Source: Paraflavitalea soli (lineage in GTDB: Bacteria; Bacteroidota; Bacteroidia; Chitinophagales; Chitinophagaceae). From it: a DNA stretch of 64,000 nucleotides. A program made the position numbers and the translations under genes. Numbering within the stretch: the first letter of the stretch is position 1; every line of letters begins with the position of its first letter. Under the pieces are notes generated by a model. It was not told the origin of the DNA. It did no database searches and worked only from the letters and a program-made list of their open reading frames with translations. The stretch lies in NCBI RefSeq assembly GCF_003555545.1, contig NZ_CP032157.1, forward strand, positions 8,064,546 through 8,128,545, written 5' to 3'. This document shows, in pieces, positions 1 to 64,000 of this stretch.

Positions 1-265
1 GCGCCAGCAATTGCCCTTTTTTCACCGTACTGTTAAAATCAACCAACACCTTGGTGATCGTGCCTGATACCTGCGAGCCGACGGCTACCGTATCCACCGG
101 CTGCAAAGTGCCTGTAGCCGTTACCGTATTGGCAATCGTTCCATAATGTGGTTTTTCCGTATTGAGGACAATGGTGGTTTTTTCTTCCCTGAATTTCCAG
201 TACCATATACCCACGCCTGCAGCTACCAGCACCAACACCCAGATGAGCCATTTAATTTTTTTCAT
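1..265 (-). CDS. Efflux periplasmic adaptor subunit (MacA/HlyD family), N-terminal part only
   Basis: The visible 88 residues run off the left edge of the window. The protein starts with MKKIKWLIWVLVLVAAG, one hydrophobic anchor (about residues 5-23), then a segment ending in SGTITKVLVDFNSTVKKGQ, which is the beginning of the lipoyl-like domain of MacA/HlyD adaptors. Such adaptors bridge an inner-membrane pump to a TolC channel across the periplasm. It lies 34 bp downstream of a TolC-family gene on the same strand, so the two are probably one operon continuing to a pump gene outside the window (MacB or RND; not visible). Adaptor class is fairly sure, substrate unknown. Confidence 0.8.
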   Translation of the reverse strand, partial: MKKIKWLIWVLVLVAAGVGIWYWKFREEKTTIVLNTEKPHYGTIANTVTATGTLQPVDTVAVGSQVSGTITKVLVDFNSTVKKGQLLA

Positions 266-299
266 GGTAGATCCTTTTTATGTCCGTTGTCAAATTGAT

Positions 300-1634
300 T
301 TAGAATGTGATGGGCACACCCGCATAGAAGTCATATATTTTGCCATACAGTATGCTGCTGTATTTGGCTTGTATGTATGCCTGTGTGGCCTGTACATACG
401 TATTTTTCTGTTGTAACAATTCTACCAGGTTCACCGATCCGTATTTTAATTGTTCGTTGGTGATATTGTAGGTTTCTTCACTGGCTTTCATTTGCGTATT
501 GGCAGCAGTGTATTGCGCCAGCGCGTTCTGCCAGCTGATGTATACCTGCTCTATTTGTTGGTTCAGCGTGTTCCTGGTATCCAATTGAGCAAGCCTTGCC
601 TGTTCAATGAGGATATTGTTTTTGGCAATATTGGTTTTGTTGATCCGCTTATTATAAATAGGAACGCTCATATTGATGCCCAGGGATTGGTAGAAATTAT
701 TGTTCAGTTGCTTTAGATAAGGGTTTGCCTGGTTATCTGAGTAGCCCGTAGAGAGCGAAGCGCCCAGGCTAATGGTTGGCCTGGTACCTGCTTTCACTTT
801 GGCCAGGTTGGCCTCCGCCAGTTGTACCGCTACTTCGCTGTTCTCGATCTCGGGTCTTGTTTGCTGTGCCGTTTCCTGTGTTTGAATAAGTCCCTGTCCT
901 TCGGCATCTACCTTCACAGCAGGGGGAACGGTGACCTCGAAGTTGTAAGTAGAAGGCAACAGCAGCAATTGTTTCAATACCAGGGTATTTTGCCGGAGGG
1001 TATTATTGGCGTTGACCAGGTTGTATTCATCCGAAGCTACCTGCGATTCAAATTGCAGGAAGTCTTTACGCGAAATGCTGCCGGCATCAAACTGTTGTTG
1101 TCCTTGCTTCAATTGGGCGCGGGAGGTGGCCAGTATCTCTTCCATGTACACGATATTCTCTTTGGCCAGCAGGATATTCAGGAACGCCTGGGTAATGCTG
1201 AGGGTAATATCATTTTCGGTTTCCTGCACATTTAGGTTGGCTGCTTTTAACGACAGCTCTTTTGCCTTGATATCATTCTTCAGAAAACCGCCATTGAACA
1301 GTACAATGGACGAACTGAGGGAGTAGTTGCTGCTGAAATTGGCCTGTGTCTGGAAGCCGCCTACTACCGGATCGGTATTGGTACTGTTGACCAGTGATTG
1401 CGACATAGCCCCCGACAGGCTGGGCAGTTTGGCTGCTTTCGATTGCAGCAGGTCTTCGTTGGCGGAGCGGCTGCTTAGCTTTTGCGTATTGATAGTGATG
1501 CTGTTCTGCCGGGCATAAGCAATGCTGTTCTCCAATGTCCAGTTCACCGGAACACGCTGCAGGAGTGTATCCTGGGCATTTACAAACATAGAACTGCCTG
1601 CCGTGAGCATTAAAATGATCATTACTTTTTTCAT
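300..1634 (-). CDS. TolC family outer membrane efflux protein
   Basis: 444 residues with a cleavable signal peptide (MKKVMIILMLTAGSSMFVNAQ) followed by two long alpha-helical hairpin repeats rich in Gln, Asn and Ala, the usual pattern of outer-membrane efflux (OEP) domains. Length is typical of Bacteroidota TolC homologues. It is the first visible gene of a minus-strand operon and is followed by the MacA/HlyD-type adaptor, so it would form the outer-membrane exit duct of that tripartite exporter. The 310 bp upstream up to the next gene must hold its promoter, but no clean TTG-N19-TAnnTTTG match was found there. Substrate cannot be told from the sequence. Confidence 0.9.
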   Translation of the reverse strand: MKKVMIILMLTAGSSMFVNAQDTLLQRVPVNWTLENSIAYARQNSITINTQKLSSRSANEDLLQSKAAKLPSLSGAMSQSLVNSTNTDPVVGGFQTQANFSSNYSLSSSIVLFNGGFLKNDIKAKELSLKAANLNVQETENDITLSITQAFLNILLAKENIVYMEEILATSRAQLKQGQQQFDAGSISRKDFLQFESQVASDEYNLVNANNTLRQNTLVLKQLLLLPSTYNFEVTVPPAVKVDAEGQGLIQTQETAQQTRPEIENSEVAVQLAEANLAKVKAGTRPTISLGASLSTGYSDNQANPYLKQLNNNFYQSLGINMSVPIYNKRINKTNIAKNNILIEQARLAQLDTRNTLNQQIEQVYISWQNALAQYTAANTQMKASEETYNITNEQLKYGSVNLVELLQQKNTYVQATQAYIQAKYSSILYGKIYDFYAGVPITF

Positions 1635-1944
1635 ATCCCGAAAATATTAGAGTAGTTAGGTTGGGGACAGCAAAGCGGTTAGGAGTGGGGTATCCTGTAA
1701 ACGGTATGTATCTGGGCTGGGGGAATCAGTCAGCCGGTACAGCCGTTTATATTAGTTATTCATTGAATATACGAAATCATATCCAATCAACTTGTTATCG
1801 TTTGGTGATTAAGGGGTTCGTTAAAGATTATGTTTGACTTTACAAGGGTAGAATGCAAATCATATACCCGGCCCTTTGTACCTTTATCAGGCCCCGGTCT
1901 CTGACAAGGACCTGTAATTATATCCACTCAACTTTGCCCATCGT
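1635..1944. other. Divergent intergenic region without a recognised gene
   Basis: 310 bp between the divergent tolC-like and DKNYY genes. It holds no ORF worth calling. A near-consensus -7 box CAACTTTG (1929-1936, one mismatch to TAnnTTTG) ends 8 bp before the DKNYY start codon. No clear promoter is visible for the minus-strand operon. Confidence 0.5.
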
Positions 1945-2658
1945 ATGAATATCCCTGCAGCTCTAAGCCTGATCTTTTTGCTGGCTGTCTATGCCTGTTC
2001 CAGCCCTACCGGAACTGATCAGGTTATTAAAAAAAGTGATGCCGCCATTGTTTATGCAAAAGAACCTGTTGACAGTGCCAACTATAAACATCTGAAATAT
2101 GATTTCTATATAAGTAAAAACGGACAGCTTTATGAGCGTAAGCGGGTACTGGCAAAAGATACTGCCTGTCACTGTGAGTTTGAGTTGTACTACGACAGCA
2201 CTTTTCCCATCTATAACGGGGATACCACTATTAATAAGCCGCTTCAGTCGATAGTAGATATAGATTCTTTTGTTTGGTTGGATTCAACCGAATACTCAAA
2301 GGATAAAAACAATGTATATTACTTTTATGGAAATTCGGATGGTGGCATTAGAGTGATAGTAGACAAGGCTGATCCTGCCACTTTTAAAAGACTTGGGGAG
2401 TATCGCTGGGGTATTGACAAAGATCATGTATTCTACCAGGGCGAAATGCTGAAAGGCCTCAACGTACAAAAGCTACAGGTATTGATCCCACCAGATACTG
2501 CTGATCCCTTTATTGAATATGTAAAAGACGATAGCCTGGTATTTTACGGGCATCAAATAGTAGCGGGTGCTGACGCCAAAACCTTTAAGGTGGTAAGCGG
2601 CGAAAAATGGGCAGCAGAAGATAAGCATTATAAATATGAGACCGGCAGGCGTTATTAA
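1945..2658 (+). CDS. DKNYY-repeat lipoprotein
   Basis: 237 residues with a lipoprotein signal (LLAVYACSS; lipobox cysteine at about residue 18). The mature part carries the DKNYY family pattern: SKDKNNVYYFYG, IDKDHVFYQGEMLKG and a closing AEDKHYKYE motif, each preceded by a statement such as DPATFKRLG or DAKTFKVVSG. The DKNYY domain is found in surface or periplasmic proteins of several Gram-negative groups and has no established biochemical role. It is probably membrane anchored facing the periplasm. It is transcribed alone and convergently with rpe. Function unknown. Confidence 0.8.
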   Translation: MNIPAALSLIFLLAVYACSSPTGTDQVIKKSDAAIVYAKEPVDSANYKHLKYDFYISKNGQLYERKRVLAKDTACHCEFELYYDSTFPIYNGDTTINKPLQSIVDIDSFVWLDSTEYSKDKNNVYYFYGNSDGGIRVIVDKADPATFKRLGEYRWGIDKDHVFYQGEMLKGLNVQKLQVLIPPDTADPFIEYVKDDSLVFYGHQIVAGADAKTFKVVSGEKWAAEDKHYKYETGRRY

Positions 2659-2740
2659 ACCTTGCCCAGCCGTATAAACAAGGGGACATAGATCGCCGCC
2701 TGCCGGGAAAAGAGATCTTTAGCCATAAACAAATTAATTA

Positions 2741-2833
2741 GTCGGTTAGTCAGTAAGTCCGAAAGTCGGTAAGAAATACAGTGACTGCTTCTTCTCTTCC
2801 GGACTTGCGGACTTCCGGCCTTCCGGACTTTTC
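2741..2833. repeat. Intergenic word repeat (AAGTCCG / CGGACTT)
   Basis: Between two convergent gene ends. Words AAGTCCG, AGTCGG, GCGGACTT and twice TTCCGGACTT recur in both orientations, so 2755-2765 can pair imperfectly with the CCGGACTT copies at 2806-2830. It may work as a bidirectional 3' hairpin. It is one of several such word families in this window. Confidence 0.5.
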
Positions 2834-2837
2834 CATA

Positions 2838-3488
2838 TCAAGCGATATGTTTGAGCTGACTGATGGTCGCTTTGGGATCTTTTGATTTGAACACCGTGCT
2901 GCCTGCTACCAACACATCTGCGCCAGCCTGTACAATACTGGCGGCATTTTCGAGGGTGACGCCGCCATCTATCTCGATCTTCGTATTCAGTGCCCGTTCA
3001 TCGATCATACGGCGAAGCTCCTTAATCTTATGTAAAGTGTGCAGGATAAAGGATTGACCGCCAAACCCCGGGTTCACACTCATAAGCAATACTACATCTA
3101 TATCATCCAGTATATCCTTGAGGCTGTCAACCGGCGTATGCGGATTGAGCGATACCCCTGCCTGCATACCCAGCGATTTGATATGTTGTACTGTCCTGTG
3201 CAGGTGCGTACAGGCTTCTATATGTACCGTGAGGATATCTGCCCCGGCTTTCTTAAATGCTTCCGTATACCGGTCGGGTTGTATGATCATCAGGTGCACA
3301 TCACATACCTTTTTGGTAGTGGTACGGATCTGTTCAATGACCGGCAGTCCAAAACTGATATTAGGTACAAATACACCGTCCATTACATCCAGGTGAAACC
3401 ATTCGGCCTCACTTTCATTCAGCATGGTGCATTCCTCCTGTAGTTTCAGAAAATTAGACGCTAGTAAAGAAGGCGCTACTATTGGCAT
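2838..3488 (-). CDS. rpe: Ribulose-phosphate 3-epimerase
   Basis: 216 residues, the usual length of the family. Interconverts ribulose 5-phosphate and xylulose 5-phosphate in the pentose phosphate pathway (cytosol). The TIM-barrel signature motifs are all present in order: MPIVAPSLLASN at the N-terminus, HLDVMDGVFVPNISFG (metal-binding His/Asp), MSVNPGFGGQSF (phosphate loop region) and the catalytic/metal segment EIDGGVTLENA, followed by AGADVLVAGSTVF. It lies 59 bp downstream of the TPR lipoprotein gene on the same strand and may be cotranscribed with it. High confidence. Confidence 0.97.
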   Translation of the reverse strand: MPIVAPSLLASNFLKLQEECTMLNESEAEWFHLDVMDGVFVPNISFGLPVIEQIRTTTKKVCDVHLMIIQPDRYTEAFKKAGADILTVHIEACTHLHRTVQHIKSLGMQAGVSLNPHTPVDSLKDILDDIDVVLLMSVNPGFGGQSFILHTLHKIKELRRMIDERALNTKIEIDGGVTLENAASIVQAGADVLVAGSTVFKSKDPKATISQLKHIA

Positions 3489-3547
3489 GTGGTAAAGTTG
3501 ATGTGTTAACTGGTGGAAAGGTTTATCGGTTAGCAGGTTCTAAATAA

Positions 3548-4546
3548 TTATCCTTTCAACCTTTTGATCGCATCACGGGCTTCCTGCAAATTTTTATCCA
3601 GGGAAAGCGCCCGCTGATAATTCTGTAAGGCCTGGTCATTCTGGTGAATAGCTTCGTAACAGCGGGCCATCCAGAAATAAGCATCGGCGCTCGTATTGGA
3701 GACCGTAGCCGCCATCCTGAAAGTTTCCATCGCTTTATCATATTGTTTCTGGTCATATAACACGATGCCCTTTTCGATATAGGCATCTGTAAATTTCCAG
3801 TTGCGTTTGATGCAATCCTCAAACTGCTCCAGGGCCGCTGCATATTGTTTGGTATCGGAATAATAAACCCCTTTCAGGAAACTGGCTTCATTGATATACG
3901 TAGTATCACGGGCGATCAGCGCGTCGCACAGCGCCAGTGTTTTGGGACTTTTGGTATTGGCATAGAGGTTGGCCAGCGAAAGCCCTGTATAATTGATGGG
4001 TTGTAATGCGTAGGACCGTTCCAGCGCCTGCAGCGCGGCGGCAGTATCCTGCAGTTGCACCAGCAGGTTGCCTTTCTCGTACCAGGTCTCAAAATCCAGG
4101 GAATCTTTGGCCAGCAACTGGTTGTATTGGTCCAGCGCTTCTTCATTGGCGCCTGCCTGGGCATATACTTCACTCAGCCGGCGGCGGAAACTGTTATTGT
4201 CCGGATACTTTTCAATACACTGTTTTAACAGGCTAACCGCCGTTCCCGGCTGATCAACCAACATCAGGTTGGAAATGTATTGCAGTGCTGTACCTTCGGC
4301 CGGCGCCAGTTGCCAGGCTTTCTCATAATCGGCCGTAGCCACCTCATGCAGGTTGTTTTGAGACAGGCGTACGCCCCTGGCCAGGTACAGGTCGGCATTC
4401 TGGGGAGCCGCTTTGATGCTGTCTGTCAATCCTGCGTAAGGAGGTTTTGATAATAACTGGCCGATCTTATCCGTATTGCCTTGCTTACAACCTGCTATCA
4501 ACAGGCCCAGCAAACAATATCCCATGGTTTTCCATCTCTGTATCAT
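3548..4546 (-). CDS. TPR-repeat lipoprotein
   Basis: 332 residues. A lipoprotein signal ends in LLGLLIAGC (Cys about residue 20), followed by 7-8 tetratricopeptide repeats; typical units are ALDQYNQLLAKDSLDFETWY, AMETFRMAATVSNTSADAYF and ALQNYQRALSLDKNLQEARD. TPR arrays act as protein-protein scaffolds; in Bacteroidota such lipoproteins are common in the envelope and the partner is unknown. A perfect -7 box TAGTTTTG (reverse strand, 4551-4558) ends only 4 bp before this ATG, so either the message is almost leaderless or translation begins at the second Met (4525, MGYCLLGLL). Divergent from the PD40 gene. Confidence 0.85.
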   Translation of the reverse strand: MIQRWKTMGYCLLGLLIAGCKQGNTDKIGQLLSKPPYAGLTDSIKAAPQNADLYLARGVRLSQNNLHEVATADYEKAWQLAPAEGTALQYISNLMLVDQPGTAVSLLKQCIEKYPDNNSFRRRLSEVYAQAGANEEALDQYNQLLAKDSLDFETWYEKGNLLVQLQDTAAALQALERSYALQPINYTGLSLANLYANTKSPKTLALCDALIARDTTYINEASFLKGVYYSDTKQYAAALEQFEDCIKRNWKFTDAYIEKGIVLYDQKQYDKAMETFRMAATVSNTSADAYFWMARCYEAIHQNDQALQNYQRALSLDKNLQEARDAIKRLKG

Positions 4547-4657
4547 ATGACAAAACTAACCGATTTTGGGGATGTCCCTTATGACAATATTCTGACAAAT
4601 GAGGGCCGTCTCCAAAATACCTTTGCACCCGCTGCTATGGCAGGTTTTGATTAAAAA

Positions 4658-5773
4658 ATGAATACAATGAAACAACTCCTTTCCTTTTTACTGACAGGTA
4701 TCCTGGTTTTTGTAGCCATCACTGCTTTTAAGCCCTACACATCACTCCCTCTTACAGCTACTTCCACCGGCGATACCTTGCAGTACCCCGAAGAAACACA
4801 TTTTAAGAATATTCAGCAACTAACTTTTGGCGGTGATAATGCCGAAGCCTATTTCAGCTTTGATGGTAAATACCTCATCTTCCAGCGCACCAATGCCAAA
4901 GAAGGCCTTGCCTGCGACCAGATGTTCATCGGCAAAGTTCCTGCCAGGGGGGAGAAATTTGAATACAAACTGGTCAGCACCGGAAAAGGACGCACCACCT
5001 GCGGCTTTTTTACCAAAGATGGCAAGCATATCATATATGCTTCTACCCACCTGGGCGGCCCTGATTGTCCCCCGGTGCCCGATCGTTCCAAATATGGCAA
5101 CAAATACATCTGGCCTCTCTACGCCAGCTTTGATATTTTTATGGCCGACCTGGATGGCAAAATAGTTAAACAACTCACCAGGTCTAAAGGATATGATGCC
5201 GAAGCCACCCTGTCGCCCGACGGCAACAAAATGATCTATACCAGCGTAAAGGATGGAGATATCGACCTCTATATCATGGACCTGAAAACGGGTAAGGAAA
5301 AACGCATCACCAATACCCTGGGTTATGATGGCGGCGCCTGGTTTAGTCCCGATGGCAAAAAGATCATTTGGCGGGCTTCCCGTCCTGCCACCCCCGAGGC
5401 GGTTAAAGAATACAAAGACCTGTTGGCCGAAAACCTCGTAGCGCCTACCAATATGGAAGTGTGGGTAGCCAATGCCGATGGCAGCAATGCCCACCAGGTC
5501 ACTGCTTATGGACAGGCCAACTGGGCCCCTGCTTTTATGCCCGATAGCAAACGCATCATCTTTGCGTCTAACCATGAATACAAAAGAGGATTTCCCTTCA
5601 ACCTGTATACCATCAACGAAGATGGTACCAACCTGCACAAGATCAGCCGGGATAAAGGATTCGATGCCTTCCCCATGTTCAGCCCCAATGGAAAGAAATT
5701 TGTCTTCTGCAGCAACCGCAACAATGGCGGTACCCGCGATACCAATATATTTTTAGCCGATTGGGTTGAATAG
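4658..5773 (+). CDS. PD40/TolB-like beta-propeller periplasmic protein
   Basis: 371 residues with an N-terminal signal segment (from MKQLLSFLLTG; the second Met at 4667 is an equally good start). The body is a WD40-like/PD40 propeller: motifs such as FSFDGKYLIFQR, LSPDGNKMIYTS, FSPDGKKIIWRA, FMPDSKRIIFAS and FSPNGKKFVFCS recur about every 45-55 residues, and DIDLYIMDLKTGKEKRIT is a classic TolB-propeller blade. Bacteroidota encode many such exported propellers, some attached to peptidases, but no catalytic domain is present here. A perfect -7 box TACCTTTG lies at 4618-4625. Exact role unknown. Confidence 0.85.
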   Translation: MNTMKQLLSFLLTGILVFVAITAFKPYTSLPLTATSTGDTLQYPEETHFKNIQQLTFGGDNAEAYFSFDGKYLIFQRTNAKEGLACDQMFIGKVPARGEKFEYKLVSTGKGRTTCGFFTKDGKHIIYASTHLGGPDCPPVPDRSKYGNKYIWPLYASFDIFMADLDGKIVKQLTRSKGYDAEATLSPDGNKMIYTSVKDGDIDLYIMDLKTGKEKRITNTLGYDGGAWFSPDGKKIIWRASRPATPEAVKEYKDLLAENLVAPTNMEVWVANADGSNAHQVTAYGQANWAPAFMPDSKRIIFASNHEYKRGFPFNLYTINEDGTNLHKISRDKGFDAFPMFSPNGKKFVFCSNRNNGGTRDTNIFLADWVE

Positions 5774-5776
5774 ACC

Positions 5777-5928
5777 GTTTCGGGTTCAGTGTGTCGTGTT
5801 TTAGGTTGCTGCCGCACCTTACAAATGCTGGGTCGACACAAACTCCCGGGCAGGCAATTGATCTGTCAACAATTAAATGACTGTTTGTACAGCTACACCG
5901 GAGCAACGCTAAACACTGAACCCGAAAC
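5777..5928. repeat. 16-bp perfect inverted repeat flanking a 120-bp spacer
   Basis: GTTTCGGGTTCAGTGT at 5777-5792 is repeated as its exact reverse complement at 5913-5928. The left arm begins 4 bp after the PD40 stop codon. The spacer has no gene. It could form a long stem at the 3' end of the message, or be the ends of a small dispersed element. Confidence 0.7.
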
Positions 5929-6002
5929 CCGAAACAGAATTATTCAGTTTTGGGTTGTAGCTTTGGCGGGATTTTGAAATTCTACACCTCAAATTGTCTA
6001 AT

Positions 6003-6476
6003 ATGTATACAGGTCTGCTTCATTTGCACAATCTCCTTCGCTGGGTAATCCTTATTTTATTGTTGGTGGCATTGTTCCGTCACCTTACCGGTATGAATAA
6101 AAAGACATTGGTAAGTGCCGGTGATAAAAAGGTAGACCTGTTCCTGATGATTGCTGCGCACACCACTTTCGTGATTGGTTTGTACCAGTGGATCGCTGGT
6201 CCCTGGGGATTGAAACTGATCCAGAGTGTGGGTATGGGAGAAGTGATGAAGAACAGTGCTTATCGTTTTTGGGCTGTGGAGCATATTACCGGTATGCTGA
6301 TCGCCATTGTGCTGATCACCATTGGCCGTGGTAAAGTAAAAAGGGCTGTTGATTATACAGCCCACAAAAAGGCCTTCTGGTTCTTTTTATTCGCCCTCAT
6401 CATTATCCTGGTTTCTGTGCCCTGGCCTTTCCGCGAAGCCATAGCAAGACCCTGGTTTCCCGGTATGCCCGTGTAA
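6003..6476 (+). CDS. Small four-helix integral membrane protein
   Basis: 157 residues beginning MYTGLLHLHNLLRWV. Four hydrophobic helices are visible (about residues 12-28, 45-63, 88-108 and 121-140) with the ends HLHNLLRW, AAHTTFVIGLYQW and WAVEHITGMLIAIVLITIG, so several His residues lie in or near membrane segments. Similar short Bacteroidota proteins are sometimes labelled cytochrome b-like, but I cannot show haem binding. I chose the ATG at 6003 over an in-frame TTG at 5994. A perfect -7 box TAGCTTTG is at 5958-5965. It is monocistronic, convergent with the next gene. Function unassigned. Confidence 0.8.
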   Translation: MYTGLLHLHNLLRWVILILLLVALFRHLTGMNKKTLVSAGDKKVDLFLMIAAHTTFVIGLYQWIAGPWGLKLIQSVGMGEVMKNSAYRFWAVEHITGMLIAIVLITIGRGKVKRAVDYTAHKKAFWFFLFALIIILVSVPWPFREAIARPWFPGMPV

Positions 6477-6481
6477 TAAAA

Positions 6482-6640
6482 AGGCTGTTAGCCATTAATA
6501 AAGAGCTGTTAGCTATTAGGTATTAGCTGTTAGCAAATTGCTGACAACAACACCTAATAGCTATTTTTTTACAGCTAATAGCTAACCGCCAATGCCCAAA
6601 GGCTAATACCTAAAAGCTAAAGGCCAATAGCTATTTCTCA
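6482..6640. repeat. Intergenic TTAGCTATTAG word repeat forming hairpins
   Basis: Between convergent genes. The words TTAGC, TATTAG and GCTAATA recur in both orientations. Perfect arms GTTAGCTATTAG (6508-6519) and its complement (6575-6586), plus AGCTATTAGGT (6511-6521) and its complement (6552-6562), allow a long nested stem. A related copy is at 9306-9395. Probably a 3'-end hairpin acting on both strands. Confidence 0.65.
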
Positions 6641-6643
6641 TGG

Positions 6644-7369
6644 CTATACTTTCGTGATCACATAATACATCTTGCCCATGGGGATTACCCGTTTGATCAC
6701 CTGTCCCGTTGATTTCTCTATCCAGGTCATGCCATCCGGCGCCAGGTTGCCATTGCCCGTTTTTACCACATAACAAAAGGTTACTTTCCCCCATGTTGAA
6801 TTAAGAATGTCTTCTCCTACATACTCTACCTGCCAGGGGTCCATGCCATTCCGCTCAAAAGTGTAGGTATTCAGTGTTACCCGGAATCCTTTTTTATAGG
6901 GCAGCAGTCCAAATACATAATCCAGCAGGTTGGAGTCAAAATAACCTTCTTCCATTTTGTGGAGCGTGTCTGTCTTTTTACCCCCTTTATCGGCTACTGC
7001 ATGTACTTCTGCGGCACGAAAATCAAGGTTCATATTCATGAAGTGCGGAGTCGTTACCATCCGCATGCGTACCGGTGCCAGGGAGCTGATTTGGGCAATG
7101 GTGGAATCCAGCAAGCTGCGGCCATCCGGCAATTGGTACTGCTGGGTGAGTATTAACCAGCCTTTGGCGCTATTGACCGATACCGTATGCCGGCAGGTAA
7201 ATTCACTCATGATCCTGCCACTGGAATCCGTGGTAGCGATCTTGTACAAGGTCACACCCGGTTTGATCAGGTCATAGCGGATGGAGGGATCTCCTGCTTT
7301 GAACACCGTCTGACACCGGGCAATATGGGTGGTTAGTAAAATCATGACTAATAAGATTATCTTATCCAT
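6644..7369 (-). CDS. Exported DUF3108-like protein
   Basis: 241 residues from the Met of MDKIILLVMILLTTHIARCQ, which makes a clean signal peptide; a longer start at 7390 adds seven non-hydrophobic residues and is less likely. The middle is beta-rich with FRVTLNTYTFERNGMDPWQVEYVGE and ends WIEKSTGQVIKRVIPMG, the layout of DUF3108-type periplasmic proteins (a beta-barrel-like lipid-binding fold). No catalytic motif is visible. It is divergent from the first LytS kinase gene. Family assignment is by resemblance only. Confidence 0.65.
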   Translation of the reverse strand: MDKIILLVMILLTTHIARCQTVFKAGDPSIRYDLIKPGVTLYKIATTDSSGRIMSEFTCRHTVSVNSAKGWLILTQQYQLPDGRSLLDSTIAQISSLAPVRMRMVTTPHFMNMNLDFRAAEVHAVADKGGKKTDTLHKMEEGYFDSNLLDYVFGLLPYKKGFRVTLNTYTFERNGMDPWQVEYVGEDILNSTWGKVTFCYVVKTGNGNLAPDGMTWIEKSTGQVIKRVIPMGKMYYVITKV

Positions 7370-7551
7370 AATGGTTATTTTAGGATACAAAAATGAACAG
7401 TGGCCGGCAGGGCAACAAACCCATTCAACTGTAGCACCTTTATTTTCAATGCATAATGGTATTGATTAAACGGGTGTATCCATTGAAGAAAAGCACCTAT
7501 TGGTTGAAAGCAGCCGGGTAGAAACAACAGGGTCCGCTAAATTTGAACTGT

Positions 7552-8592
7552 ATGAAATTATTCAAACGGGGATTTTCCATTGTACAGGGACAGGTGGTTG
7601 CCTGGGTCTTCATTACCCTGCTCATGTTCCTGCTTTTCTTCCATGAAGGTGAGTCGCCGGTCGAAGGGGCTGTGTATGCTGTTTGCAACGCTGTTTTTTA
7701 TGGCGCCGTGATCTATGTCAATGTGCTGTGGCTGGTGCCTTATTTTTACAGGCGGAAGAAAAAGTGGCTGTATGTGTTGATGGTGTTCTTATTGCTGGCC
7801 CTGGCCACCTGGTCCCTGGTGCAGGCCGAAGTATTGATAAAGCGCCTCTTCTTTACGCAGGAAATGCCGGCTGCCGGTAAAAAAGAAGGCGTTCCCTTGA
7901 GGTTTTACATGATCGTCTTCTTCCTCAATGTGCTTGTTTTTCTATTCAGCCTGCCCTTACGATTGGCCTTTGATTATTTCACCATGCGCAAACAACAGGC
8001 CCAATTGCAGCGGCGTACAGCCGAGGCCGAACTTAACCTCCTTAAAGCACAGGTGCAACCCCATTTCCTGTTCAATACCCTCAACAATATCTATTTTGTA
8101 GCCCAGCGCGAATCGCCCACTACAGCGGAATTGCTGGAACGCTTGTCCAATATCATGCGCTACTTTGTGGATGAAGGCCCCAAGGAGAAAATACTGCTCA
8201 CCAGGGAAATAGATTTTATCCGCGATTATATACACCTGGAGAAGATGCGCATGCGCCATCCCATGCAGATTGACTTCGAAATAAGTGGAGAACCTGCCGG
8301 TGTAAATATTCCTCCCATGTTATTGATACCTTTGGTGGAGAATGTGTTTAAGCATGGCATTAATAAACGAAGCGAAGAGAACCTGCTGGTTTTGAAATTA
8401 ACTATCCATGCCACCCATCTTGAAATGGAAGTACGCAACAGGATATTTGAAGAACTGGAGCCCATGCAGAACGGTGGCAATGGCCTGGCCAACCTGCGGT
8501 CGAGGCTGGATTTGTTGTATGGACAACAGTACCGGTTGCAAACAGACAGGAAGGACGGTTTCTTTTTGGCATACCTAAATATCCCCTTGTGA
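7552..8592 (+). CDS. LytS/YehU-type sensor histidine kinase (pair 1)
   Basis: 346 residues. Four hydrophobic helices (residues about 17-130) form the membrane sensor, a short coiled coil follows, then the His_kinase domain with H-box QVQPHFLFNTLNNIYF (phospho-accepting His 171) and the N-box LVENVFKHGI, ending in a compact HATPase module with GGNGLANLRSRLDLLYG. It signals to the regulator encoded immediately downstream (the stop codon overlaps the regulator GTG). ATG at 7552 is preferred over the in-frame TTG at 7543. A perfect -7 box TAAATTTG (7538-7545) ends 6 bp before the ATG, implying a nearly leaderless message. Ligand unknown. Confidence 0.93.
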   Translation: MKLFKRGFSIVQGQVVAWVFITLLMFLLFFHEGESPVEGAVYAVCNAVFYGAVIYVNVLWLVPYFYRRKKKWLYVLMVFLLLALATWSLVQAEVLIKRLFFTQEMPAAGKKEGVPLRFYMIVFFLNVLVFLFSLPLRLAFDYFTMRKQQAQLQRRTAEAELNLLKAQVQPHFLFNTLNNIYFVAQRESPTTAELLERLSNIMRYFVDEGPKEKILLTREIDFIRDYIHLEKMRMRHPMQIDFEISGEPAGVNIPPMLLIPLVENVFKHGINKRSEENLLVLKLTIHATHLEMEVRNRIFEELEPMQNGGNGLANLRSRLDLLYGQQYRLQTDRKDGFFLAYLNIPL

Positions 8593-9305
8593 GTACCATT
8601 ACCTGCCTGATAGTGGATGACGAGCCCAATGCCGTGCAATTGCTGGAAGATTATATCCGCAAAGTGCCTTTCCTGCAATTGAAGGCCAGGTGCTACGATG
8701 CTTTTGAAGTGTTGGAATTCCTCAAGTCCGATAAGGTGCAGCTGATCTTTATGGATATCAATATGCCTCAGTTGTCGGGCATGGACCTGGCCGCTCTACT
8801 GCCCAAAGACCAGCACATCATCTTTAGCACTGCCTATGCCAATTATGCTTTAGAGGGATATGAATACAATGCCGTGGATTACCTGCTGAAGCCCGTTACT
8901 TTCAAACGTTTTATGCAGGCTGTTACCAAGGCGCAATCCTTGTTTACCCAACCCCGGCAGGAAGCAGTCATCAGAGAAGCACCTGCTGCTCCGGAATATA
9001 TCTTTGTGAAATCAGGCAAGCAGCTCATCAAGGTGGAATATGACAAGGTGTTGTACCTCGAAGCCCTCAAAGAATACGTAAATATTGTAACCAGCGATAA
9101 CAAGATGATGGTCTACAAGCGCATGAAAGAACTGGAAGAACAATTGCCGGCTAATTTCATCCGTATCCACAATTCCTATATTGTCAATATCGACCACATT
9201 CAGCATATTGCCGATAACCAGGTGGTCATCGGTAAAATGAAATTGCCTGTCAGCGCCTCTTACCGCGACGCATTCTTACAACTGGTAAATAAACGGCTAC
9301 TGTAA
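8589..9305 (+). CDS. LytTR-family response regulator (pair 1)
   Basis: 238 residues starting with GTG inside the stop of the kinase gene (GTGA overlap), indicating translational coupling. Receiver domain at residues 1-120 with acidic pocket DDE (10-12), phospho-accepting Asp 56 in IFMDINMP and the conserved Lys in DYLLKPV. A LytTR DNA-binding domain follows (about 138-238): FVKSGKQLIKVEYDKVLYLE, YKRMKELEEQLP, FIRIHNSYIVN. LytTR regulators bind imperfect direct repeats; the target genes here are unknown. Very similar to the second regulator at 12160, so the pairs are duplicates. Confidence 0.95.
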   Translation: MSTITCLIVDDEPNAVQLLEDYIRKVPFLQLKARCYDAFEVLEFLKSDKVQLIFMDINMPQLSGMDLAALLPKDQHIIFSTAYANYALEGYEYNAVDYLLKPVTFKRFMQAVTKAQSLFTQPRQEAVIREAPAAPEYIFVKSGKQLIKVEYDKVLYLEALKEYVNIVTSDNKMMVYKRMKELEEQLPANFIRIHNSYIVNIDHIQHIADNQVVIGKMKLPVSASYRDAFLQLVNKRLL

Positions 9306-9395
9306 GAGAAGCTGCTAGCTTTTAGGTATTAGCAGTTAGCCAAACCCAATCGCGAAAGGCTAAAACCTAACTCCTAAAAGCTAACAGCTATTCCT
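9306..9395. repeat. Intergenic TAGCTTTTAGG word repeat with hairpin
   Basis: Starts just after the LytTR stop and ends at the convergent neighbour. TAGCTTTTAGG (9316-9326) pairs perfectly with CCTAAAAGCTA (9373-9383), with additional TTAGC/GCTAA words between. Same family as 6482-6640. Confidence 0.65.
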
Positions 9396-9402
9396 TCATG
9401 GC

Positions 9403-9828
9403 TTACTTGTTCTGCCGGGAGAAGATCTTGCTCACGATCTTCCATTCCCCGTTTACCTTCAGCAGGTTCATATAATCATTCATGATCACCTGCGCAGTTT
9501 CGATCCTGATCTTGGCCTGTGCGGCATTACCTTCTATATTCAGACTGATGATCTCTATTTTCCGGTCCGTTTTGGTGGTATTGCTTTTTACCCGGGCTAT
9601 GAACTCTGCGATCGGTACATCTTTAAACTCTCCGCTCTGGTAATCGATGTACTTCATAGTTGCCGATGGATGAAACGCTTTCTCCAGGCGGTTGCCATCT
9701 CCGCTCATATAGTTTTCGAGACAGGTTCGTACTGCGGCCTCCTCAGTACTTGTTTGTGCCAGCATGGTAGTGGGTTGAGTGAATAATAAGGCGCTTATCA
9801 TCAATAGCGTAGTGAATAAACATTTCAT
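9403..9828 (-). CDS. Secreted NTF2-like (putative lumazine-binding type) protein
   Basis: 141 residues. Signal peptide (cleavage near TTMLAQ, residue 25), then a single cone-shaped NTF2-like domain: TEEAAVRTCLENYMSGDGNRLEKAFHPSA is the typical first helix and turn, and MNLLKVNGEWKIVSKIF the closing strand pair. This layout fits the putative lumazine-binding subgroup of the NTF2 clan found in many Bacteroidota; catalytic activity cannot be told. It starts 11 bp downstream of the aminotransferase stop on the same strand, so the two form an operon and may share a periplasmic job. Confidence 0.8.
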   Translation of the reverse strand: MKCLFTTLLMISALLFTQPTTMLAQTSTEEAAVRTCLENYMSGDGNRLEKAFHPSATMKYIDYQSGEFKDVPIAEFIARVKSNTTKTDRKIEIISLNIEGNAAQAKIRIETAQVIMNDYMNLLKVNGEWKIVSKIFSRQNK

Positions 9829-9839
9829 GGTGCGTGGTA

Positions 9840-10952
9840 TTAAGTGGTGAAAGTTTTACGGAGTGTTGTAACGAACGCCAGCATATCGTCCTGCGTACCG
9901 ATGCTGATCCTGGCCCATTTGCCTTTTTCTTCTACGATACGGCCTACACGGATATTGTTGTTGGCCAGCGCCTTCAGGAAATCCCCTTTGTCTTGCTGCA
10001 GCGAATAATAGAGGAAATTGGTATAGGAAGGGATGAAGGGCAGTCCGGCCGCTTTGAGCGCTTCCGCCGTATAGCCACGCACTGCCGCATTGTTCTTTTT
10101 CGAGGTCAGCAGAAAGTCTTTATCATCCAGCGATGCCAGCGCGCCGGCTACCGACACCGCACTGGGGCCTGCATTCGCCCAGGGTTGCAGCGCGGTAAGC
10201 TGCTGGATGAGATCGGGGTGCGCCAGCGCATACCCGATGCGGGCGCCTGCCATGCCGTGTATCTTGGAAAAGGTTTTGGCGATCACCAGTCGCTTGTTAC
10301 TGGCCAGTAGGGGTGCCAGAGAGGGCTCTTCTGTATATTCCAGGTAGGCCTCATCCAATAATACCAGGGCCTTTTGAGAAGCTGCTATAATGAAGCTGCT
10401 GAGGCGATCGGCAGCTACGATCGTACCCGTAGGGTTGTTGGGATTGCATACGTATACCAGCCTGGTATCGGGCGTGATCTTGCTCAGCATGGCGGGCAGG
10501 TCATGTTCCTTGCCGGCTGTCAGCGGCACTTCAATGACCTGCATGCCCTGTTGTTGCGCCACCGTCCACCACAGGTTGAAGGTGGGTGTGGCGCTGATCA
10601 TATTGCCGGGTTGCAAAGCAGCAAAGCTGGCTACCAGTCCCAGTATCTCCGAAGAGCCGGCGCCCATCAGCACATGGTCTTTGCTCAGTTGGTATTGCTG
10701 ACCGATCTTTTCACGCAGCGTGGTCGTCTGTTCCCAGGGATAGCGGTTGGAACCTGCAATGGCAGCCGCCATAGCAGTACGTGCGAGAGGCGAAGGGCCG
10801 TAAGGATTTTCATTGGCATGTAACCGGATAGAGACAGCCGGTGGCGGGTAGATCATCTTCTCGCCGTGAAACAGCGAAGGAATAAAGCCGGTGGCAGCAA
10901 GCGCCATCGAGGTTTGCTTCAGCCATTCGCGGCGGGCAATTGCATTTTTCAT
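9840..10952 (-). CDS. Tat-exported HisC-like PLP aminotransferase
   Basis: 370 residues from the Met of MKNAIARREWLKQTSMALAA, a twin-arginine signal (RREWLK) with hydrophobic stretch, so the folded PLP enzyme is probably moved to the periplasm. The rest is a fold-type I aminotransferase closest in motifs to histidinol-phosphate aminotransferase: NENPYGPSP, GAGSSEILGLV, CNPNNPTGT, LLDEAYLEY and the PLP-lysine motif TFSKIHGMAGARIGYA (Lys 230). No other his gene is nearby, so true HisC function is doubtful. The enzyme is followed by a secreted NTF2-like protein. An upstream Met at 11006 would bury the Tat signal and is rejected. Confidence 0.88.
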   Translation of the reverse strand: MKNAIARREWLKQTSMALAATGFIPSLFHGEKMIYPPPAVSIRLHANENPYGPSPLARTAMAAAIAGSNRYPWEQTTTLREKIGQQYQLSKDHVLMGAGSSEILGLVASFAALQPGNMISATPTFNLWWTVAQQQGMQVIEVPLTAGKEHDLPAMLSKITPDTRLVYVCNPNNPTGTIVAADRLSSFIIAASQKALVLLDEAYLEYTEEPSLAPLLASNKRLVIAKTFSKIHGMAGARIGYALAHPDLIQQLTALQPWANAGPSAVSVAGALASLDDKDFLLTSKKNNAAVRGYTAEALKAAGLPFIPSYTNFLYYSLQQDKGDFLKALANNNIRVGRIVEEKGKWARISIGTQDDMLAFVTTLRKTFTT

Positions 10953-10970
10953 ACTAACAGTTTTGGACAA

Positions 10971-11003
10971 CAATATTAATCCCGTCACCTGCCCGTACAA
11001 AAA
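10971..11003 (-). promoter_or_regulatory. Putative promoter of the Tat aminotransferase operon
   Basis: On the minus strand TTTTTG (11003-10998), a 19-bp spacer and TAATATTG (10978-10971) match the Bacteroidota TTTG-N19-TAnnTTTG pattern with one mismatch in the -7 box. It ends 18 bp before the ATG at 10952, which supports that start. Confidence 0.5.
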
Positions 11004-11131
11004 CACTTCGCTGGCCCGCTTTCTTTTTTCGACCTTTCGGGCACCTGCTTAACCGTCGAAAATAACCGGCTTACTGTCGAAGCAGTGGGTGGTAATAAGC
11101 TTGTTTCCGGCAATTTGCGTATTTTGACACC

Positions 11132-12163
11132 ATGACTGTGCCATCAGTAGATACGATGTTACGCAAGAAACTGCTGCGCATCCAGGCAGCCGTGTGGGGA
11201 TTCTTTTATATCTTCCTCGTACTGTATTCCATACAGAAATGGGAGAAACCTGTGTATGGTATCCTATCTGTAACAGTTGCCACCCTTACTTACATGGTTG
11301 CTGTATATGGCAATGCCTCCTGGCTGATACCCCGGTTTTACCAGGCCAACCGCAAAACACAGTACTTCCTTTATGCCACCCTTTTCCTGGGAGCACTGGT
11401 AATTATCAGGATGTATGCAGAACAGCAGGTGTTGCTACCCATGCATGCTGCCTTTTATTCCATGGGTTTGCCGCATTTTTCCTTCGTCTTCATCACCAAC
11501 TTCCTGGCCTTTATGTTTGGTGCCCTGCTGCGCATTTCAATTGATTATATCCACCTGCTGCGTAAGCAGGAGGAAATGCGCAACCAGCAACTGGCTGCTG
11601 AGCTCAACCTGTTGAAAGCACAGGTACAGCCCCATTTCCTGTTCAATACCCTCAACAATATCTACTACCTCGCTTATACTAAAAATGAGCGTACGGCAGA
11701 AGTGGTGGCCCGCCTCTCCGATATCATGCGCTATTTTGTTGACGAAGCACCCAAAGAAAGAGTGCCCTTGCTCACCGAAATAGATTTCCTCGAAAACTAT
11801 ATGGAACTGGAACAGATACGGATGCTGCACCAGGCGGCCATCGTATTTGACAGGGATGCTATCAATGATTCCCTCATCATTCCCCCTATGCTGATGATCC
11901 CCCTGGTGGAGAATATCTTCAAACATGGCGTCGATAAATCAGTGGCGCAAAATGACGTGGTGATCAGGTTGGAGCAACAGGATGGTTACCTGCATTTTAT
12001 TACCAGCAACAGCCATTACAACCACGAAAAAAATGGAAAAGGCGGACTGGGCCTCACCAATCTGCGCAAGCGGTTGACATTATTATACGGAAATGATTTT
12101 ACTTTGACTACAGAAAAGACCGATCAATGCTTTACAGCCACCCTCAAATTTCCTGTAGCATGA
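11132..12163 (+). CDS. LytS/YehU-type sensor histidine kinase (pair 2)
   Basis: 343 residues with the same build as the kinase at 7552: four membrane helices in the first 140 residues, a linker QEEMRNQQLAAELNLLKAQ, H-box QVQPHFLFNTLNNIYYLA (His 168), N-box LVENIFKHGVDKS and a terminal GGLGLTNLRKRLTLLYG. The cytoplasmic halves of the two kinases are nearly identical in the motif regions while the membrane sensors differ, which suggests duplication followed by sensor divergence. ATG overlaps with the downstream regulator (ATGA). A near-consensus TATTTTG lies 5 bp upstream of the ATG. Divergent from the aminotransferase. Confidence 0.93.
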   Translation: MTVPSVDTMLRKKLLRIQAAVWGFFYIFLVLYSIQKWEKPVYGILSVTVATLTYMVAVYGNASWLIPRFYQANRKTQYFLYATLFLGALVIIRMYAEQQVLLPMHAAFYSMGLPHFSFVFITNFLAFMFGALLRISIDYIHLLRKQEEMRNQQLAAELNLLKAQVQPHFLFNTLNNIYYLAYTKNERTAEVVARLSDIMRYFVDEAPKERVPLLTEIDFLENYMELEQIRMLHQAAIVFDRDAINDSLIIPPMLMIPLVENIFKHGVDKSVAQNDVVIRLEQQDGYLHFITSNSHYNHEKNGKGGLGLTNLRKRLTLLYGNDFTLTTEKTDQCFTATLKFPVA

Positions 12164-12864
12164 CGATAAACTGCCTGGTCATAGATGATGAACCGTATGC
12201 TGTAAACCTGTTGGAAGAATACATCAGCCAGGTTCCTTACCTGCAACTCCTGCACAAATGCTACAATGCACTGGAAGCACTCAACTACCTGAAGCAGGTG
12301 CGGCCTGACCTTATTTTCCTCGATATCAATATGCCCCACCTGTCGGGCATGCAGCTGGCCACCCTGCTGCCTGCCGATCAGCCTTTTATTTTTACCACCG
12401 CCTATTCCGAATTTGCCGTAGACAGCTATGAAAAGAATGCGATCGACTACCTGCTCAAGCCCATCACCTTCGAGCGGTTCCTGATGGCCATTAATAAAGT
12501 GGCTAAGCTGAGTACCACCCCTGCGGGACAGCCTATTACTACGCCGGGCGCGCAGAAGTTATTTCTCAAAACAGGCAAAGCCATTGTTCAACTGGAATAC
12601 GACGATGTATTGTTGGTGGAAGGGCTCAAGGACTATGTTGTATTCCATACCAAAGAGGCTAAGCACGTAGTGTACAAGCGTATGAAAGACCTGGAAGAAA
12701 CATTGCCCGCCAATTTCTCCCGCGTGCATTTATCCTACATCGTTAACCGCGATCATATACGCAGAATTGAGGACAACCATGTACACATTGGTACAGAGCG
12801 CATCCCCGTAAGTGAAAAATACCGCGAAGTATTCCTGTCACGCATCAACAAAGGACTCCTGTAA
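12160..12864 (+). CDS. LytTR-family response regulator (pair 2)
   Basis: 234 residues from MTINCLVIDDEP. I use this ATG because it overlaps the kinase stop as ATGA; a longer start inside the kinase gene is not needed. Receiver with DDE at 9-11, phospho-accepting Asp 55 in IFLDINMP and Lys in DYLLKPI. A LytTR domain spans about 132-234 (FLKTGKAIVQLEYDDVLLVE, FSRVHLSYIVNRDHIRRIE). Close paralogue of the regulator at 8589, so crosstalk between the two pairs is possible. Confidence 0.95.
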   Translation: MTINCLVIDDEPYAVNLLEEYISQVPYLQLLHKCYNALEALNYLKQVRPDLIFLDINMPHLSGMQLATLLPADQPFIFTTAYSEFAVDSYEKNAIDYLLKPITFERFLMAINKVAKLSTTPAGQPITTPGAQKLFLKTGKAIVQLEYDDVLLVEGLKDYVVFHTKEAKHVVYKRMKDLEETLPANFSRVHLSYIVNRDHIRRIEDNHVHIGTERIPVSEKYREVFLSRINKGLL

Positions 12865-12876
12865 AGAGCGGCTTAT

Positions 12877-12894
12877 AAACCTGACAGGTTTTTA
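12877..12894. terminator. Weak bidirectional hairpin after the LytTR operon
   Basis: AAACC-TGACA-GGTTT followed by TTA, 12 bp after the regulator stop and next to the convergent monooxygenase-like gene end. Only five base pairs, so a weak call. Confidence 0.35.
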
Positions 12895-12895
12895 T

Positions 12896-13210
12896 TCAAT
12901 GATCCGGCACAAATCCATAAGTGTCACAATGCATCACCTGTGGTTCAAATTCCAGCAGGTATTGCTTATCCTCGTCATAGTACCTGGCTTTTTCAATCTG
13001 CTCACCGGCAAAAGCCTTGATGCTATCGTAGTTGTCCCACCATGATACCGTCCAGATATGCGTAATATCGCCTTCTGTGCGTTGCCAGATCTGTGCACCG
13101 AGGTTGCCCGGTGTGGCCAGGTAATCCGGTATGCCCGTATCAATTACATATTGCCTGTAAACAGCTGCATGTTCCGTTTGTGTGCGGCCATGCCAAATGC
13201 GGGTGATCAT
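12896..13210 (-). CDS. Antibiotic-biosynthesis-monooxygenase-like (ABM/dimeric alpha-beta barrel) protein
   Basis: 104 residues. Starts MITRIWHGRTQ and holds AAVYRQYVIDTGIPDYLATPGN, GDITHIWTVSWWDNYDSIKAFAG, and KARYYDEDKQYLLEFEPQV, which is the dimeric ferredoxin-like ABM fold with the buried aromatic residues usual for this group. Members include small monooxygenases and stress-response dimers; no cofactor residues define a reaction. Its ATG overlaps the stop of the DMT transporter gene (ATGA), so it is translationally coupled to the transporter. Function inferred only at fold level. Confidence 0.82.
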   Translation of the reverse strand: MITRIWHGRTQTEHAAVYRQYVIDTGIPDYLATPGNLGAQIWQRTEGDITHIWTVSWWDNYDSIKAFAGEQIEKARYYDEDKQYLLEFEPQVMHCDTYGFVPDH

Positions 13211-14154
13211 ATCAGTGTAGATTTAGATTGTTTTACTTTTTTATCCGATGTAGCTGCCTGCTGCGGCATATTCACCAGCAATACACCGCTTAGGATGACT
13301 ACCAGCGCAATCACCTGTATATGACTCACCGGTTCACTGGCTATCCATGCGCCCAGCAATAAAGCCACTACCGGATTCACATATTCATAGGTGCTTACCT
13401 GCGCCGCTGGTCTTATGGTCAATAAAAATAGGTAAGATTGATAGGCTACGATAGAGCCCATCACGATGAGGTATATCAACGCCAGCCAGGAATTGACAGA
13501 CACCTCCTTCCATACGATGGAATGGTGGTCTCCGGCCATCAGGCTTACAATGCCGGTGAATACCCCGGCCGCCAATAGCTGAATACCGGCATTCACCAAC
13601 AGGCTGTTGCCTGCCGGCCGGTACTTGGAACAGAGCGAACCAATGGTCCAGCCGATACCTCCTGCAATAATCACCAGGATACTGGCGAGGTATTTACCGG
13701 TCCCGCCGCTGACAGCAGCGCTGGGGCCAAACCCAAACAGGATGGCCACACCGGCAAAACCGATCAGCAACCCCACAATGATCCTTTTATTGGAGAAATA
13801 ATAGCCCCATTGTTTTCTGTCCAGTAGTACAAACCAAAAGGGAAGAGAACTCACAATGATCGCGGCCAGACTGCTGGGCAAATACTGCTCCGCCCAGGTT
13901 ACCGATACTGTGCCGCCAAACAACATGAGGATACCATACAGCATATTTTTCCCGATTACCTTGCTGTCGGGCATCGGTTGTTTTTTCCAAACACACCATC
14001 CCACTAACAATAGGCCGGCGGTGAGGAAGCGCAGCGCCGACATCAGAAAAGGGGGGATATCTTTAATTGCCACCTGGATAGCCAGGTAGGTAGAGCCCCA
14101 TATGATATAAATAGCGGCAAATGCCAGTATTACAGTCCATTGAGTACGTTTCAT
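13207..14154 (-). CDS. DMT-superfamily (EamA) transporter
   Basis: 315 residues with ten hydrophobic helices in two EamA repeats. The first repeat begins AIYIIWGSTYLAIQVAIKDIPPFLMSALRF (the hallmark opening of EamA proteins); the second starts near GGIGWTIGSLCSKY and closes with VSTYEYVNPVVALLLGAWIASEPVSHIQ. Inner-membrane exporter, in this family often for amino acids or metabolites; the substrate is not predictable. It is first in a two-gene operon with the ABM-like protein. Confidence 0.92.
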   Translation of the reverse strand: MKRTQWTVILAFAAIYIIWGSTYLAIQVAIKDIPPFLMSALRFLTAGLLLVGWCVWKKQPMPDSKVIGKNMLYGILMLFGGTVSVTWAEQYLPSSLAAIIVSSLPFWFVLLDRKQWGYYFSNKRIIVGLLIGFAGVAILFGFGPSAAVSGGTGKYLASILVIIAGGIGWTIGSLCSKYRPAGNSLLVNAGIQLLAAGVFTGIVSLMAGDHHSIVWKEVSVNSWLALIYLIVMGSIVAYQSYLFLLTIRPAAQVSTYEYVNPVVALLLGAWIASEPVSHIQVIALVVILSGVLLVNMPQQAATSDKKVKQSKSTLI

Positions 14155-14299
14155 GCTATACTTTTTTTCTGTCCTGGTACAGGAATGCTATTGCAATACC
14201 TGTTCCATCAGCCAGCCGGAGTACAGCGACTACTGTTGTATTGACTTTATGCAAACCGGATTTTTTGAATACCGCAGTTTCAGAAGGGTGGAGGAAGCC

Positions 14300-14423
14300 C
14301 CTCCGCTTATCGAAAGCAAGCTACGAGCAACGAGATCGAGCCTCGAGCTGATGCAGCGAAGAACCAGGTTTACAGCACAAAAGTGTTTTTTGCTCGCAGC
14401 TCGCCGCTCATAGCTCGCCGCTG
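14300..14423. repeat. Intergenic GCTCG / CGAGC word repeat
   Basis: 124 bp between the DMT gene start and the PKD gene end. Words GAGCAACGAG, GAGCCTCGAGC, GCTCGCAGCTCG and GCTCGCCGCT occur in both orientations, giving several possible stems, and the last copy reaches to the stop of the PKD gene. A related copy is at 19069-19120. Confidence 0.6.
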
Positions 14424-14425
14424 TT

Positions 14426-17035
14426 TTACCTTACCAGCGTTACAGTCCCTTTTTGCGTATAAACCGTGCCGGTATAATCTGTAGCTCTTACTGCCCAGAC
14501 ATAGATGCCGGCCGACTGCGCTTTGCCGCCAATCGTTCCATCCCAGCCATTGGCGCCGGAAGTGGTGCTATACACCAGCTGCCCCCAGCGGTTGTAGACA
14601 TTGAAATATTCTACGTTTTGCATGCCCGCTGCTACAAACCGGAACACATCATTGTTCCGGTCACCGTTGGGCGAGAAGGCACTGGGCACAAAAATAGAAG
14701 GCCGTGTTTTAAAGACCTTTACCTGTACAAAGGCAGAGTCAACACAATTGGCTTCGTTGTAGACCATTACCTTATAATTGATGCCATTGGAGGGGGTAAA
14801 ATGCGTGACGATGGGATTGGGAATATCCGTAGCCGAAAGACCTTCGCCGGGACTCCAGTTGTACCGTACCCCGCCACTGGCTTTTAGTTGAAGCGGTTGC
14901 CCGATCACAGCCGCCGTATCATGACCGGCAAATGCAAGGATATCGGGCAATACCGTTACCAGCACAGAATCCAGGCCGGCTTTGGGACAGCCCCTGTTAT
15001 CATAGGCAGCCAGGATGTAATTGGTAGTGCCGGGAGGTTTGGCCACCGGGTTAAGAATGGTGCTATTGCTCAGGCTGGCGATAGGTGACCACTGCACTGT
15101 TTTACCATCTGTGCTGCCATTCAATTGAACCGCTGCGTCATAACAGATCATCACATCGGGGCCCGCATTGGCCAGCGGGTAGGGTACCGTAGTGACCGCT
15201 ACATCTCCCAGCGCAGAGCAGCTGCCAATAAAAGCGGTCACCTTATACAGCGTATTGAAGGTGGTGGTAGCTGTGGGGAAGGCGATATAGGGATTGGGCA
15301 TCTGCTGTGCCGGTGTCCATTCATAACGCAGGCCATCAGACTCAAGGTGCAACAAGATGGCATCTCCCTGGCAAATGATCGTATCGTCCATAACCCGTAG
15401 CGTTACATGGTCTACCACACGCACCTTCACTGAATCACGGTTGAGGCAGCCGTTGTCATCAAGGTTCACATAGTAATGCATGGTGGATGTGGGAGAGACC
15501 GTAGGCGTGGCTGAATTGGCGTTGATAATATTCACGCCGGGTGTCCAGCTGAATACACCGCTCCCCGAAGCCTTTAACTGTACCGCATCCGGGATACAGA
15601 TCAGCGTGTCACGAAAGGCCAGCGTGATGGGAGGTTTGTCTACGATCTGTACCGGCTTCACCAGCGTATCGATACACCCTTTCGTATTCGTGACGATCAG
15701 TTGCACATTTTTCAGTCCCAGCGAGGAATACGTATACGTGGGGTGTTGATCTGTAGCAGTGGCCGTAGGATCGCCGGGTTGTCCAAAATCCCAGTGCCAC
15801 CCATCCACCAGCCCATACCTTGTACTGGTGGCATCCGTAAACTTCGTGGGTTTATTGACACAAATGCCGGCGAAGCTAAACGCGGGTACAAATCCTGGAT
15901 ATACCCTGGCGAGGGTGGTGGAAGAGTCTGCACATTGACCATTCCGGTTGATCACCAGTTTCACCTGGTAGGTGCCCGTGTCGGCAAAAGTAAAAGAAGG
16001 GGTGGGTGCTGCCGAGGTGTAGATCGTTGTTCCCCCGGTGGTGGCGATCTCCCAGTTATAACTATTGATCAATGGGCTGTTGGAGAAATTGACCAGGTTG
16101 ATCGTCTGCGTATTATCACACAGCATATACCCGGGCGGCAGTGAGGCCGCAGCTACATTACAGGAAGTGATCTTTATTTGCAGGTCTTTGCGTTGTATGG
16201 CGATCACCTTGTGATCACGTATTTCCTGCACACACACCGTTACTACATATGTGCCTTCCGGTGGCGCGATGCCCGTGATCATGCCCGTAGAGGAATTGAT
16301 CTTTACTTTATTGCCCAGCGGGGAGCCCCCATTATAACCATTGCCGTAGGGCACTGAATAGTAGGGTGGGGGATTGGGTGGGGTAGCATTACCGCCTCCG
16401 CCAATAGAGCCGCCTACATAAGCTTCGCAAAATGAATAGAATAACTCATCATCGTCTCCATCCGAAGCAGCGAAGCTGTACGAAAAAGTATTGTTGGCAC
16501 AAACAACCACCATGTCGCTGCCTGTAAAACGGGCGCTGTGGTTTTTGGGCCCATCAGGATGGGCATTCGTGCCGGGAATTTCACCACAGTAGGTGGCCCC
16601 CACATTGCTGTAGCCGCTTGTCAGGTTACTGATGCCATTAACCCGGTAGTTCACCTGCGTAGATATGACGTATCCATCAGGAGAAGCCGGCAGCGTCACG
16701 TCAAATTCATAATACCCTACGCGGTAACAAACAGCTGGGGGATTGGTAATGCAGGGGCCTGCATCCGTCAGGTTCAGCGTTTCCTGGTGACTGAGTGGCA
16801 CCGATACATCCTGGATACGGGCGCCGGAAGCTTTGTTGAAAATGCCTATGATACCGGGATTGCTGAATTGCCGGTTGCTGAAGCAATCCATAAAGAGCTT
16901 GACAGTAACGTGATAGCGGAATTGGCCGTTGGCCGAGCTGATAAGCGTATAATAGGTTTCACCGCCGGTGATATGGTCTGCACGGGCGTTAAAAAATGTC
17001 ACAAGGAAGAGAATGGCAAAGTAGCTTCTCCTCAT
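14426..17035 (-). CDS. Large PKD-domain protein with type IX secretion (type B) C-terminal domain
   Basis: 869 residues from MRRSYFAILFLVTFFNARAD (signal peptide); an upstream Met at 17074 adds a polar extension and is not preferred. The N-terminal part (HITGGETYYTL, then Cys-rich beta segments) is typical of large Bacteroidota cell-surface proteins. The centre carries PKD-like beta-sandwich domains, e.g. GTYQVKLVINRNGQC and TYTYSSLGLKNVQLIV, then repeated Ig-like units with LKASGSGVFSWTPG, VQLNGSTDGKTVQWSP and LKASGGVRYNWSPGEG. The final 85 residues (IFVPSAFSPNGDRNNDVF, FNVYNRWGQLVY, WDGTIGGKAQSAGIYVW) are the gliding-motility-associated/CHU C-terminal signal that sends proteins through the type IX system to the surface. 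Probably an adhesin or structural surface protein. Confidence 0.93.
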   Translation of the reverse strand: MRRSYFAILFLVTFFNARADHITGGETYYTLISSANGQFRYHVTVKLFMDCFSNRQFSNPGIIGIFNKASGARIQDVSVPLSHQETLNLTDAGPCITNPPAVCYRVGYYEFDVTLPASPDGYVISTQVNYRVNGISNLTSGYSNVGATYCGEIPGTNAHPDGPKNHSARFTGSDMVVVCANNTFSYSFAASDGDDDELFYSFCEAYVGGSIGGGGNATPPNPPPYYSVPYGNGYNGGSPLGNKVKINSSTGMITGIAPPEGTYVVTVCVQEIRDHKVIAIQRKDLQIKITSCNVAAASLPPGYMLCDNTQTINLVNFSNSPLINSYNWEIATTGGTTIYTSAAPTPSFTFADTGTYQVKLVINRNGQCADSSTTLARVYPGFVPAFSFAGICVNKPTKFTDATSTRYGLVDGWHWDFGQPGDPTATATDQHPTYTYSSLGLKNVQLIVTNTKGCIDTLVKPVQIVDKPPITLAFRDTLICIPDAVQLKASGSGVFSWTPGVNIINANSATPTVSPTSTMHYYVNLDDNGCLNRDSVKVRVVDHVTLRVMDDTIICQGDAILLHLESDGLRYEWTPAQQMPNPYIAFPTATTTFNTLYKVTAFIGSCSALGDVAVTTVPYPLANAGPDVMICYDAAVQLNGSTDGKTVQWSPIASLSNSTILNPVAKPPGTTNYILAAYDNRGCPKAGLDSVLVTVLPDILAFAGHDTAAVIGQPLQLKASGGVRYNWSPGEGLSATDIPNPIVTHFTPSNGINYKVMVYNEANCVDSAFVQVKVFKTRPSIFVPSAFSPNGDRNNDVFRFVAAGMQNVEYFNVYNRWGQLVYSTTSGANGWDGTIGGKAQSAGIYVWAVRATDYTGTVYTQKGTVTLVR

Positions 17036-17177
17036 GCAACAGTTTCCATTGGTATATACAATGGATGGCAGCAATGACTATAGATTTGGTGGGTAAAATC
17101 CTTGCGTGTCTCTTCTACCCTTAATATACGACTTTTTGAAGAGAAGGTTGGCCGGCCCGCAATAAAGTTTTCTAGTG

Positions 17178-17369
17178 TCAGGCTTTACGGGAGAACATAA
17201 AAAGACAGAATAGCAGAACTGCGATCAGGAGGTAAGTACCAGGCTGTGCAAAATTGAAGGTGTAGCCAAACCACCTCGCTCTTTTAGGAACAAGTATCCG
17301 CTTGTCCTCCTTGTTGAAATAGAAGGTATTCCAGCGGTAATGGGTGTTGTCGTCAACCGGGTCTGTCAT
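17178..17369 (-). CDS. Small DUF5808-like membrane protein
   Basis: 63 residues. The first half holds YRWNTFYFNKEDKRILVPKR and GYTFNFAQPGTY, matching the short DUF5808-type motif (W..FYFN..D.R..VPKR...G.T.NFA.P); the second half is one membrane helix (LLIAVLLFCLFMF). Role unknown; the motif is often attached to membrane proteins. It lies 33 bp downstream of the YfcE-type gene on the same strand. Confidence 0.75.
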   Translation of the reverse strand: MTDPVDDNTHYRWNTFYFNKEDKRILVPKRARWFGYTFNFAQPGTYLLIAVLLFCLFMFSRKA

Positions 17370-17402
17370 ACCTTACTAAGGTACGACAAAAATCAAGTGC
17401 CC

Positions 17403-17897
17403 TTATCTTTTCCCCAGTTCGATCACCTTACAGTCTTTCATGTTTTTCCCATCTATTACAAAGGTGATCAGCGTTCTTATTTTGTGCCAGCCTTCCCTGC
17501 CGGCGGCGCCGGGATTCATATGCAGGCAGTTCAGTTTGTCATCGTATATCACTTTAAGGATATGTGAGTGGCCGGCAATGAACAGTTGGGGCGGACGGGC
17601 AGTAAGCTCTTTTTTTACCGCAGGATTGTACCGGGGCGGGTAGCCGCCGATATGCGTCATGTACACTTCTACCTCTTCACACTTCCAGCGCAGACTTTCC
17701 GGGTATACACTACTGATCTCATTGCCGTCGATATTGCCGTACACTCCTTTCAACGGCTTGAAATCACTCAATTGTTTAGCAATGGCCAGGGTGCCAAAAT
17801 CCCCTGCATGCCAGATCTCATCACAAGCCTCAAAATGTTTAAAAACCGCAGGGTCCAGAAAACTATGTGTGTCTGAAATAAGTCCGATACGTGTCAT
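17403..17897 (-). CDS. YfcE/MJ0936-type metallophosphoesterase
   Basis: 164 residues from MTRIGLISDTHSFLDP. Contains the calcineurin-like metal-binding series: DTH (residues 9-11), EIWHAGDFG, GNID (GVYGNIDGNE), THIGGYPP and the closing FIAGHSHILKVIYD then HMNPGAAGR. This is the YfcE/MJ0936 single-domain phosphodiesterase family, cytosolic and dependent on two metal ions, physiological substrate usually unclear. The ATG at 17897 is preferred because the upstream frame (to 18050) is not conserved-looking and a perfect -7 box TATATTTG (17925-17918 on the minus strand) sits 20 bp before it. Confidence 0.93.
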   Translation of the reverse strand: MTRIGLISDTHSFLDPAVFKHFEACDEIWHAGDFGTLAIAKQLSDFKPLKGVYGNIDGNEISSVYPESLRWKCEEVEVYMTHIGGYPPRYNPAVKKELTARPPQLFIAGHSHILKVIYDDKLNCLHMNPGAAGREGWHKIRTLITFVIDGKNMKDCKVIELGKR

Positions 17898-18129
17898 GCA
17901 GGAATGAAATATGACAGCAAATATAGTAAGTCTCCTGCAGCAGCGTGATCCCGGTTCCCTGGCACGTTGCTGCTGAAGGCCATACAAAGAAAAACAATAA
18001 CACACAGGCAGGAAAAACAGGCCTGCACGATATTCTAAATACAATAACAAAGCTTTATTGAGCGCAAAGGAAGTATTGATTATTTTAGGTTTAATATTGT
18101 AGTGGTTCTATAACCTGTTATTCAAAATA

Positions 18130-18897
18130 ATGATCGGGATGCGCAGTCGATTTCTTTTTATTGCTTTATTGATAGCCACACTTACCGGTGCAGCACAAAA
18201 CAAGATGCGACCGCTGGAAGCGTTGATCGATAAAAATGATCCGGGCTGGCCATTGATCAGATCCTGGATCGACACGGCTAAGAACAAAGTAGAGGTTTTG
18301 CCGGCCGATCCGTCCAAAGCCGGTGATGCCTTGTTCAATACACAGGTCACCACCCAATCTCCCATGGGCGCTGTTGTGTACATGACCGGCGGCTTGCTGA
18401 TAGATCATGGCTGGATACGGATATTGGGTTCGGGTAATGCCCGGCTCACCCGTTCCCTGCCCGAATGGAACAAAGGAAAGTCTTTCCAGGAGTATGGAGA
18501 AGCACCCGGTTATTGGTTGATAGCCGATGACGTATTGGGAGGCTTTTTTGCTGTTAATACCGGCACATTCAGCAGAGAAAAAATAGGCAACGTATATTAT
18601 CTCGCCCCTGATAACCTGGAATGGGAAGACCTCAACATGACCTATGCAGGTTTTTTACATTTTTGCCTTAATGGCAACCTCGATAAATATTATGAGGGGT
18701 TTCGTTGGAAGGATTGGCAAAAGGAGGTGGCTAAACTACCCGGCGACAAAGTATATATGTTCTTTCCTTTTCTCTGGTCCAAAGACTGGAAAGATATCAA
18801 CAAGGTAACCAGGGAGGAGGCCCCGGCAGATCAACAATTTAAGTTCAATATGGAAACCCGCAAACGCCTTGGGTTGGAGACCAATTACCATAAATAA
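18130..18897 (+). CDS. Exported DUF2625 protein
   Basis: 255 residues, or 252 from the second Met (18139), which gives a better signal peptide (MRSRFLFIALLIATLTGAAQ). The rest matches DUF2625: RPLEALIDKNDPGWPLIRSW, GDALFNTQVTTQSPMGAVVY, GGLLIDHGWIRILGSG, PGYWLIADDVLGGFFAVNTG, YLAPDNLEWEDLNMTYAGFL and VYMFFPFLWSK. Most DUF2625 proteins are cytoplasmic, so a secreted version is a small oddity. No known activity. Monocistronic by spacing. Confidence 0.88.
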   Translation: MIGMRSRFLFIALLIATLTGAAQNKMRPLEALIDKNDPGWPLIRSWIDTAKNKVEVLPADPSKAGDALFNTQVTTQSPMGAVVYMTGGLLIDHGWIRILGSGNARLTRSLPEWNKGKSFQEYGEAPGYWLIADDVLGGFFAVNTGTFSREKIGNVYYLAPDNLEWEDLNMTYAGFLHFCLNGNLDKYYEGFRWKDWQKEVAKLPGDKVYMFFPFLWSKDWKDINKVTREEAPADQQFKFNMETRKRLGLETNYHK

Positions 18898-18965
18898 ACC
18901 TGGCCTATGGAGCCGGTTTTCATGATAAAATACTATTGCCTATCTTTATAGTAACGATTGAGCAT

Positions 18966-19064
18966 ATGCCTTTTCACCGCAACTTCACCTATTGGATTGA
19001 TAAACGCCGCTGGAAATACTATTTCCTGATGGTGGCGCTGGAAGACAGTCTTTCCCCAGCCTGA
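18966..19064 (+). CDS. Possible 32-residue small protein
   Basis: ATG to TGA frame encoding MPFHRNFTYWIDKRRWKYYF and 12 more residues, rich in aromatic and basic residues. It follows closely on a -7-like TATCTTTA (about 18942-18949) and lies between the DUF2625 and homogentisate dioxygenase genes. It has no recognised relatives and could be chance. Only the close promoter-like box and a start-to-stop frame support it. Confidence 0.25.
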   Translation: MPFHRNFTYWIDKRRWKYYFLMVALEDSLSPA

Positions 19065-19068
19065 CTTC

Positions 19069-19120
19069 ATTAGCTTAAAGCCCGCTGCTCGTAGCCCCAC
19101 GCTCGCAGTTCGTTGCTAAT
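19069..19120. repeat. Intergenic GCTCG word repeat with ATTAGC/GCTAAT stem
   Basis: ATTAGC (19069-19074) and GCTAAT (19115-19120) close a loop made of GCTGCTCGTAGC, CACGCTCGCAG and CGTTGC words, shared with 14300-14423. It sits 46 bp before the homogentisate dioxygenase ATG. Confidence 0.55.
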
Positions 19121-19165
19121 GTATTACATTTTCATTTTCCCAAATTTTCAAATCATCCAATTAGC

Positions 19166-20323
19166 ATGGCTTCTTATCATAAACTGGGACAAATCCCACA
19201 CAAACGTCATACACAGTTCCGTAAGCCCGATGGCGGACTGTATTCTGAACAATTGTTTTCCACCGAAGGTTTTTCCAACGATTACTCCTTGTTGTACCAT
19301 ACCCATCCGCCTACACAGATCATCCATACCGATGAGCCCGTGAACGTAGCACCTGTTATTGCAGAAGAGAAAATGCTGAAACACCGAAGCTTTGAAGGAT
19401 TCAACATCAAGCCCGAAAAGGATTACCTGCAAAGCCGCAAACCGGTACTGGTCAACAACGACTGCCATGTGGTGCTGGCAGCGCCATCGGGCAGTATGGA
19501 TGCCTGGTATTATAAAAATGCCGATGCCGATGAAATGATCTTTGTGCATGAAGGCAGCGGTGTTTTGCGCACTATGTATGGGGAACTGCCTTTTGGTTAT
19601 GGCGACTACCTGGTGATCCCCCGGGGCACCATTTACCAGATCCATTTCAAGGATACCCATAACCGGTTGTTCATAGTAGAATCATTCAGTCCCATCCGCT
19701 TTCCCAAAAAATACCTGAGCAAGTACGGGCAATTGCTTGAGCATTCTCCCTACTGTGAGCGTGATATCCGCGCCCCGCAAAACCTGCCCACTTTTGATGA
19801 GAAAGGTGATTTCCTCATCAAGACCAAAAAGAAAGGCATGTTGTATGGCATCCATTACGGGCATCATCCTTTTGATGTAGTGGGGTGGGATGGCTGCTGT
19901 TATCCCTTTGCATTCAGCATCCATGACTTTGAGCCCATTACCGGCAGGGTACATCAGCCGCCACCCGTACACCAGACCTTCGAGGGCAACAACTATGTAG
20001 TGTGCTCTTTCTGTCCCCGGTTGTTTGATTACCATCCCCAGGCCATTCCTGCTCCTTACAACCACAGCAATATCGACAGCGATGAACTGCTGTATTATGT
20101 GGACGGAGATTTCATGAGCCGCAAGCATGTCACCAGGGGTATGATCACCCTGCACCCCAGTGGTATTCCCCATGGCCCGCATCCCGGTGCTGTGGAGAAA
20201 AGCATCGGTGCGAAGGAAACCAAAGAGCTGGCCGTGATGGTCGATACCTTTCACCCCCTGCAACTTACTGTAGAGGCATTGGCCATTGAAAATCCCAATT
20301 ATACCATGAGCTGGGCAGAGTAG
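19166..20323 (+). CDS. hmgA: Homogentisate 1,2-dioxygenase
   Basis: 385 residues. Opens the aromatic ring of homogentisate to maleylacetoacetate in tyrosine/phenylalanine breakdown (cytosol, Fe2+). The family pattern is complete: MASYHKLGQIPHKRHTQFR, SLLYHTHPPTQI, a cupin core with EGSGVLRTMYGELPFGYGDYLVIPRGT, and the iron-site region HQTFEGNNYVVCSFCPR, NIDSDELLYYVDGDF (Glu ligand) and HPSGIPHGPHPG (His ligands). The usual partners (fumarylacetoacetase, 4-hydroxyphenylpyruvate dioxygenase) are not in the window, so it is a detached pathway gene here. Confidence 0.96.
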   Translation: MASYHKLGQIPHKRHTQFRKPDGGLYSEQLFSTEGFSNDYSLLYHTHPPTQIIHTDEPVNVAPVIAEEKMLKHRSFEGFNIKPEKDYLQSRKPVLVNNDCHVVLAAPSGSMDAWYYKNADADEMIFVHEGSGVLRTMYGELPFGYGDYLVIPRGTIYQIHFKDTHNRLFIVESFSPIRFPKKYLSKYGQLLEHSPYCERDIRAPQNLPTFDEKGDFLIKTKKKGMLYGIHYGHHPFDVVGWDGCCYPFAFSIHDFEPITGRVHQPPPVHQTFEGNNYVVCSFCPRLFDYHPQAIPAPYNHSNIDSDELLYYVDGDFMSRKHVTRGMITLHPSGIPHGPHPGAVEKSIGAKETKELAVMVDTFHPLQLTVEALAIENPNYTMSWAE

Positions 20324-20405
20324 AGGCCGTTCGGGAATACCATTATGCCAGCTATGATGTTAAGCGTGGCAGGGAGTCAATCCAATAAAAAGATGTTGAA
20401 CTTTT

Positions 20406-20436
20406 TTTGAAAGGTACGAAAAGTTTCCTATGTTTG
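20406..20436 (+). promoter_or_regulatory. Full-consensus Bacteroidota promoter for the serine hydrolase gene
   Basis: TTTG (20406-20409), a 19-bp spacer and TATGTTTG (20429-20436) match TTTG-N19-TAnnTTTG exactly. The message would begin near 20440, giving a leader of about 65 nt before the ATG at 20507. It is the clearest promoter in the window. Confidence 0.75.
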
Positions 20437-20506
20437 TGTAGTTCATATAAACATAGCAGATCTTTTTACCGCTACTGGTATTTAACTCCCTAAAAATAAT
20501 GGCTCG

Positions 20507-21919
20507 ATGAGAATTGTATGCTTATGGCTGCTGCTTTTTACCACTACGGTAAAAGCGCAGACAGACTCCACATTTTATGACATAGTAAAGGACAGCATAA
20601 TAACAAAGTTTAACCGGGGCGACTTCAAAGGAATTTATGCCATGGCCGATACCGGATTCAAAGCCGCCTTCAGGGAGGAGCAGATCGTTGGTATACTAAA
20701 CAGTGCCGGCACATTGGGTAAGATATTATCCAGTGAGCTGATCAGCGAAGAAAAAGAGCAACGATCCTATCGCCTTATCTTTGCAAAGAAATCATTGCAG
20801 CTTTCACTGGGAGTAGTGTCTCCGGTTTCCTATGTTAGTTTCGGCTTGTCCTTTTATAAATTGCCCATTGTCCGGACACGACAGCACTTTTTAGCCGACA
20901 ATCCACTGAAAACACAGTTGGATAGTGTAGTCCAAAAGGCCGTCACCGTTTATATGAGCAATAAAAATGTGGCAGGGCTCTCCGTGGGAATAGTGCGTAA
21001 CGGACAGCTATACATGTACAATTATGGGGAGATGAAAAAGGGAGAAGGCCGGCTGCCGGGAGTCAATACCATCTTTGAGATCGGCTCTGTTACCAAAACA
21101 TTTACCGGCATTCTTTTAGCCAATGCCGTACTCGAAGGCAAGGTGAAACTGGACGATGATATCCGCAAATACCTGGACGGCAACTATCCCAATCTACAAT
21201 ACAATGGCCAGCCCGTGCAGCTGGTACACCTTAGCAACCATACATCAGGGTTTCCCTCCATGCCCAAACTGAATAACGGAGAGGACCCGTTCAGCCCTTC
21301 AGTACAGGTGACACCGGCAATGATGGCAGAAATTTTACACCGCGTTACACTGGACACCGTTCCGGGCACCCGTAGATCCTATTCCAATTTTGCAGTGGGA
21401 CTCCTGGGGCATATACTGGAAAAGGTATATAAAACGAACTATGAGCAACTGGTGAAAAAGTATATCCTCGATCTTTACCATATGCAGCATACCAAAATAA
21501 GTTTATCGCCCGACGATTACAAAGATTTTGCTACGGGCTATGACATGGAAGGAAGGTCCACGGCGTATTGGATAAATCGCCTGGCAACACCGGCAGGAGG
21601 TATCCGCTCCACCACACATGATATGCTGCTGTATATCCGGCAACAGCTGGATCCCCGCAATAAAGCAGCCCAATTGTCTCACCAGCTTACCTTTGGTGAT
21701 ACCACCAGGGGCACCGGCTTAAATTGGGGCATCGCTACTACCTCTTCGGGAAAGCACCGGCAATGGTCGCACGACGGCGGCACCGACGGCTTTACCTCCC
21801 TCTGCATCATTTACCCGGAACTGAAAGCGGGAATTATGCTGCTTACCAATACGGGTGATCATTTTGATGATTCATTTAATGAGATCGCCCGGGCTGTCTA
21901 CAGAAGCTGGTTGCGTTAA
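20507..21919 (+). CDS. Secreted beta-lactamase-related serine hydrolase
   Basis: 470 residues with signal peptide (to about residue 18, VKAQ). Residues 20-110 form an alpha+beta domain resembling the DUF3887-type module (FNRGDFKGIYAMADTGFKAAF). Residues 130-470 are a class C beta-lactamase/penicillin-binding-protein-like domain: catalytic SVTK (Ser 194, Lys 197), YSN (Tyr 292) and HDGGTDGF in place of the KTG triad. Such enzymes are esterases, D-amino-acid peptidases or peptide hydrolases; a true beta-lactamase role is unlikely. Periplasmic. Monocistronic with its own strong promoter. Confidence 0.9.
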   Translation: MRIVCLWLLLFTTTVKAQTDSTFYDIVKDSIITKFNRGDFKGIYAMADTGFKAAFREEQIVGILNSAGTLGKILSSELISEEKEQRSYRLIFAKKSLQLSLGVVSPVSYVSFGLSFYKLPIVRTRQHFLADNPLKTQLDSVVQKAVTVYMSNKNVAGLSVGIVRNGQLYMYNYGEMKKGEGRLPGVNTIFEIGSVTKTFTGILLANAVLEGKVKLDDDIRKYLDGNYPNLQYNGQPVQLVHLSNHTSGFPSMPKLNNGEDPFSPSVQVTPAMMAEILHRVTLDTVPGTRRSYSNFAVGLLGHILEKVYKTNYEQLVKKYILDLYHMQHTKISLSPDDYKDFATGYDMEGRSTAYWINRLATPAGGIRSTTHDMLLYIRQQLDPRNKAAQLSHQLTFGDTTRGTGLNWGIATTSSGKHRQWSHDGGTDGFTSLCIIYPELKAGIMLLTNTGDHFDDSFNEIARAVYRSWLR

Positions 21920-21968
21920 ATCCACTTACCTCGCCCGAAAGTTGATTCACCTATCATTGTATAACTTC

Positions 21969-22046
21969 TTTAGATAAGGCTATTTTCTGTATAGCCAGTT
22001 TAGATAACTCAGAATACCTGTATAGTTATTTTAGTAAGGCACACCT
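21969..22046. repeat. Degenerate tandem repeat of about 30 bp, three copies
   Basis: TTTAGATAAGGC at 21969, TTTAGATAAC at 21999 and TTTAGTAAGGC at 22029 begin successive units; CTGTATAG recurs at 21987 and 22018. AT-rich, immediately left of the 11-bp array. Confidence 0.55.
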
Positions 22047-22051
22047 GATGG

Positions 22052-22214
22052 TTCCCTGGTGTTTGCCTGATCATTTCCTGGTATTTCCCTGGTACATCCC
22101 TGATCAACCCGTGGTCAAGTCCTGGTCAGGTCCTGGTCAAGCCCTGGGTAAGTCCTGGATAAGCCCTGCCTGAGACTTGGCAAAAGCCTGATCAGGTCCT
22201 GATCAAAGACTGGT
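22052..22214. repeat. 11-bp tandem array, about 15 units, consensus CCTGRTCA-NNN
   Basis: The core C-T-G-(G/A) starts at 22056, 22067, 22078, 22089, 22100, 22111 (G for C), 22122, 22133, 22144, 22155, 22166, 22177 (T for C), 22188, 22199 and 22210: an unbroken 11-bp step with no insertion or deletion although the units have diverged. The best-kept unit is AGTCCTGGTCA. 11 bp is close to one helical turn, so all cores face the same side of the DNA. Not coding in any consistent frame. Confidence 0.8.
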
Positions 22215-22512
22215 AGGAGAGAATGCTTCCCGATGCGCGCAAGCGGATAGCGATCAGGCTTCATTAAAGCCTCATTACGCCCCGATCTTAAGTCCGCCGA
22301 AAAACCCCTTGCATCGACCCTTGCTGCTCTTAAAACGCCTCCTGGTTGCCTTAAACGCGAAAGCGCCATTCCCTTCGTCTTGTCTTGGTTCTTTTAAGCT
22401 CCATGCGGAAGGTGAGCCTGGTAAAGCTGCCCGACCGTGGCCTGGATACCTTCTCCGTATTGCCTACGCCCCTTAGTACACTGGCCCCTTTTCATTGAGC
22501 GGTCAGGCAATC

Positions 22513-22556
22513 CGTAGGCAAGGCGTAGACCAGGCGTAGGCCATGCGCAGGCCAAT
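22513..22556. repeat. Second 11-bp tandem array (CGTAGGCCAGG), four units
   Basis: CGTAGGCAAGG, CGTAGACCAGG, CGTAGGCCATG and CGCAGGCCAAT begin at 22513, 22524, 22535 and 22546. The same 11-bp step as the array at 22052 but a different sequence. GCCTACGCC at 22462-22470 is an inverted match to the third unit. Between the arrays GCTTCATTA (22258) and GCCTCATTA (22269) are also 11 bp apart. Confidence 0.7.
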
Positions 22557-22801
22557 GGGGGCGTGTGAGCCTTGTTTGTCTACTCCTCAGGTAGTCCGCA
22601 TGGCTGTTGCCGGGCAGGCGCTAAAAGTTTGCACAACAAATGTCTCTTGTATGCTTTGCGCCAGGCATCCGGGGCGTCCTGGCGATGACCGCGCTTATGT
22701 TATCAAAGAAGGTGACACCATAGTGGGGAGCTGCCCTGATCTGTTAAAAAGATTGACTACCAATGCTTTGAATCCACCCTGAAATTTTTATGGTAAAATG
22801 C

Positions 22802-22833
22802 TTGGAAGTATTAGCCAGGTGGTTATACCTTTG
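22802..22833 (+). promoter_or_regulatory. Putative promoter of the tetR-ABC exporter operon
   Basis: TTG (22802-22804), 21-bp spacer, perfect -7 box TACCTTTG (22826-22833). Transcription would begin near 22840, about 17 nt before the tetR ATG, inside the repeated GGTTwAAC operator. Confidence 0.5.
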
Positions 22834-22866
22834 GTTTAACTATTTGGTTAAACTATATGGTTGACG
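22821..22866 (+). promoter_or_regulatory. Probable TetR operator: GGTTwAAC repeats at 13-bp spacing
   Basis: GGTTATAC (22821), GGTTTAAC (22833), GGTTAAAC (22846) and GGTTGACG (22859) follow one another at 12, 13 and 13 bp. The middle two also make the perfect palindrome GTTTAAC-N6-GTTAAAC (22834-22853). The array covers the -7 box, the expected transcript start and the first codons of tetR, the standard place for TetR autorepression. Two further copies (GGTTAAAT 23502, GGTTAAAC 23515, again 13 bp apart) lie at the start of the next gene. Confidence 0.65.
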
Positions 22867-23474
22867 AGGCAAACAAGGATCAAAGTACAGAGCAGAAAAT
22901 ATTGGCAGCTGCCAAAGCGGTATTCATAGAGCAGGGACTGGCAGGCGCCCGGATGCAGGATATTGCCGACAAAGCCGGTATCAACAAGGCGCTGTTGCAC
23001 TATTATTTTCGCAGCAAAGACAAGTTGTTTGAAATGATCTTCCAGGAAGCCGCCATGAAATTCCTGCCCAAGGTGAGTGTCCTGTTTGAAGGCGATATGC
23101 CGCTGTTTGATAAAATACGCTTGTTCGTCGACAACTATATCACCATGATGATCGACAATCCTTTTATTCCCCTCTTCGTGCTCAATGAAGTGCATAAATC
23201 ACCCGAAGATTTCATCACTAAAATATGGGGAGGCAGGTTGCCACCGGTCGTTGAGTTTGCAGCCCATGTACAAAGAGAGATCGATGCAGGCCATATCCGG
23301 CCCGTGAAGCCCTTCCACCTGATGATCAATATGATCTCCATGTGTGTATTCCCTTTTATCGGACGCCCGGTAATAAAAGGCGTATTTAAAATAGACAATG
23401 ACCAGTTCATGCAGGTGATGGAAGAGCGGAAAACACTGGTCGCCGACTTTGTGATTGATTCTATAAGACTATAA
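22857..23474 (+). CDS. TetR/AcrR-family transcriptional regulator (exporter operon)
   Basis: 205 residues. N-terminal helix-turn-helix with AAKAVFIEQGLAGARMQDIADKAGINKALLHYYF, the textbook TetR DNA-binding domain (residues 12-60), followed by an all-helical ligand-binding part. It heads an operon with TolC, HlyD, two ATPases and two permeases, an order like E. coli cecR-ybhGFSR, so it is probably the local repressor released by an exported compound. ATG follows the operator palindrome by 3 bp. Ligand unknown. Confidence 0.93.
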   Translation: MVDEANKDQSTEQKILAAAKAVFIEQGLAGARMQDIADKAGINKALLHYYFRSKDKLFEMIFQEAAMKFLPKVSVLFEGDMPLFDKIRLFVDNYITMMIDNPFIPLFVLNEVHKSPEDFITKIWGGRLPPVVEFAAHVQREIDAGHIRPVKPFHLMINMISMCVFPFIGRPVIKGVFKIDNDQFMQVMEERKTLVADFVIDSIRL

Positions 23475-23482
23475 ATTTTTTT

Positions 23483-24784
23483 ATGTACACGTTGACCAAA
23501 TGGTTAAATAACATGGTTAAACATTGGAAATCGGCAGCCCTGCTGCTATGGATCACTCCTGCACTGGCGCAGGATAGCTCCACGCTCACACTGGAGCAGG
23601 CCTATGACCTGTCGCGGGAAAATTATCCCCTTATTAAGCAGAAAGGACTTGTGAGGCAAACGGCTGACCTTACCATCGATAACCTGAATAAGAACTATTT
23701 GCCGCAGGTTACCGTATCCGGACAAGCCACTTATCAATCGGCGGTAACGAGTGTACCCATCAGGGTGGCAGGATTGGATATACCTACCCTGTCGAAAGAT
23801 CAGTACCGTATACAGGCCGAAGCTACCCAGCTATTGTATGATGGCGGCGCCGTATCCGCGCAGAAGAACTTGCAACAGGTGAATGCACTGGTAGAAGACC
23901 AGCGGGCGGAAGTAGACCTGTACAAAGTGAAAGAACGCATCAACCAGTTTTACCTCGGCATCCTGTTACTGGATGAACAATTGAAGCAAACCGAACTGGT
24001 GAAGAAAGATATTCAGCTGGGCATCAAAAGAGTCACAGCACAGGTAGACAATGGTACTGCGTTTCGTTCCAATCAACTGGTATTGGAAGCAGAACTGCTG
24101 AAGGCGGAACAACGTACCATTGAGTTGAAAGCTACCCGCAAAGGATGGCTGGATGTATTGTCGCTCTTCCTCAATCAATCACTGCCAGAGAATACAGCCC
24201 TCCGTATGCCGGTTGTAAGAACCTATATAATGGCGCCAGGCATCAATCGCCCGGAGTTGAAATTATTCACTTACCAGGATAGCTTATTCAAATCACAGAA
24301 TAGCCTGATCAGCGCAAAGAACCGTCCCCGCACCAGCTTGTTTGTGCAGGGTGGTTATGCCCGGCCGGGACTGGACATGCTGAAGAATGATTTTGCCTGG
24401 TATTATGTGGCCGGCGTTCGCCTGAACTGGTCACTGGGCAACTTGTATACAACAAAAAAAGAGCGGCAGTTATTGACCGTGAACCAACGGATGGTGGATG
24501 TGCAGAAAGACCTGTTCCTGCTCAATACCAATACCCAACTAAAGCAACAGCAATCGGAGCTGAACAAGTTAGAGCAGCTGATCGTCTCCGATGAACAGAT
24601 CATTGGCCTGCGTGCCAAAGTAAAAGAGGCCGCTAATGCACAACTGGAAAATGGCGTGATCACCGCCAACGATTTTTTGCGGGAAGTGAATGCGGAAGAC
24701 CAGGCAAGGCTATCGCTCATTGCCCACCGCTTACAATGGCTGCAGGCCCAGATCAATCTTGAAACCATATCAGGCAATCAATAA
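23483..24784 (+). CDS. TolC family outer membrane protein (ABC exporter operon)
   Basis: 433 residues, or 423 from the internal Met at 23513 (MVKHWKSAALLLWITPALAQ), which by itself makes the better signal peptide. Mature protein opens with TLTLEQAYDLSRENYPLIKQK, the usual TolC/OEP start, and has the two helical hairpins typical of the family. It would provide the outer-membrane channel for the ABC exporter encoded downstream. The region between the two possible starts carries a second pair of GGTTAAAy operator-like repeats, arguing for the later start. 8 bp after tetR. Confidence 0.92.
   Translation: MYTLTKWLNNMVKHWKSAALLLWITPALAQDSSTLTLEQAYDLSRENYPLIKQKGLVRQTADLTIDNLNKNYLPQVTVSGQATYQSAVTSVPIRVAGLDIPTLSKDQYRIQAEATQLLYDGGAVSAQKNLQQVNALVEDQRAEVDLYKVKERINQFYLGILLLDEQLKQTELVKKDIQLGIKRVTAQVDNGTAFRSNQLVLEAELLKAEQRTIELKATRKGWLDVLSLFLNQSLPENTALRMPVVRTYIMAPGINRPELKLFTYQDSLFKSQNSLISAKNRPRTSLFVQGGYARPGLDMLKNDFAWYYVAGVRLNWSLGNLYTTKKERQLLTVNQRMVDVQKDLFLLNTNTQLKQQQSELNKLEQLIVSDEQIIGLRAKVKEAANAQLENGVITANDFLREVNAEDQARLSLIAHRLQWLQAQINLETISGNQ
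23502..23522 (+). promoter_or_regulatory. Second GGTTAAAy operator-like pair
   Basis: GGTTAAAT (23502-23509) and GGTTAAAC (23515-23522), 13 bp apart, repeat the spacing and half-site of the tetR operator. They overlap the start region of the tolC gene. May be a secondary TetR site or codon coincidence. Confidence 0.4.
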
Positions 24785-24788
24785 ACAG

Positions 24789-24848
24789 ACCAGGGGTGGG
24801 CCGCCCTTCAGCGCTGCTTAGCCGTGCGGCAGGGCGACTCACCCTGGT
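24789..24848. repeat. GGGTGGG-C-GCCCT hairpin repeat inside the exporter operon
   Basis: ACCAGGG (24789-24795) pairs with CCCTGGT (24842-24848), and GCCGCCCT with AGGGCGAC further in, around a GC-rich centre. Diverged member of the family at 48013, 49387 and 61281. It separates tolC from hlyD and could lower expression of the downstream genes or stabilise the tolC message. Confidence 0.6.
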
Positions 24849-24908
24849 CATCCGACATACTGGTGAATTGATTCAAGACAACAAAGTTGACAAGGAATTA
24901 AATAAATA

Positions 24909-25850
24909 ATGTTTATGAAAAAAATGATTACAGGAGTAGTGATGGCAGCGGCCTTCCTCACTGCCTGCAACGGAAATAAAGCAACACATGATGCCTCCGG
25001 TACTTTTGAAGTAGATGAAGTGATCGTATCCTCGGAACTGACCGGTAAATTATTGTCCTTTGATATCACAGAAGGCGATTCCATTCCCAAAGGCAAAGTG
25101 ATCGGTACGATCGATGCAGAAAATCTGTCGCTCCAAAAAGACCAGGTACAGGCCAGTATCGAAGCCCTCAAAGAAAAGACCGCCGACCTTACACCGCAGG
25201 TAAAACTGCTGCAGGACCAGTTGACCGTACAACAATCACAGTTGGACAACCTGTTGCGCGAGAAGAAACGTATAGAAAACCTGCTGAAGCAGGATGCCGC
25301 TACGGGCAAGCAACTGGATGATATGAACGCACAGATCGATGTGGTGCAGAAACAAATGACGGTAACCCAACAGCAGATCAACGTACAGCGCAGCAATGTA
25401 GGCACGCAGAACCGCAGCATCCTCAGCGAAGGCAAACCCCTGGAAAAGCGGGTAGCGCAACTGGAAGATCAGTTAAAACGTGCAGCTGTGGCCAACCCAG
25501 TGGGCGGTACAGTGATCACCAAATATGCAGAAGCGGGAGAGATGACCTCCGTAGGCAAAGCCCTGTATAAGATCGCCGACCTCTCTACCATGACCTTACG
25601 CGCCTACATCACAGGAAGCCAGTTATCACAGGTGAAACTGAACCAGCCTGTAAAAGTATTGATCGATAATGGTGCCAATGCCTACCGGGAGTATCCCGGC
25701 GTGATCACCTGGATAGCTGACAAAGCAGAGTTTACGCCCAAAACGATCCAAACCAAAGAGGAGCGGGCTAACCTGGTATATGCTGTCAAGATCAAAGTAA
25801 AGAACGATGGGTTCATCAAGATCGGCATGTATGGCGAGGTAAAGTTGTGA
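24909..25850 (+). CDS. HlyD/YbhG-type membrane fusion lipoprotein
   Basis: 313 residues (the Met at 24915 is an equally good start). Lipobox AFLTAC near residue 20 anchors it to a membrane. The sequence has a split lipoyl domain (FEVDEVIVSSELTGKLLSFDITEGDSIPKGKVIG, later AAVANPVGGTVITKYAEAGEMTSVGKALYKIADL), a long coiled-coil hairpin between (residues 75-185, rich in Gln/Leu) and a beta-barrel end with IKIGMYGEVKL. It corresponds to YbhG/EmrA-like adaptors linking ABC-2 permeases to TolC. Residues FTPKTIQTKEERANLVYAVK form the motif typical of YbhG relatives. Confidence 0.92.
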   Translation: MFMKKMITGVVMAAAFLTACNGNKATHDASGTFEVDEVIVSSELTGKLLSFDITEGDSIPKGKVIGTIDAENLSLQKDQVQASIEALKEKTADLTPQVKLLQDQLTVQQSQLDNLLREKKRIENLLKQDAATGKQLDDMNAQIDVVQKQMTVTQQQINVQRSNVGTQNRSILSEGKPLEKRVAQLEDQLKRAAVANPVGGTVITKYAEAGEMTSVGKALYKIADLSTMTLRAYITGSQLSQVKLNQPVKVLIDNGANAYREYPGVITWIADKAEFTPKTIQTKEERANLVYAVKIKVKNDGFIKIGMYGEVKL

Positions 25851-25885
25851 AAGCAATAATCAATAATGATTAATCAATAATCAAC

Positions 25886-26803
25886 ATGCCATCAGTAGTT
25901 GCTGAAAATATCGTCAAGAAGTACGGGAAAAAGAAAGATATCGTGGAGGCCTTGCACGGGATTTCCTTCCAGGCAGAAGAAGGGGAGTTGTTCGGTATTA
26001 TCGGGCCGGATGGGGCGGGTAAAACCTCCCTGTTCCGCATCCTCACCACGTTGTTGTTGCCCGATGGCGGCAGCGCCACGGTGGATGGGCTCGATGTAGT
26101 GAAGGATTTTAAGGCCATCCGCAACAGGGTAGGGTATATGCCCGGCCGCTTTTCCCTGTACCAGGACCTTACCGTTGCCGAGAACATGGAATTCTTTGCC
26201 ACCATATTCAATACGTCCATTGAAGAGAACTACGACCTGGTAAAGGAGATCTATTCACAGATAGAACCTTTCAAGGACCGGCGCGCCGGTAAATTATCAG
26301 GTGGTATGAAACAGAAGCTGGCCCTTAGCTGTGCCCTTATTCACCGCCCTTCCGTATTGTTCCTCGATGAACCCACTACCGGGGTTGATGCCGTATCACG
26401 CAAGGAGTTTTGGGAAATGCTGCGCAAGCTCAAACAGCAGGGTATTACCATCCTGGTATCCACGCCCTATATGGATGAGGCCAGCATGTGCGACCGTGTA
26501 GCCCTGCTGCAAAACGGCAAACTATTATCCGTCAATACCCCTGCCGGTGTAAGGGCCTCCTTTGGAAAACCGTTGCTGGCCGTAAGGGGCACCGATATGC
26601 TGTTGCTGCTCACCCACCTGAAACAGTTTGACAGCATTGCAGATGCTTATCCTTTTGGTGAGTACCACCATGCTGTCATGCGGACGGGATACGACATAGA
26701 GCAATTGCGCAATTACCTGCAGCAGCAGGGGCATAAAGAAATAGAGATACAGACCATAGAGCCGGATATAGAAGACTGCTTTATGGATTTGATGAAAAAC
26801 TAA
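25886..26803 (+). CDS. ABC exporter ATP-binding protein 1
   Basis: 305 residues. Walker A GPDGAGKTS, Q-loop region MPGRFSLYQDLTVAENMEFF, signature LSGGMKQKLALSCAL, Walker B VLFLDEPTTGVD and a switch region VSTPYMDEA (His replaced by Pro-Tyr context). The C-terminal 90 residues hold the regulatory extension found in YbhF-like exporters. In E. coli YbhF the two ATPase halves are fused; here they are two genes 10 bp apart. Drives an ABC-2 type exporter at the inner membrane. Confidence 0.93.
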   Translation: MPSVVAENIVKKYGKKKDIVEALHGISFQAEEGELFGIIGPDGAGKTSLFRILTTLLLPDGGSATVDGLDVVKDFKAIRNRVGYMPGRFSLYQDLTVAENMEFFATIFNTSIEENYDLVKEIYSQIEPFKDRRAGKLSGGMKQKLALSCALIHRPSVLFLDEPTTGVDAVSRKEFWEMLRKLKQQGITILVSTPYMDEASMCDRVALLQNGKLLSVNTPAGVRASFGKPLLAVRGTDMLLLLTHLKQFDSIADAYPFGEYHHAVMRTGYDIEQLRNYLQQQGHKEIEIQTIEPDIEDCFMDLMKN

Positions 26804-26813
26804 AACATGCAGG

Positions 26814-27560
26814 ATGTCTCAAAACATCGCTATAAAAGCTGATCAGCTCACCAAACATTTTGGAGCCTTCACAGCCGTAGATGGTATCTCCTTTGAAGTA
26901 CAGCAGGGGGAGATATTCGGGTTCCTGGGCGCCAACGGTGCCGGTAAAACCACCGCCATGCGTATGCTCTGCGGGTTGTCCATCCCCACCAGTGGAACGG
27001 CTACCGTAGCAGGATTTGACGTGTACAAACAAACTGAACAGATCAAAAGGAATATAGGGTACATGAGCCAGAAGTTTTCCCTGTACGAAGACCTTACCGT
27101 AAAAGAGAATATCCGCTTCTATGCCGGTATCTATGGCAAGAGCGATGCTTTTATCAAAGAAAAGACGGCCTACCTGTTGCAGGAGCTGCACATGGAAAGC
27201 GAAGCGAACAAACTGGTGCGATCACTGCCCCTCGGATGGAAACAAAAGCTGGCATTCTCCGTGGCCATCTTTCATGAGCCTGGTATTGTATTCCTCGACG
27301 AACCCACGGGTGGGGTAGACCCTGTAACGCGGCGGGAGTTCTGGAACATGATCTACCAGGCAGCGGCCAAAGGCATTACCGTATTTGTGACCACCCACTA
27401 CATGGATGAAGCAGAGTATTGTAACCGGGTATCCATCATGGTAGATGGCCGTATCGATGCCCTGGATACCCCCCGTGAGTTGAAAAGATCATTGCAGGCC
27501 AGCTCCATGGATGAAGTGTTCTTAAAGCTGGCCAGGAAAGCGAAAAGGAATGCAGATTAA
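26814..27560 (+). CDS. ABC exporter ATP-binding protein 2
   Basis: 248 residues. Walker A GANGAGKTTA, Walker B IVFLDEPTGGVD, switch FVTTHYMDEAEYC. The signature motif is degenerate (LPLGWKQKLAFSVA in place of LSGGQ), as known for the second nucleotide-binding half of YbhF/RbbA-type transporters, so this is expected and not a sign of decay. Probably pairs with the ATPase upstream to form an asymmetric ATP-binding dimer with the two permeases. Confidence 0.93.
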   Translation: MSQNIAIKADQLTKHFGAFTAVDGISFEVQQGEIFGFLGANGAGKTTAMRMLCGLSIPTSGTATVAGFDVYKQTEQIKRNIGYMSQKFSLYEDLTVKENIRFYAGIYGKSDAFIKEKTAYLLQELHMESEANKLVRSLPLGWKQKLAFSVAIFHEPGIVFLDEPTGGVDPVTRREFWNMIYQAAAKGITVFVTTHYMDEAEYCNRVSIMVDGRIDALDTPRELKRSLQASSMDEVFLKLARKAKRNAD

Positions 27561-27574
27561 GTTAAAAAACAGCC

Positions 27575-28681
27575 ATGAAACAGTTTCTATCGTTTGTAAA
27601 AAAAGAGTTCTACCATATCGGGCGCGACAGGCGAACGCTGTTCATCCTGCTGGGCATGCCCATTATGCAAATCATCATTTTCGGGTTTGCACTGACCAAT
27701 GAGGTGAAGAACTCAAAGATCGCCATCCTCGACAATGCGCAGGATGTGGCTTCCTCAGACATCCGCAGCCAGCTCGATGCCAGCCGCTACTTTGATGTGG
27801 TGATGGAGATGCACTCCTATAAAGAGATGGAAGCAGCATTTAAAAAAGGGAAGATCAAACTGGCCGTGGTATTTCCCCAGCAGTTTAATAGTGATCTGCA
27901 ACACTTTAATACCGCACAAATTCAATTGGTGGCCGATGCTTCTGATCCCAACGTCGCTACCACGCTCACCAACTATGCCACAGCCGTGATCATGGATTAC
28001 CAGGACAGGGTGACCAATGGCCGCAAACTGCCCTATACCATCAAAACAGAAATGCGGATGCTGTACAATCCCCAGCTGAAAGGCGCTTACAGCTTTGTGC
28101 CGGGGGTAATGGCGATGGTGCTGATGCTGGTATGTACGATGATGACCGCCATTACCGTGGTGCGGGAAAAAGAGACCGGCACCATGGAGATCATGCTTGT
28201 ATCGCCCGTAAGGCCTATGAAGATCGTAACCGCCAAAGCAGTGCCTTACCTGTTGTTGTCCATGATCAATATTGCCAGTATCCTGTTGTTGAGCGTGTTT
28301 GTGCTGGATGTGCCCATCAATGGGAGTTTATTGCTGCTGATAGCAGAAAGCATTTTGTTTATCCTTACTTCCCTGGCATTGGGGTTACTCATATCCTCCT
28401 CTACCGATTCACAGCAAACCGCCATGTTCATTTCCTTAACCGGCTTGTTCCTGCCTACCGTAATGTTGAGCGGATTCATGTTTCCCATAGAAAATATGCC
28501 CTTGCCTTTGCGTATCCTATCCAATGCGGTGCCCTCAAAATGGTACTATGATATTGTGAAATCAGTCATGATCAAAGGACTGGGCATATCGGCCATCTGG
28601 AAGGAAACACTGATCCTGGCAGGGATGACCTTATTCCTGCTGGCATTGGCCATTAAGAAGTTTAAAATAAGACTGGCATGA
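27575..28681 (+). CDS. ABC-2 type permease (YbhS-like)
   Basis: 368 residues. One N-terminal membrane helix (about 22-42), a large periplasmic domain (residues 45-175), then five helices from VPGVMAMVLMLVCTMMTAITVVREKE onward, where VREKETGTMEIMLVSP is the signature cytoplasmic motif of YbhS/YbhR/Yhhj permeases. The last helices contain LFLPTVMLSGFMFPIENMP. Forms the membrane channel with the next gene, with which it overlaps by 4 bp (ATGA). Confidence 0.92.
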   Translation: MKQFLSFVKKEFYHIGRDRRTLFILLGMPIMQIIIFGFALTNEVKNSKIAILDNAQDVASSDIRSQLDASRYFDVVMEMHSYKEMEAAFKKGKIKLAVVFPQQFNSDLQHFNTAQIQLVADASDPNVATTLTNYATAVIMDYQDRVTNGRKLPYTIKTEMRMLYNPQLKGAYSFVPGVMAMVLMLVCTMMTAITVVREKETGTMEIMLVSPVRPMKIVTAKAVPYLLLSMINIASILLLSVFVLDVPINGSLLLLIAESILFILTSLALGLLISSSTDSQQTAMFISLTGLFLPTVMLSGFMFPIENMPLPLRILSNAVPSKWYYDIVKSVMIKGLGISAIWKETLILAGMTLFLLALAIKKFKIRLA

Positions 28682-29796
28682 GAACATTAAAATTCCTGCT
28701 GCAAAAAGAATTCCGGCAGATCTTTCGTGATCCTGCCATCATACGCATACTCTTTGTGATGCCCCTGGTGCAGTTGATGATACTACCCCGCGCAGCGGAT
28801 TATGAAGTGAAGAACATTAAACTCAGTGTGGTGGATCACGATCATTCCACTTATTCCCGTCAGCTGGTCTCCAAGATCACCGCTTCCGGTTACTTTATCC
28901 TGAACAATTATACCGGCTCTTATAAAGAAGCGATGCTGGAGGTGGAAAAGGACCATGCCGATTTGATATTGGAAATACCCGCTTCCTTTGAGAAGAACGT
29001 GGTAAAGGAAGATGAAGGCACTTTATTTATGGCCGTCAATGCCATCAACGGTACCAAGGCCAACCTGGGCGCTGCCTACCTGCGCAGCATTATCCAGGAT
29101 TTTAACCGCGAGGTGAGAATGAAATGGGTACAGTTTCCCCGTTTCGATCCGGAAATGAACCTGCAGGTTACTTCTTCCAATTGGTTCAATCCTTCCCTCA
29201 ACTACCGTTATTTTATGGTGCCCGGTATCCTGGTGGTGCTGGTTACCATGGTAGGTGCTTTCCTTACTTCACTCAACATTGTAAAGGAAAAAGAGATTGG
29301 CACTATTGAACAGATCAATGTAACACCTATTCATAAATACCATTTTATATTGGGTAAACTGATCCCCTTTTGGGTGCTCGGTATGGTGGTGCTGAGCCTG
29401 GGATTGATACTCGCGAGGTTTGCTTACAACGTAATTCCAGAAGGGAGTCTGCTCACCATTTATGTGTTTGCCGCCGTGTATTTACTGGCCGTGCTGGGAT
29501 TAGGGTTGTTGTTGTCTACGTATACCGCCAATCAGCAGCAGGCCATGTTGCTTTCTTTCTTCATCATGATGGTGTTTATCCTGCTGGGTGGTCTGTATAC
29601 TTCCATCGAAAGTATGCCTGCCTGGGCACAGGTAGTGGTTAAGTTCAACCCCGTGGCCTATTTTGTGGAAGTGATGCGTATGGTGATCCTCAAAGGCAGC
29701 AGCCTGGGCGATATCAAACAACAACTGCTGATCGTATTCGGCTTTGCCGTGCTGCTCAACGGCTGGGCGATACTGAGTTACAAGAAAAGGGCCTGA
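28678..29796 (+). CDS. ABC-2 type permease (YbhR-like)
   Basis: 372 residues, same layout as its upstream partner: membrane anchor near residues 20-38, periplasmic domain, and a five-helix core beginning VPGILVVLVTMVGAFLTSLNIVKEKEIGTIEQINVTP. Ends with ILLGGLYTSIESMPAWAQ and a last helix. The start codon overlaps the stop of the first permease. Last gene of the operon, followed by an intrinsic terminator at 29838. Confidence 0.92.
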   Translation: MRTLKFLLQKEFRQIFRDPAIIRILFVMPLVQLMILPRAADYEVKNIKLSVVDHDHSTYSRQLVSKITASGYFILNNYTGSYKEAMLEVEKDHADLILEIPASFEKNVVKEDEGTLFMAVNAINGTKANLGAAYLRSIIQDFNREVRMKWVQFPRFDPEMNLQVTSSNWFNPSLNYRYFMVPGILVVLVTMVGAFLTSLNIVKEKEIGTIEQINVTPIHKYHFILGKLIPFWVLGMVVLSLGLILARFAYNVIPEGSLLTIYVFAAVYLLAVLGLGLLLSTYTANQQQAMLLSFFIMMVFILLGGLYTSIESMPAWAQVVVKFNPVAYFVEVMRMVILKGSSLGDIKQQLLIVFGFAVLLNGWAILSYKKRA

Positions 29797-29837
29797 ACAT
29801 TTTATTCTACATCCCTGCAAATGAACCTATGTCTGTT

Positions 29838-29866
29838 AAACTATCGCTTTCGGCGATAGTTTTTCC
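29838..29866 (+). terminator. Intrinsic terminator of the ABC exporter operon
   Basis: AAACTATCGC (29838-29847), loop of 5, then its exact complement GCGATAGTTT (29853-29862) running into a T-rich tract (TTTTCCTTTTTC). 42 bp after the last permease stop. Confidence 0.85.
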
Positions 29867-30048
29867 TTTTTCAACTATTCAGGTTTTCTCCCGGAAGCAT
29901 GCCTTGATAAATTAGCAGCCATATCAGGTAAAAGCTTATTGCATTGAATAAATTAATATATTTATTATTTATAATAAGTGTATCGTAGTTGGCCTTTACC
30001 TGTATGATAGATCTCCCTGCTAATTTGTTTTAATGTAATTGAACCGCT

Positions 30049-31353
30049 ATGAAACTTTTATTGTCGGGATGCTTTCTTCTATGGAGCACTGGTATACTTA
30101 TTGGCCTGGCCATACCCTCTTCATTGTCTGCACAGGAAACTGGTATTGATACTTTACACCTGGATATCAGCAAAGCTAAAGCAATCTTTCTGCAGCGAAA
30201 TTTAACACTGCTGGCCAATCAATACAATATTGATATCAGCAAAGCCCAGGTAGAGCAGGCAAAGGTTTGGGACAATCCCATATTGAACACCGACCAGAAT
30301 GTGTATGATGGAAAGTTTTTTCGCCATACTACAGAAAACGGAGTGCAATATGGGCAGGTGTACATAGAGGTGCAGCAATTGATACGCACAGCAGGGAAGA
30401 TAAAGAAGGGTACACAGCTCGCCCGTGATAATGTACTCAACAACGAAGCTGCTTTTAAAGATGTAATGCGCAATCTTAAATACCTGCTGACCACCGATCT
30501 TAATAACTTATCCCAACTACAGCAAACTGCTGGTATCTTCCAGGCCGAAATGCATACCATGCAGGTACTGGTGAAAGGCATGGATGAAATGCTGAAGACC
30601 GGCGATGTATCCCGGAAAGAAAATATCCGTATCAAAGCAGTCTTGTTTTCCCTGCAAAATGATTATGCCGACAATATCCGGCAACAGGTTGATCTACAAA
30701 AAGAAATAGGGCAGTTGTTACAGCTTAAAGAGGATGTATGGGTAGTGGCCGATGCAGGACAACCGCTGCCTGCGGAACGGATCAACCAGCTGCGCATTGG
30801 GGACCTCCGGGACCTGGCTTTGCAAAACAGGCCCGACCTTCAACTTTCCAAGGGCCAGCAGGTCTTTCAACAACACAATATAGCCTATCAAAAAGCCCTG
30901 GCTGTACCCGATATTACCATAAGCCCTGAATACGACCGGCTGAACAGCTATGTTCCCAACTATGTAGGATTGGGGATCTCCCTTCCATTACCCCTGTTCA
31001 ATAGAAACAAAGGGAATATTCGCGCTGCGGAACTGACCGCCAAACAAGCCGATCTGCTTGTTATTCAATTGCAGGACCAGGTGGGTAAAGAAGTATTGGC
31101 AGCCTGGCAAAAACTTAAAAACGCTACCGCCCTTTTTGACAATGAAAATACCCAGCTAAAAGACGATTATGAATCCTTGATGAAAAACATGACTGAAAGT
31201 TACCAGCGACGGGAGGTAAGCCTGATCGAGTTCATCGATTTCTTTGATGCTTACAAGGATACCCGTACGAAACAGTACCAGCAAATAGCGAATCAGCGTA
31301 ATGCGGTGGCTGAACTTAACTATTCTATCCATCAGGATATCATTCAGCTTTAA
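30049..31353 (+). CDS. CzcC/CusC-type outer membrane efflux protein
   Basis: 434 residues with signal peptide ending near SLSAQ (residue 29). TolC/OEP-type protein with the form usual in metal RND systems (ISKAKAIFLQRNLTLLANQYNIDISKAQVEQAKVWDNP at the start of the first repeat; YVGLGISLPLPLFNRNKGNI in the second). First gene of a three-gene operon with adaptor and CzcA-like pump, so it is the outer-membrane duct of a metal efflux complex. 12 bp before the adaptor. No metal-responsive regulator is adjacent. Confidence 0.92.
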   Translation: MKLLLSGCFLLWSTGILIGLAIPSSLSAQETGIDTLHLDISKAKAIFLQRNLTLLANQYNIDISKAQVEQAKVWDNPILNTDQNVYDGKFFRHTTENGVQYGQVYIEVQQLIRTAGKIKKGTQLARDNVLNNEAAFKDVMRNLKYLLTTDLNNLSQLQQTAGIFQAEMHTMQVLVKGMDEMLKTGDVSRKENIRIKAVLFSLQNDYADNIRQQVDLQKEIGQLLQLKEDVWVVADAGQPLPAERINQLRIGDLRDLALQNRPDLQLSKGQQVFQQHNIAYQKALAVPDITISPEYDRLNSYVPNYVGLGISLPLPLFNRNKGNIRAAELTAKQADLLVIQLQDQVGKEVLAAWQKLKNATALFDNENTQLKDDYESLMKNMTESYQRREVSLIEFIDFFDAYKDTRTKQYQQIANQRNAVAELNYSIHQDIIQL

Positions 31354-31364
31354 AACCCAACAAT

Positions 31365-32495
31365 ATGAAAATGCAATTACTTCCATTATCAATAGTTGTC
31401 ATGGGCGCCATCTTTACGTTTTCCTGTAACCACCAGCCGAAAGAAAGTGCCCATGCCGGGAACGCCGACTTTATCAGCGACAGCGCTATGAAATTGATCC
31501 GGCTGGATACTGCCCGGTGGAGAAATATTGACGATGAGCTAAAGCTAAGTGGAGAAGTGAGTTTTGATGAGAACAAAGTGGTAAAGATATACCCCTTCAG
31601 CAGCGGCCAGGTGTTGAGTGTAAACGTAAGCATAGGCGATTATGTAAAAAGCGGGCAAACCCTGGCCACCATTAAAAGTGCAGAAGTTGCCGGCAATTAT
31701 GCCGATCTGTCTATCGCAGGAAATGACATTGCCATTGCTGAAAAGGATATGCAAAATAAGGATCGCTTATATAAGAACGGCATTGCCAGCGAAAAGGAAT
31801 ACCAGGAAGCCAGGGAGTATTATAATAAAGCGATGGCCAATGCCCATAAAATAAAAGAGCAGATACAGATCAATGGAGGCGGTAGAACGGCAGCCAGCGG
31901 TGTCTATATAGTCACTGCCCCACGCAGTGGGTATGTAGTGGAGAAACTGATCAATCCCGGCAACTTTATCCGCAATGATAATAGCACCAATATGTTTACC
32001 ATCGGTGATATTAGTGATGTATGGATCTGGGCCAATGTATATGAAACCGATATTGCTAAAGTGAAACAGGGATATGCTGCGTTTGTCAATACTTTGTCGT
32101 ACCCCGATAGTGTTTTTGAAGGCAAGGTTGATAAAGTAAGCCAGGTGCTTGATCCTGTATCTAAAGTGATGAAGATAAGAATTGTATTGGCCAACCGGAG
32201 CGGCACCCTCAAACCTGAAATGTTTGCCAATATTACGATCCATAATACAGAGGCCAGCAAAATGGTGGCCGTGCCTGCCAGTGCCATCATCAATGATAAC
32301 AAAAAGAACTATGTGGTAGTATTTAAAAATAACAATGATGTGGACAGCAGGGAGATAAAGGTGTATAAAACAGCGGGGGGATATGCTTACATCCGGGAGG
32401 GATTGCAGCAGGGTGAGCAGATCATTACCAAAAACCAGATATTGATCTATAAGAAAATTCAGGACAATAACAATACTTCAGTAGGTAGCCGGTAA
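31365..32495 (+). CDS. CzcB/CusB-type periplasmic adaptor lipoprotein
   Basis: 376 residues. Lipobox GAIFTFSC (Cys about 22). Barrel-sandwich, coiled-coil hairpin and beta-barrel domains in order: KIYPFSSGQVLSVNVSIGDYVKSGQTLATIKS (lipoyl half 1), helices to about residue 160, APRSGYVVEKLINPGNFIRNDNS (lipoyl half 2), ISDVWIWANVYETDIAKVKQG (beta barrel), ending in a membrane-proximal domain. Links the pump to the outer-membrane channel and may hand over metal ions. No His-rich N-terminal metal-binding extension is present. Confidence 0.93.
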   Translation: MKMQLLPLSIVVMGAIFTFSCNHQPKESAHAGNADFISDSAMKLIRLDTARWRNIDDELKLSGEVSFDENKVVKIYPFSSGQVLSVNVSIGDYVKSGQTLATIKSAEVAGNYADLSIAGNDIAIAEKDMQNKDRLYKNGIASEKEYQEAREYYNKAMANAHKIKEQIQINGGGRTAASGVYIVTAPRSGYVVEKLINPGNFIRNDNSTNMFTIGDISDVWIWANVYETDIAKVKQGYAAFVNTLSYPDSVFEGKVDKVSQVLDPVSKVMKIRIVLANRSGTLKPEMFANITIHNTEASKMVAVPASAIINDNKKNYVVVFKNNNDVDSREIKVYKTAGGYAYIREGLQQGEQIITKNQILIYKKIQDNNNTSVGSR

Positions 32496-32538
32496 TCGTC
32501 ATCACTAAGCAGCCAATATTTATTAAAATCCCGGATGT

Positions 32539-35500
32539 ATGAATAAGTTTATTAAGAACATTGTTCTGTTTTCCCTGCGGCACCGTTATTTTATTTTCTT
32601 CATGACTGGCGTACTTATTGCCCTGGGGATATGGAGTTATAAGAAAACACCTATTGAAACATTTCCCGACGTTACCAATACCCAGATCATTATTATCACC
32701 CAATGGCCCGGCAGGAGTGCTGAAGAAATTGAGAAGTTTATTACCATACCCCTGGAAACCGAATTGAACAGTGTACAGAAAAGGTCCAACCTGCGCTCCA
32801 ATTCTTCTTTTGGCCTGAGCTTTATAACACTGATATTCGACGATGGAGTGGATGATGCATTTGCCAGGCAGCAGGTGATGAGCCGGGTGATCAATGCCGA
32901 TCTGCCCGATGGGGTGCGGCCTGAGATCCAGCCGCCTTACGGACCTACCGGAGAAATATACAGGTATACCCTGCAAAGTAATACAGTTGACATTCGTGAA
33001 CTTACTGCTATCCAGGATTGGGTGTTGGACCGCCAGTTTAAAAGCGTGCCCGGTGTAGCTGATGTGAATACCTTTGGCGGCGAAGAAAAAACCTTTGAAG
33101 TAAGTGTAAATCCCGACCTGCTGGTAAAATACAACCTTTCTTCGCTCGATGTGTACAATGCCATTGCCAAAAGCAATGTGAATGTAGGAGGAGATGTGAT
33201 CAAAAGAAATGGCCAGGCTTATGTGGTAAGAGGCATTGGTGTACTCAACAATACAGATGAGATCAACAACGTGATCATTAATAAAGTGAATGGTGTGCCA
33301 TTATTGGTAAAGAATGTAGCTGTCGTGATGGAAAGCAGTAAACCCCTGCTGGGTACCGTAGCCAAGGATGGGATACCGGGGCAGGTGCAGGGAATAGTGG
33401 TCATGCGTAAAGGGGAAAACCCTTCAGAAGTATTAGACGCGCTGCATAAGAAAGTAGATGAACTCAATAAAAGCATTTTGCCCCATGATGTAAAGATCAT
33501 TCCGTTTTACGATCGTACCACCCTCATGAATTATGCTACCGAAACGGTGATCCACAACCTCCTGGAAGGTATTATACTGGTAACAGTGATCGTGTTTTTA
33601 TTCATGGCCGATTGGCGTACCACCCTCATCGTGGGTATTATCATCCCCTTATCATTGTTGTTTGCCTTTATATGTATGCGTATAAAGGGCATGAATGCCA
33701 ATCTGCTGAGTATGGGCGCGGTGGATTTTGGGATCATTATAGATGGCGCCGTAGTAATGGTGGAAGGTCTGTTTGTTGCACTGGACCAAAAAGCAAGAGA
33801 AGTGGGCATGGAAAAATTCAATAAACTAGCTAAGCTGGGGCTGTTCAAAAACAAAGGCGCCGAGATGGGTAAGGCTATCTTCTTCTCGAAACTGATCATC
33901 ATTACCTGCCTTATTCCCATATTTGCCTTTCAGAAGGTAGAAGGGAAAATGTTTTCTCCGCTTGCCTATACCCTGGGATTTGCCTTGTTGGGCGCCCTGA
34001 TCCTTACGCTTACCCTGGTGCCTGCCCTGTCGAGTATTTTGCTGCGGAGAAACGTGCGGGAAAAGCACAACCCTATTGTAATCTTTTTTGAAAAGGGCGT
34101 TGCCCGGTTGTTTACTGTCGTGTACCGCAACCAGAAGAAAAGCGTGCTGATAGCCCTGGCGATCATGCTGCTCGCTTTTTTTTCTTTTAAGTTTCTTGGA
34201 TCTGAGTTTTTGCCCCAGCTCAATGAAGGTGCATTGTGGGTTACGGCCGAATTGCCCAGAAGCGTTTCCCTCGAAGAGGCCGATAGTATTTCCGGCCGGA
34301 TCGATGCTGATATACGAACCTTTTCCGAAGTAAGGCATACCCTGGTGCAGGTAGGGCGTACCAATGATGGAACTGATCCGAAGGGCTTCTTCAACGTACA
34401 AATAGCGGTAGACCTCCTGCCGGAAAAGGAATGGAAAAGAAAGCTTACCTATGATGAACTGGTAGATGAAATGAATACAAAGCTGCAGTTGTATCCCGGC
34501 GTTGTGTTTAATTATTCCCAGCCGATCAGGGACAACGTGGCCGAAGCAGTGGCGGGCGTTCCTGCGGCCCTGGCTGTAAAAATATTTGGCCCCGATTTTA
34601 ATACACTGGATAGCAATGCCAATCTTGTATATAATGTCTTAAAAGAAGTAAAAGGGGTGGAAGACCTGGGTATTATCCGCAACCTGGGCCAGCCCGAGTT
34701 CCGGATAGAACTTAACCAGCACAAGATGGCCATCTATGGGGTAAGCACTGCCGATGCCAATGCTGTAATAGAAATGGCCATTGGAGGTAAAGCTGCTACC
34801 CAATTGTTTGAAGGCGAAAGGAAATTTGATATCCGCCTACGTTACCAGGAGCAATACCGGGCTACAGAAGAGGCCGTACAAAATCTGATGGTGCCTACCA
34901 TGGATGGCTCAAAAGTGCCTTTAAAAGAAATTGCTGACATTGTTACCCTTACCGGGCCTGCCTTCATTTACCGTGATAACAATGTCCGGTATATCACGGT
35001 AAAATTCTCAGTACGAGGGAGAGACCTGGGAAGCACCATTGCAGAAGCGCAGCAAAAAGTAGACGCAGCCATTCACCTGACGTTAGGCTACACCTCTACC
35101 TGGAATGGAGAGTTTGAGAACCAGCAAAGAGCTGTTAAGACCCTGGGGCAGGTGGTGCCGCTTTGTATACTTGTGATCTTTCTCATATTGTTTGTCACCT
35201 TTGGCGATGCAAAGGATGCATTATTAACCATCATGAATGTACCTTTTGCATTGATTGGCGGTATCCTGGCCTTACACATTACAGGCATGAATTTCAGCAT
35301 CAGTGCCGGCATTGGCTTTATTGCTTTATTTGGTGTATGTATTCAAAATGGAGTAATACTCATCAGCGTGTTCAGGAAGAACCTGGAAGCAAAAATGAGT
35401 TTAGACAATGCTATTAATCAGGGTGTCATTAGCCGCGTAAGGCCCGTAGTGATGACCGCCTTAATGGCCATGATCGGTCTTTTACCCGCAGCTATCAGTC

Positions 35501-35673
35501 ATGGCATTGGCAGTGAAACACAAAAGCCGCTGGCGATAGTGGTAATAGGCGGCCTCATCACTTCTACCATTCTCACCTTGTTGATACTGCCGGTAATATA
35601 TGCCCTGGTGTTCAAATTCATACGCCGCATGGCGAATAAACGAGTGCATAGAAAGCCAGGATTGAGCAGCTGA
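32539..35673 (+). CDS. CzcA-type heavy-metal RND efflux pump
   Basis: 1044 residues, full length for heavy-metal RND (HME) proton antiporters, with 12 membrane helices and two large periplasmic loops. The helix-4 motif DFGIIIDGAVVMVE (Asp 396, Asp 402, Glu 409) is the charged relay of divalent-ion pumps (Co/Zn/Cd/Ni type); monovalent CusA pumps lack this pattern. The residue after the Glu is Gly (VEG) rather than the common Asn. Other marks: IETFPDVTNTQIIIITQWPGRSAEEIEKFITIPLE near the N-terminus. Last gene of the operon; its stop is 3 bp from the convergent neighbour. Ion specificity is inferred. Confidence 0.95.
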   Translation: MNKFIKNIVLFSLRHRYFIFFMTGVLIALGIWSYKKTPIETFPDVTNTQIIIITQWPGRSAEEIEKFITIPLETELNSVQKRSNLRSNSSFGLSFITLIFDDGVDDAFARQQVMSRVINADLPDGVRPEIQPPYGPTGEIYRYTLQSNTVDIRELTAIQDWVLDRQFKSVPGVADVNTFGGEEKTFEVSVNPDLLVKYNLSSLDVYNAIAKSNVNVGGDVIKRNGQAYVVRGIGVLNNTDEINNVIINKVNGVPLLVKNVAVVMESSKPLLGTVAKDGIPGQVQGIVVMRKGENPSEVLDALHKKVDELNKSILPHDVKIIPFYDRTTLMNYATETVIHNLLEGIILVTVIVFLFMADWRTTLIVGIIIPLSLLFAFICMRIKGMNANLLSMGAVDFGIIIDGAVVMVEGLFVALDQKAREVGMEKFNKLAKLGLFKNKGAEMGKAIFFSKLIIITCLIPIFAFQKVEGKMFSPLAYTLGFALLGALILTLTLVPALSSILLRRNVREKHNPIVIFFEKGVARLFTVVYRNQKKSVLIALAIMLLAFFSFKFLGSEFLPQLNEGALWVTAELPRSVSLEEADSISGRIDADIRTFSEVRHTLVQVGRTNDGTDPKGFFNVQIAVDLLPEKEWKRKLTYDELVDEMNTKLQLYPGVVFNYSQPIRDNVAEAVAGVPAALAVKIFGPDFNTLDSNANLVYNVLKEVKGVEDLGIIRNLGQPEFRIELNQHKMAIYGVSTADANAVIEMAIGGKAATQLFEGERKFDIRLRYQEQYRATEEAVQNLMVPTMDGSKVPLKEIADIVTLTGPAFIYRDNNVRYITVKFSVRGRDLGSTIAEAQQKVDAAIHLTLGYTSTWNGEFENQQRAVKTLGQVVPLCILVIFLILFVTFGDAKDALLTIMNVPFALIGGILALHITGMNFSISAGIGFIALFGVCIQNGVILISVFRKNLEAKMSLDNAINQGVISRVRPVVMTALMAMIGLLPAAISHGIGSETQKPLAIVVIGGLITSTILTLLILPVIYALVFKFIRRMANKRVHRKPGLSS

Positions 35674-35676
35674 TAG

Positions 35677-36510
35677 CTATCCCCACACACCTGCAGCCAT
35701 CGCTTTTTTGATGTAGGTGGAGAAATCTGTTGCCTTACGGCTCAGGGCTTGCTCTACACCATCTGTTACATGTGCATTGCGGCCATCCAGCACTACGGTA
35801 AACAGATAGGTAATAAGGGATATAAATTCATTGGGAATACCATATTCTTTCATCATGCCGGCATATTCATCCATGGAGATATGCTGGTATTGGATAGACT
35901 TGCCGGTAGCACGGGCAATTTCTGCAATAGCTTCTTCAAAACTAAGCAGGCGGGGGCCTGTCACCTCATACAGTTTACCATTGTGGTCATCTGTGGTCAA
36001 TGCTGCCACCGCTATTTCCGAAATATCATCTACATCAATGAAGGGTTCGCCAATAGGAGGTACCGGCAATGCTACATGTCCTGCCTGGATGGGCTCTGCC
36101 AGGTAGCCCTCACTAAAGTTCTGGCAGAACCAGCTGGCCCTGATGATCGTCCAGTCTACACCGGCATTCATGATCACCGCTTCGGCAGCCTGGGCTTCCG
36201 GCTCACCACGGCCCGATAACAATACCAGTTTCTTCACGCCATTCTTCACAGCCAGCTTAGTAAAAGCAGTAATAGCTCCCAAAGCCTCCGGTACACAGAG
36301 GTCAGGCTGATAGGATACATAGATGGCATCTACGTGTTCTAAAACCGGCCCCCAGGTAGCTTGATTGTCCCAATCAAATGGAGTGGCTGCTGAGCGTGAA
36401 CCCGGCATGGTCGTGATGCCTTGTGCGTTGAGTGTTTGAAATACCCTGCTGCCGGTTTTTCCGGTGCTGCCAAGTACGAGTATCCTGTTTGCGGTGTTCT
36501 TTGTTGTCAT
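35677..36510 (-). CDS. NmrA-like NAD(P)-binding protein
   Basis: 277 residues. N-terminal Rossmann motif ILVLGSTGKTGSRV (GxxGxxG type), no catalytic YxxxK motif, and the pattern WTIIRASWFCQNFSEGYL, VDVDDISEIAVAAL and YEVTGPRLLSFEEAI of the atypical SDR/NmrA group (redox sensors or NADPH-dependent reductases such as azoreductase-like proteins). Cytosolic. A perfect -7 box TAGCTTTG lies 16 bp upstream (36527-36534, minus). Convergent with the metal pump. Exact substrate unknown. Confidence 0.88.
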   Translation of the reverse strand: MTTKNTANRILVLGSTGKTGSRVFQTLNAQGITTMPGSRSAATPFDWDNQATWGPVLEHVDAIYVSYQPDLCVPEALGAITAFTKLAVKNGVKKLVLLSGRGEPEAQAAEAVIMNAGVDWTIIRASWFCQNFSEGYLAEPIQAGHVALPVPPIGEPFIDVDDISEIAVAALTTDDHNGKLYEVTGPRLLSFEEAIAEIARATGKSIQYQHISMDEYAGMMKEYGIPNEFISLITYLFTVVLDGRNAHVTDGVEQALSRKATDFSTYIKKAMAAGVWG

Positions 36511-36679
36511 GGTTATTAATTTTCAACAAAGCTATCAGCCACGGTTCTCCGGAAATAGAACAAAACCGACAGGGGCTAAAAAAGGCTATTCCGGCAGGTA
36601 AGCTGTTGGTCACGGATCTGGCGCAACTTGTCAAAGATGCTCCCATAAGCAAGGCCAGAGTTGTTCATTTGTAGTCACC

Positions 36680-39064
36680 ATGAAAATGCCGGCTATCCTT
36701 TTATCGTTGTTCCTGGTATTGCCCGACGGAAAAGCGCAGGACTATTATCCGTTCTCCGGGCGGGTGATCGATTCCCTCACCAGTCAGCCTGTGCCTTTTA
36801 CATCAGTCTCCATCTTCACCCGGCAGCAGGTGGCTGTTAAACATGTTATTGCCGATAGCCTGGGCCAGTTTGCCTTTACAGGATTACCGGCAGGCGGCTA
36901 TTACCTGGTGGTACAAGTGGTGGGTTACAGGAAACTTACCTCACCCCCAATACAGCTTCCCGATCCCTCCGTCACCGGCCCCGTAGTATATGTAATTAAC
37001 AGGGATACCAGTATGCTGACTGCCGTAGTAGTGCAGGCCGGCAAACCCCTCATAACGCCTTCCCCCGATGGCTTTGCTTACAATGCAGCCAATGATGTGA
37101 TCCCCGCCGGGTTAACTGCCAGCGACCTGCTGCGCAAACTGCCCACGCTGGCCGTTGACCAGCATGGAAGTCCCGTATTAAGAGGGAGCACCAATATCAG
37201 GGTATTTATTGATGACAAACCATCGGATATATATGCTCTCACCGTGGCAGATGCCTTAAAGCAAATACCTGCCGATGATATCCTGCGCATTGAGGTGATC
37301 CTTTATCCTTCGGCCAAATACGACGCAGAAGGCACCGATGGCGTCATCAATATCATTACCCGCAGGAGCAGGTTTAATGCGGTAAATGGCACTGTCAGGA
37401 CCGTGGTCAGTAATGTGCGGCAGGCTATAACACCTGGTCTCAGGATCCGCCAGGGCAATTGGATATTCAGTATCAATTCCGGCTTGGAGTTTTATAATTC
37501 GGACAATAGTTCCACCCTTATCCGGGAAAGCAAGACCGGCAATGGGAAGGATCAACTCCGGCAGCAACGCGCGTGGAACAACCGGGGGCGCATAGGCTAT
37601 ACCGGCGTAGATATGATATATGTATTTAATGACCTGCAAAGCATCAGTGGTGGTTATCGTTTCCGGTTGAACCGCGATTATACCAGGGCCATCGCTTACA
37701 ATGACTATTACCGGCAGGATACTTTGTTTTCCGCATTTGTACGAAATACCAACAGCTCTTCCGGCAACGACCTGCATACATTCAATATCGCCTATAATGG
37801 CAAATCGCGCGACCGCAAGCGCCAATACAGTATGCTGGCCACCCAATTCTATCAGCAGGGTACCGATGCTTATGACCTGGACCAGGTAAACAACCAGGCA
37901 ACGGCTTACAAAGAATTGCTCCGGGGAAGGATATCCAACAGGGAACTCATGTTACAAGCCGATTATGCGCATCAGGTCAATGATAGTGTAAACTGGGATG
38001 CAGGTGCCAGGTCCATGTTCAGGCAATACAGCGCCCTCAATAATTTTGACGTGTATGATTTTCCGGCAGGCCTGTTTGCCAAAGACGAAGGCAGATCAAA
38101 CCAATTTAATTATCGCCGCCATATTTATGCACTCTACAGTAACCTGAGTTTCCGGTTCATGAGATGGCAATGGAGGGTAGGGGCCCGGTATGAACAAACG
38201 GTATTGCAAACCGCCTTTAAGGATACAGCACTCAACGTACCGGGTTATAAGAATCTTGTTCCCAATATCCTGCTCTCCCGCACCTTTCGTGGCAAGCATG
38301 TAGTGAAAGGTAGTTATGGAAAAAGGATCACCCGCCCTTACCTGGGTGCTATCAATCCTGCTTCCAATTACAGCGATTCCTTTACTATACAAACCGGTAA
38401 TCCATACCTTCAGCCGGAAATTACCCACCGCTATGAAATGGGTTATACGCTCAACGGAAAGCAACTGACCTTCATGGCTTCCCTTTATTACAATACCACA
38501 CACAATGCCATAGAACAGATCCGCCTGCCCCTTGGTGAAGGGATATTCCGGAGCACTTATCAAAACATTGGCAAAAATGATGTATTGGGGGCCTTGCTTA
38601 GCCTCACCAGGAAATGGGGGCAACAGATGACGCTAACCGTAACAGTCAATGTCAGGCATATTTCTCTCGAAAGTGTAGCCATGCAACAGGTGCGTAAAGG
38701 GTATCAATACAGTGGGAATTTTTACTTCAATTACAATCTGGGTAAAGGTCATAGTATTGATGCCATGAGCAATGTCGGATCGCCGGAAATAAATTTACAG
38801 GGCAGGCGGGAGGTGTGGCAGTTTTATAGCCTGGCTGTAAACAAAAAAATGAAAGGCGATAAATTGTCTATCAATATCAGGGCAGATAATTTCCTGGGTC
38901 CGCGCTTCCGCCTGCTGAAGCAAACCCTGGAGACAGCCGTCTTTACCCAGCACTCAACGACCAATTACCAGGGCCGCTACCTGGCAATATCCGTTGCCTG
39001 GAAATTGGGTAAGAAAGAAGTGAAAGCGCCTGTGATCAGGCAGGAAGCCGGCAATGAAAACTAA
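36680..39064 (+). CDS. Outer-membrane beta-barrel (TonB-receptor-like) protein
   Basis: 794 residues. Signal peptide, then a carboxypeptidase-regulatory-like domain (FSGRVIDSLTSQPVPFTSVSIF, residues 25-105) and a plug-like segment ITPSPDGFAYNAANDVIPAG, RVFIDDKPSDIYALTVADALKQIPADDILRIEVI and YDAEGTDGVINIITRR, followed by an all-beta barrel ending in YLAISVAWKLGKK. This is the outer-membrane beta-barrel (OMP_b-brl_3) family, a Bacteroidota group related to TonB-dependent receptors. No SusD partner next to it. Ligand unknown. A near-consensus -7 box TTCATTTG lies 8 bp before the ATG. Confidence 0.9.
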   Translation: MKMPAILLSLFLVLPDGKAQDYYPFSGRVIDSLTSQPVPFTSVSIFTRQQVAVKHVIADSLGQFAFTGLPAGGYYLVVQVVGYRKLTSPPIQLPDPSVTGPVVYVINRDTSMLTAVVVQAGKPLITPSPDGFAYNAANDVIPAGLTASDLLRKLPTLAVDQHGSPVLRGSTNIRVFIDDKPSDIYALTVADALKQIPADDILRIEVILYPSAKYDAEGTDGVINIITRRSRFNAVNGTVRTVVSNVRQAITPGLRIRQGNWIFSINSGLEFYNSDNSSTLIRESKTGNGKDQLRQQRAWNNRGRIGYTGVDMIYVFNDLQSISGGYRFRLNRDYTRAIAYNDYYRQDTLFSAFVRNTNSSSGNDLHTFNIAYNGKSRDRKRQYSMLATQFYQQGTDAYDLDQVNNQATAYKELLRGRISNRELMLQADYAHQVNDSVNWDAGARSMFRQYSALNNFDVYDFPAGLFAKDEGRSNQFNYRRHIYALYSNLSFRFMRWQWRVGARYEQTVLQTAFKDTALNVPGYKNLVPNILLSRTFRGKHVVKGSYGKRITRPYLGAINPASNYSDSFTIQTGNPYLQPEITHRYEMGYTLNGKQLTFMASLYYNTTHNAIEQIRLPLGEGIFRSTYQNIGKNDVLGALLSLTRKWGQQMTLTVTVNVRHISLESVAMQQVRKGYQYSGNFYFNYNLGKGHSIDAMSNVGSPEINLQGRREVWQFYSLAVNKKMKGDKLSINIRADNFLGPRFRLLKQTLETAVFTQHSTTNYQGRYLAISVAWKLGKKEVKAPVIRQEAGNEN

Positions 39065-39119
39065 GCAGATCCGGAACTCATTGCTGGTCAATGACCGTAA
39101 TTTGTATGTATTACCAGTG

Positions 39120-39127
39120 TACATTTG
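39120..39127 (+). promoter_or_regulatory. -7 box upstream of the aldo/keto reductase
   Basis: TACATTTG, perfect match to TAnnTTTG, 18 bp before the ATG at 39146. The nearest TTG (39102-39104) is at a short 15-bp spacing, so the -33 element is uncertain. Confidence 0.4.
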
Positions 39128-39145
39128 TGCCTCAAAGCACTAACT

Positions 39146-40132
39146 ATGGAATATAGAAAACTAGGAGAAACAGACCTTACCTTATCGGCGATCACCTTTG
39201 GAGCCTGGGCCATCGGTGGATGGATGTGGGGCGGGGCCGACAGGAAGGAAGCAGTAAAAGCCATCCAGGCTTCTTATGCAGAAGGCGTCACCTCTATTGA
39301 TACAGCACCGGCCTACGGACAAGGATTGAGTGAAGAGATCGTGGCAGAAGCCATCCAGGGAATACCCAGGGATAAAGTACAGTTGCTTACCAAATTTGGT
39401 TTACGCTGGGATGTGAAAGAAGGAGAGTTCTTTTTCAAAAGCAAAGATGCTGCCGGCAACGACCTGGATTTTTATAAGCTGGCTTCCAAAGCCAGTGTGA
39501 TCAAAGAATGTGAGGATTGTCTGCGCCGCCTGAAAACAGATTATATCGACCTGTTCCAGATCCATTGGCCAGATGCCACCACGCCTATTGCCGAAACCAT
39601 GGAAGCCCTCGCCCTGCTGCAACAGCAAGGCAAGATAAGAGCGGCCGGCGTGTGCAACTATTCGGTAGACCAGATGAAGGAAGCAGCCAAAACCTTTAGC
39701 CTCGCTTCTGACCAGGTACCTTATAGTATGGTGCTGCGTGATATTGAAAAGGAGCTGGTACCCTATGCATTGGAAAATAAAAAATCCATTATTGCTTATA
39801 GTCCATTGCAGCGTGGTCTGCTCACCGGTAAAATAAAACCCGGTCACCAATTCAATGAGGGTGACACCCGCGAGGGCAACCGCTTCTATACAGACGACAA
39901 TATTAAGAAAGTGAACGCCTTCCTGGAGACCTTGAAACCATGGACCAAAGAAAAGAATTGTTCCATTGCCCAACTGGTCATACGCTGGACCATCGGGCAG
40001 CCCGCTATTACCGTAGCCCTGGTAGGTGCACGTAACGCAGAGCAGGCGGTGCAGAATGCCCGGGCCATTGATGTAAAGTTGCCCCCCGGCGAGATCGAAT
40101 TGATCAATAAACAGATAGCCTTTATGCTATAA
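39146..40132 (+). CDS. Aldo/keto reductase
   Basis: 328 residues from MEYRKLGETDLTLSAITFG. The (beta/alpha)8 reductase motifs are clear: SIDTAPAYGQGLSEEIV (Asp and Tyr of the catalytic tetrad), VQLLTKFG (Lys), IDLFQIHWPD (His), AAGVCNYSVDQM, ITVALVGARNAEQ. NADPH-dependent cytosolic carbonyl reductase of the YajO/general-stress type; substrate not predictable. Only a TTG start exists upstream (39125), inside the -7 box, so the ATG is chosen. Followed by an intrinsic terminator. Confidence 0.93.
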   Translation: MEYRKLGETDLTLSAITFGAWAIGGWMWGGADRKEAVKAIQASYAEGVTSIDTAPAYGQGLSEEIVAEAIQGIPRDKVQLLTKFGLRWDVKEGEFFFKSKDAAGNDLDFYKLASKASVIKECEDCLRRLKTDYIDLFQIHWPDATTPIAETMEALALLQQQGKIRAAGVCNYSVDQMKEAAKTFSLASDQVPYSMVLRDIEKELVPYALENKKSIIAYSPLQRGLLTGKIKPGHQFNEGDTREGNRFYTDDNIKKVNAFLETLKPWTKEKNCSIAQLVIRWTIGQPAITVALVGARNAEQAVQNARAIDVKLPPGEIELINKQIAFML

Positions 40133-40170
40133 TGTTTTATATCTGGCCAATACATATTGGTCTGTATTGT

Positions 40171-40228
40171 AAACCGTGCTGCTGTAGTATTTACCATCAC
40201 TACCGCAGCACGGTTTTCTCTTTTTTTT
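40171..40228 (+). terminator. Intrinsic terminator after the aldo/keto reductase
   Basis: AAACCGTGCTGC (40171-40182) and its exact complement GCAGCACGGTTT (40205-40216), then TTCTC and a run of eight T (40221-40228). Confidence 0.85.
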
Positions 40229-40383
40229 ATGCCGAAGCTATCCCAACTTCGTTTGCTGGTGCCAGTTTTTTGTTCTATCTTTTCCGTCCTGTAACACTTC
40301 CCCCTTCTTATTCCCGCTGCTATTGCGATCCGGATACCCATGTACCTATATAGTATATAATACTAAACTCTAATACTTATCTT

Positions 40384-41280
40384 ATGGGATTGTCAATCAA
40401 CAACAGGCAGGATGTTACCAGCTCCATTAAACGATCCATCAAATGGATCATTGTTTTTTTAGCGATCGTGATTGTTGTCTCTATCGTGGGCATCATAGTG
40501 CTCAATGCAGTTTATTCCCTGGATGCCAATTCCTTCGCCAAGGAAATAGCCATTGTTTTATTACAGTTAATTGCCGTGGGGGTAGTGGGATCGGTTTCTT
40601 CCCTCTTGCTGGCGCAGTACAGCGCCGGCCAGGCTGCCCTGCAGGCTAAAAAACAACAGGAAGAAGAAGAGCTCAGGCTGCAGCGGGAAAGAGCAAGGGC
40701 AGTGGAGGCCGCACGGGAAAAAGAAGAACGGCTCCAGGCCGAAAAAGCCATCGACCTCCAAAGGATCGATATTAAGAACAAAAATGACCTCAAGAAAGAT
40801 ATTGTAAAAAGGCTGGGCCAGATATACCATGATGTGAAAGGTGTGCGAAGAATGTTGAGGGCCAAAGTGCTGTCCGTGCCCTATGACGATAAGAATATCT
40901 CCACCGCCAACGTATACCTCAAGCCTTATGCGCAATACATGGAAACCTTCAACGACCTGCAGCTCGACCTGGAAGGTATCAAGGATGAAATAAGATATGG
41001 CACCATCCACATGGCCTTGTTCTCCAGCAATGAGGAGATATATAAGAGCCTCAAATTGATGGAAGAATACCTGTCAGCAGTATTTAATGAATACGAAACC
41101 TGCAAAAGCAAGTTCAATGAAAAGGCTTATGCGCCTTACACCGAGTTTACCAGGCTCCAGGACCTCCTGAGTTCCGCCGGGAAAGACAGCCAGACGGCCT
41201 TTCGTAAGCACTTTATCAATGAATACAAAGGCACCATTGCCAGGATGTTGGGCGACCTGGTGAACCTCGAGGCAGCCTAG
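40384..41280 (+). CDS. Unrecognised two-helix membrane protein with coiled coil
   Basis: 298 residues, not recognised. Two membrane helices (about 20-43 and 56-80) near the N-terminus, then a charged coiled coil of about 60 residues rich in Glu, Arg, Gln and Lys (EEELRLQRERARAVEAARE), then an all-helical cytoplasmic domain of about 170 residues (IVKRLGQIYHDVKGVRRMLR, YLKPYAQYMETFNDLQLDLE, FTRLQDLLSSAGKD). Neither enzyme motif nor signal peptide is visible. The layout (membrane hairpin, coiled coil, helical bundle) recalls small membrane scaffolds or stress sensors, but this is shape only. Monocistronic. Confidence 0.8.
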   Translation: MGLSINNRQDVTSSIKRSIKWIIVFLAIVIVVSIVGIIVLNAVYSLDANSFAKEIAIVLLQLIAVGVVGSVSSLLLAQYSAGQAALQAKKQQEEEELRLQRERARAVEAAREKEERLQAEKAIDLQRIDIKNKNDLKKDIVKRLGQIYHDVKGVRRMLRAKVLSVPYDDKNISTANVYLKPYAQYMETFNDLQLDLEGIKDEIRYGTIHMALFSSNEEIYKSLKLMEEYLSAVFNEYETCKSKFNEKAYAPYTEFTRLQDLLSSAGKDSQTAFRKHFINEYKGTIARMLGDLVNLEAA

Positions 41281-41320
41281 CGCTGCCTCGCCCATCCCAC
41301 AAAAGAGAAGCAGGGATGCA

Positions 41321-41342
41321 TAAGTAAATGAACATTCACTTA
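41321..41342 (+). promoter_or_regulatory. TetR operator 1 (palindrome upstream of tetR)
   Basis: A 22-bp imperfect palindrome, TAAGTrAATG-WW-CATTyACTTA in form, directly upstream of and touching the -7 box TATCTTTG (41341-41348). The same motif recurs at 41963-41983 before the MFS gene, the expected pattern of a TetR regulator controlling itself and its exporter. Confidence 0.7.
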
Positions 41343-41348
41343 TCTTTG
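41341..41348 (+). promoter_or_regulatory. -7 box of the tetR gene
   Basis: TATCTTTG, perfect TAnnTTTG, ending 8 bp before the tetR ATG. No TTG at the expected -33 distance; the operator fills the spacer. Confidence 0.45.
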
Positions 41349-41356
41349 CTTCAACA

Positions 41357-41944
41357 ATGAGAACAAGAGATACCGATAAGGAAGACCTGGTAAGGCAAAA
41401 AACCATCGAAATGATTGTAAATGATGGACTTGACGGCTTTAGCATGCAAAAACTGGCCAAAGTGGCCAATATTTCACCTGCCACTCTTTATATATACTAT
41501 AAGGACAAGGAAGATCTGTTGATGAAAGTGGTTCTTTCGGTGGTGGATGATATGATGAGCACGACGCTGGAGGGATTTGATCCTGAATTTCCCTTTGCCA
41601 AAGGAATGGAGATGCAGTGGAGGAACCGGCTGAAGTATTTTATGGAGTTTCCGTTGGAGACCCAGTTTATGGAGCAGGTGCGCTACTCGCCCATGTACGA
41701 AAAGATCCATGAAGCAATTGGAGCCAAATTTGGACGTGTGCTGGGGCCATTCGTGCATAAGGCCATCGCTAATAAAGAGCTGCGGGAAGTTCCTTTTGAA
41801 GTGTACTGGGCGGTGGCTTTTGCCCCCCTTTACCAGTTGATCAAGTTTCATCACCAGGGGGGGAAAAAGAATAAAGATTTTAAGCTCACAGAAGATGTTA
41901 TGCTACTGGCGCTTGAAATGGTAATAAAAGGATTGAAGCCTTAA
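41357..41944 (+). CDS. TetR/AcrR-family regulator of the MFS exporter
   Basis: 195 residues. Helix-turn-helix in residues 10-55: RQKTIEMIVNDGLDGFSMQKLAKVANISPATLYIYYKDKEDLL, a typical TetR head. The C-terminal helical domain is the variable ligand-binding part. Flanked on both sides by matching palindromic operators and followed by an MFS drug-type exporter, so it probably represses both genes until bound by the exported compound. ATG chosen because it follows the -7 box closely. Confidence 0.93.
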   Translation: MRTRDTDKEDLVRQKTIEMIVNDGLDGFSMQKLAKVANISPATLYIYYKDKEDLLMKVVLSVVDDMMSTTLEGFDPEFPFAKGMEMQWRNRLKYFMEFPLETQFMEQVRYSPMYEKIHEAIGAKFGRVLGPFVHKAIANKELREVPFEVYWAVAFAPLYQLIKFHHQGGKKNKDFKLTEDVMLLALEMVIKGLKP

Positions 41945-41962
41945 AAAATTTGCGGGACAAGT

Positions 41963-41983
41963 AAGTAAATGAATGTTCATTTA
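41963..41983 (+). promoter_or_regulatory. TetR operator 2 (palindrome upstream of the MFS gene)
   Basis: TAAATGAATGTTCATTTA (41966-41983) is palindromic except for its centre and shares AAGTAAATGAA-NN-TTCAyTTA with the palindrome at 41321. It lies 100 bp before the MFS start. Confidence 0.7.
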
Positions 41984-42083
41984 GACAATATAATCCACAC
42001 TCGTCCGTCTACCGGGTCAGGATTGCAGGTGTTGGTGTTTAAAAATTGAAATGCCCGATTAATTAAAACTGATAATTATAGCC

Positions 42084-43367
42084 ATGAATCAAGCCCAACC
42101 AGTTGCTGAAAAACTGTCCTTTACGCCCTACCAAAAGCTGGTAGTGGCCATCCTTGCCCTGCTGCAGTTTACCATTATCCTCGACTTTATGGTACTGTCG
42201 CCACTGGGCACTATCCTTATTAAAGAATTGAGCATCACCCCGGCCCGTTTTGGGTGGGTGGTATCAGCCTATGCCTTTAGCGCCGGTATCTCAGGTGTAT
42301 TGGCAGCCGGTTTTGCCGATAAATACGACCGCAAGAAGCTGCTGGTGATCTTTTATATCGGTTTCCTGATCGGCACCGCCCTGTGTGCGATGGCTACCGA
42401 CTTTCATTCCCTGCTCATAGCCCGCATTGTGACCGGTCTTTTTGCAGGTGTGGTAGGTTCGGCCAGTATGGCCATCGTTACCGACCTTTTCCCCATTCAA
42501 ATGCGGGGCAGGGTAATGGGTTTCATACAAATGGCATTTGGCGGCAGCCAGGTATTGGGTATTCCCATTGGCCTGCTGCTGGCTACCCGCTGGGGCTGGC
42601 ATTCCACTTTCTGGATGATCGTAGCTTTTGGTATCGTCCTGGGTTTTGTGATCATCACGTACATGAAACCCGTGACAGAGCACCTGAAACTGAGATCAGA
42701 AAAGAACCCCCTCGAGCACCTGGTGCATACCGTTTCCATGAGACCTTATCTCCTGGGCTTCCTGGGCACCATGCTGCTGGCTACCGGTGGTTTTATGATC
42801 ATGCCTTTTGCCAGCACCTTTACTACCAATAACTTAGGTATACACCAGGATGCATTGCCCCAGCTGTACCTGATTACGGGGATCTGCTCGCTGGTATTGA
42901 TGCCCCTGATCGGAAAGCTGAGCGACAAGATCGATAAATACATTGTATTCTGTATCGGTACCGCCCTCAGTATCCTGATGATCGGGGTGTACACCAACCT
43001 GGGCCATACCAGCTTTGCCGTACTGGCCGTGATCAACATTATCATGTTTTCCGGTATCATGTCGCGGATGATCCCCGCTTCTGCCATTACCAGCGCTATA
43101 CCGGCGCCGCAGGACAGGGGCGCTTTTATGAGTATCAACTCTTCCGTGCAGCAGGTGTCCGGCGGTATTGCCGCTGCCATATCCGGAATGATCATTGTTG
43201 AAAACCCTGATAAGTCATTAAAGCATTTTGATACAGTGGGTTATGTGACGATGGTAGCCATGGTGATCGCAGCCGTGATCATGTATTTTGTGGCCAGACA
43301 GGTACAAAGGAAAACCGGTAAAGGCGTGCTGACCGTCAAACCGGTAGGAGAGGCGTTGGCTACTTAA
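42084..43367 (+). CDS. MFS exporter (DHA1 type)
   Basis: 427 residues, 12 membrane helices. MFS motif A appears as GFADKYDRKKLL (loop 2-3), motif B as SLLIARIVTGLFAG and motif C region with GGSQVLGIPIGLLL. The overall pattern is that of drug/metabolite proton antiporters of the DHA1/AraJ kind. Regulated, by context, by the TetR gene upstream through the shared palindrome. Exported compound unknown. Confidence 0.93.
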   Translation: MNQAQPVAEKLSFTPYQKLVVAILALLQFTIILDFMVLSPLGTILIKELSITPARFGWVVSAYAFSAGISGVLAAGFADKYDRKKLLVIFYIGFLIGTALCAMATDFHSLLIARIVTGLFAGVVGSASMAIVTDLFPIQMRGRVMGFIQMAFGGSQVLGIPIGLLLATRWGWHSTFWMIVAFGIVLGFVIITYMKPVTEHLKLRSEKNPLEHLVHTVSMRPYLLGFLGTMLLATGGFMIMPFASTFTTNNLGIHQDALPQLYLITGICSLVLMPLIGKLSDKIDKYIVFCIGTALSILMIGVYTNLGHTSFAVLAVINIIMFSGIMSRMIPASAITSAIPAPQDRGAFMSINSSVQQVSGGIAAAISGMIIVENPDKSLKHFDTVGYVTMVAMVIAAVIMYFVARQVQRKTGKGVLTVKPVGEALAT

Positions 43368-43469
43368 AAAGCGGGCCTTGATCTCTACATACGGACAGGC
43401 TTAACGGCCGGATAACAGGAGTTTATTTTTTTGATAGCCGGGGTTTCGTTAAATTAGGTAATGAATACG

Positions 43470-43546
43470 CCGCGGAGACGCAAAGACGCTGAGGACAGGT
43501 AACCAACACTTACCTCTGCGACTGGGCGGGTTCCGCGGTTTTTTTA
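43470..43546 (+). terminator. Long stem-loop with T run; also a dispersed word repeat
   Basis: CCGCGGA (43470-43476) pairs with TCCGCGG (43532-43538), followed by TTTTTTTTA. Inside, AGACGCAAAGACGCTGAGG faces CCTCTGCGACT and a small inner stem GGTAA/TTACC. The CGCGGAGACGC words belong to a repeat style seen at many Bacteroidota gene ends. Likely terminator for the MFS gene, 100 bp after its stop. Confidence 0.65.
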
Positions 43547-43566
43547 TAATCTAAAATTGCTGTCAT

Positions 43567-43965
43567 ATGCTTAAACTTTCAGAATTGCAACCCGGAGACA
43601 TTGTAATGGCCGAATTTGAAGGCCAGAAAATGGAAGGCACTGTGAAGGAACTGAACAAAGAAGACAGGGAAGTATGTGTGGAAACATCCGTCCAGGAATT
43701 TTGGTTCAAACCCGAACATCTCTTCCCCATTCCGCTGACCGAAGAACAATTGCTGAAACTGGGCTTTGAAAAGGTGGAGAACGGGGATGGTTCTGTGAAG
43801 TATAAGAAAGACTCCTTTCGCGTATTAGTGCCCCATAAGGGTGATTTCAGCGACCTGGAGATCTGGTGGCGGGAGGATCGCAGGCACCTGCGCCAGGCCA
43901 TTAATGTACATGAATTGCAGAATCATTACTACCAGATGACCAAAGTTGAGCTTAATCCTGCCTGA
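43567..43965 (+). CDS. Unrecognised 132-residue soluble protein
   Basis: Not recognised. Begins MLKLSELQPGDIVMAEFEGQ and continues with short beta strands (MEGTVKELNKEDREVCVETS, FWFKPEHLFPIPLTEEQLLK) that look like a small SH3/KOW-like barrel, then a second part (FRVLVPHKGDFSDLEIWW, RRHLRQAINVHELQNHYY). No signal peptide or membrane helix. The last part, with ELQNHYYQMT, resembles short motifs in phage-associated structural proteins, but no phage genes are near. Monocistronic, upstream of infA. Confidence 0.8.
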   Translation: MLKLSELQPGDIVMAEFEGQKMEGTVKELNKEDREVCVETSVQEFWFKPEHLFPIPLTEEQLLKLGFEKVENGDGSVKYKKDSFRVLVPHKGDFSDLEIWWREDRRHLRQAINVHELQNHYYQMTKVELNPA

Positions 43966-44064
43966 TTATCAAGGATTTTATCCTTATTTTCGCCGGCTTG
44001 AAGGCCGAAGTAGGGGAGAAAGGAAAATTTTATGTTATTATTTCATATTTCCGTGTGATAATCC

Positions 44065-44072
44065 TATCTTTG
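44065..44072 (+). promoter_or_regulatory. -7 box of the infA-rplQ operon
   Basis: TATCTTTG, perfect match to TAnnTTTG, 17 bp before the infA ATG. Suggests that this ribosomal block is transcribed from its own promoter here. Confidence 0.5.
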
Positions 44073-44089
44073 CGCCTCCTTAAACGAAT

Positions 44090-44308
44090 ATGGGAAAACA
44101 ACCGCTGATTAAACAAGATGGAGTAATTCTGGAAGCCTTGTCCAATGCTATGTTCAGGGTGAAGTTGGAAAATGGTCATGAGATATTGGCCACCATCTCT
44201 GGAAAAATGCGGATGAATTACATCCGGATTTTGCCGGGTGATAAAGTGGGAGTGGAAATGAGCCCGTATGATCTGTCCAGAGGAAGGATTATTTTCAGGT
44301 ACAAATAA
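44090..44308 (+). CDS. infA: Translation initiation factor IF-1
   Basis: 72 residues, one S1/OB fold: [72 protein letters not shown] pattern, ending in the conserved YDLSRGRI. Binds the A site of the 30S subunit. First gene of the infA-rpmJ-rpsM-rpsK-rpsD-rpoA-rplQ cluster. In many bacteria secY and map precede infA; here an unrelated hypothetical gene does. Confidence 0.97.
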
Positions 44309-44323
44309 GTAAAAAGTAATAAC

Positions 44324-44440
44324 ATGAAAGTTCGTGCATCCATCAAGAAGCGCAGCGCCGATTGTAAGATCGTGAGGAGGAAGGGAAGGCTGTATGTGAT
44401 CAACAAAAAGAATCCCCGCTTCAAGCAAAGACAGGGTTAA
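44324..44440 (+). CDS. rpmJ: 50S ribosomal protein L36
   Basis: 38 residues: [20 protein letters not shown], then [18 protein letters not shown]. Canonical L36 binds zinc with Cys 11, Cys 14, Cys 27 and a His; here those positions are Ser 11, Cys 14, Asn 27 and no His, so this is the zinc-independent form common in Bacteroidota. 15 bp after infA. Confidence 0.97.
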
Positions 44441-44515
44441 TTGGCAATGAGGCATTGGCAGGAAGCCAATATTTGTTGACAATATTAAATTGTAAATTAA
44501 AATTTCAAATCGAAT

Positions 44516-44896
44516 ATGGCTCGTATTGCCGGTGTAGACTTACCAAAAAATAAAAGGGGCGAGATTGGTCTTACCTATATTTTCGGTATTGGTCGCTCTA
44601 CTGCTCAGTATATCCTGGGCAAAGCAGGTATCGATCTCAGCAAAAAAGTGAATGCTTGGGATGATGATGAACTGAACGCTATCCGTAACATCATTACCAA
44701 TGAGTTTAAGGTAGAAGGTCAGTTGCGTTCTGAAGTACAGATGAGCATCAAGCGTTTGCTGGATATCGCCTGTTACCGCGGATTACGTCACCGTAAAGGC
44801 TTACCAGTTCGTGGACAACGTACACGTACCAATAGCCGTACACGGAAAGGTAAACGTAAGACTGTTGCTGGTAAGAAGAAAGCAGCTAAGAAATAA
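44516..44896 (+). CDS. rpsM: 30S ribosomal protein S13
   Basis: 126 residues. [30 protein letters not shown] is the S13 N-terminus; [26 protein letters not shown] is the conserved C-terminal rRNA-contacting segment, followed by a Lys/Arg-rich tail. In the head of the 30S subunit, contacts P-site tRNA. Followed by an unusually long 198-bp gap. Confidence 0.97.
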
Positions 44897-44967
44897 TGCT
44901 ACAGGGGCACTGGTATCCAGTGTCTCTGTTTTCATATTTTGCCTGTTACGCTTAGTAGCGGGCAGAA

Positions 44968-44991
44968 AGAGGCGCAACATGTTGCGTCTCT
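44968..44991. repeat. Palindromic CGCAACATGTTGCG element in the rpsM-rpsK spacer
   Basis: AGAGGCGCAACAT-GTTGCGTCTCT: a 24-bp palindrome with one G-T position, centred on ATGT. The gap between rpsM and rpsK is normally short. From memory, this palindrome style is frequent between genes in Bacteroidota and some cyanobacteria; dispersal in this genome must be checked. Confidence 0.7.
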
Positions 44992-45094
44992 ACGAATTTG
45001 AATCAACGCCGGATCGCCTCACAGCAGTAGGGTTGATTCAGTCCCACCACAAATGGGATCATTTTTAAACGTAAAGATTACCTGTTTACAAATC

Positions 45095-45508
45095 ATGGCA
45101 AAAGCAGCTAAACAACAAGCTCCCAGCGCAAAAGCCGCTGCGAAAAAAAGAGTAGTAAAGGTTGACACCTATGGCGACGCACACATCGTAGCCAGCTTCA
45201 ACAACCTGATCATCAGCATTACCAACAAGAACGGCCAGGTTATCTCCTGGAGCAGCGCCGGTAAAATGGGCTTCAAAGGTTCTAAAAAGAACACTCCCTA
45301 TGCCGCTCAGATGGCATCTGCCGACGCAGCTAAGACCGCTTTCGATGCGGGTGTTAAGAAAGTAGACGTTTTCGTAAAAGGCCCCGGCGCCGGTCGCGAA
45401 AGCTCTATCCGTGGATTGGCGCAGAACGGTATCGAAGTAGTGATGATCAAGGACGTAACCCCGCTGCCACACAACGGTTGCCGTCCTCCCAAGAAAAGAA
45501 GAGTATAA
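45095..45508 (+). CDS. rpsK: 30S ribosomal protein S11
   Basis: 137 residues from [19 protein letters not shown], a lysine-rich N-terminus, then [20 protein letters not shown] and [43 protein letters not shown], the family core and ending. On the platform of the 30S subunit. An in-frame ATG at 45053 exists but adds residues not typical of S11. Confidence 0.97.
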
Positions 45509-45563
45509 CCTGAAGCCGGAAGCCACCAGTCTGCGATTCAACGGAATCACCTCAGACCGCTGG

Positions 45564-45596
45564 CCCTGTTTGTCCGACTTCTATTCATAAACAGGG
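45564..45596 (+). promoter_or_regulatory. Stem-loop in the rpsD leader
   Basis: CCCTGTTT (45564-45571) pairs exactly with AAACAGGG (45589-45596), 65 bp before the rpsD ATG in a 153-bp spacer that also holds a CCAG...CTGG stem (about 45528-45563). S4 is the feedback regulator of this operon in E. coli, by binding a leader pseudoknot, but that one precedes rpsM; here the structure precedes rpsD itself. Function inferred. Confidence 0.4.
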
Positions 45597-45661
45597 TGCC
45601 CGATTTATTTTTACGATTTTTATTGATCAGGCGCCGACACCAAAAAATCAACTAAACAATT

Positions 45662-46267
45662 ATGGCACGTTACACTGGTCCCAAAACAAGAATCTGCCGC
45701 ATTTTCGGCGAGCCCATTTTAGGTAATGGTAAATACCTGAGCAAGAACAGCAATCCTCCCGGTCAACATGGTCCTACCAAAAAACGTAAGGCTCCGGGTG
45801 AATATGCCCTTCAGTTGAAAGAAAAGCAAAAAGCAAAATACACTTACGGCGTTCTCGAAAAACAATTCCGTAAGACTTTTGAAGAAGCCAACCGTATCAA
45901 AGGCGTTACCGGTGAAAACCTCATCAAACTCCTCGAAGCACGTTTGGACAACGCGGTATACCGTCTTGGTATCTCCCCTTCACGCCCAGGTGCACGTCAG
46001 CTGGTATCTCACAAACACATCACTGTAAACGGTGAAGTAGTGAACGTACCTTCTTTCCAACTGAAACCAGGCGATGTAATTGGTATCAAGGAAAAAGACA
46101 AAGCCAATGCTTCTATTACCGGTCAGTTCCGTGGTAAGAACGTTAAGTTCTCCTGGCTGGATTGGAGCGAAAGCGAAATGCAAGGTACTTTCATCGCTTA
46201 TCCTGAGCGTGAAAGCGTACCTGAGAACATTAAGGAGCAGTTGATTGTTGAATTGTATTCTAAGTAA
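45662..46267 (+). CDS. rpsD: 30S ribosomal protein S4
   Basis: 201 residues. MARYTGPKTRICRIFGEPIL, GRH-like linker, then the S4 RNA-binding domain LEARLDNAVYRLGISPSRPGARQLVSHKHITVNGEVVNVPSF. No zinc-binding Cys cluster in the N-terminus beyond a single Cys. Primary assembler of the 30S body and candidate autoregulator of the operon. Confidence 0.97.
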   Translation: MARYTGPKTRICRIFGEPILGNGKYLSKNSNPPGQHGPTKKRKAPGEYALQLKEKQKAKYTYGVLEKQFRKTFEEANRIKGVTGENLIKLLEARLDNAVYRLGISPSRPGARQLVSHKHITVNGEVVNVPSFQLKPGDVIGIKEKDKANASITGQFRGKNVKFSWLDWSESEMQGTFIAYPERESVPENIKEQLIVELYSK

Positions 46268-46391
46268 GGATAAACGTGGCTGAAAGCAGTCACACCCTCC
46301 GTACTCGAATAGCAGGCATTCAGATTGTTCATCGTTTAAGGCAGCTGATCAGCCAAGCCTTCAAACACGTAAAAAACAGAAATTTTAAAAT

Positions 46392-47393
46392 ATGGCCATT
46401 TTAAATTTCCAAAAGCCAGACAAGATCGTTTTACAGAAAGCAACGGAATTCGAAGCTCAATTTGAGTTTCGCCCGTTGGAACCCGGTTTCGGTGTAACCA
46501 TTGGTAACGCCTTACGCAGGGTGTTGCTGAGCTCACTGGAAGGTTATGCCATCGTAGGTATCCGCATTGAAGGAGTAGACCACGAGTTTGCTACCATCAA
46601 AGGCATTACCGAAGATGTACTGGAAATCATCCTGAACTTAAAGCAGGTTCGCTTCAAAAAGAAAGTGGATCATGAAGTAGGTGCAGAGAAGATCACCCTG
46701 AGTATTAAGAACAAAGCTGAATTTACAGCCGGTATGATCGGCGAGGCTACACAAAGCTTCGACATCATGAACCCCGATCTGCTGATCTGTACTTTAGATA
46801 CTTCAGCCAAACTGGACATCGAACTGTCTGTTTCAAAAGGACGTGGTTACGTTCCTGCTGAAGACAACAAAGTAAAAGATGCTCCATTTGGTTACATCCC
46901 TACGGATGCTATCTTCACGCCCATCAAGAACGTTAAGTACGCTATTGAGAACACGCGTGTGGAACAACGTACGGACTATGAGAAACTGATCATGGATGTA
47001 AACACCGATGGAACCATCCATCCGGAAGAGGCGGTGAAACAGGCCAGCCGTATCCTGATCCAGCACCTCATGATCATCACCGACGAAAACATCACTTTCG
47101 ACAACAAGGAAGACAAGAAAGAAGATGTGGTGGATGAGCAAATGCTGCAACTGCGTAAGATATTGAAAACACCGCTGGAAGACCTCGATCTGTCAGTACG
47201 TGCTTTCAACTGTCTGAAAGCTGCCAAGATCAACTCCCTCAGCGAACTGGTACAATACGAGCAGGAAGACCTGATGAAGTTCCGCAACTTCGGTCAGAAG
47301 TCACTGGCCGAAATTGAGCAGGTATTGGCTGAAAGAGGTTTGCACTTCGGTATGGACCTGAGCAAACTGGGATTGGATAAAGAAGAATTGTAA
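46392..47393 (+). CDS. rpoA: RNA polymerase alpha subunit
   Basis: 333 residues. N-terminal dimerisation domain: FRPLEPGFGVTIGNALRRVLLSSLEGYAI. C-terminal domain (about 265-330): LRKILKTPLEDLDLSVRAFNCLKAAKINSLSELVQYEQEDLMKFRNFGQKSLAEIEQVL, with the two helix-hairpin-helix parts that bind UP elements and activators. Standard position between rpsD and rplQ. Confidence 0.98.
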   Translation: MAILNFQKPDKIVLQKATEFEAQFEFRPLEPGFGVTIGNALRRVLLSSLEGYAIVGIRIEGVDHEFATIKGITEDVLEIILNLKQVRFKKKVDHEVGAEKITLSIKNKAEFTAGMIGEATQSFDIMNPDLLICTLDTSAKLDIELSVSKGRGYVPAEDNKVKDAPFGYIPTDAIFTPIKNVKYAIENTRVEQRTDYEKLIMDVNTDGTIHPEEAVKQASRILIQHLMIITDENITFDNKEDKKEDVVDEQMLQLRKILKTPLEDLDLSVRAFNCLKAAKINSLSELVQYEQEDLMKFRNFGQKSLAEIEQVLAERGLHFGMDLSKLGLDKEEL

Positions 47394-47452
47394 TTTTTTA
47401 TAACAGTAGACTGTAATTCCTGACACGGTACGGTCGGTAAAACTTAAAAGTC

Positions 47453-47938
47453 ATGCGTCACGGAGACAAGATCAACAACCTGGGCAGAACAGCGTCACAC
47501 AGAAGGGCGTTGCTGAGCAACTTAGCCTGCGAGCTGATTGCCCACAAGAGAATCGTTACTACCCTCGCCAAGGCCAAAGCGTTGCGTACGTACATTGAAC
47601 CCCTGATCACCAAGGGTAAAGAAAATACTACGCACCAACGTCGTGTAGTGTTCAGCTACCTGCAGGATAAAGAGGCTATCACTGAACTGTTCAGCACCAT
47701 TGCTGAGAAGATCGGTGGCCGTCCCGGTGGTTATACCCGCGTTATTAAGCTCGGCATCCGCCAGGGTGATAATGCAGAAATGGGGTTGATTGAACTGGTA
47801 GACTTCAACGAGATCTACGGTAAAGGCAAAACTGAGGCGAAAGAACCAGCTAAGAAAACCCGTCGTGGCAGAACCTCCAAAAAAGCGGGTGATGCTAAAG
47901 CCGATGATTCAAAGCCTGAAGAAAAAGCTGCCGAATAA
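47453..47938 (+). CDS. rplQ: 50S ribosomal protein L17
   Basis: 161 residues. [29 protein letters not shown] and [53 protein letters not shown] are the conserved core (about 120 residues); a 40-residue Lys/Ala/Glu-rich tail follows, as usual in Bacteroidota L17. Last gene of the block, followed by a strong terminator. Confidence 0.97.
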
Positions 47939-47963
47939 GCATGATTTAACTTCTTTTGATACC

Positions 47964-47996
47964 AAAGCCCCGCATATGATTTGCGGGGCTTTTTTT
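47964..47996 (+). terminator. Intrinsic terminator of the ribosomal protein operon
   Basis: AAAGCCCCGCA (47964-47974) pairs with TGCGGGGCTTT (47982-47992), then TTTT. 26 bp after rplQ. Confidence 0.92.
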
Positions 47997-48012
47997 GGGT
48001 ACCTGAGGCTGT

Positions 48013-48140
48013 CTGGAAGGGTGGGTCGCCCTTGAAGGGCGGCTCACCCTTCCAGAGCGGTTCACCCTTGAAGGGTGGCTCACCCGGTCTAAAGAAGCCT
48101 GTCGAATGTCAGGCTGAGCCTGTCGAAGCCGCCTAAAGAC
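48013..48140. repeat. Composite GGGTGGGTCGCCC and GTCAGGCTGAGCCTGTCGAAGCC repeats
   Basis: CTGGAAGGGTG (48013-48023) pairs with CACCCTTCCAG (48045-48055) around CGCCCTTGAAGGGCG; a second CACCC...GGGTG stem follows, then GTCGAATGTCAGGCTGAGCC and TGTCGAAGCC. A 31-bp stretch of the first hairpin (48019-48049) is identical to 61281-61311. Sits between rplQ and carA. Confidence 0.75.
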
Positions 48141-48228
48141 CTCCTAACAACTTGAGGTACAAACTGTGAACAATTTTAACTTCAAATACCTTTAATAATT
48201 CTTTTCTTTGCAAAATTTTTCACTACAC

Positions 48229-49335
48229 ATGTCCACATCACAAAAACCTGCTGTTCTGTTATTGGCGGATGGTACCGTTCACATTGGTAAAGCTTTTGGA
48301 AAGATTGGTACTACTGCCGGGGAAATTTGTTTTAATACCGGGATGACCGGATACCAGGAAGTGTTCACTGATCCCAGCTATTATGGCCAGATCATCATCA
48401 TGAACAACGTGCATGTTGGTAACTATGGTACCAAAGAGACCGATGTTGAGTCCAACAGCGTGAAGATACGTGGCCTGATTGCCCGTAACCTGGAAGAGCA
48501 GTATTCCCGTAAGCAGGCTGATGCCTCTCTCGAGAAATACCTGCAGGACAACAACATCGTTTGTATTGAAGAAATTGATACCCGTGCCCTGGTAACCCAT
48601 GTACGCGAAGCCGGTGCCATGAACTGCATCATTTCTTCCGAAATACTCGATGTGGAAGAGTTGAAGAAAGAACTAGCTAAAATACCCAGCATGGACGGTC
48701 TCGAACTGGCCAGCTATGTAAGCACCGAAAAGCCTTACACCATGGGCGATGAAGCCACAGCGGCTGTGAAAGTAGCAGTAATGGATTATGGCACCAAAAG
48801 AAATATCCTGCAGTGCATGGTCGACAGAGGCGCTTTTGTAAAAGTGTTTCCTGCCAAGACCACCATCAGCGAATTAAAGCAATTCAATCCCGATGGTTAT
48901 TTCATCTCCAACGGCCCCGGCGACCCTGCGGCCATGGATTATGCAGTAGCTACCGTGAAAGAGATACTGAAAGAAAGCAAGCCTACCTTCGGCATCTGCC
49001 TGGGCCATCAACTGCTGGCACTGGCTAATGATATCGATACTTTTAAGCTGCACCACGGTCACCGTGGATTGAACCACCCGGTGAAGAACCTGGTAACCGG
49101 TAAGTGCGAGATCACCACCCAGAATCACGGTTTTGGTGTGGACCCCGAATCTGTGAAGAAAGCAAAGAATGTGGAGATCACCCACGTAAATCTCAATGAT
49201 GATTCCATTGAAGGTATCCGTTTGAAAGACAAGCCCGCTTTCTCTGTGCAGTATCACCCCGAAGCTACACCCGGCCCGCACGATAGCCGCTACCTGTTTG
49301 ATGATTTCATCAACCTGGTAAAAGAGCATAAATAA
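48229..49335 (+). CDS. carA: Carbamoyl-phosphate synthase small (glutaminase) subunit
   Basis: 368 residues from MSTSQKPAVLLLADGTVHIG. Hydrolyses glutamine and passes ammonia to CarB for arginine and pyrimidine synthesis. N-terminal CPSase domain: FNTGMTGYQEVFTDPSYYGQ; C-terminal class I glutamine amidotransferase: YFISNGPGDP, catalytic Cys 257 in FGICLGHQ, His 343 and Glu 345 in YHPEATPGPHDS. The rplQ-carA order is usual in Bacteroidota. carB is not nearby. Confidence 0.97.
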   Translation: MSTSQKPAVLLLADGTVHIGKAFGKIGTTAGEICFNTGMTGYQEVFTDPSYYGQIIIMNNVHVGNYGTKETDVESNSVKIRGLIARNLEEQYSRKQADASLEKYLQDNNIVCIEEIDTRALVTHVREAGAMNCIISSEILDVEELKKELAKIPSMDGLELASYVSTEKPYTMGDEATAAVKVAVMDYGTKRNILQCMVDRGAFVKVFPAKTTISELKQFNPDGYFISNGPGDPAAMDYAVATVKEILKESKPTFGICLGHQLLALANDIDTFKLHHGHRGLNHPVKNLVTGKCEITTQNHGFGVDPESVKKAKNVEITHVNLNDDSIEGIRLKDKPAFSVQYHPEATPGPHDSRYLFDDFINLVKEHK

Positions 49336-49386
49336 AGAATGCATTCCTTCTTCTGACAAAGAGGGCGTGTATTGAAATAATACAAG

Positions 49387-49423
49387 AAAGGGTGGGTCGC
49401 CTTCCAAAGGCGGCTCACCCTTT
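49387..49423. repeat. GGGTGGGTCGCC hairpin between carA and aroQ
   Basis: AAAGGGTG (49387-49394) pairs with CACCCTTT (49416-49423), with inner CGCCTT/AAGGCG. Same family as 48013 and 61281. 51 bp after carA stop; may also terminate its message. Confidence 0.7.
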
Positions 49424-49469
49424 CGGTTGTTTAATGCAAATGCCGTACTTTTAGCCGGTAAACTATTAT

Positions 49470-49892
49470 ATGAAGATCGCGATCATCAATGGACCTAATC
49501 TCAACCTGCTGGGCAAGCGGGAAACGGATATCTACGGCAATATGTCTTTCGATAAATACATGGAAGAATTGAAAGCCCAATACCCGCAGGTAAGTTTTCA
49601 TTATTACCAAAGCAATATAGAAGGGGAGTTGGTGAATGAGATCCAGCGTATAGGATTTGAGTATGATGGCATCATCCTCAACCCCGCAGCTTATACACAT
49701 ACTTCAGTGGCTATTGGCGATGCCATTGCCGCCATCAAAACGCCCGTGGTGGAAGTACATATCTCCAATGTACATGCCCGCGAGGATTTCCGTAAACTGT
49801 CCCATGTATCTGGCAAATCAGTGGGCAGCATCTTTGGCCTGGGCCTCAAAGGATATGAACTGGCCCTGCAATACCTGTTGAGCAGGAAGTAA
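49470..49892 (+). CDS. aroQ: Type II 3-dehydroquinate dehydratase
   Basis: 140 residues. Shikimate pathway, dodecameric cytosolic enzyme. MKIAIINGPNLNLLGKRETDIYG carries the catalytic Tyr 22, FHYYQSNIEGELVNEIQ and ILNPAAYTHTSVAIGDAI the substrate site, VEVHISNVHAREDFRKLS the catalytic His and Arg. Convergent with the PPIase gene (6 bp apart). Confidence 0.97.
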   Translation: MKIAIINGPNLNLLGKRETDIYGNMSFDKYMEELKAQYPQVSFHYYQSNIEGELVNEIQRIGFEYDGIILNPAAYTHTSVAIGDAIAAIKTPVVEVHISNVHAREDFRKLSHVSGKSVGSIFGLGLKGYELALQYLLSRK

Positions 49893-49898
49893 CAACAA

Positions 49899-50531
49899 CT
49901 AAAGGAATACCCGCATCATCAGCGCAAAGCCATTGTCTTTTTTGGCTTCGTCCAACTTGCGTATAATATGGACACCGTTGGCCGTCCATATTTTGAAGAT
50001 GTCACCTTTTTTACGTTTGTCCAATTCCGCTTCTATCTGGGGTAACATATATCCCACGGCAATCCAGCCAAGGTCGCCATTGATAGACCCTTCTCCTCCC
50101 ATGGAGTAAGTACGCGCCATATCTTCAAACGTAGCTTTCCCCTGTTTTATACGCAGCATGATATTGTCCGACAAAGAATCGGCGAAATGCTTTGAAAAGA
50201 CCGCTGTATCCAGGAAGATCTGGCCGGGGTGATTGAAAGTGGCGGGCGCTTTGGCCAGTATCTGTACCAGCGTTTTACTATTGTGGAAAGGACCATATAC
50301 CTTGCCCACTTTGCCATAATAAGCCAGGCTATCCGGCAGGCCAACAAATCGTTTCGTGCTCCGGACAACGATGGTATCGATCACAAATTTCTTTTTCAGG
50401 ACATCCTTTACATACAAAGGACCATTGGTCGCTTTTTCCAACTCGGCCTTTATCTGCGCCACCGTCTTCTTTTGAGCTAAAGCTGCTGGACCAATGGCGA
50501 AGAGCAGCAATACAATGATCAGCGATTTCAT
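49899..50531 (-). CDS. Parvulin-type periplasmic peptidyl-prolyl isomerase-like protein
   Basis: 210 residues. Signal peptide (MKSLIIVLLLFAIGPAALAQ). The second half resembles a PpiC/parvulin domain: FADSLSDNIMLRIKQGKATFEDMARTYS, GGEGSINGDLGWIAVGYMLPQIEAEL, GDIFKIWTANGVHIIRKLDE. The domain is clear but slightly short and atypical at the start, so activity is not assured. The N-terminal 100 residues are unassigned. Probably a periplasmic folding helper. In a minus-strand unit of its own. Confidence 0.85.
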   Translation of the reverse strand: MKSLIIVLLLFAIGPAALAQKKTVAQIKAELEKATNGPLYVKDVLKKKFVIDTIVVRSTKRFVGLPDSLAYYGKVGKVYGPFHNSKTLVQILAKAPATFNHPGQIFLDTAVFSKHFADSLSDNIMLRIKQGKATFEDMARTYSMGGEGSINGDLGWIAVGYMLPQIEAELDKRKKGDIFKIWTANGVHIIRKLDEAKKDNGFALMMRVFL

Positions 50532-50554
50532 TGGACTAAAGATAACAAAAGAAG

Positions 50555-50606
50555 AAGACCTGAAAGGCTTTCCGGATATTAAGCCGGGAAAATCCTTTCA
50601 GGTCTT
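50555..50606 (-). terminator. Terminator of the glmM-type gene
   Basis: AAGACCTGAAAGG (50555-50567) and its exact complement CCTTTCAGGTCTT (50594-50606), with T-rich CTTCTTCTTTTG after it when read on the minus strand. Lies between glmM (ends 50675) and the PPIase gene. Confidence 0.8.
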
Positions 50607-50674
50607 GTATTGCCAATTAATGTAAGCCGCCTCTTGTATTTCTTCTGTATTCTATATTCTGTATTCTTGTATTC

Positions 50675-52054
50675 CTACAGCGACTCCTTAATATCCTGCA
50701 TCAGGCGCAGTGCAATATTATTGGCCGTTGTTTCAAAATTGCTTTCCGCATAGATACGGATGATAGGTTCCGTATTGGAAGTGCGCAGATGCACCCAGTC
50801 ACTGTCGAATTCGATCTTCAATCCATCTTCTGTATTGACAGGCTGGTGCTTATATTTCTTTTGAATACGCTCGAAGATGGCCTTCACATCAATGCCGTTC
50901 TCCAGTTCGATCTTATTCTTGGAAATGAAATAGTCGGGATAACGGGCACGGAACGACTTCATACCATTCTTATGTGTAGCCAGTGAGCTCAAGAATAGAC
51001 CAATGCCGATCAATGCATCACGGCCATAATGGAAATCAGGAACAATGATACCGCCATTGCCCTCGCCGCCGATCACAGCATCAACTGCTTTCATTTTTGT
51101 GACCACATTCACTTCACCTACAGCTGAAGGGAAATAGCTGCCGCCATGCTTGAGGGTTACTTCTTTCAGCGCCTTGGTACTGCTCATATTGCTCACCGAG
51201 TTGCCTGGTTTTTTGCTCAGTACATAGTCGGCCACAGCCACCAGCGTATATTCTTCACCAAACATGCTGCCATCTTCACACACAAAGCAGAGGCGGTCTA
51301 CATCCGGGTCTACCGCAATACCAAAATCAGCTTTGTGTTTGCGCACCGCATTGCTGAGTTCAGTAAGGTTTTCCGGTAATGGTTCCGGGTTGTGGGCAAA
51401 CTTGCCGGTAACTTCTCCATTCAACAAGACCACATCAACCCCCAATGCTTTGAGCAGGGGAGGGACAAACAGCGCACCGGTAGAGTTGATCACATCCACC
51501 ACCGCCTTGTATTTCTTTTTACTGATATCTTCTGCATTTACCAGTGGATAGCTCACAACAGCATCAATATGTTGTTGCAGGGTGGTTTCAAGTACCTTGT
51601 ACGTGCCTAGTTTTTCTACCTGGGCAAACGTAAAGTCTTCCTTACTGGCTTTGTCCAATACAATGGCGCCATCAGCAGCGCTAATGAATTCTCCATCCTC
51701 ATTCAGGAGCTTCAGGGCATTCCATTCTTTGGGATTGTGACTAGCCGTAATAATGATGCCGCCGGCTGCCTTTTCCCACACTACTGCCATTTCTACAGTA
51801 GGCGTAGTAGACAAGCCTATATCTACAACATCAATACCCAGTCCAAGTAGCGTATTGACCACCAGTTGCTGCACCAGCGAACCGCTGATACGGCCATCAC
51901 GGCCAATCACTACTGTACAATGGGATCCTTTTTTGTCGAGTAACCAACTGCCATAGGCGGCAGCAAACTTTACTACATCCAACGGAGTGAGGTTATCTCC
52001 GCTCTTACCGCCAATTGTTCCACGAATACCTGATATACTTTTTATCAATGCCAC
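50675..52054 (-). CDS. glmM: Phosphoglucosamine mutase / phosphohexomutase
   Basis: 459 residues from a GTG start (VALIKSISGIRGTIGG). Bacteroidota GlmM proteins commonly begin LIKSISGIRGTIGG, so I prefer this start; a Met at 52114 is 20 codons earlier, upstream of a perfect -7 box TATTTTTG (52078-52085, minus). Motifs: catalytic phosphoserine loop TASHNPKEWNALKLL (Ser 105), metal loop DPDVDRLCFV, sugar loop GGEGNGGIIVP and phosphate loop RTSNTEPIIRIYAE. Makes glucosamine 1-phosphate for peptidoglycan; phosphomannomutase activity cannot be excluded. Confidence 0.9.
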   Translation of the reverse strand: MALIKSISGIRGTIGGKSGDNLTPLDVVKFAAAYGSWLLDKKGSHCTVVIGRDGRISGSLVQQLVVNTLLGLGIDVVDIGLSTTPTVEMAVVWEKAAGGIIITASHNPKEWNALKLLNEDGEFISAADGAIVLDKASKEDFTFAQVEKLGTYKVLETTLQQHIDAVVSYPLVNAEDISKKKYKAVVDVINSTGALFVPPLLKALGVDVVLLNGEVTGKFAHNPEPLPENLTELSNAVRKHKADFGIAVDPDVDRLCFVCEDGSMFGEEYTLVAVADYVLSKKPGNSVSNMSSTKALKEVTLKHGGSYFPSAVGEVNVVTKMKAVDAVIGGEGNGGIIVPDFHYGRDALIGIGLFLSSLATHKNGMKSFRARYPDYFISKNKIELENGIDVKAIFERIQKKYKHQPVNTEDGLKIEFDSDWVHLRTSNTEPIIRIYAESNFETTANNIALRLMQDIKESL

Positions 52055-52302
52055 AGTGCCAAGGGTTTTATCAGTTACAAAAATAGGGTGTTTGCTACTA
52101 CGCAGATATACCACTTATGGGTATTTTACAGGATGAGCTGGACAAGCATCGAACCGGGAAATTAAGGAAAGAAAAAGACATAGAACGAAATTGTGGAAAA
52201 CCAGGCCCGGACAACCGGTTGCTCACCTGCCCGACAAAATAAATGTAATCCTGGTTGCAGCGAATTAATAAGCTTTAATGTCCCCAAAACACATGCTTTC
52301 CC

Positions 52303-52337
52303 TGCTCGTTGCCTCGTTGCCTTAATGCCTTTCCTAA
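52303..52337. repeat. GCCTCGTTGCCT word repeat at a gene end
   Basis: CTCGTTGCCTCGTTGCC then ATGCCTTTCCTA; ends inside the stop codon of the LTA-synthase-like gene. The same words, again running into the stop codon as GCCTTTCCTA, occur at 57586-57629. Confidence 0.6.
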
Positions 52338-54316
52338 TGCTTTTTCTTATTATTCAGCAACAGGTATTTGGCCGTTTCATGCAGCGCTTCTGTTAGCTGC
52401 TTCATATCCCGGCCGGCAGCTTCGCTCAGTGAATCCTTGCCAGGGAGCGTATTGGTAGTAATGGAAAACAATTCATCCTTGCCCGATTTAGGCTGATGCC
52501 GGAAAAAATAATCTCCCTTTACCACCCCCGACATATTATTATCAGGATCGAAGATAAACGCAAAAGGACGTGTGGTTGAATCCAGCAGGTCTTTGCCCAG
52601 TGTGGTATTGGTATAAGAAATGTTTGATAGTCCGGCGATCGTTGGTAATACATCCACTTGTGAACTGATCATACTGCTACGGCGTGGTGCGATCAGTGCA
52701 GGACTGTAGAACAGCAAAGGTACATGCATCGAAGTTAGCCGCTGTTCTGTCCAGGCCTGGGGAAACATAGTCCCTGCATTGCCCGGTATGCCGTGATCTC
52801 CTATGAATACAAAGATCGTATTGGTGAAATACTTTTCCTTACGCGCTGCTTCAATAAAGGTGCGGTAACTGAAATCAGTATAGCGGAAGGCATTCAATTC
52901 TTCCAGGCTTTCAAAACCATACTTTTGCAATGAGTCAAGTGGCACATTAACCTTCTTAAAAGTTGCCTGGTCTTCCTGTGGAATAGTATAGGGGCGATGG
53001 TTATCCGCTGTTTGTATGACCGCAAAGAAAGGTTTGCTTTGCTCAGCCAGCACCTTATTCGATTCGAGGAAAAGATTCTTATCACTGATGCCCCATACAT
53101 CTACTGTAGGTGATTTAAAATCTTCCCCTTCATATAGTTTCAGGTCAATAATATTATTCGTGAGCAGCCCACGTATATTGGCCCAGCTGGCGCTTCCCCC
53201 CAGGAAGTACAATTTTTCATAGCCTGCAAAATCATTGATGATGCTATGCTGATCTACTGCCCCGGGGTTGCGGCTGGCCGTTTTAGGCACTTCCACATCT
53301 GGTGTACCGGTTATGGTAGCCCACACACCACGCGCCGTACCATAGGTAGGCGTAAAACAACGATCAAAGAACAGCCCATTGCGGCTCATGCTATCGAAGA
53401 AGGGCGTTGTGTTCAATGGATTGCCCCACATAGAACTTTTATAAGCACTGAAGGATTCGCAGATCACCAGTACAATATTGGGCTTTGAAGTGATCCCGCC
53501 CGCACGTGGCGCCACCATCCTTTCATAGTTTAATACAGAATCAGTAGCCGGCAGGTTATAATACTGCGCGATGACCGGATACAAGGCCTTTACTTTTTTC
53601 TCATCATACTTGTTGCGGAACTTCAGCGTATTGAAAAAAGATTCAAAAGGATTCAGTGCCAGGTTGGCCTTGTAGTCATTGCCCAGGGCAAAAGCATCAC
53701 TCCAGCGCAGCGGGTATTGATTGAACCGGCCAAAGATAAAAAAGCCCAGTACCAGGAAGGTTATTATAAAACTGATGACCCTCGTTCTTTGGGTAACGCG
53801 CTCCGGCCGGTTGTTCACACGCCGCCAGGCGCGGCGGATAAACCACATCACCATCCAGGTGCTCACCGCCAGGCCCAGTATAAGCCGGATCACCGGGTAA
53901 GACTGCCATACCATGTTCAGCGAAATGCCGGCATCTTCCAGGTAGTTCAGCACACTCGCATTCAGCCTTTGTACCAGGTAGGCATAGTGCGCAAAATCCA
54001 CCACAAACAAAAACAGGAACAGGAAAACCACTATGTATAGGAAAATGGTCCAGAACCGCTTCCCCCGTTGACCTACAAAAGGATGGAGCCAGCGAAAGCT
54101 GCCGATCACCAGCATGATCAGCAGGACGATCGATATCGTCCGGAGATCAAACCGCAGGCCCAGGAAAAAGGTCTTGCTCAGCTCGCCCAACGAATTGCCC
54201 TGCTTATTAAAGAACAGGTAAAGTCCCCAACGCATCAGCGTAAACAGTATCAACAGGATAAATCCTGTCCATAACATCCAGCGTATCAGGGTCGGAAGCT
54301 TTATAATTCGTTTCAT
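52334..54316 (-). CDS. LTA-synthase-like membrane sulfatase
   Basis: 660 residues. Five membrane helices in residues 10-210 and then a periplasmic alkaline-phosphatase-fold sulfatase domain (about 275-600): ITSKPNIVLVICESFSAYKS (metal site), FTPTYGTARGVWATITG (catalytic Thr), FFAVIQTADNHRPYTIP (His), FVFIGDHGIPGNAGTM (Asp-His). This is the LtaS/MdoB family, in Gram-positives the polyglycerolphosphate synthase and in Gram-negatives a phosphoglycerol or phosphoethanolamine transferase acting on glycans or lipids. The substrate in Bacteroidota is not established. Divergent from PAP2. Confidence 0.9.
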   Translation of the reverse strand: MKRIIKLPTLIRWMLWTGFILLILFTLMRWGLYLFFNKQGNSLGELSKTFFLGLRFDLRTISIVLLIMLVIGSFRWLHPFVGQRGKRFWTIFLYIVVFLFLFLFVVDFAHYAYLVQRLNASVLNYLEDAGISLNMVWQSYPVIRLILGLAVSTWMVMWFIRRAWRRVNNRPERVTQRTRVISFIITFLVLGFFIFGRFNQYPLRWSDAFALGNDYKANLALNPFESFFNTLKFRNKYDEKKVKALYPVIAQYYNLPATDSVLNYERMVAPRAGGITSKPNIVLVICESFSAYKSSMWGNPLNTTPFFDSMSRNGLFFDRCFTPTYGTARGVWATITGTPDVEVPKTASRNPGAVDQHSIINDFAGYEKLYFLGGSASWANIRGLLTNNIIDLKLYEGEDFKSPTVDVWGISDKNLFLESNKVLAEQSKPFFAVIQTADNHRPYTIPQEDQATFKKVNVPLDSLQKYGFESLEELNAFRYTDFSYRTFIEAARKEKYFTNTIFVFIGDHGIPGNAGTMFPQAWTEQRLTSMHVPLLFYSPALIAPRRSSMISSQVDVLPTIAGLSNISYTNTTLGKDLLDSTTRPFAFIFDPDNNMSGVVKGDYFFRHQPKSGKDELFSITTNTLPGKDSLSEAAGRDMKQLTEALHETAKYLLLNNKKKH

Positions 54317-54375
54317 TACAATGAAATAAGGCGCTAAAATTAAGGGAATCCTTGCTTTTCTTTATTTTTGTTACT

Positions 54376-54984
54376 ATGATATTTGATCCTGCCGCCGGCT
54401 TGTTAACATTCTGGCAACAAATACAACCCTTTGATACATGGCTACTTACCCATATTAACCAGGATTGGAGCAGCACCTTCCTGGATACTGTGCTCCCTTT
54501 TATGCGGGAAACCTTCTTCTGGATACCCCTTTATTTGTTCCTGGTGCTCTTTGTAACGATGAATTTTGGCCTCCGGGGTCTTTGGTGGTTATTGGGCATT
54601 GTATTGACGGCAGCGCTGAGCGATATCATCAGCAGCCAGATTATTAAGCAGCATGTAATGCGGGTTCGCCCCTGCCAGGATGCCTCCGTGGCCCAGCATA
54701 TTCGCTTTTTCATCAATTATTGTCCTAAAAGCTCCAGTTTTACCTCTTCCCATGCCTGCAGCCATTTTGCCCAGGCAATGTTCTTTTTCCTTACCCTGCG
54801 CACTGTATTGGGGAGATGGACAGGCCTCTTCTTTGTCTGGGCCTTTGTAATTGCCTATACCCAGGTATATGTGGGGGTGCATTATCCCTTCGACGTGTTT
54901 TGTGGCGCCCTGATAGGCTGCGGTATCGGTTTTGCTACCGGTAAATTATTTAATAACAAGATCGGAATACTTAGATTAGCTTAG
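54376..54984 (+). CDS. PAP2-family membrane phosphatase
   Basis: 202 residues from MIFDPAAGLLTFWQQ. Six hydrophobic segments and the three phosphatase motifs: KQHVMRVRPCQD (KxxxxxxRP), SSSFTSSHACSHFAQ (PSGH-type, here SSH) and YTQVYVGVHYPFDVFCGALIGC (SRxxxxxHxxxD type with HYPFD). Removes phosphate from lipids such as undecaprenyl or phosphatidyl phosphates, active site facing the periplasm. A perfect -7 box TATTTTTG (54363-54370) ends 5 bp before the ATG. Operon with the CNNM gene (17-bp gap). Confidence 0.9.
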   Translation: MIFDPAAGLLTFWQQIQPFDTWLLTHINQDWSSTFLDTVLPFMRETFFWIPLYLFLVLFVTMNFGLRGLWWLLGIVLTAALSDIISSQIIKQHVMRVRPCQDASVAQHIRFFINYCPKSSSFTSSHACSHFAQAMFFFLTLRTVLGRWTGLFFVWAFVIAYTQVYVGVHYPFDVFCGALIGCGIGFATGKLFNNKIGILRLA

Positions 54985-55001
54985 TTAAATTAATAGCCCT
55001 C

Positions 55002-56300
55002 ATGGCAGAGATTTTTATAATACTTGGATTAATACTACTGAACGGATTATTTTCAATGGCTGAAATTGCACTGGTTTCTTCCCGAAAGGCCAGGCTGGAG
55101 GCGCAAGCCAATAAGGGCGATAAACGGGCACAGGAGGCTTTAAAGCTCGCCAATCACCCCGATCATTTCCTTTCTACGGTGCAGATCGGGATCACCCTCA
55201 TCGGCATCCTGACGGGTGTGTACTCCGGCGAACAGTTAAAGACCGACCTGGTTGATTATATCAACCGGTTTGAATCCCTCAGGGCTTACAGCAATGGCAT
55301 CGCCACCACCATACTGGTTATCCTGATCACTTATTTTTCATTGGTATTGGGCGAACTCGTCCCCAAACGCATTGGATTATCAAGACCCGAAACCATTGCC
55401 AAACTGGTAGCAGGGCCTATGCGCATTGTAAGCCTGATCACCTATCCCTTCATCTGGCTCCTGACCAAATCTACCAGCGTTATTGTAAGCCTCTTGCGCA
55501 TCAAGGCCAAAGATACCCAGGTTACAGAAGAAGAGATCAAGGCCATCATCAGTGAAGGAACCGAACAAGGTACCATTGAAGAAGCAGAGCAGGAGATCAT
55601 TGAACGCATTTTCCACCTCGGCGATCGCAACATCACCTCCCTGATGACACACCGCAGTGATATCATCTGGTTTGATGTGACCGACAACGAAGAATCCATC
55701 AAGGATAAGATCGTTACTGAGCCTCATTCAGTATATCCCATTTGCGAAGACGACCTCGATAATATCAAGGGCATGATATCCTTAAAGGATATGTATGTGA
55801 CCAATGACCTTACCTTGTTCAAACAGATCATGAAACCGGCCCTCTTTGTGCCGGAAAATGTGACCGCCTATAATGTATTGGAAAAATTCAAAGCTACCAG
55901 GAACCATGCCTGCTTCATTGTAGATGAATATGGCAGCGTGCAGGGCATGATCACCCTCAACGATATCCTGGAGGCAATCGTAGGCGGTATGCCCGAACCC
56001 AATGAACTGGATTATGAGATCGTGGAAAGACAGGATGGCTCTTACCTGGTAGATGGACAAATACCTTTCTATGACTTCCTCGACCGGTTTGCAAAAACAG
56101 AATATATGCATGAAGGTGAGCAGGAGTTTGATACCCTCGCCGGCTTTATCTTACACAAACTGGAACGTATTCCACATACCGGTGATACCCTTTCCTGGGA
56201 GGGCTTCCGCTTTGAGATCATAGACATGGACGCACAACGGATCGATAAAGTACTTGTCAATATCTCCGATGCCATCAAAGAAGAAATGGAAGAAGATTAA
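55002..56300 (+). CDS. CNNM/CorC-type transporter (hemolysin family protein)
   Basis: 432 residues. N-terminal DUF21/CNNM membrane domain (three helices; MAEIFIILGLILLNGLFSMAEIALVSSRKARLE), two CBS domains (about 215-340, MTHRSDIIWFDVTDNEESIKD, ACFIVDEYGSVQGMITLNDI) and a C-terminal CorC_HlyC domain (SYLVDGQIPFYDFLDRF, FDTLAGFILHKLERIPHTGDTL). Related proteins move Mg2+ or sense it; hemolysin naming is historical. Cotranscribed with PAP2. Confidence 0.93.
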   Translation: MAEIFIILGLILLNGLFSMAEIALVSSRKARLEAQANKGDKRAQEALKLANHPDHFLSTVQIGITLIGILTGVYSGEQLKTDLVDYINRFESLRAYSNGIATTILVILITYFSLVLGELVPKRIGLSRPETIAKLVAGPMRIVSLITYPFIWLLTKSTSVIVSLLRIKAKDTQVTEEEIKAIISEGTEQGTIEEAEQEIIERIFHLGDRNITSLMTHRSDIIWFDVTDNEESIKDKIVTEPHSVYPICEDDLDNIKGMISLKDMYVTNDLTLFKQIMKPALFVPENVTAYNVLEKFKATRNHACFIVDEYGSVQGMITLNDILEAIVGGMPEPNELDYEIVERQDGSYLVDGQIPFYDFLDRFAKTEYMHEGEQEFDTLAGFILHKLERIPHTGDTLSWEGFRFEIIDMDAQRIDKVLVNISDAIKEEMEED

Positions 56301-56332
56301 GTAAAAAAAATATTGATGAATGTCAAATGCTT

Positions 56333-56355
56333 ACAGCCCTGAAACTCAGGGCTGT
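56333..56355 (+). terminator. Strong hairpin after the CNNM gene
   Basis: ACAGCCCTGA (56333-56342) pairs exactly with TCAGGGCTGT (56346-56355), loop of 3. TCAAATG before and CATGTTTGA after can extend the stem imperfectly. No T run follows, so termination is uncertain; it may stabilise the message end. Confidence 0.5.
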
Positions 56356-56449
56356 CGCATGTTTGAACGATATATGTCAAATCGCAGCCTGCGGACTTTC
56401 CTACCTTGCCAGTAAAAATACGGTTTTAACATTTCGATCACTTCTACGC

Positions 56450-56480
56450 TTGATCCGTTGCTAAAATGGCACCATCTTTG
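56450..56480 (+). promoter_or_regulatory. Putative promoter of the alpha/beta hydrolase gene
   Basis: TTG (56450-56452), 20-bp spacer, CATCTTTG (56473-56480; one mismatch to TAnnTTTG). 40 bp before the ATG. Confidence 0.4.
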
Positions 56481-56520
56481 ACTTCATCCGATCCGTACAG
56501 CAACCTTAAAAGTTCAACTT

Positions 56521-57405
56521 ATGAAAAACGCGATCAAAGTCCTGTTAGTCCTCATCGTGCCCGTAATGGTAGCTACATCCTGTAAGAAAGACGTGAGTGA
56601 GAATGATCCCGGGAAGCCCACTGGTGGTAGTGGCACAAAGCCTCCTGTAGAGAACGCTTATAACAATGTAGTGGAAACGAAACCACCCGTTCAGAAGGGG
56701 ATCACCATAAATGTGAATGGCAATATCGGAGGCTATCAGCAAGCCCTGCCTGCACTCTATGATAGTACCACCAAGCGATACCCTTTATTGGTATTCATTC
56801 ATGGTATTGGAGAGCTGGGTGATGGCTCTACTCAATTGTACAACGCAGCCAATGTAGGGGTAGCCAGGCTTATCAAAGACAAGAAGTTTCCGCCCAACTT
56901 TGTTGTCAACAGCAAGAACTTTTCTTTCATCGTCATATCACCACAGATCAAAAAGTGGGATTATACTACCGTGGCAAAAGATGTGAACGATATGATCACT
57001 TTCGCCATCAACAAATACAGGATCGATACTACCCGTATCTATGTGAGTGGTTTGAGTATGGGCGGCGGATATACCTGGGATTATGCAGGCACCTATGCCA
57101 GCCGGATAGCAGCCATAGCGCCTATATGTGGAGCATCAGGTCCTAATGATAGCAAGGTCAAAACCATCGCCAATGCCAAGCTGCCCGTTTGGGCCTTTCA
57201 CAACGATGATGATGGTACTGTGGCTTCCAGCAATTCAAAAAACTGGGTAAGTAAGATCAATGCCCTGAATCCTCCCACCAAGGCCAGGCTTACTTTATGG
57301 CCTACCGGTGGACACGATGCCTGGACAAAAGCAACCAGTCCTGCTTATAAGGAAAATAACATGAATATGTACGAGTGGATGTTGCAGTATACCAGGATCA
57401 AATAA
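56521..57405 (+). CDS. Alpha/beta hydrolase lipoprotein (esterase/PHB-depolymerase type)
   Basis: 294 residues. Lipoprotein signal ending MVATSC (Cys 21), linker rich in Gly/Pro, then an alpha/beta hydrolase from about residue 75: LLVFIHGIGELGDGS (oxyanion region), nucleophile GLSMGGGY (Ser in GxSxG), DDDGTVASSNS (acid) and GGHDAWTKA (His). Resembles secreted feruloyl esterase/PHB depolymerase-like enzymes; polymer binding domains are absent. Probably surface exposed or periplasmic. Confidence 0.87.
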   Translation: MKNAIKVLLVLIVPVMVATSCKKDVSENDPGKPTGGSGTKPPVENAYNNVVETKPPVQKGITINVNGNIGGYQQALPALYDSTTKRYPLLVFIHGIGELGDGSTQLYNAANVGVARLIKDKKFPPNFVVNSKNFSFIVISPQIKKWDYTTVAKDVNDMITFAINKYRIDTTRIYVSGLSMGGGYTWDYAGTYASRIAAIAPICGASGPNDSKVKTIANAKLPVWAFHNDDDGTVASSNSKNWVSKINALNPPTKARLTLWPTGGHDAWTKATSPAYKENNMNMYEWMLQYTRIK

Positions 57406-57466
57406 GCTGAATCCCTGACCATTTAATCAATAAATGTTCTAATCAATTGACCTCGGAAAACGCAAT

Positions 57467-57531
57467 GGCGCAGTGTAAAGATATATTGTTAGGGCTCTGA
57501 TAATGTATTCAAACACTGCGCCTTATTTTTT
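57467..57531 (+). terminator. Intrinsic terminator after the hydrolase gene
   Basis: GGCGCAGTGT (57467-57476) pairs exactly with ACACTGCGCC (57513-57522), followed by TTATTTTTT. 62 bp after the stop; the loop is long (36 nt). Confidence 0.7.
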
Positions 57532-57533
57532 AT

Positions 57534-57629
57534 GTCAGCCTGAGTCCCGCGGAGCGGGATAAACTCTGTCGAAGGGCTGTCGAAGCCTCCTCGTTGCCTC
57601 AATGCCTTGCTGCCTCGTTGCCTTTCCTA
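57534..57629. repeat. Mixed intergenic repeat: TGTCAGCCTGAG / CTGTCGAAG / CCTCGTTGCC
   Basis: TGTCAGCCTGAGTCCCGCGGAGCGGGA (a TCCCGC/GCGGGA stem), CTGTCGAAGGGCTGTCGAAGCC, then CCTCCTCGTTGCCTCAATGCC and CCTCGTTGCCTTTCCTA reaching the stop codon of the convergent DUF6702 gene. It joins two of the word families seen elsewhere (48101-48130, 61255-61345 and 52303-52337). Confidence 0.65.
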
Positions 57630-58160
57630 AAACTCAAACTTTGCTTCTTTATCCGGATAATTGAGCCGGGTGCTCTTCCGGGTACCGCCTACGGTAACAT
57701 GCATCAGGTTCAGTTGCTTATCGTAGATCTCGTAAAGAATGCTATTATTGATTTCTACTTTCTTCGGCACGGCGGGTACAGCTGCCTGGAAATAACTCCA
57801 GACCGCATCATTTTCCCGCTCAAACCCTACAAATTCCAGCGCCACATCCTTTCCGTCCAGTTTTACCAGCAGCCGTTTACGCACATATTCCGACACCAGC
57901 CTGTCTGCTTCCGCTTTGTCTTTGGGGTTAAACAGGTCTACCTTCTTATTGTAAACCGTAGCCAGGGTTTTCTCAAAATCGTCCGTAAATATCTTACAGC
58001 TTATTTCCAGGGTTTTATCTGCCGCATTGTGGTTGAATTCCGTAACGCTGACATAAAGGGGATGCAGGTCGGCAGGGGAGGAGGGCTGGCTGGCCGGTCC
58101 GGTAAACAGGCTTCCACAGAGAATTAACCATTTATAGAGGTGTAGCACCATTAACATCAT
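57627..58160 (-). CDS. DUF6702-family exported protein
   Basis: 177 residues (two adjacent ATGs at the start). Signal segment MLHLYKWLILCGSLFTGPAS-like, then HPLYVSVTEFNHNAADKTLEISCKIFTDDFEKTL, the hallmark of DUF6702, and a central part with VRKRLLVKLDGKDVALEFVGFERENDAVWSYFQA. Periplasmic, no known function. DUF6702 genes are often next to HupE/UreJ or M1 peptidase genes in Bacteroidota, as here (divergent from HupE/UreJ). Confidence 0.85.
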   Translation of the reverse strand: MMLMVLHLYKWLILCGSLFTGPASQPSSPADLHPLYVSVTEFNHNAADKTLEISCKIFTDDFEKTLATVYNKKVDLFNPKDKAEADRLVSEYVRKRLLVKLDGKDVALEFVGFERENDAVWSYFQAAVPAVPKKVEINNSILYEIYDKQLNLMHVTVGGTRKSTRLNYPDKEAKFEF

Positions 58161-58210
58161 AAATTTTTCTGTTACAAATCTCTTAATTATTTTGGTACCC
58201 GCTTGGGCCT

Positions 58211-58849
58211 ATGCAAGATTTTACATTTTATTTTCAACTTGGCATTGAACACATCCTTACCCTGGATGCGATGGACCACATCCTGTTTGTGACAGCCCTC
58301 TGTCTGAGGTACCTGTGGCAGGATTGGAGAAAGGTGGTGATCCTGGTTACGGCTTTTACTATCGGGCACTCTATTACACTGGCATTGAGCGCATTGAACT
58401 ATGTGCATTTTTCAACAGCCTGGATTGAGTTCCTCATACCCCTTACCATTGCAGCTACCTGTGTCAACAATATCATGCAATCGGGCACCACAAAGCCAAA
58501 GCGCCTGCCATTGATCTATTTCTTTGCTTTGTTCTTTGGATTGATACATGGGCTGGCATTTGCCGGGCAGTTCCTGAGCCTGGAGGGAAAGGAAGGGCTG
58601 GTTTCACACCTGCTGGCCTTTAACCTGGGTATTGAAGCCGCGCAGCTGTTCGTGGTAGTGGTCATTTTGTTCCTGTCCTGGGTAATTGTACAGCTGTTAA
58701 AGATTTCCAGGATAAGCTGGCTGCGTGCAGCATCCGCCATCATCCTGGTATTTTCACTGATTTGGGCATATCAAAGATTTCCGCATAATAAAAACACACA
58801 TGATGAGAAAATCACTGCTCGTGGGAGCAGCCTTCGCAGGTTTGTTTAG
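58211..58849 (+). CDS. HupE/UreJ-family membrane protein
   Basis: 212 residues, six to seven helices. IEHILTLDAMDHILFVTALCL holds the HxxxxxDHxLF motif and FTIGHSITLALSAL and GLIHGLAFAGQFLSL the second and third conserved His regions of HupE/UreJ proteins (metal-ion, mainly Ni2+, transport-related). No urease or hydrogenase genes are in the window. Its last 50 bp overlap the start of the next gene. Confidence 0.87.
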   Translation: MQDFTFYFQLGIEHILTLDAMDHILFVTALCLRYLWQDWRKVVILVTAFTIGHSITLALSALNYVHFSTAWIEFLIPLTIAATCVNNIMQSGTTKPKRLPLIYFFALFFGLIHGLAFAGQFLSLEGKEGLVSHLLAFNLGIEAAQLFVVVVILFLSWVIVQLLKISRISWLRAASAIILVFSLIWAYQRFPHNKNTHDEKITARGSSLRRFV

Positions 58850-61196
58850 TGTGGCCAATGGTCAGAATATACAAAACAACCCCGGCTCCAACCACGGTAA
58901 TAAATTTGAACAACTGGGTACCATTCTGCCAACGCCCAATGAGTACCGCACTGCCAGCGGAGCCCCCGGCCCCAAGTACTGGCAGCAAAAAGCTGACTAT
59001 GACATTAAATGTGAGCTGGATGAGGCCAACCTCAAACTCACCGGCAGCGAGTTGATCACCTACTTTAATAACTCGCCCAACACATTGAACTATCTCTGGT
59101 TGCAGATGGACGAAAACGAGCACAGCTCCGTCAACAATGCCAACTACCAGAACAGCAGGACCATGGGCACCCAGTTGAATACAGCGGCCATCGACCAACT
59201 GGAAGAAAGCAGGGGCGACAATGGCTATGGCTTCAACATCACCAAAATGGTAGACGCCCTGGGCAAACCCATGAAGTACACCATCAACAAGACCATGATG
59301 CGTGTAGAACTGGCTGCCCCCCTCAAGCCAGGACAGAAATTTGCTTTCACCATCAATTGGAATTACAAGATCTCCGACCGCATGAAAATGGGCGGCCGGG
59401 GTGGTTATGAATATTTCCCCGAGGATGGCAATCACCTCTTTACCATGGCACAGTGGTATCCCCGCCTTTGCGTATACAGCGATGTGGTAGGTTGGCAAAA
59501 CCACCAGTTTACAGGTAGGGGAGAGTTTGCCCTCACTTTTGGCAACTTTAAAGTGCAAATGACAGTACCGGCCGATCACGTAGTAGGTGGTACCGGCGAA
59601 TGCCAGAACTATGCACAGGTGTTATCACCTGCTCAGCTGGGCCGCTGGACAAAAGCACAAACTTCCAAAGAGCCGGTAGAAGTAGTGACCATCGAAGAAG
59701 CGAAGAAAGCAGAAGGTCAGAAAAGCACCAGCAAGAAGACCTGGATCTTCAAAGCCGATAATGTACGTGACTTTGCCTGGACAGCTTCCCGCAAATTTGT
59801 ATGGGATGCCATGCCTACCTATGTAGAAGGCAAGAAAGTAATGTGCATGAGCTTTTACGGAAAAGAAGCTTACGGCTTGTACCGCAAGTTTTCTACCAAG
59901 GCGGTGGCACATACCATCCGCAGCTATTCCAAATTCACCATTCCTTATCCTTACCCTGTAGCACAGAGTATTGAAGCCGCCAATGGTATGGAATACCCGA
60001 TGATCTGCTTCAACTATGGCCGTACTGAAAAAGACGGTTCTTATACAGAAGCTACCAAATACGGTATGCTGGGTGTTATCATCCATGAAGTAGGCCACAA
60101 CTTCTTCCCCATGATCATCAACAGCGATGAGCGCCAGTGGAGCTGGATGGACGAAGGGTTGAACTCTTTCGTGGAGTACCTCACAGAAGAACTCTACGAC
60201 AATAAGTTCCCCATCCGTGGTAAAGGACCAGCCTGGGCCATCGTAGATTATATGCGTTTGCCCAAGAATCAGCTCGAGCCCATCATGTCCAATTCTGAGA
60301 ACATCGTTGGTTTTGGTCCCAATGCCTATACCAAGCCCGCTACCGGACTGAACATGCTGCGCGAGACCATCATGGGCCGCGACCTGTTTGATTATGCCTT
60401 CAAAGAATATGCACGCCGCTGGGCTTTCAAACATCCCGAGCCTGCCGATCTGTTCCGCACCCTCGAAGATGCTTCCGGTGAAGACCTCGATTGGTTCTGG
60501 AGAGGATGGTTCTTTGGTACCGATGCCTGCGATATCGCCCTGGATACCGTTAAGTATTTCAAAGCAGATATTACCTACAATCCTCCCCCCGCAAAAGAAG
60601 GAGCTACCATGACCAGAAAGCTGGAAAAGCCCATGACCTCTACTTTTGATACCGATGTTTCCAAGCAGCGCAACCGCGATGACAAGAACATTCAGTTCCT
60701 GACCGATCAGGATACCACCCTGCGTGATTTCTACTGGCGTTATGCCCGTGGTTTGGAACCATACGATACCACTACCTATACAGTGCCTGTAAACTCTGGC
60801 AGCGGAATAGAAGGAGCCGATGAGGCTGCCAAGCAAAAAGCTGCCGGCAAACATTTCTATGAGCTTACTTTCAGCAACAAAGGTGGCCTGGTAATGCCCA
60901 TCATTGTAGAATGGACCTTTAAAGATGGCACCAAAGAGGTAGACCGCATACCTGCACAAGTTTGGCGCCTCAACGAAACAAAAGTGATCAAGACTTTCAT
61001 GAAGGACAAAGAAGTGGAATCAATAAAACTCGATCCCAATCGTGAAACCGCTGATATCAATGAAAGCAACAATAGCTGGGGTACCATCGCAGCGCCTTCC
61101 AAGTTTACCGTGTTTAAACAAAAACAAGGTGTTCGTGGACAATCTTCAGGTATCAATCCCATGCAGAAAGCCGAAGAAAAGAAAAAAGCATTCTAA
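58800..61196 (+). CDS. M1-family zinc metallopeptidase
   Basis: 798 residues, signal peptide up to about VANGQ (ATG pair at 58800 and 58803). The active-site pattern HEVGH (429-433) with Glu 452 after 18 residues is the zinc site of M1 peptidases. The usual GAMEN substrate loop is changed to NGMEYP (about residue 395). The protein also has an N-terminal beta domain and a C-terminal beta part (VEWTFKDGTKEVDRIPAQVWR) like other secreted Bacteroidota aminopeptidases. Exported to periplasm or outside. Overlaps HupE/UreJ by 50 bp. Confidence 0.92.
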   Translation: MMRKSLLVGAAFAGLFSVANGQNIQNNPGSNHGNKFEQLGTILPTPNEYRTASGAPGPKYWQQKADYDIKCELDEANLKLTGSELITYFNNSPNTLNYLWLQMDENEHSSVNNANYQNSRTMGTQLNTAAIDQLEESRGDNGYGFNITKMVDALGKPMKYTINKTMMRVELAAPLKPGQKFAFTINWNYKISDRMKMGGRGGYEYFPEDGNHLFTMAQWYPRLCVYSDVVGWQNHQFTGRGEFALTFGNFKVQMTVPADHVVGGTGECQNYAQVLSPAQLGRWTKAQTSKEPVEVVTIEEAKKAEGQKSTSKKTWIFKADNVRDFAWTASRKFVWDAMPTYVEGKKVMCMSFYGKEAYGLYRKFSTKAVAHTIRSYSKFTIPYPYPVAQSIEAANGMEYPMICFNYGRTEKDGSYTEATKYGMLGVIIHEVGHNFFPMIINSDERQWSWMDEGLNSFVEYLTEELYDNKFPIRGKGPAWAIVDYMRLPKNQLEPIMSNSENIVGFGPNAYTKPATGLNMLRETIMGRDLFDYAFKEYARRWAFKHPEPADLFRTLEDASGEDLDWFWRGWFFGTDACDIALDTVKYFKADITYNPPPAKEGATMTRKLEKPMTSTFDTDVSKQRNRDDKNIQFLTDQDTTLRDFYWRYARGLEPYDTTTYTVPVNSGSGIEGADEAAKQKAAGKHFYELTFSNKGGLVMPIIVEWTFKDGTKEVDRIPAQVWRLNETKVIKTFMKDKEVESIKLDPNRETADINESNNSWGTIAAPSKFTVFKQKQGVRGQSSGINPMQKAEEKKKAF

Positions 61197-61220
61197 GCTT
61201 ATTAATAAAGTTTCCTGTAT

Positions 61221-61249
61221 AACGCCACGCTCACAGCGTGGCGTTTTTT
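61221..61249 (+). terminator. Intrinsic terminator of the M1 peptidase
   Basis: AACGCCACGCT (61221-61231), loop CAC, AGCGTGGCGTT (61235-61245), then TTTTG. 24 bp after the stop. Confidence 0.9.
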
Positions 61250-61254
61250 GTTAC

Positions 61255-61345
61255 ATGTCAGTCTGTCGAAGGCGTCGAAAGGGTGGGTCGCCCTTGAAGG
61301 GCGGCTCACCCGGTCTAAAGGAGCCTCGCCGAAGCCGTCTTGCCC
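61255..61345. repeat. Intergenic GGGTGGGTCGCCC repeat, third copy
   Basis: A 31-bp stretch (61281-61311) identical to 48019-48049, flanked by TGTCAGTCTGTCGAAGGCG and GGTCTAAAGGAGCCTCGCCG as in the rplQ-carA copy. Lies between the M1 terminator and the terminator of the small ORF. Confidence 0.75.
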
Positions 61346-61351
61346 AGGCAT

Positions 61352-61386
61352 AAAAAAAATCGCCAGCGCACAGGGCATTGGCGATT
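61352..61386 (-). terminator. Minus-strand terminator of the 26-residue peptide gene
   Basis: Read on the minus strand: ATCGCCA, loop of about 14, TGGCGAT, then eight T (plus-strand A run at 61352-61359). 22 bp after the stop codon of the small gene. Confidence 0.75.
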
Positions 61387-61407
61387 GGTCAGTTATATTG
61401 TATAATG

Positions 61408-61488
61408 CTAATGACAGGCTTTGAGTAACATACCGAAGAGGGCAAATACAAAGGGAATCACCCAAACGATCAAATTGCTTCTGCTCAT
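61408..61488 (-). CDS. 26-residue membrane peptide
   Basis: ATG at 61488 to TAG at 61408, too short for most gene finders. Peptide MSRSNLIVWVIPFVFALFGM plus LLKACH: a short basic head, one membrane helix (residues 6-23) and a polar Cys-His tail. Supported by a -7 box TACCTTTA (61520-61527 on the minus strand), a start codon after 31 nt of leader and a proper terminator. Unknown function; size and shape recall single-helix accessory subunits of membrane enzymes. Confidence 0.6.
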   Translation of the reverse strand: MSRSNLIVWVIPFVFALFGMLLKACH

Positions 61489-61578
61489 GGTGTTGGTTTT
61501 ATAATGGTTTAAAGTAATGTAAAGGTACGACACCCTGGCTTGCCTTGCTAACCGTTTATCCCGGTTTCCGGCAAATCA

Positions 61579-61776
61579 TTATGGTTCTTTTTTGTCATGT
61601 GTTTTGGGCGGGTTCTCAGCTTTCTTCTTGCGCCCGCTATCTTTTAAAGCCTGATCAATAATCCATTCCAGCTGACCATTCACACTACGAAACTCATCCC
61701 CGGCCCACTTTTCCAGCGATTTGAAGGTTTCTTCATCTATCCGTAGTACAAAGTTTTTCTTACTACTCACTGCCAA
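61579..61776 (-). CDS. Ribbon-helix-helix DNA-binding protein
   Basis: 65 residues from a TTG start (a GTG at 61770 is also possible; no ATG). NFVLRIDEETFKSLEKWAGDEFRSVNGQLEWIIDQALKD is an Arc/MetJ-like ribbon-helix-helix: one beta strand then two helices, dimerising to bind DNA. Basic C-terminal tail. Last gene of the SPFH operon. The operon promoter carries two TGATATCA sites 11 bp apart, a plausible target for cooperative RHH dimers, so it is probably the autoregulator. Confidence 0.8.
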   Translation of the reverse strand: MAVSSKKNFVLRIDEETFKSLEKWAGDEFRSVNGQLEWIIDQALKDSGRKKKAENPPKTHDKKEP

Positions 61777-61796
61777 TAGATTTTATTAATTGGGTT

Positions 61797-62315
61797 TTAT
61801 TTCGATTCTACCATCACTGGTTTGATCTGTTCAAGCGTGTATTGAAAAGCGGATAATTTTTGTGTACCAATATAAACCCTTTTCCCGTCAACAAGTTCAA
61901 ACAGTATCCCACGATTACCATCTATCGTATGTACCTTTCCAAAATCCCTGTTGGAATGATAGCCGTATTTTAAGTAAGGATATTTCTTTACTGTGATCTT
62001 GTCTATCTGTTCCCAGCTCAATCGGGTATACCGTTTCCGGTAGGGGCGCCAGCGATAGAAAATACCATCCTCCGTTACTACCGTTTCCAGCTTCGTAATA
62101 TAGAAGGCAGTCATATTAATACACGAAATACCTGCTATCAGTGCAATGGTAAGGAATGCTTCCTGCCAGGAAATGTTCTTGTCCTGCGGTAACAGTACCG
62201 ATACCAATGCCAGCGGTATCACCGATCCGCTGATCATGATGGCCCACAACCAGACCTGTCTGAATTGCTGGGCTTCCCTGAACAATATCTTGCCTGTTGG
62301 CTTCCACACTTTCAT
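61797..62315 (-). CDS. PH-like-domain membrane protein of the SPFH operon
   Basis: 172 residues. Two membrane helices (about 22-43 and 53-72) followed by a short PH-like beta domain: [32 protein letters not shown], ending [20 protein letters not shown]. The aromatic/basic strand pattern resembles bacterial PH (YdbS/PrsW-adjacent) domains. The protein is unrecognised beyond this. 9 bp after the SPFH gene and 20 bp before the RHH gene, so one operon. Confidence 0.78.
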
Positions 62316-62324
62316 CCCTGCTGA

Positions 62325-63188
62325 TTATTGGTACAGCGTGCCTGTGTTCAGAATCGGTTGCGCACCTCTTTCACCACACAATACCACCATCAGGTTGCTC
62401 ACCATCGCGGCTTTTTTCTCTTCATCCAGCGTTACTATGCCTTTGCGCGAAAGCTGCTCCAATGCCATTTCCACCATACCTACCGCTCCTTCCACGATCT
62501 TGGTACGGGCAGCTACAATGGCCGTTGCCTGTTGGCGTTGCAGCATGGCGCCTGCTATTTCTGCCGCATAGGCAAGGTGACTGATGCGTGCTTCCTTTAC
62601 CAATATGCCGGCTGGCGCCAGGCGCTCATTCAATTCATTCTCCAGCATTTCATTCACCTTCTCACCACCATCACGCAGCGTGATCGCGGCCGTTTCATCT
62701 TCCATATGATCATAAGCATATGTGGTGGCCAGGTGACGTACCGCTGCCTCGCTTTGCACCTTTACATAATGATCATAATTCTCTACTTCAAAAGCTGCTT
62801 TATACGTATCACTCACCTGCCATACGATCACCGCCGCAATTTCAATGGGATTGCCCATCTTATCGTTGACCTTCAGTTTGGCGCTCTCCAGGTTTTCAGA
62901 GCGTAAGGATATCTTTTGTTTTTTGTACAGCGGATTCACAAACAGCAATCCGTTTTCTTTCACCGTGCCTACATACTTTCCGAAGAATGTCAATACCCGG
63001 GAGTGATTAGGGCTGATAACAATAATGCCCATCGACAGGTATAGGCTGGCCAGGAAAGCCAGTACGCCATATAGCGCAAAGCTGGTATGCTCCCTGCTCG
63101 AAGCAAAGAGGAATATGGTGCCAATAAATAGTATGAGGGAAAGTAGCAATGCCAGGAAGCCTGACATGGGTTTAATGATCTTTTGCAT
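62325..63188 (-). CDS. SPFH/Band 7 domain protein
   Basis: 287 residues. Two hydrophobic segments (about 8-28 and 35-57), then an SPFH domain (60-240): [62 protein letters not shown], ending with a coiled-coil-like [21 protein letters not shown] and a short C-terminal tail. Flotillin/stomatin-like membrane scaffold, oligomerising at membranes. First gene of the SPFH/PH/RHH operon, driven by a near-perfect promoter. Partners unknown. Confidence 0.93.
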
Positions 63189-63206
63189 ACAACGTAGTGT
63201 TTTGGG

Positions 63207-63227
63207 TTGATATCAATATGATATCAA
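63207..63227 (-). promoter_or_regulatory. Double TGATATCA operator over the SPFH promoter
   Basis: TTGATATC-AATAT-GATATCAA (63207-63227): two TGATATCA palindromes (63208-63215 and 63219-63226) with centres 11 bp apart, overlapping the -7 box at 63225-63232 (minus strand). Fits cooperative binding of two dimers on one face of the helix, a mode of ribbon-helix-helix repressors; the RHH gene ends the operon. Confidence 0.7.
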
Positions 63228-63254
63228 ATCTACATCATTTCCCCTTTTCTCCAA
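63225..63254 (-). promoter_or_regulatory. Promoter of the SPFH-PH-RHH operon
   Basis: Minus strand TTG (63254-63252), 19-bp spacer, TAGATTTG (63232-63225): exact TTG-N19-TAnnTTTG. Start of transcription expected near 63220, inside the operator. Confidence 0.7.
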
Positions 63255-63362
63255 CCCCAATGGGTACAAACGGGAAACTTTCCACTACAAGCGGAAACCA
63301 CCAGGTCACCCGGTGGGAAGATAGTATGCTCACAAGGTCATTGAAAAACAGGGTAATAGACC

Positions 63363-64000
63363 TTAATTCCCTGTGCTGCCGTCGCGGAATCTTACTTTCT
63401 TTTTGCCGGCATTCTTTTTCTCGAAGTCCAGCACTTCCTTGGGCTTGGTCACTTCTTTTTTAGCCGTGGGTGTTGCAGTCGTGGCCTTTTTATCCAGCTC
63501 ACCGAGCGTGTAGCTTTCCGTGCGGGCAAGTTCGCCCGTTTCCGGATCATAGTATTTCCAGGTGCCGTGGCGCAGGGAGGCGCCCTCATTTTTAACGATC
63601 ACCGTACGGTAAGTATCCAGCTTATCAGGATCTTCAATAAGTAACGTGTCGAACTGTTTATCCGGATTGAGGGCCTTCCACTTTTGCTCCAGCCGCAGCT
63701 CTCCATGTTTGCTGTAATAACGGCATACACTGTCCTTCAATCCCCATTTGTAAAATTCCACTCCTACCAGGTCGCCCTGCAGGCTAAACAGGCGCCATTC
63801 CCCATCCTTGCGGTTGTGCACATACCAGCCTTCCTCTTCAAAGCCAGGCTCACCCCTTACCGTTTCAAAACGGTTCACCCAGGGCCCCTGCTTACGCCCG
63901 ATCACATCAATGCGGTTCAGCGTGTCACCATTTGCATTCAGCTTATAATCCTTCCACTGCGAAAAAGCATTCACAGAAAAAAACAACAGTATAAAGGTTA
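63363..64000 (-). CDS. MORN/YwqK-like exported protein, N-terminus cut by window edge
   Basis: At least 212 residues visible; the reading frame goes on past the right edge through a signal-like segment (LLFFSVNAFSQ). Repeated GW..H.RKDGEWRLFS, VEFYKWGLKDSVCRYYSKHGEL and GASLRHGTWKYYDPETGELARTESYTLGELD motifs are MORN_2/YwqK-type repeats (as in toxin-antitoxin YwqK-labelled proteins), ending in a Lys-rich tail. Probably a secreted/periplasmic repeat protein; not a proven antitoxin. Confidence 0.75.
   Translation of the reverse strand, partial: TFILLFFSVNAFSQWKDYKLNANGDTLNRIDVIGRKQGPWVNRFETVRGEPGFEEEGWYVHNRKDGEWRLFSLQGDLVGVEFYKWGLKDSVCRYYSKHGELRLEQKWKALNPDKQFDTLLIEDPDKLDTYRTVIVKNEGASLRHGTWKYYDPETGELARTESYTLGELDKKATTATPTAKKEVTKPKEVLDFEKKNAGKKKVRFRDGSTGN

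Follow-up and report, generated by a model that had tools for sequence, protein, structure and literature searches.

A fixed-step 11-bp repeat array in Paraflavitalea soli, possibly an orphaned copy of a dispersed noncoding element that resembles iterons

The window analyzed here is a stretch of 64,000 nucleotides of the Paraflavitalea soli genome (G000:C1:8064546-8128545), an assembly consisting of a single contig of 8.44 Mb. An array of 11-bp direct repeats lies in the 937-bp gap (21920-22856) between a gene encoding a beta-lactamase-fold serine hydrolase domain protein and a gene encoding a TetR-type regulator (Table 1), and the description of this region as gene-free in the original prediction was accurate. 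The seven neighboring proteins that were scanned show DUF2625, cupin/HgmA_N, beta-lactamase fold, TetR, OEP, HlyD and ABC domains. The TetR protein has matches of 72-84% identity in all four sister genomes, and a relative in Paraflavitalea sp. CAU 1676 (Chitinophagaceae) is 74% identical. The PF00144 hydrolase is without a match at E ≤ 1e-80 in three of the four sister genomes and has a match of 43% identity in the fourth. Downstream of the array, a second repeat module includes an inverted left arm (about 22452-22470) and a weaker, different 11-bp array of the GTAGGCCATGC type (about 22504-22560).

Table 1. Features of the array locus (positions within the window).
Feature	Position	Strand	Description
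Beta-lactamase-fold serine hydrolase domain protein gene (PF00144)	20507..21919	+	flanking gene
IS3-like right-end remnant, ~97 bp	21947..22043	+	three TGTATA-(5 nt)-TTTAG sites, 30 and 31 bp apart
11-bp array	22045..22209	+	15 in-phase units, consensus about CTGGTCAAGCC, no indel
Second repeat module	22263..22561	+	several partial copies in the P. soli genome
TetR-type regulator gene	22857..23474	+	flanking gene, followed by OEP, HlyD and ABC-transporter genes

The left border of the array is at 22044/22045, a few bases before the start given previously, and a sixteenth, weaker unit extends it to 22220. The earlier claim of about 15 units at an exact 11-bp step was confirmed, as the units run without an indel and the lag-11 identity of 22045-22210 is 0.67. 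When the suggested autocorrelation and randomization checks were run on this segment, 10,000 mononucleotide shuffles gave values of at most 0.40, and across lags 5 to 30 the identity in 2,000 first-order Markov resamples never exceeded 0.43. In a lag scan, the best 165-bp stretch has a lag-11 identity of 0.68, the strongest periodicity of the window, and lags 22, 33, 44 and 55 likewise stand out. The CTG(G/A) core is also in phase as described: 13 of the 14 such sites in 22045-22210 share one phase modulo 11 (the exception is at 22170), and the in-phase units without this core carry GTGG (22111), CTGC (22166) or TTGG (22177). The statement that the units have drifted strongly applies to part of each unit, as columns 2 and 3 (T and G) are invariant across all 15 units and the other columns keep 6 to 14 of the 15 bases. 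This column conservation is uneven with p = 5e-5 in a test that assumes independence of the units, an assumption that tandem copies violate.

A coding repeat was ruled out for the array because its step is not divisible by 3 and it overlaps no ORF of at least 100 aa; an 84-aa ORF on the minus strand (22115-22369) covers part of it. A bending code is unsupported: G+C phasing inside the units of 17 arrays was no better than in column permutations (Fisher p = 0.46), and purine phasing in the same number of arrays gave p = 0.058. As the helical repeat of B-DNA is 10.5 bp, an exact 11-bp step loses phase over 15 units, which counts against a bending code as well.

It is very improbable that the arrays are transcribed and act as a structured RNA or terminator by folding into long hairpins. 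Inverted arms are present in some arrays (those of L040, L228 and L231, the GTAGGCC type and the loci having the core described below) and a few arrays fold strongly, such as that of L247 (z = -7.8), but a folding z below -2 on the better strand was obtained for 9/22 period-11 arrays versus 11/40 random noncoding segments, and 18 core regions had a mean z of -1.2. The window array itself has a folding z of -1.61 on the plus strand and -0.02 on the minus strand, and the window contains no Rfam match (at the gathering score) and no tRNA match. An RNA hairpin was therefore rejected as a general property of the period-11 arrays, whose folding rate is scarcely above that of random noncoding DNA. 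With the bending and RNA tests negative, a protein-binding array or a functionless repeat remain as explanations.

The array belongs to a class. The chromosome was sampled as 58 stretches of 20 kb plus the window (1,224,000 bases, of which 179,372 are noncoding), and the L216 and L219 stretches, which had been placed on known matches, were excluded from the array count. Noncoding arrays with z > 6 in this sample include 18 with a period of 11 bp, although two of these come from the window, which had been selected because of its array. There are 38 such arrays of period 7, 12 of period 8, one of period 12 and none of periods 9, 10 or 13. A third-order Markov null, applied to an 864,000-base part of the sample, gave 0.2 period-11 arrays per replicate. 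The window array has the highest z (14.7) among the period-11 arrays of the scan. Members of the class have up to about 17 units, occur in mixed gene contexts and differ in unit sequence, with CTGGTCAAGCC, AAGGTCTCGAT, GTAGGCCATGC, CTTCAGCATAC and AAGCCGTAGAT types represented.

Arrays with other periods were also noted. Intergenic 7-bp (AGCTAAT type) and 8-bp (CTTCCGGA type) arrays, frequently with inverted arms, lie at 6472-6640, 9305-9400 and 2731-2830 of the window, and a genome of another genus (G013) has 12 period-7 and 7 period-8 arrays in a sample of 100 kb. An 18-bp tandem repeat of the GAAGGGCGGCTCACCCTT type is found at 47986-48085 of the window, with similar 18-bp arrays in L034 and L039.

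When the window array was compared with its paralogs unit by unit, the best register was barely ahead of the next (0.72 versus 0.69 and 0.69 versus 0.68). A shared order of unit types is weakly suggested among the CTG arrays, with the exception of the L022/L023 pair, which aligns unambiguously over its first 14 units. In this pair, columns 1-5 keep 66/70 bases and columns 6-11 keep 65/84 (p = 0.003); the difference between CTG and the remaining columns is not significant (38/42 versus 93/112, p = 0.32). Uneven columns of this kind lend modest support to the view that part of each unit may be under selection.

The proposed search for further arrays and for a neighboring conserved gene identified a genus-wide class that is enriched 5' of one gene family. 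Four CTGR motifs at an 11-bp step have 10, 7, 1, 18 and 3 matches in P. soli (G000) and its sister genomes G001, G002, G003 and G004, respectively. Outside the genus, 4 of 34 genomes have matches (1, 1, 1 and 3); overlapping matches inside one array are tallied separately. A reversed control (four RGTC motifs at an 11-bp step), counted in the same way, has 20, 19, 15, 10 and 10 matches in G000-G004 and is absent from all 34 genomes outside the genus; its matches correspond mostly to another array family, the AAGGTCTCGAT type. Both 11-bp-step patterns are thus present in all five genomes of the genus and nearly absent from the other 34. At a 10-bp step, the CTGR pattern is absent from G000; of 39 genomes, three (including one sister species) have a single match. 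No period-11 array with z > 6 was detected in 100 kb each of G008, G010, G013 and G022 or in 20 kb of G018, and random 100-kb samples of the sister species contained one in G001 and none in G003 or G004. The AAGGTCTCGAT-type arrays have five units in 13 of the 14 displayed loci (from five species) and six in the remaining one, with the qualification that the RGTC search pattern demands at least four units and that one undisplayed G001 locus has at least six. As diverged arrays of the same type are present elsewhere in the P. soli genome and in a sister species, a very recent slippage origin, which had been offered as one explanation of the array, fits poorly.

The position of the array, 5' of the TetR gene and 3' of the hydrolase gene, would be compatible with control of a neighbor, the array acting as an operator or enhancer either for the TetR/efflux operon downstream or for the hydrolase gene upstream. 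Such a role is highly improbable on comparison with the sister genomes, in which similarity 5' of TetR reaches only 36-75 bp before the ATG, whereas the window array ends approximately 650 bp before it. The 3.6-kb TetR loci of the four sister genomes hold a single period-11 array (in L093, approximately 1.3 kb upstream of the gene), and none of the four has an array directly before TetR. The mixed gene contexts of the class also argue against this role. Separately, TTTGGTTAAAC-like motifs are repeated before the TetR gene (22830-22862) and between it and the outer-membrane efflux gene (about 23490-23525). These motifs are kept 5' of TetR in the displayed sister loci L091 and L092 and in Paraflavitalea L049, and they are perhaps the TetR operator.

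Insertion sequences are found beside several of the arrays. IS3-like elements have an HTH orfA and an rve orfB, TG..CA ends and a 3-bp target duplication, and the elements described here are provisionally labeled IS3-like from their domain content and ends. In the window, the IS remnant ends in ..GGCACA immediately before the first array unit. A copy of this IS end in L053 sits directly 3' of HTH_28 and rve (transposase) ORFs, and at least five of nine long matches of the end are followed by an 11-bp array (those of the window, L053, L002, L003 and L008). A related arrangement is seen at L216, where a CTG-type array is interrupted by a 1,441-bp element that has HTH_28 and rve ORFs, TGTC..GACA ends and GAC as its 3-bp duplication. 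The two halves of this array are in 11-bp phase once the element and one GAC are removed, and in L293/L216 the array halves are still in register on either side of the IS with its 3-bp target duplication.

The L216-type IS is present in eight copies in the P. soli genome. When the flanks of each copy were joined, a period-11 array with z > 6 was found in the resulting 300 bp for six of the eight, and the remaining two gave z = 5.0 and z = 4.0; a matching 3-bp duplication is likewise present at six of the eight. Because only 7,182 of the 1,224,000 sampled bases are within 150 bp of an array with z > 6, this adjacency is far above chance, although three of the six array-linked copies share flanking repeats and the six therefore represent four of six distinct contexts. 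Five of the six are located at arrays of one family, the CTTCAGCATAC type, so that the IS may seek that repeat rather than the 11-bp step.

Genes encoded beside arrays were used to define a protein family. Profile A1 was built from 13 such proteins (seeds that were chosen for this position) and has 26, 19, 17, 27 and 54 members in G000, G001, G002, G003 and G004, respectively. This total of 143, and the matches in 29 of 79 Chitinophagaceae genomes (one per genus), were obtained with two doubtful rows still in the profile, L023 (which fails leave-one-out) and L231 (which is marginal). No significant match to the family was found in Pfam, PHROGs, NCBIfam or the PDB. The 800 bp 5' of the gene were read for the 30 best of the 143 members, of which 29 were usable and one had too little upstream sequence. 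A period-11 array is present there with z > 6 in 16/29 loci and with z > 4.5 in 24/29; with the seed loci excluded, the values are 10/20 and 16/20. Among control genes of the chromosome sample, 16/734 have an upstream array with z > 6 and 26/734 with z > 4.5 (14/224 and 23/224 for control genes with a long upstream gap), a comparison in which the family loci are not independent because related paralogs share arrays by descent. Conversely, only 3 of the 18 sampled arrays adjoin a family gene, namely those of L039, L040 and the marginal L231. Of 27 family loci read outside the genus, 6 have an array with z > 6, a set with no control of its own.

Some family loci have a more elaborate organization. 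The core GCGCTTTAAC is found in 12 of 30 genus loci, 130 to about 300 bp 5' of the start codon, and 11-bp units flank it on both sides; by inspection, the two sides are reverse complements in several of these loci. In 12 paralogous locus pairs, homology begins in the upstream array region. In seven pairs it stops no more than 10 bp from the stop codon of one or both members (exactly at the stop codon in L235/L247 and L247/L257); in four pairs it stops well within the gene, and in one it continues beyond the gene. The marginal member at L231 (7061-7384; leave-one-out E-value: 0.004) is a small protein beginning MAISENVLLKKLSGHLGK that is encoded 3' of an 11-bp array with inverted arms.

The window array itself is less closely connected with this family. 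The L023 gene, which is located behind a CTG-type array in G003, was dropped as a family member (leave-one-out E-value: 15), and the link between the window's CTG-type array and the family is therefore weak. No family gene was found when the whole window was searched (best E-value: 3.1). With respect to mobile elements, the L054 protein has no match in plasmids, phages or viral contigs, and neither the L202 nor the L273 protein has a match in viral contigs. The L273 protein has one plasmid match, in Marivirga sp. BKB1-2, and the 6.7 kb of this plasmid that were read contain no period-11 array with z > 5.

Our preferred interpretation, which we hold tentatively, is that this Chitinophagaceae genus carries a dispersed, iteron-like noncoding element and that the window array is an orphaned copy of it. 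Elements of this kind are 11-bp direct-repeat arrays in which the step is fixed and the unit sequence varies with the element type, and some arrays form the upstream part of a cassette consisting of the array, in some types a GTGCGCTTTAAC core, an inverted array and the family gene. By analogy with ParR on parC of plasmid R1 and PhoB on the two 11-bp halves of the pho box, each unit would serve as a binding site and the bound protein would assemble in head-to-tail fashion over the array; the family protein encoded 3' of the array is a candidate for this binder. The original prediction of an iteron-like function or a cooperative DNA-binding protein thus stays the best reading, with modest support from the uneven columns, and the binding itself is predicted from sequence. 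IS3-like elements would favor some arrays as insertion targets; in the window, an IS would have inserted at the left edge of the array, and only its right end would be left. The window array is probably an orphan because there is no family gene in the window, an IS end lies at the array border and the four sister genomes lack an array adjacent to TetR. Given the absent cassette gene and the IS right end at the array edge, this copy is probably without a present local role for the TetR/efflux genes.

It is also possible, though we consider it doubtful, that the arrays are functionless dispersed repeats, generated by a genus-specific mutational or recombination process that duplicates arbitrary sequence with an 11-bp ruler, followed by spread and point-mutation decay. 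Such a process would account for units that differ among arrays while the step stays at 11 bp, for the degeneracy of the arrays and for the retention of TetR in sister genomes without an array directly in front. It would also account for the many arrays in varied contexts without a family gene (15 of the 18 sampled), an observation that counts against binding. It does not readily explain the uneven column conservation, the enrichment of arrays 5' of one gene family, the inverted arrays that by inspection flank a shared core or the near-constant length of the AAGGTCTCGAT-type arrays (to the extent permitted by a pattern requiring at least four units), all of which are points in favor of binding.

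The proposed binding arrays can be compared with two characterized systems. ParR/parC sites consist of tandem direct repeats (11 bp in plasmid R1 and 10-20 bp elsewhere), and ParR of R1 requires at least two 11-bp repeats (PMC9426499). The window array is similar to R1 parC in that it consists of direct repeats with an 11-bp step, and binding would by analogy be cooperative; unlike R1 parC, the arrays described here are numerous on one chromosome and have dissimilar units, with 15 units in the window array. The requirement of R1 ParR for such repeats is also what could suggest that an integrated element left behind a replication origin or partition site of plasmid type. We consider this extremely improbable given the number of arrays per chromosome, the unlike units and the seven scanned neighbor proteins, among which there is no Rep, ParM or ParA domain, no ParM/ParR pair and, in contrast to an iteron origin with an adjacent rep gene, no replication-initiator domain. 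The site of PhoB is a pair of 11-bp direct repeats whose 7-bp core is CTGTCAT (PMC2648988). The arrays resemble this PhoB/OmpR-type pho box in having head-to-tail 11-bp units with more and less conserved parts, but differ from it in having up to about 17 units rather than two and in their mixed contexts; the window unit likewise starts with CTG, and its core (CTGGTCA/CTGATCA) is a different one. The arrays match the ParR/parC and PhoB sites in step and not in gene context or unit number, and we assign them to neither.

A broader proposal, which we regard as rather unlikely, is that the arrays and genes represent an undescribed class of mobile or duplicating Chitinophagaceae cassettes, each comprising an array and a gene whose product recognizes its own array. 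In such cassettes the spacing would be conserved and the sequence would provide a variable specificity, so that the protein would diversify together with its array; the window array and other orphans would be debris, and IS3-like elements would use some members of the class as landing sites. In open-literature searches for 11-bp tandem repeats in Bacteroidetes/Bacteroidota and for Chitinophaga or Paraflavitalea repeats, none of the titles listed concerned this class. If the family product does bind its own array, each genome would contain many naturally diversified protein-site pairs and would permit a direct test of how a spacing rule persists as recognition changes. A second, independent handle on how the arrays look to a protein comes from the IS adjacency.

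This adjacency also invites comparison with REP elements, which are palindromes of conserved sequence. The arrays are similar to REPs and BIMEs with their REP-targeting insertion sequences (IS1397, ISKpn1 and ISPsy8) in that they are numerous intergenic elements of one lineage with IS3-type copies in or beside them. They differ in that the step is fixed, the unit sequence is variable and palindromy is not general, as indicated by the folding results above. To our knowledge, a fixed 11-bp step with free unit sequence, shared throughout a genus and enriched 5' of a single gene family, is not a pattern of the REP, BIME, MITE or iteron families. IS3-family elements are known to target REP elements (PMC1525189). 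A separate dispersed intergenic repeat, with a AAAAATCGACG...CGTCGATTTTT hairpin, was observed at L184, L035, L098 and L036.
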